14,759 nucleotides of DNA, from NCBI GenBank assembly GCA_004028495.1, contig MTKS01000013.1:1-14759 (forward strand), in the 5' to 3' direction. The DNA comes from Candidatus Electrothrix marina. GTDB taxonomy: Bacteria; Desulfobacterota; Desulfobulbia; Desulfobulbales; Desulfobulbaceae. The translations under genes and the position numbers were made by a program. Shown here in pieces: positions 1-14,759 of this stretch. Each line of letters begins with the position of its first letter. Positions within the stretch are counted from its first letter, which is position 1. The notes under the pieces were generated by a model, which did no database searches, was not told the DNA's origin, and saw nothing but the letters and a program-made list of their open reading frames with translations.

Positions 1-981
1 GGTGTTTGGGACGAGGCGGAAGAATGGCTGCGGGAAGCGGCTGAACGAAGTCCCAACCATGAACCTTCCCGCGTTGAACTTGCCCGCCTGCTTATCAATC
101 GGGGCGAAGAGCATTGGGACGAGGCCGAACACTGGCTGCGGGAAGCGGCTGAACGAAATCCTGATCATGGGCAGTCGCATCTTGTCTGGGCTTCTCTCCT
201 TGCCAAAAGAAACAAACGTGCCGAAGCTATTGATCTGCTCGAAGGATTTATTGCCCGTACAGGCGGCAATTTGCATGTCGCTGGCTTCTTGGAACGACTC
301 CGCGCCGGGCAGACACCTGAAACAGATGAGGCCGCAGAAGACACGGGGCTGCCTCCCGAAATAGAGGCGGAACACAGCAAGGCGAATACTGTTTCAGCTC
401 CGGTTTCAGCTTTGGAAGAAGAAACCGTACCGGACAGCAGTGATGCTGCTTCAACAGGCATCACAAGCCTCGAACGCATTATGGAAGACATTCAGCACCG
501 TGCTTCCCTGCAAGCGCAGTTTATGCGTACCCTCTCAGGAACCGAGGATACTGACACCTGCGACAATCTGCGGCAATTATCTGAACAGGGTGACACCTTG
601 GCCGGTTTCTTTCAGCAATGGCTGAACAAAGACTTTGCCCTTGAAATTCCCCCCAATGCTTGGGCCTGGCGGGCCTCCCGACTCTATCAGCAAGGAACAG
701 AGGAAGAATGGCAGCAGCTGGAGCAGGAGTGCGCGGACAAGACTCCCTACACGCGCTTTCTCCGCCTTCAGGCAGAGGAGGAACCGAATGATAATCTCCT
801 GCAACAGGTGAATAATTGGATTGATCGGCAGGAAGAGGATCGGTACGTCCGCCCTCTTGATCGCTATATTGTCTCCGCTCATCGGCAGTTACTTTCTTCT
901 TCCCCTGACCATTCCAAACGCAATGCCGTTGTTTTTGCCGTCTGCAACGCAGCAGCGGCGGATGCGCCGGAAATCAGCTAA
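1..981 (+). CDS. TPR-repeat protein, 5'-truncated by window edge
   Basis: The reading frame is open from base 1 to TAA at 979-981 (326 residues visible); its start lies outside the window. The first ~100 residues hold at least two 36-residue TPR-like helical repeats containing DEAExWLREAAERxPxH, followed by a degenerate third unit (EAIDLLEGFIAR). Residues ~105-153 form an acidic, Thr/Glu/Ala-rich linker. The remainder is a mostly helical, Trp- and Gln-rich region (for example AWAWRASRLYQQGTEEEW) that I do not recognise. TPR proteins act as protein-binding scaffolds, but the partner cannot be named. No membrane segment is visible in this part. hisC starts 17 nt downstream on the same strand, so they may be co-transcribed, though no functional link to histidine synthesis is apparent. 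Confident as a coding region and as TPR-like; function unknown. Confidence 0.85.
   Translation, partial: GVWDEAEEWLREAAERSPNHEPSRVELARLLINRGEEHWDEAEHWLREAAERNPDHGQSHLVWASLLAKRNKRAEAIDLLEGFIARTGGNLHVAGFLERLRAGQTPETDEAAEDTGLPPEIEAEHSKANTVSAPVSALEEETVPDSSDAASTGITSLERIMEDIQHRASLQAQFMRTLSGTEDTDTCDNLRQLSEQGDTLAGFFQQWLNKDFALEIPPNAWAWRASRLYQQGTEEEWQQLEQECADKTPYTRFLRLQAEEEPNDNLLQQVNNWIDRQEEDRYVRPLDRYIVSAHRQLLSSSPDHSKRNAVVFAVCNAAAADAPEIS
8..161 (+). repeat. 108-nt (36-aa) tandem repeat within the TPR gene
   Basis: Bases 8-53 and 116-161 align without gaps at an offset of exactly 108 nt and differ at only 4 of 46 positions. Both encode the DEAExWLREAAER core of one TPR-like unit. The array probably continues upstream beyond the window. 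Confidence 0.85.
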
Positions 982-998
982 TACTACTTTTTACACCC

Positions 999-2111
999 AT
1001 GAAACTCAACATCCCAAAAAACATAGCCGACATCATCCCCTACCCCCCAGGCAAACCCCTGGAGGAACTGGAACGCGAATACGGCATCAAAAACTCCATC
1101 AAGCTGGCCTCCAACGAAAACCCCTGGGGACCGTCCCCCAAGGCGGTCATGGCGGCCCGAGAAACCCTGAGCGGGCTGCACCGCTACCCGGACGGGTCCA
1201 GCTATCATCTCACCAACGCCCTGGCAGAGTGGACAGGCGCAGCCCCGGAAGAGATCATCCTGGGCAACGGCTCCAACGAGGTGATTGAATTCTTAGTCAA
1301 AGCCTTTGTCCGCTCCGGCGACGAGGTGGTCACCAGCCATCCCTCCTTTCTCATGTACCAGAAATTCGTGCAGGTACGGGGAGGCACTAACGTGGTAATC
1401 CCGCTCCGAGAGATGAACCACGATCTGGAGGCCATTGCCGCAGCCGTGACCGAGCGCACCAAGCTCATCTTCCTGGACAACCCCAACAATCCCTGCGCCA
1501 CTCTGGTCAGCAAGGAGGACTTTGCTACCTTCCTCCACAAGCTGCCCGAGGAGGTCGTTGTGGTGCTTGATGAGGCCTATATCGACTTTGTCGAGCCGGA
1601 GCAACGGATTGATGTTCTTTCCCTGATCCGCGAGCCCGAGGGGATCCCAGCGGTGGTGACCCTGCGCACCTTTTCCAAGGCCTTTGGCCTTTCCGGCCTG
1701 CGGGTGGGATTCGGCATCATGCATGCAGACATCGCCTCCCTGCTGCACAGGGTTCGCCAGCCCTTTAATATCAATCTGCCTGCTCAGGCAGGGGCATTGG
1801 CCGCCTTAACCGATATTGAGCATTACGAAAAGACCATCAACGGCACTGCTGCGGGTCGAGAATGGCTCTCCGAACAGGTCCACGCCTTAGGCTGTGTGCC
1901 CTATCCCTCCTGTACCAATTTCTTTCTCATTGATGTGCAGGGCGATGCCACGGCCCTCTACGAGGCCATGCTTTATAAAGGGGTGATTGTCCGCTCCATG
2001 AAGGCCTACGGCTATCCCAATTTCATCCGCATCACCATTGGCACCGAGGCGGAGAACCAACGCTTTGTCACGGCATTGCAGGATTGTCTTCAGGAGTTGA
2101 GTTATGTCTGA
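999..2111 (+). CDS. hisC: Histidinol-phosphate aminotransferase
   Basis: A PLP-dependent class I/II aminotransferase that transfers the amino group from glutamate to imidazole acetol phosphate, giving histidinol phosphate in cytoplasmic histidine synthesis. The 370 residues are a normal full length for HisC. Visible motifs: substrate-binding loop LASNENPWGPSP (36-47), LGNGSNE (88-94), NPNNP (161-165), DEAYIDF (191-197), the PLP-binding lysine K227 in TFSKAFG, followed by R235 in GLRVGFG, and the C-terminal FIRITIGT with R344. The ATG at 999 begins a typical HisC N terminus; no clear Shine-Dalgarno precedes it, so translation may be coupled to the upstream gene, which ends 17 nt before. The 3' end overlaps cmk by 8 nt. 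HisC-like enzymes can also serve aromatic amino acid transamination, but the overall match favours HisC. Confidence 0.95.
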   Translation: MKLNIPKNIADIIPYPPGKPLEELEREYGIKNSIKLASNENPWGPSPKAVMAARETLSGLHRYPDGSSYHLTNALAEWTGAAPEEIILGNGSNEVIEFLVKAFVRSGDEVVTSHPSFLMYQKFVQVRGGTNVVIPLREMNHDLEAIAAAVTERTKLIFLDNPNNPCATLVSKEDFATFLHKLPEEVVVVLDEAYIDFVEPEQRIDVLSLIREPEGIPAVVTLRTFSKAFGLSGLRVGFGIMHADIASLLHRVRQPFNINLPAQAGALAALTDIEHYEKTINGTAAGREWLSEQVHALGCVPYPSCTNFFLIDVQGDATALYEAMLYKGVIVRSMKAYGYPNFIRITIGTEAENQRFVTALQDCLQELSYV

Positions 2112-2826
2112 ACAAAAAAGGCAGGAGACCAACGCTAAGACGGAAAGATTGCGGGTCGTTACCATTGACGGCCCCTCCGGGGTGGGTAAATCCACAGTCA
2201 GTCGTACGGTGGCCGCAGAACTGGGCTTTACCTATCTGGACACCGGGGCCATGTACCGGGCTGTGGCCTATGCCTGCACAAAAGCCGGGATCAGTGCGGA
2301 TAATGTCGACCAGCAAGATGCCCTGGCCTTACTGCTTGATAAACTTGACCTTCGCCTCCTTCCCCCTGCTCAGGAGGAAGATGACGTACGGGTCTTGTTA
2401 GGGGATAAGGACATCAGTGCAGCGATCCGAATGCCCGAGATGAGCATGGCCGCCTCCAAAGTCTCTGCTGTTCCGGCAGTGCGGGCACGTCTGACCGCCA
2501 TGCAGCAGGAAATGGGACTGGCCGGAGGTCTGGTGGCTGATGGACGCGATACCGGCACGGTGGTCTTTCCGCAGGCGGCCTGGAAATTCTACCTTGATGC
2601 CTCCCCGGAGGAGCGATGCCGACGCCGGGTAGCCCAGTTGCGGGAACGGGGGCAGGAAGTGGATGAGCAGGAGACCCTGGCTCAGATCATTGAACGCGAC
2701 CGCAATGATCAGGAACGCACCATTGCCCCACTGGTCATGGCTGAAGATGCTGTCCTGGTTGACTCCTCACACCTCGATATCAATCAGGTTGTGGCCCGGA
2801 TGCTTGAGATTGTATCGGTTACTTGA
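2104..2826 (+). CDS. cmk: Cytidylate kinase (CMP/dCMP kinase)
   Basis: Phosphorylates CMP and dCMP to the diphosphates using ATP, in cytoplasmic pyrimidine nucleotide supply. The 240 residues fit the family. Motifs in order: P-loop GPSGVGKST (23-31), YLDTGAMYR (44-52), the VADGRDTGTVVFP loop that contacts the substrate, the KFYLDASPEERCRRR lid region, and the C-terminal RDRNDQERTIAPL motif. The first ~15 residues (polar, Lys/Glu/Gln-rich) are an extension before the conserved core. The ATG at 2104 is supported by AGGAG at 2092-2096, 7 nt upstream; it overlaps the hisC stop by 8 nt, indicating translational coupling. The TGA at 2824-2826 is followed within 7 nt by an inverted-repeat element. 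No obvious intrinsic terminator follows. Confidence 0.96.
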   Translation: MSEQKRQETNAKTERLRVVTIDGPSGVGKSTVSRTVAAELGFTYLDTGAMYRAVAYACTKAGISADNVDQQDALALLLDKLDLRLLPPAQEEDDVRVLLGDKDISAAIRMPEMSMAASKVSAVPAVRARLTAMQQEMGLAGGLVADGRDTGTVVFPQAAWKFYLDASPEERCRRRVAQLRERGQEVDEQETLAQIIERDRNDQERTIAPLVMAEDAVLVDSSHLDINQVVARMLEIVSVT

Positions 2827-2832
2827 AAAAAC

Positions 2833-2920
2833 AGACTTCCTGCAAAACTAAAAAAGTACTTTGTAATCTACTGATATTCCGACTTGAAAAATCCAGAAGA
2901 TTGAGTTTTGCAGGAGGTCT
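2833..2920. repeat. 88-bp inverted-repeat element (possible MITE or structured 3' end)
   Basis: The left arm agacttcctgcaaaact (2833-2849) and the reverse complement of the right arm (2904-2920) match at 16 of 17 positions, with 54 nt between them. The one mismatch (T2837 against G2916) would be a G-U pair in RNA. The interior contains the palindrome aagtactt. The decamer acttgaaaaa occurs at 2821-2830 and again at 2882-2891, so one copy overlaps the cmk stop. There is no T-run after the right arm, so this is not a standard intrinsic terminator. Its size and terminal inverted repeats suggest a non-autonomous mobile element, but no clear target-site duplication is visible. Bases 2921-3003 after it show nothing recognisable. 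Confidence 0.55.
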
Positions 2921-3003
2921 AATGGATGGTCACCCGGATATCCTCTTAGTCAGACAAACCACCTGGAACTCAGTATGGCGGCCGAAGGGAGAGCTTGATC
3001 TTG

Positions 3004-3831
3004 CTACAGCACCCCATTCGGCATATCTGGCACCCGCTCGCTGCCCAACACAAAGCCACCGTCCATTCTGAGACAAGATCCAGTCATGAAATCCGCATCC
3101 CGTATGAGAAAAAGAACAGCGCGGGCAACTTCATCGGGTGTGCCTGTTCGCCCTAAGAGCGTATGCTCCAGAAGCTGCTCCCTTTCTGCCTCGCTGAGTA
3201 ATTCCCAGCCGCGCGTCCCAGGGCCATGCCGCTGGTCTACCAGGCCCAGCATTAATTCGTTCACCCGAAGAGTCGGGGCTCCCAGCCTAGCCCATGTTTC
3301 GGTCAAAGACGTGATTCCCCGGCTGGCAGCTGCGTACCCGTCATTAAAGAGCAGACCTGCTGGCCCTGAGCGCCCTGTAACAGCTGCTACAGAAGAAATA
3401 TTTACAACAGCCGCCTGCTCAGCCTGACGCAGCAAGGAGAGGCATTGATTAAAAACAAACCACTTGGCATGAAGGGTCGTTTCCACTTCCAGCTGCCATT
3501 GCTCCGCATTCACAGGCCGGTTATAGCTGCCATGCACGACCGGCATCCCCCCTCGCTCAACATTATTAACAAGTACATGGAGTGAACCGAATTCGGCCTG
3601 CAAGCGATCGACCATTTCTCCTATAGCGACCGGATTACGCAGATCAACCTCCAGGGTGATATGCCCGGCATCCATTTCGGCAAACTCAGCTTCCATTTCC
3701 CGGCAGGAGTCCGGCCAGTCAAACCAAGGAAGAATGAGACGCATTCCTTCGGAAGCCAGTTTTAGAGCTATTGCCCTGCCTATTCCTCTGCTAGCCCCAA
3801 GAACCAGCGCATTTTTTCCTTGTATTTTCAT
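3004..3831 (-). CDS. SDR-family oxidoreductase with atypical active site
   Basis: A 275-residue short-chain dehydrogenase/reductase with a Rossmann fold. Visible features: nucleotide-binding LGASRGIGRA (11-20), the acidic DLR turn (63-65), VNNVERG (88-94) where most members have NNAG, VNISS (143-147) carrying the usual catalytic Ser, and Y166 in GYAAASRG. In the standard YxxxK motif the lysine would be residue 170, which is Ser here (Arg follows at 171). The C-terminal TGSCLRMDGGF (250-260) is typical of the FabG-like group. The ATG at 3831 was chosen because it gives the usual MKxxGKxALVLGASRGIG start with a weak GAG upstream; a TTG four codons earlier (3843) is possible but has no ribosome site. 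The gene stands alone, opposite to both neighbours. The SDR fold is secure. The substrate is unknown, and the missing Lys suggests altered or no dehydrogenase activity. Confidence 0.88.
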   Translation of the reverse strand: MKIQGKNALVLGASRGIGRAIALKLASEGMRLILPWFDWPDSCREMEAEFAEMDAGHITLEVDLRNPVAIGEMVDRLQAEFGSLHVLVNNVERGGMPVVHGSYNRPVNAEQWQLEVETTLHAKWFVFNQCLSLLRQAEQAAVVNISSVAAVTGRSGPAGLLFNDGYAAASRGITSLTETWARLGAPTLRVNELMLGLVDQRHGPGTRGWELLSEAEREQLLEHTLLGRTGTPDEVARAVLFLIRDADFMTGSCLRMDGGFVLGSERVPDMPNGVL

Positions 3832-4108
3832 CCACTCGTACAAACAAAAATTATTTATGACAGAATCTCGTTACAACATCTTTACAGAACAAAACCCATC
3901 CCTGCGCATCTGGAATTCCGGGTAGACAGAAAACTGCTTGAGTTCAAGAGCACTCAATGGTTTAATGTAACATGTGTAATTTCAAGCCGTCAACTTGGCA
4001 AAATGCATTTTTATCAACCGAGCAAAAGGCATGAACCTATAACATGTCACTTTTCGGCGCATTATCCAACTTGATTCCTAAAAAGTAAATCCGTAACAAG
4101 GAAAAGAG
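3832..4108. other. Divergent intergenic region between the SDR gene and secB
   Basis: About 277 bases, relatively A/T-rich, between two divergently transcribed genes, so it should hold promoters for both. Small ORFs here (for example 3820-4074 on +) have no recognisable protein features. Apart from a weak promoter-like pair for secB and short palindromes such as cttgagttcaag (3937-3948), I see no clear signal. Confidence 0.5.
3938..3966 (+). promoter_or_regulatory. Possible sigma70-type promoter for secB
   Basis: TTGAGT (3938-3943) and TTTAAT (3961-3966) are separated by 17 nt, an ideal spacing with partial matches to the -35 and -10 consensus. It would give a leader of about 130 nt before secB. 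The T at the second -10 position is a poor match, so this is tentative. Confidence 0.25.
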
Positions 4109-4573
4109 ATGACTGAAGAAAAGGTAGAACAGCCGAATATTCCTGTTTTTCGCATGCAGAAACTTTACATCAAGGATCTCTCTTTTGAGAACCCTAATGC
4201 GCCGCAAATATTTCTTCCGCAAAGTCAAGAGCCCAAGGTTGATTTTAACCTCCAGCTCGGCAACAAAAAAATTGATAATGATCATTATGAAATGACCATC
4301 TCCATTACCGCCAAGGTACTTGACCAGAAAGCTGACGATACCGTGATGTTTGTGATCGAACTTGAGCATGCTGCTATCTTTCTGCTGAAAAACATCCCGG
4401 AAGAGCACATTCAGCGTGTTCTGGCCGTTGACTGCCCCCTGATGCTTTTTCCATTCACCCGCCAGATTGCCTCCCAGCTTTCCGTTGATGGAGGCTTCAT
4501 GCCCTTTCTTATGGAACCCATTAATTTTGTAGCGCTGTACGAAAAGGCCCAGCAGCAGAAGAAGGATTCATAA
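4109..4573 (+). CDS. secB: Protein-export chaperone SecB
   Basis: SecB is a cytoplasmic tetrameric chaperone that holds secretory precursors unfolded and hands them to SecA. The 154 residues match the family length. Visible signatures: QKLYIKDLSFENPNAP (17-32), the central beta-strand region with alternating polar and hydrophobic residues (DFNLQL, HYEMTISITAKVL), and the conserved C-terminal helix block with CPLMLFPFTRQIAS (109-122) followed by FMPFLMEPINFVALY (130-144). The C-terminal tail is short and Lys/Gln-rich. The ATG at 4109 has aagga (4098-4102) 6 nt upstream, a good ribosome site. The gene is monocistronic, ending at a strong terminator. Possible clients include the many exported pilus proteins encoded nearby, but that is only inference from position. 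Confidence 0.95.
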   Translation: MTEEKVEQPNIPVFRMQKLYIKDLSFENPNAPQIFLPQSQEPKVDFNLQLGNKKIDNDHYEMTISITAKVLDQKADDTVMFVIELEHAAIFLLKNIPEEHIQRVLAVDCPLMLFPFTRQIASQLSVDGGFMPFLMEPINFVALYEKAQQQKKDS

Positions 4574-4602
4574 CAATCCTCCCGAACTCAATAAACAAAA
4601 TC

Positions 4603-4640
4603 AAAAAAGCCCGAACAGCTGAACTGTTCGGGCTTTTTTT
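4603..4640. terminator. Bidirectional intrinsic terminator shared by secB and the pilus operon
   Basis: A perfect 10-bp stem, gcccgaacag (4609-4618) with ctgttcgggc (4624-4633), closes a 5-nt loop. It is flanked by six A (4603-4608) and seven T (4634-4640). The A/T flanks make it work in both directions, for secB on + and for the convergent operon whose last gene ends at 4679 on -. Confidence 0.93.
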
Positions 4641-4678
4641 ACATCTCATTATACACGCTTATTTTAAGCGTCCTCTTT

Positions 4679-5710
4679 TCAAGGAAGGCCATACAGTACA
4701 AAATTATTCATAAGCGCTGTTGTCGCCTTTCTGATTGCGTGCTCAAAAAGTGTATCGTACTGATTATCAGCAAGGACTGATTCCGGCGCGACTCTCACAT
4801 CAACTCGATTCGTCCATACCACGCTTGCATCATAGGCACTTTGCACCCAAATACGCATTTGAACAACCGCTTGATCGACTCTGCCACCGTGGGTTGCCAT
4901 ATCGCCGAGTGCCGCTCCGGCAGCGGCCCATGCTATCGTATTAGCACCTGCACCGCCACTGATACCTAAAAAGCCTGTTGAGCTATCAGGGTTCCATGGA
5001 TTATTCGCGCTCGCACCGACGATGGTTCCCCACGTCCCGCCAGCAAGCAAATTATCCCAATTATCATACTTGGCTGAGTCAGCAAATCCAAAAGCCATTC
5101 TGCTGGTGCTGCCGATAGCAAAAGGGAGAAGCCCACGTTTCCAAGGAGCCCAAGTATGCTCCTGCCTGGTCCTGAACTCAAGAATACGGCCTCGAATGAT
5201 ATAGTCGGTTCCAAACTGCCTCCCGATTTTCACCACTTCCTGGGAAGTCAGACCATGCGTCCCCGGTCCGTCCGGTCGGGCAGTGCTGCTACCGATATTC
5301 TGGTGCTGCATATATCCCTGCAGTTTTTCTTTCATAACACCGGACCAATCAGAATCCTGAAGCTCATAAGCAAGAGATGCAGAACCAGGATCATCATATG
5401 GTGCAATGCTGATAATTTCCTGATCAAGAAGATACTGAAAAACATCTTCCTGCACTGTTAACCGGAAGCCATTACTCGTGAGGTTGTCTGTCAGTGATTC
5501 TGTAATCAGAATATTGCGGCGAAATGCTGATGCAATATTATCACCGTTGCTATAATCGGCAAAAGGTAAAATAACAGCAGACATGCCTTTGCCTCGACCG
5601 TTAGGATCTACCTGAGCCGGGACCATTAAGGTTTCAACAGTGTTTTTACCGCAACCGGTGACTGCACCGATTAATACTATCCCGATGGATATGTATTTCA
5701 GCAGGTTCAT
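4679..5710 (-). CDS. CsgG-like outer-membrane lipoprotein at end of pilus operon
   Basis: A 343-residue protein with a lipoprotein signal peptide: a short basic N terminus, a hydrophobic stretch, then VTGC with the lipidated Cys at 20. Residues ~43-98 (SAVILPFADYSNGD, later ESLTDNLTSNGFRLTVQEDV) and ~157-180 (EVVKIGRQFGTDYIIRGRI) resemble the periplasmic fold of CsgG/FlgO/GNA1162-type lipoproteins, which assemble or brace outer-membrane channels. A glycine/alanine-rich stretch (~223-275) is followed by VQMRIWVQSAYDASVVWTNR (283-302), like the last CsgG strands. The ATG at 5710 has a good ribosome site (GGGAG, 5717-5721 on the complementary strand). It is the last gene of the operon, 51 nt after the secretin and ending before the shared terminator. 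A role at the secretin ring is inferred from context; the family call is from pattern recognition only. Confidence 0.72.
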   Translation of the reverse strand: MNLLKYISIGIVLIGAVTGCGKNTVETLMVPAQVDPNGRGKGMSAVILPFADYSNGDNIASAFRRNILITESLTDNLTSNGFRLTVQEDVFQYLLDQEIISIAPYDDPGSASLAYELQDSDWSGVMKEKLQGYMQHQNIGSSTARPDGPGTHGLTSQEVVKIGRQFGTDYIIRGRILEFRTRQEHTWAPWKRGLLPFAIGSTSRMAFGFADSAKYDNWDNLLAGGTWGTIVGASANNPWNPDSSTGFLGISGGAGANTIAWAAAGAALGDMATHGGRVDQAVVQMRIWVQSAYDASVVWTNRVDVRVAPESVLADNQYDTLFEHAIRKATTALMNNFVLYGLP

Positions 5711-5761
5711 ATGCTACTCCCAAATAGAGTGAAAACGAAACTAACCTATTTTCCAGCTAAA

Positions 5762-7696
5762 TTAAATAATACGTGGTCTCAGCAGAATGATCAACTCACG
5801 CTTTGATTTTTTCTTTTCCTCGTAACCGAACAGATATTTTAAGTAAGGTATGTTTTCTGTTCCAAAAAGAAAATCTCCGTCACTCGCCTCCGTTTCAGAG
5901 ATAAGCCCTCCGACCACGAGCATCGATCCATTTTTAACCTTCACAGTGGTACTCATTTCCCGCTTATTGACGATAGGGAGACCAACCTTACCCTCGCCGA
6001 CCGTTACATATTCAATCGGTTCCATCAGCTCTGAAGTTATCGGCACCAAATTCATAATAATTTCATCATTGTTTCTGACGACAGCTGATAAAGCAAGCCC
6101 AATACCAGAAAGAAGCTGTTCAGTATTCACCGTAAATGTGGTTTTATTCTCCGTAGTGCTGGATTCAATACTGTTGATAAAAGTGACCTCGCGCCCAACG
6201 CTGATAAGCGCGGGCTGACCATTCATTACACTAATTTTCGGATTCGAAAGGACAGAGGTCTTTCCTTGCTGTTTCAGCGCATTGATAAACTTATCAAATG
6301 AAAAGGCCGTCAGATTTATTCCGGCAATTGCCGCATTGGCTGCTCCCCCGGTAATAAGGGTCGCGATTGTGCTTGCCGCTGACGTCCCTGATGTTAACGT
6401 GTTTGTAAGAGAATTTAAAGTTGAAACAGAGTCAGTAAGTAGACTGGAATCTGTTGTTAAACCTGTTGTTGATCCTGTTGATCCTGTTGATCCTGTTGTG
6501 CTAGATGTACTATCTGACCCTGAGGTTGACCCTGAGGTGCTTGTGTTAGTGAAGTCATTCGTCAAAGAACCTAAATTATCCAAGCCGGATGAATTCGAAT
6601 TGGTGGTACTGTTTAACGTACTGTTTATATTTTCAGAAATATCCGAAGAACTTGTACCGTTCTCATTCAATTCTGAAGTCTCTTTACCGTAGTAATTTTC
6701 AGCAACAGCAGAACCACCAGCAAACGTTAAATTTTGCAATAAGGTCTGCCAATTGATACCCAAAGAAGAGTTATTTTCCAGCTGAACTTCAATAATTTTC
6801 GCCTCAATAATAATCTGCTTATACAATTCCCGCTCAAGAGTTTCCAAATAATTGCCAATCCTTTTCTGCAAGGATTTGGGAGCATGAACTGTTATCAAAC
6901 CAACAGGTTTATCAATAGTGTAGCTTGACTCGGTGGACGACACCCTACGCGACACCTGATCTACTGGCTTTTCTTCCTCTTCCCCGTCCTTTTCTATATC
7001 TCCACCACTATCTTCTTCAGGATTCGTTATTGTTGCACTCCATGTCGATAAGAGGCTATCAATATTGTTCTGAATGTTCTCCCAAATATCAAAGGTATTC
7101 CCTTTACTGTCAATACGTACATCACTGCCGAATGAATTTCCCCCGATTGCTGTATTATACTCCTGCTTGACAAAGGGCATAGCAACCTGATACTGCTTTG
7201 TTTCTCTGTATTTTACAATAAGAGTAGAGCCCTCCACTTCATGAAAATAATCCAGCTGGCGTAATATATTATCAATCGCTTCGTAAAAATTATCATCGGC
7301 AGTGACATCAATATCTACAGTAAGCTCCTGATTCACATCACTGGCCCAACTCAAGCTCATTTTTTTATTTCTGATCAGGGCCTTCATTGCTTCCCGCAGA
7401 GTTATCGGCTCATGCGTTGTGATGTCTGCCCCGACCTTGAGCTGAAATTCGTCAGAAGCCTCGCTATCAAGCATAGCGTTCGCCTCATCATCGTTAATTA
7501 TGTATCCTGCTCTTTGAAAACGTTGCGGCAACAAAGAAGGCTCAATCACTGTGCGTTGTTTTTTTTCAGGGGCTGTGAGACGAGCAGTTTGGTTGTTCTC
7601 ATTTTCCGACTTCTTACCTATGCATGAGCAAAGAAGGAGAGCCGCCGCTGTCACCGCCAAAACACTGTGCAATAATCGAGTATTGCTTTTCATCAT
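5762..7696 (-). CDS. mshL: MshL-like lipoprotein secretin (type IV pilus outer-membrane pore)
   Basis: A 644-residue secretin that should form the outer-membrane ring through which the pilus passes. Residues 1-25 are a signal peptide ending in LCSC, a plausible lipobox (Cys25). Residues ~95-165 look like an N0/STN domain. An acidic spacer (~225-245) is followed by a KH-like N domain (~262-298) starting VGLITVHAPKSL. The secretin domain runs from KQIIIEAKIIEVQLENN (~293) to the end, with LSNPKISVMNGQPALISVG (483-501), LLSGIGLALSAVV and the terminal RELIILLRPRII. Lipidation and the LSNPKISxxN...LLSGI pattern fit MSHA-type MshL better than classical PilQ. Residues ~340-445 are a Ser/Thr/Asn/Gly-rich insertion. 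aagga upstream would suit either ATG 7696 or the adjacent ATG 7693. It follows the TPR gene after a 53-nt gap. Confidence 0.88.
   Translation of the reverse strand: MMKSNTRLLHSVLAVTAAALLLCSCIGKKSENENNQTARLTAPEKKQRTVIEPSLLPQRFQRAGYIINDDEANAMLDSEASDEFQLKVGADITTHEPITLREAMKALIRNKKMSLSWASDVNQELTVDIDVTADDNFYEAIDNILRQLDYFHEVEGSTLIVKYRETKQYQVAMPFVKQEYNTAIGGNSFGSDVRIDSKGNTFDIWENIQNNIDSLLSTWSATITNPEEDSGGDIEKDGEEEEKPVDQVSRRVSSTESSYTIDKPVGLITVHAPKSLQKRIGNYLETLERELYKQIIIEAKIIEVQLENNSSLGINWQTLLQNLTFAGGSAVAENYYGKETSELNENGTSSSDISENINSTLNSTTNSNSSGLDNLGSLTNDFTNTSTSGSTSGSDSTSSTTGSTGSTGSTTGLTTDSSLLTDSVSTLNSLTNTLTSGTSAASTIATLITGGAANAAIAGINLTAFSFDKFINALKQQGKTSVLSNPKISVMNGQPALISVGREVTFINSIESSTTENKTTFTVNTEQLLSGIGLALSAVVRNNDEIIMNLVPITSELMEPIEYVTVGEGKVGLPIVNKREMSTTVKVKNGSMLVVGGLISETEASDGDFLFGTENIPYLKYLFGYEEKKKSKRELIILLRPRII
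6467..6497 (-). repeat. 9-nt tandem repeat in the secretin low-complexity region
   Basis: Three perfect copies of gatcctgtt (6471-6479, 6480-6488, 6489-6497 as read on +) encode the GSTGSTGST tract, with a degenerate copy next to them around 6460-6470. The unit is a multiple of three, so copy-number change would lengthen or shorten the protein without shifting the frame. Confidence 0.85.
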
Positions 7697-7749
7697 ATCT
7701 TCCTTAAGAATAATTCTTTCTTATCGTTAAGTTAATTTGGACATTCGGC

Positions 7750-8316
7750 CTAATTATTACCGGTTTTACTCAGAATAAATTTTTTCAGATCCGGTGGTAC
7801 CCGGAACCCGGCATGAAGAATAGCCTTGTATTTTTTGCGAGCTGCTCCGTAATCCCCCAGAGAATCATATATACGGGCTTGGGCAACCATTGAATTGAGA
7901 TCTTGCCCATACAGCTCCTCTAATTTTTTCAACAAACGCAGGGCTGCATCATATTGCCTTTGTCGCTCACTGAAGGCAGCATAGCTGATCAATGCCTCTC
8001 TACTCGGTGTTCCAGTATTAACACTTTGATCAAAATATTGCTGTGCCTGACGGTACTCTTCCATATTCGCGTAGCCGATAGCTGCATTTAAGGCAGCAGC
8101 ACTATTTTTCTTATCTGCTTTAAGTGCCTTTTTAGCGAAGAAAACAGCCTTTGCATTCTGGTTGAGTTTGCCAAGATAAGTTGTCGAAATTTTATTTGCA
8201 AGCTTTGTATTTTCGGGCCATTTGCCAAGTGCCTTTTCATAAAATCGAACAGCTGTCTCAAGATCACCTTTTTTTTCAGCTGCTCTACCGTTGGCTATCA
8301 ACTTTTTTTGCTTCAA
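7750..8316 (-). CDS. TPR protein of the pilus operon (possible C-terminal half of a frameshifted gene)
   Basis: A 188-residue protein made almost entirely of TPR helices: units at about 6-34 (GRAAEKKGDLETAVRFYEKAL), 38-66, 74-102, 108-137 and 142-175. It has no signal peptide or membrane segment, yet both neighbours are exported. The only available start codons are TTG at 8316 or TTG at 8301, neither with a convincing ribosome site, and the frame overlaps the upstream gene by 32 nt. Within that overlap lies a run of seven A. Removing one A joins the two frames and produces a natural first TPR helix (LEAKKLIANGRAAEKK). MSHA loci encode a membrane-anchored TPR protein, MshN, next to the secretin, so a periplasmic TPR partner would fit. 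TPR identity is strong; whether it is an independent gene is uncertain. Confidence 0.8.
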   Translation of the reverse strand: MKQKKLIANGRAAEKKGDLETAVRFYEKALGKWPENTKLANKISTTYLGKLNQNAKAVFFAKKALKADKKNSAAALNAAIGYANMEEYRQAQQYFDQSVNTGTPSREALISYAAFSERQRQYDAALRLLKKLEELYGQDLNSMVAQARIYDSLGDYGAARKKYKAILHAGFRVPPDLKKFILSKTGNN

Positions 8317-9361
8317 GTTGCTCAGGGGGAAGGTCTCTTTCCCCTGTATATGTTATCCCTTTCTTCTTCTGATCATCTATTATGTCGTTATCTACTTTAA
8401 TATCAATACCTTCATCTTCTTGTTTCGGCCAGAAAAACTCTTTGTCTTTCGGATAGATAACAATAGTATTATCTCTTTCCATCTTTGCCAAATCTTTAAG
8501 ATTCAGAATAATATCAAGGGCAAATTGCCAAGGAACATCAGTTAATGCAAGGGTCAGGTTTCCGGAGACACCTCCGGCAATCACTATATTTTTGCCCGTA
8601 ATCTCGCGCAGCATCCTGAAAACATTGTGAAGATCAATCTTGTAAAAGTCCACACTGATCGTCTCGGTGTCCCCTATTTTACTATCTTCTTTTCCTCCGG
8701 ATTTATCTTCAGACCCGGTCGTGCCGGCACCGGCAACAGAACTCAGCACATCAGTCATATCCGGCAAATGCTTATCAATTGTCTCCTGTTCAACTCCTCC
8801 TTCTTTTGGCTCGGATAATGAAGAAACGCCTGTGGGCTGTTTCTCATCTGCTGCAGAAGAAGGACTGTCGCTTTTTTTTCCAGAGCTTACCTGCTCCTCC
8901 GTAAAAAAATTTTCCAGAGTAAGAACAAGGTCGTTCTCGTTCCATTTCAGAGTGTAATTATATTTTTTTGCAAAGGAAAACTCAACACGTACGAGTTCAG
9001 GAGAGACATCCCTAATCAGTTTACTTGCCACCCCTACGCCGTAAGATTCAGGAGACAGCACAAGCTCAGCGCCGGATGCTATTGCTGCATCAGCAATATC
9101 AATAACTATTTTTGAGGGTTTTGTTAATTCTATAGGGATATAATCTGCTTTCCCGCTGCAATGAGCAGAGATCTCGAGATTCTTTCCAACCGGGGCGGCA
9201 CTGAGCCCATTAATCAGAATCTGTTCATGGGAAGGACTCTCTTCCGCTGCCAAAGCAGGCATGCTCACCGACAACAGAATAAAAAGCATCACGCAATAAA
9301 TAAAACAACAGGAGCGATTACGCCTACCTTGTTGCTGGTTGGTCGAAAAAAAATGAGGCAT
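8285..9361 (-). CDS. AMIN + secretin-N0 domain protein (front half of PilQ without the pore)
   Basis: A 358-residue exported protein. Residues ~1-39 are an unusually long signal peptide (basic RRNR, hydrophobic IYCVMLFILLSVS, cleavage near ALA-AEE). Residues ~47-152 resemble an AMIN domain (peptidoglycan binding in PilQ and AmiC). A polar Ser/Glu/Lys-rich linker (153-232) leads to an N0/STN domain at ~233-305 (ISVDFYKIDLHNVFRMLREITGK, then ALTDVPWQFALDIIL). Classical PilQ has AMIN and N0 joined to N1 and the secretin domain in one chain; here the chain ends about 50 residues after N0. The ATG at 9361 has a GGGAG ribosome site inside the end of the preceding gene, 2 nt away. The 3' end overlaps the TPR frame by 32 nt at an A7 run. 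It may dock PilP-type proteins and peptidoglycan; this is inference from domains. Confidence 0.85.
   Translation of the reverse strand: MPHFFSTNQQQGRRNRSCCFIYCVMLFILLSVSMPALAAEESPSHEQILINGLSAAPVGKNLEISAHCSGKADYIPIELTKPSKIVIDIADAAIASGAELVLSPESYGVGVASKLIRDVSPELVRVEFSFAKKYNYTLKWNENDLVLTLENFFTEEQVSSGKKSDSPSSAADEKQPTGVSSLSEPKEGGVEQETIDKHLPDMTDVLSSVAGAGTTGSEDKSGGKEDSKIGDTETISVDFYKIDLHNVFRMLREITGKNIVIAGGVSGNLTLALTDVPWQFALDIILNLKDLAKMERDNTIVIYPKDKEFFWPKQEDEGIDIKVDNDIIDDQKKKGITYTGERDLPPEQLEAKKVDSQR
8303..8309 (-). other. A7 run at the junction of two overlapping reading frames
   Basis: On the coding (-) strand the sequence is GCA AAA AAA GTT in the upstream AMIN+N0 frame, which then stops 5 codons later at 8285-8287. 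The TPR frame reads the same bases as CAA AAA AAG TTG. Loss of one A, by polymerase slippage or by a sequencing or real indel, or a +1 ribosomal shift, places the ribosome in the TPR frame. A -1 shift would instead hit TGA immediately. Confidence 0.5.
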
Positions 9362-9363
9362 TT

Positions 9364-9825
9364 TTATTTATCTCCCTCTTTTTTCAAATACATTATTATT
9401 TCCTTTGTAACAATCCTGCCTGTTGTGGTGCTGTAAGTTTCTGTCAATTCAACCTGTTTATCTTCAATTCGACTGACTACACTTTTCCCTACTCTTGAGC
9501 CTTTATTTAGATAATACCCTTTTCCGGAAGCATCTTCCACCATTGCCACCCTTTCCTTCCCTATAACTACCACTGCAGCCAATTTAAAATTCTGCATAGG
9601 GGGAGGGGTGTTATCAGGAGGGGGTACTCTTTGATTTATAAACGGCTCAAAAGGATCAGACCTGTATTCCATTTGATACTGAAATGGACCTTTTTTCCGT
9701 AAAAGCTTCTGTTTTTCATTGGTTACAATATCTTCCCGAGTTCCTGCTATTACCCAGGAGAGATGACTCATCTGCGCCACAAGGCAACTCATTATCAGGA
9801 CACTTTTTCTGGAGAGTTTTTTCAT
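9364..9825 (-). CDS. pilP: PilP-type pilus assembly protein, second copy
   Basis: A 153-residue protein with an N-terminal signal sequence (basic MKKLSRK then a hydrophobic stretch to about residue 27). It has the PilP pattern: YRSDPFEPF (54-62) in the disordered arm, then a compact beta domain KLAAVVVIGKERVAMVEDASGK (81-102) and TGRIVTKEIIMYLKKEGDK at the end. PilP links PilN/PilO to the secretin N0 domain. No lipobox is apparent, unlike many PilPs. A Pro-rich stretch PPPDNTPPP (68-76) separates arm and domain. The ATG at 9825 has AAGGA about 8 nt upstream. It is 17 nt after the other copy and clearly its paralogue, with almost the same last 18 residues. It is shorter and more diverged at the N terminus. 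Confidence 0.85.
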   Translation of the reverse strand: MKKLSRKSVLIMSCLVAQMSHLSWVIAGTREDIVTNEKQKLLRKKGPFQYQMEYRSDPFEPFINQRVPPPDNTPPPMQNFKLAAVVVIGKERVAMVEDASGKGYYLNKGSRVGKSVVSRIEDKQVELTETYSTTTGRIVTKEIIMYLKKEGDK

Positions 9826-9842
9826 AGAACAGTCCTTTTTCC

Positions 9843-10358
9843 CTACTTATCACCCTCTTTTTTCAGTCGCATTATGATTTCCTTTGTAACGACCCGACCA
9901 GTCTGCGTTTTATAATTTTCTGTTACTTCAACCTGTTCACCTGTAATTCGATTAATAATACCATGTCTGCCGATAAGCATATTTTCATCCAAGCGATAGC
10001 CTTTTCCAGTAACATCTTCAACCATAGCGACATTTCTGTTTCCGATTTTCAGCAGGGCAACCAGCCTCAGTTGTCCAGGTTCAAACAGTTGCATTCCTGT
10101 TAATGGTACCCCGGTTTCCTCTTCTATGGGTGTATCATCTGTCTCGTCTCTACCGCTATCTTTTGACAGGAAGGGTAAAAAAGGGTCTGACCTGCCTTCA
10201 ATTTTATACTGAAATTTATCGACCTCCCGCACTTCCCCCGCTTGCGCATCTTCACTGACAATATCGCCTTCTGCAGCACAAATTACCCCATTCTGTAATC
10301 CTGCCGCTACGAGCAACATTAATAGAGCAGCCAGATGTTTTTTCACAATAAGCTTCAT
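9843..10358 (-). CDS. pilP: PilP-type pilus assembly protein, first copy
   Basis: 171 residues from the ATG at 10358: a signal peptide (MKLIVKKHLAALLMLLVAAG), an acidic stretch, GRSDPFLPF (55-63), an acidic linker (DETDDTPIEEE), then the PilP beta domain with LRLVALLKIGNRNVAMVEDV (97-116), TGKGYRL and the terminal TGRVVTKEIIMRLKKEGDK. PilP sits in the periplasm and couples PilN/PilO to the secretin. The frame is open further upstream to 10418, but that part lies inside pilO and would put 20 charged residues before the signal peptide. The ATG at 10358 leaves a 16-nt gap to pilO and has a modest AGAAG ribosome site. No lipobox Cys in proper context is evident. Confidence 0.87.
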   Translation of the reverse strand: MKLIVKKHLAALLMLLVAAGLQNGVICAAEGDIVSEDAQAGEVREVDKFQYKIEGRSDPFLPFLSKDSGRDETDDTPIEEETGVPLTGMQLFEPGQLRLVALLKIGNRNVAMVEDVTGKGYRLDENMLIGRHGIINRITGEQVEVTENYKTQTGRVVTKEIIMRLKKEGDK

Positions 10359-10374
10359 TGAATCTTCTAGCCTG

Positions 10375-11010
10375 TCACTTTTTTGATTTCTTTTGAGCTT
10401 GAGCGCGTTCTTCCTCATTGAGGAAACGATAAGTCAATAAATTGCAGGAGGAGCTGAGCAGCATCTCGCCTTCCACTAGTTTAGGACTTCCCATAGTGAT
10501 ATCTTGCACAGTTACAATCCGTTCGAGCTTGCTGACCTGATCAAGAAAATAACCGACATTATGATAAGGACCGCTGACTGTGATACTAATGGGAATTTCT
10601 GCGTAAAATTCTTTAGGGCTTTCATTGCCCGGAGTAAACGAGTTAAAATCGAGGCCCGCACTTGTCCCATGATCTGAAATACTGGTCAGCAACGCAGGGA
10701 TTTCTTTTGTTTTAGGCAAGACAATAGAAATTTCCTCAAATTTTTTCTCCGCCTCTACGAGTTCCGCCTCATGTTGTTTTAAATTCTTTGAAGCTTTTTC
10801 AGCCTTATCCACATCGGCCTGCAAAGAAGTCTTTTCCGACTCCAGCGTCTTTATCTTTTCTAAATTTGGTGCAAAAATAAAGAAATACCCCCCAGCAGCC
10901 AATGCGAACACCAGAACGATTACTCCGGCTATCTTAATCTTTTGATCAAGGGGAATATATTTTTCTTCAATAAAAACGTCAAATTTGGATTTTGTGCTTT
11001 CCGAGGCCAT
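10375..11010 (-). CDS. pilO: Type IV pilus inner-membrane protein PilO
   Basis: 211 residues with the PilO layout: a short cytoplasmic N terminus (1-25), one membrane helix (~27-47, IAGVIVLVFALAAGGYFFIF), a Lys/Glu-rich coiled coil (~51-97), then a ferredoxin-like periplasmic domain with LPKTKEIPALLTSISD (98-113), GLDFNSFTPGNES and ISITVSGPYHNVGYFLDQV (141-159), which is a typical PilO signature. PilO pairs with PilN and binds PilP to form the alignment complex. The ATG at 11010 is 9 nt after the pilN stop; the ribosome site is weak, suggesting translational coupling. Confidence 0.94.
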   Translation of the reverse strand: MASESTKSKFDVFIEEKYIPLDQKIKIAGVIVLVFALAAGGYFFIFAPNLEKIKTLESEKTSLQADVDKAEKASKNLKQHEAELVEAEKKFEEISIVLPKTKEIPALLTSISDHGTSAGLDFNSFTPGNESPKEFYAEIPISITVSGPYHNVGYFLDQVSKLERIVTVQDITMGSPKLVEGEMLLSSSCNLLTYRFLNEEERAQAQKKSKK

Positions 11011-11019
11011 AATAGAATA

Positions 11020-11604
11020 TTATTTTTTCCCCTTTTCTTCTGATGCCTCATCATCCGTTCCCGGGAGAGTGACAGAACAAGACAAAGAAAATTTTTTCAA
11101 ATTTCTCCCCCCGTACTTACTCAAGGCAGAACTCCCCAAGGTCACATCCGCAAGGTAGGAAGATTTTTTTAATTCTTCAAGATATGTCGCGATTGTTCGA
11201 TTGTCCAAAGCCATGCCGCCCACCTTTAACCCACTGACATTCTGAGAAAAACTGGACAACCACATCCGTTCGTGCGGTGTTGCACGAGCAATCTCGTCTA
11301 AAATATGCACCGTAAGCTGTGACTTTTTTTGCAGCTCATGTACGATACTTATCTGCTGTTCGACAAGTTTCTTTTTTTTCTCCAGCTCAACAATCAAATC
11401 CAGCGTCTTTTGCAGCTCTTTCTTCCGCGCAGTAAGGTTTTTAATATCCCCTTCCAGTCCGCTGACTTTTGCGAATAAAAAACCAGTCCCTAATAACAAT
11501 ATGACAAGGGCTGCAATAATGGCAGCTCCGCTTAGGACAAGGTGCCTGATCGCCCGCGTCTTCTGTTTCATCTGCCGCACAGGCAGGAGATTAATCCGGA
11601 TCAT
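11020..11604 (-). CDS. pilN: Type IV pilus inner-membrane protein PilN
   Basis: 194 residues beginning MIRINLLP; the INLLP motif (4-8) is the cytoplasmic segment that inserts into PilM. A membrane helix (~22-45) is followed by a long Lys/Glu/Leu coiled coil (~47-95) and a periplasmic ferredoxin-like domain (~96-180, including MWLSSFSQNVSGLKVGGMA and RTIATYLEELKKS). The tail is charged (DDEASEEKGKK). It starts 3 nt after the pilM stop, so translation is likely coupled. Confidence 0.95.
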   Translation of the reverse strand: MIRINLLPVRQMKQKTRAIRHLVLSGAAIIAALVILLLGTGFLFAKVSGLEGDIKNLTARKKELQKTLDLIVELEKKKKLVEQQISIVHELQKKSQLTVHILDEIARATPHERMWLSSFSQNVSGLKVGGMALDNRTIATYLEELKKSSYLADVTLGSSALSKYGGRNLKKFSLSCSVTLPGTDDEASEEKGKK

Positions 11605-11607
11605 ATC

Positions 11608-12663
11608 TTAAAATTCTGCCGGTCGAATTGCCAGTCCGGCCGCTATAGACATTTCAGGAGCAACAGCTTCAAGGTATTCCAAATCGATCTTTTTTTCATT
11701 GACTTTCATTCCTTCAAAAGGATTAAAAGCAATAATCTCAAGACCGGTTTCACTGGCGAGATAGCTTCTCAAACCGCGAACTTTGGAGCCTCCGCCGCTA
11801 AGGACAAGAGCGGAAAGCGGCTTTTTGGGATTATTATTGCTGTAAAGATCAATAGCCTTTTTTACTTCCAACACCCATCTGGTACAAATCTGAGTAAAAA
11901 TTTCATGAAGTTCCTCTTTGTATTCCTCTTGGGCCTCAATTCTGCCTGTTTTAATCTGCTCGGCCTCTTCATAATCAATATCAAGAGTATTAGCGATTTC
12001 TCGGCTCAAATCGTCACTGCCCATGACCACATCCCGGGCAAGAACGGAGGCACCACCTGCAATAATATTGATATTCAATTTAGACGCTCCGATATCAATC
12101 AGGCAAACGTTCTTATCACCGCCTGATACCGTTGTCCAAATATTTTCCAGGGCAAAGCCGTCAACATCCACCAAGGCAGGCACAAGTTTTTGCGCCTCCA
12201 ACATTGAACGATAAGCGTCAATAACCTCTTTTTTAGCCGCCACCAGCATAACTTCACTGCGATCGAACTCATCTTCCCCGGCCTTGAGCACCTGAAAATC
12301 TAAATACACCTCATTAATATCAAAGGGAATATACTGCTCAGCCTCTTCATTGAGGCGCTCCGCAAGTTCTTCCTCGCTTTCCATTTCAATATTAATTTTT
12401 TTAACAATAACTGAATAGCCGGAGATTGACAGCCCGACGCGCTCTTTATTTTTTATTTTGAGATTTTTACATAATTCTGCAATGGCAGTCCCGACATCCT
12501 CGGCATCCTGCAAGACGCCGTCCTCGACAGCACCGGGCGAGATCGCAGCACTGCCGAGGGCGACAAGCTGATAGCCGTCCTTGCCAGCTTTCTGAATCTG
12601 ACAGACTTTTACCGCATGGGAGCCGATATCAATCCCGACGACAAACTTCTCTTTTTTTGCCAT
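11608..12663 (-). CDS. pilM: Type IV pilus assembly ATPase-fold protein PilM
   Basis: A 351-residue actin/FtsA-like cytoplasmic protein that binds ATP and the PilN N terminus. Motifs: phosphate-1 loop VVGIDIGSHAVKV (8-20), EEAEQYIPFDINEVYLDFQV (106-125), which is strongly characteristic of PilM, phosphate-2 CLIDIGASKLNINI (187-200), and the adenosine motif LVLSGGGSKVRGL (286-298). It is the first gene of the operon; the ATG at 12663 has only a weak A/G-rich upstream sequence. A promoter-like pair lies about 90-120 nt upstream. Length and motifs are normal. Confidence 0.96.
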   Translation of the reverse strand: MAKKEKFVVGIDIGSHAVKVCQIQKAGKDGYQLVALGSAAISPGAVEDGVLQDAEDVGTAIAELCKNLKIKNKERVGLSISGYSVIVKKINIEMESEEELAERLNEEAEQYIPFDINEVYLDFQVLKAGEDEFDRSEVMLVAAKKEVIDAYRSMLEAQKLVPALVDVDGFALENIWTTVSGGDKNVCLIDIGASKLNINIIAGGASVLARDVVMGSDDLSREIANTLDIDYEEAEQIKTGRIEAQEEYKEELHEIFTQICTRWVLEVKKAIDLYSNNNPKKPLSALVLSGGGSKVRGLRSYLASETGLEIIAFNPFEGMKVNEKKIDLEYLEAVAPEMSIAAGLAIRPAEF

Positions 12664-12754
12664 GCTGTTTCTTTTTTATTTTTATGAGCAGCTGCCAGCC
12701 AAGAGCGTGGCACCGTAAAAAATGACTGCCCGTCAAAAGTCCAAACGTATAAAC

Positions 12755-12785
12755 ATAATAGGTCATAAAAAAAGAAAAATGTCAA
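12755..12785 (-). promoter_or_regulatory. Candidate sigma70-type promoter of the pilus operon
   Basis: On the - strand a perfect TTGACA (12780-12785) is followed after 19 nt by TATTAT (12755-12760), five of six bases of the -10 consensus. The spacing is 2 nt longer than ideal. It would give a leader of about 85 nt before the pilM ATG. Confidence 0.42.
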
Positions 12786-12980
12786 GAAAAGCATTCCTTT
12801 TTTTAAAAAATTAACGAACCGAATCAATGTTTCGTTTTCGCAGAATATTTCTCCACGGGAAACCCTTTGAAAAAACCGTCAATTAGGCTGTCTCCACGCT
12901 ACAACCAACAATTGCCGCTTGAATTTATTCTTTTTTTCGTCTATTTAACATTATTTCTTTATGTCAAACTCCATACTTCC

Positions 12981-13018
12981 TGAAACGTTACACGTTTTCA
13001 GATCTTAACCGATCTGAA
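12981..13018. promoter_or_regulatory. Two adjoining inverted repeats upstream of lepB
   Basis: ttcagatc (12997-13004) and gatctgaa (13011-13018) form a perfect 8-bp inverted repeat around ttaacc. Immediately before, tgaaacgt (12981-12988) pairs with acgttttca (12992-13000) with one bulged T. The two repeats share ttca at 12997-13000, so only one hairpin can form at a time in RNA; in DNA they could be operator half-sites. The lepB ATG is 32 nt downstream. Function is unknown. Confidence 0.4.
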
Positions 13019-13050
13019 CTACTCTGAAAAATATAGCATTGATCCAAACC

Positions 13051-13701
13051 ATGAAAAATAATCAAGCCGGGAAACAGAAGTCAGCCGCTCGCGAATATAC
13101 TGAAGCCATAGTGATAGCCCTTATTCTTGCACTCTTTATACGAACCTTTATAGTTCAGGCCTTCAAAATTCCTTCGGGTTCTATGTTAGAAACCTTATTA
13201 ATCGGCGATCATATTTTGGTGAGCAAATTTATTTACGGGATTAAAAATCCGTTTTCCGGCTCTGTACTGATACCGATAAAATCGCCTAAGCGAGGAGATA
13301 TTGTCGTCTTTAAGTACCCGAAAGATCCAAAGCTGGATTATATCAAACGAGTCGTCGCCACTGCCGGCGACACTGTAGAAATAAAGGATAAAAAAGTCTT
13401 TATTAACGGTGCATCACCTAAAGATCACTATGGAGAATTCAGAGACACGAATATCCTCCCTCCGTCTGAAGGACCGCGTGATAATTTCGGCCCGATCACT
13501 GTGCCGGACGGGCATATTTTCGTCATGGGAGATAATCGAGACAACTCCTATGACAGTAGATTCTGGGGATTTGTCAACCTTGAGGCCGTTCGCGGCAGGG
13601 CTTTCATCATTTACTGGTCGTGGGATGTTAAAAAGCCCCTCCTTTCCCGTGATCGTTTTTCCTCTGTCCGCTGGAGCAGGATCGGCGACATCCTCCATTA
13701 A
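13051..13701 (+). CDS. lepB: Signal peptidase I
   Basis: A membrane-bound serine protease that cleaves signal peptides from exported proteins on the periplasmic face. 216 residues from the ATG at 13051. One membrane helix (~19-36) precedes the nucleophile S44 in IPSGSMLETLL; the general base is K99 in DYIKRVVATAGD; the conserved box GDNRDNSYDSRFWG (160-173) is complete. The frame is open to a TTG at 13039, four codons earlier; neither start has a clear Shine-Dalgarno, and ATG was preferred. The 134 bases to pyrB contain a weak 5-bp hairpin (gtgtc...gacac near 13770) but no terminator, so read-through into pyrB is possible. It may process the signal peptides of the neighbouring pilus proteins, but as a general housekeeping enzyme its placement may be coincidental. 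Confidence 0.95.
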   Translation: MKNNQAGKQKSAAREYTEAIVIALILALFIRTFIVQAFKIPSGSMLETLLIGDHILVSKFIYGIKNPFSGSVLIPIKSPKRGDIVVFKYPKDPKLDYIKRVVATAGDTVEIKDKKVFINGASPKDHYGEFRDTNILPPSEGPRDNFGPITVPDGHIFVMGDNRDNSYDSRFWGFVNLEAVRGRAFIIYWSWDVKKPLLSRDRFSSVRWSRIGDILH

Positions 13702-13835
13702 TATGTGCTCTCTTTATTCGTGGCTATTTTCCTCTTGCCATCATCGGATGATTATTGCAAAGATAAGCAGCGTGTCTAGGCTGACACCTATCCTGCGCAG
13801 CCCGTAGATTTACTTTACTCTGAACTGGTTTAATT

Positions 13836-14759
13836 ATGACTACCGGCTATTTTTTTTCACATCGGCATATCCTTGACATCGAACACCTGTCAGCCGATGA
13901 TATCGATTATATTCTAACCACAGCGGAATCATTCAAGGAGATTTCAGCTCGTCCCATAAAAAAGGTGCCGACCCTCCGAGGCAACACCATTATCAATCTT
14001 TTTTTTGAGCCTTCCACCCGCACCCGTCTTTCTTTTGAAATCGCCGCAAAGCGAATGAGCGCGGACACTTTTAATATTTCCGCCTCCACCAGCTCCACGA
14101 CCAAGGGTGAAACCCTTATCGATACAGCTCGTAATATCTCGGCCATGAACCCTGATATTATTATTCTTCGCCATTCTTTTTCCGGCGCACCCCACATGCT
14201 CAGTCAATACGTCAATGCAGCGGTCATCAACGCAGGCGACGGTACGCATGAGCACCCTTCGCAGGGCTTGCTGGACATGATGACGGTACATGAGCATAAA
14301 AAAAGGCTGAATGACTTAAAAATCACCATCATCGGTGATATTCTTCACAGCCGGGTGGCCCACTCCGATATACTCGGTTTTCTTCGTATGGGATCGGAGG
14401 TTTTTGTGTATGGGCCCGGAACCTTAATCCCCCCAGGCTTACAAGAACTGGGCGTAACAGTCTGCTCCAGTATGAAAGAAGCCGTGGAGGATGCAGATGT
14501 TGTTATGACCCTGCGCATCCAAAAAGAACGGCAGAATGACCCCTTACTCCCGTCTTTACGTGAATATGCGACAGTCTATGGCGTTACAGCCAAAGTTGCT
14601 TCGTGGGCACGCCCTGATGCCCTAATTATGCATCCCGGTCCGATTAACCGAGGGATTGAGCTCATGCCGGATGTAGCAGACGGTCCGCAGTCGGTCATAC
14701 TGGATCAGGTGACCAACGGTGTTGCGGTCCGAATGGCCTTATTGTATCTGGTCACGGGA
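13836..14759 (+). CDS. pyrB: Aspartate carbamoyltransferase catalytic subunit, 3'-truncated by window edge
   Basis: Transfers carbamoyl from carbamoyl phosphate to L-aspartate, the first committed step of pyrimidine synthesis. 308 residues are visible with no stop, close to the usual full length of about 310, so only a short tail is missing. Motifs: carbamoyl-phosphate loop [13 protein letters not shown] (56-68), the TTKGET loop with K90, IRHS (111-114), HPSQGLLD (140-147), [12 protein letters not shown] (167-178), TLRIQKERQ, and [10 protein letters not shown] near the end. The RVAHS and RIQKER motifs mark it as aspartate rather than ornithine carbamoyltransferase. The ATG at 13836 gives a typical N terminus; no strong ribosome site is seen. 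Together with cmk it is one of two pyrimidine nucleotide genes in the window, though they are far apart. Confidence 0.95.

Follow-up and report, generated by a model that had tools for sequence, protein, structure and literature searches.

A type IV pilus gene for an AMIN-N0-TPR protein, very probably split by a one-base error in a draft Candidatus Electrothrix marina genome

The window, i.e. the whole stretch of 14,759 nucleotides that was analysed, is the entire contig C13 of a draft assembly of Candidatus Electrothrix marina, a cable bacterium. The assembly comprises 2,054,615 bases in 472 contigs and is 69.83% complete. On the minus strand of the window, two reading frames that meet at a run of seven A's (A7) are positioned between genes of the PilM, PilN, PilO, and PilP types and a secretin gene. 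Searches of the window for Rfam matches and tRNA genes found none. The features of the locus are as follows.

9364..12663, minus strand: upstream operon genes PilM, PilN, PilO, and two PilP-like genes, assigned by profile matches and comparison of loci
9361-8285, minus strand: AMIN+N0 frame, 358 aa, with an ATG start; its stop codon ends 18 bases past the A7 run
8303-8309, minus strand: A7 run, the meeting point of the two frames, read from the sequence
8316 to 7750, minus strand: TPR frame, 188 aa, with TTG as first codon at 8316; it spans the same A7 run
8276-8269, minus strand: run of eight A's (A8) in the same gene, 26 bases downstream of A7; longer than the junction run and in frame (internal control)
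5762-7696, minus strand: MshL-like secretin gene, scoring slightly below the family cut-off and carrying a Ser/Thr/Gly-rich insert; the 3' neighbour in most relatives

The first-pass annotation had noticed that the AMIN+N0 and TPR frames meet one base out of phase at the A7 run, and reading of the minus strand confirms this observation. Its count of 353 and 183 residues for the two parts agrees with the measured pieces (350 whole codons before the run and 183 after it). The TPR frame is +1 relative to the AMIN frame. The 5' part of the gene encodes a hydrophobic N terminus, an AMIN domain, and a PilQ-type N0 (STN) domain, and the 3' part of the same gene encodes a TPR domain. Pfam gives STN, GspD-N0, and AMIN signals in the first frame, each somewhat short of its cut-off; the second frame matches TPR repeats. 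Neither a ribosome site nor a signal peptide is seen before the TPR frame, as judged by eye in the sequence only. Residues A368 and K369, which are nearly invariant in the family, are encoded exactly at the A7 run. Therefore, the lesion can be placed at this run.

The AMIN+N0 and TPR pieces were used as separate queries against 57 genomes, including the window's own. The N-terminal piece is matched in 51 of the 57 genomes and the TPR piece in 55. Fifty relatives give a strong TPR match (E <= 3e-26), and the open frame is at least 495 aa long in 49 of them; in the fiftieth (G023), it has 316 aa and appears to reach the contig end. A strong match to either piece is absent in six relatives (G017, G020, G027, G028, G035, and G052). 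The junction is read through in one frame in all 29 relatives that were aligned and in 7/7 congeners. The AMIN/N0 and TPR matches also lie in a single stop-free frame at 79/79 loci kept from named records, which were drawn from the best 80 of 217 confirmed stretches, a choice that favours complete copies. Within the best 80, the closest named loci belong to a Desulfobulbaceae MAG, Candidatus Electrothrix gigas, and Ca. E. aarhusensis, and Ca. Electronema is more distant. Comparison of homologous loci had been proposed as a check for one or two genes; it finds a single gene in every relative examined.

A search of a protein database found 587 relatives of the protein. The 120 listed include 119 besides the window's own, and 112 of these 119 have at least 450 aa, not all of the 112 bearing a precomputed TPR domain. 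The nearest named proteins among the matches listed are from Ca. Electrothrix. The seven shorter proteins (<450 aa) sit on contigs of 1.3–8.3 kb. Five of the seven were inspected: three cross the junction in frame, one stops before it, and one (P0043; 330 aa, 2,104-base contig) ends at the junction, which we count against a sequencing or assembly error. Also counted against an error is P0129, a protein with an internal Met start that is identical to the final 104 residues encoded by the window's gene and is recorded from another contig, of 11,581 bases; none of the 41 contigs of the window's genome that were examined has this length. The record may belong to a further assembly of the same species in which the gene is likewise interrupted, or reflect a contig edge. 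On the TPR side, 14 of 18 proteins were read; two are the window's own, and none of the other 12 starts at the junction like the window's TPR frame. Two TPR-side records (P0134 and P0138) look, by eye, out of frame elsewhere in the TPR part, which suggests that scattered indels are present in other draft assemblies too.

At the junction codons, the A runs of the seven congeners comprise 6, 6, 6, 6, 7, 8, and 2 A's, all in frame. The four congeners with six A's at the junction position are G003, G004, G006, and G001; the other three differ. Conservation of the run was a further check that the first-pass annotation had proposed. The congeners have 2–8 A's at the same codons, always in frame, and the run is not conserved. 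In the window's genome, A7/T7 runs occur 316 times in 477,544 bases, and the A7 itself is unremarkable.

We compared 40 contigs of the window's genome, including the window (474,717 bases in total), with 1.6 Mb of the one-contig congener G006. One further stretch of the window's genome consists of N and was set aside. This forward comparison gives 139 gene matches covering 127,572 bases, and a lone single-base frame break is present in six genes of the window's assembly, which amounts to about one per 21 kb of the coding sequence compared. The six genes are as follows.

Contig C13: the window's AMIN-N0-TPR gene, lone single-base break relative to G006
Contig C11: EF-G (elongation factor G), lone single-base break relative to G006
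Contig C21: SdhB/FrdB-type subunit, lone single-base break relative to G006
Contig C39: DapA, lone single-base break relative to G006
Contig C27: S1-like ribosomal protein gene, lone single-base break within ~250 bases of the contig end
Contig C41: glutamate-synthase-small-subunit-like gene, lone single-base break within ~250 bases of the contig end

For EF-G, SdhB, DapA, and the S1-like protein, the whole or nearly whole query is matched in one place in 7/7 congeners and in two pieces in the window's genome. Judging from the lengths of the open frames, the single stop that G001 and G002 show in DapA, and G004 in S1, is taken to lie outside the coding part. The broken EF-G is an equivalog by TIGR00484. 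EF-G paralogues with 36–45% identity are present in all seven congeners, and the window's genome has one (residues 78–684, 41%). Because of this paralogue, which we count against an error, the main EF-G could conceivably have been lost, although this is very improbable. Two further observations are counted in the same direction. The breaks in the S1-like and glutamate-synthase-like genes lie near contig ends, and the five other genes are one base short relative to G006, whereas the window's gene is one base long, in a run. The window's gene also differs in length from that of G006 at other sites that jointly keep the frame, as expected because the identity is ~70%. An extra lone single-base break is present in a short frame of toxin-antitoxin type (104 aa) and is left out of the six.

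The control is the reverse comparison only, in which frame breaks of G006 are seen with the frames of the window's genome (132 matches, 128,133 bases). In this comparison, no G006 gene that is otherwise intact carries a lone single-base break. Six reverse rows show more than one frame. Three of them are accounted for by a paralogue pair, a duplicated short frame, and the antisense of a site already seen in the window's genome. The other three (L155/L230, L159/L204, and L244/L175) each show several indels on alignment rather than a lone break. Most reverse rows with stops have them in the first 50 residues; four rows have deeper stops and are taken as shadow frames without further proof. In the forward direction, stops are confined to the 33 N-terminal or 14 C-terminal residues; the exceptions are two short frames of 102 and 111 aa. 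Six of nine early forward candidates proved to be shadow frames or sites with several indels (five on alignment, the sixth being the antisense of EF-G). Three later forward candidates were dropped: one is a tandem pair of paralogues, one a duplicated short frame, and one a row of 150 aa in which several indels occur. Because the same assembly has similar breaks, some of them in genes that a living cell needs, the break in the window is an ordinary one.

Published Ca. Electrothrix genomes from single filaments were obtained by short-read sequencing of DNA that had undergone whole-genome amplification, a step to which one study attributes probable chimaeric artefacts (PMC10580974, PMC10926707). 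From the fragmentation of the assembly and the breaks listed above, we infer that the break in the window may have a similar origin. Antonov et al. (2013) describe unclustered frame transitions that are confirmed by BLASTp as expected sequencing errors, not indel mutations (PMC3711429). Like these singletons, the break in the window is confirmed by homology and is common to no relative examined. Unlike that survey, which as described deals with complete genomes, our comparison deals with a fragmented draft.

We also estimated dN/dS for the two pieces counted apart. Between the window and G003, G006, and G004, the values are 0.19–0.24 for AMIN+N0 and 0.05–0.08 for TPR. Among these three congeners themselves, they are 0.31–0.35 and 0.07–0.09, respectively; the window is not higher. 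For three more distant congeners, the values are 0.14–0.22 for AMIN+N0 and 0.05 and 0.08 for TPR, the third TPR value being undefined and dS being near saturation. Both halves are under strong purifying selection, and constraint is not relaxed downstream of the break. The values give no sign that function was lost long ago; a very recent loss would look alike.

With high confidence, though short of certainty, we interpret the locus as one type IV pilus gene for an AMIN+N0+TPR protein, split in the draft because a one-base error arose during sequencing, amplification, or assembly. The length of the A run would differ by one base in the draft, making one gene appear as two frames. The base difference would be absent from the organism's own DNA, and the cell's product is most likely a single uninterrupted protein of ~536 residues. 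The first-pass annotation had left two options, a single-base change in one gene and slippage that yields two products. The former is well supported by the single gene in the relatives and by the other breaks in the assembly; the latter is not supported, in view of the shortness and lack of conservation of the run, the unbroken frame at this site in every relative examined, and the direction of the shift. On the preferred reading of an error in the draft, the split pilus gene is a false lead, and the real object is one AMIN-N0-TPR pilus protein that is widespread in Desulfobulbales. Split or missing genes called from this assembly, and perhaps from similar draft genomes of cable bacteria, should first be checked against relatives.

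A real and recent one-base mutation, private to the strain or filament, is less likely than an error, and we consider it improbable. Such a mutation would make the gene a fresh pseudogene or leave it partly switched off, and could have arisen by replication slippage at the A run, possibly reversibly. Runs of A are a usual site of such mutations. In addition, the break lies inside the contig, not at its end, it is seen in no relative examined, and the clusters of P0121 and P0129, of 2 and 3 sequences respectively, could contain interrupted copies that stem from other assemblies. Hypermutability of runs is described in the literature as well (PMC1088944). However, at least five further lone single-base breaks are present in the same assembly, some in hardly dispensable genes, and A7 runs are common in this genome, as counted above. 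The constraint on both halves also speaks against a mutation, though a very recent one fits it too. Two separate adjacent genes, one for an AMIN+N0 protein and one for a TPR protein, match the two frames as assembled but are scarcely credible. This arrangement is found in no relative examined, A368 and K369 at the junction are nearly invariant in a single protein, the bases of the TTG codon are not preserved in all congeners, and the 12 other TPR-side proteins read all begin elsewhere than at the junction.

If transcriptional slippage or ribosomal frameshifting took place at the A run, the gene would have two products, a short one (AMIN+N0) and a long one (AMIN+N0+TPR). We regard this as very improbable. 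As in the reported slippage of Thermus dnaX, at nine A's, and of some IS elements, in which eight A's are suggested to be productive (PMC1088944), an A run is present exactly at the frame transition. Single-base deletions in runs are also reported to happen in transcription (PMC5574713). Unlike in dnaX and the IS elements, the run in the window is unconserved, and no relative examined has a transition. Its seven A's are short compared with nine, or with the eight suggested in some organisms (PMC1088944), and the runs of 2–8 A's in the congeners are all in frame. Baranov et al. report that, for a large share of bacterial genomes, selection against A/T runs is evident at a length of nine, and they treat conservation of a run among homologues as a mark of function (PMC1088944). 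The direction of the shift is also unfavourable. The long product requires an mRNA that is shorter by one base or longer by two, whereas slippage at A runs is mostly +1; as reported for transcription in A/T runs, insertions prevail, and deletions occur mostly elsewhere, with some in runs (PMC5574713). A −1 ribosomal shift would not reach the TPR frame, which is +1, and the −1 frame hits a stop within a few codons. Finally, the longer A8 in the same gene is not accompanied by a change of frame. A true length switch in this Electrothrix species, in which reversible slippage would part the peptidoglycan-binding AMIN+N0 from the TPR, is rated just as low. If it were real, some cells or transcripts would be without the TPR, and assembly of the pilus secretin could be tuned along the filament.

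Taking the gene as intact, in line with an error in the draft, its product has AMIN, N0, and TPR in one frame, as at all 79 loci from named records, and its gene belongs to a PilM-N-O-P/secretin operon. The usual gene order in relatives is PilM-PilN-PilO-PilP-(AMIN-N0-TPR)-secretin. Within the fetched stretch, the secretin gene is present at 72 and PilM at 69 of the 79 loci from named records, several of which are cut by contig ends. The AMIN+N0 part gives a profile match to the PilQ structure 3jc8 (E 4.2e-35). The N0 of a congener protein (L004) aligns with positions 2–75 of 428 of TIGR02515 (PilQ), scoring 62.1 bits against a cut-off of 284.35. The protein thus resembles PilQ (TIGR02515; structures 3jc8, 6ve2, and 9x0w) in the sequence match of AMIN and N0 and in the PilM-N-O-P operon setting. 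No secretin domain was found in the AMIN-N0-TPR protein, which therefore departs from the domain order of PilQ (AMIN+N0, then N1 and secretin). Unlike PilQ, it has a TPR domain in place of the secretin domain, and the secretin is encoded by the next gene and is MshL-like.

The TPR part is reminiscent of the TPR pilotins Tgl/PilF/PilW, in which the TPR domain also belongs to a type IV pilus protein. The match is weak: the TPR part of L004 scores 31.1 bits, well below the cut-off of 154 for TIGR02521 (PilW/PilF/Tgl). Unlike Tgl, which is a separate lipoprotein with six TPRs, the TPR here is fused behind AMIN+N0. In reports on Myxococcus xanthus, binding to peptidoglycan at the septum and the poles is proposed for the AMIN domains of PilQ, and Tgl, a TPR pilotin, is described as acting with PilQ and promoting its multimerisation (PMC10653833). 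The intact protein is probably exported. By analogy with PilQ and the TPR pilotins, its AMIN domain probably binds peptidoglycan, its N0 domain probably docks on the secretin or on inner-membrane partners, and its TPR domain probably helps secretin assembly. The fusion of AMIN+N0 and TPR, encoded beside an MshL-like secretin, points to a possible helper in placing and assembling the secretin. A thin literature search at the level of titles and openings of abstracts found no description of the AMIN-N0-TPR architecture and no paper on cable bacteria with PilQ.

The neighbouring genes show some features of their own. The MshL-like secretin (5762-7696) scores 233.9 bits with TIGR02519, against a cut-off of 250.2. 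Its long Ser/Thr/Gly-rich insert precedes the secretin domain, and similar but diverged inserts are present in four relatives (L062, L063, L064, and L069). The two PilP-like genes of the window form a tandem pair at 9364-10418; at the sensitivity used, clearly separate double PilP matches are present in only 3 of 75 relatives' loci. Downstream of the secretin gene lies a 343-aa gene (4679-5710) that gives no Pfam or NCBIfam match. Its N terminus is lipoprotein-like by eye, and a match to it is present in 60 of the 79 relatives' loci.
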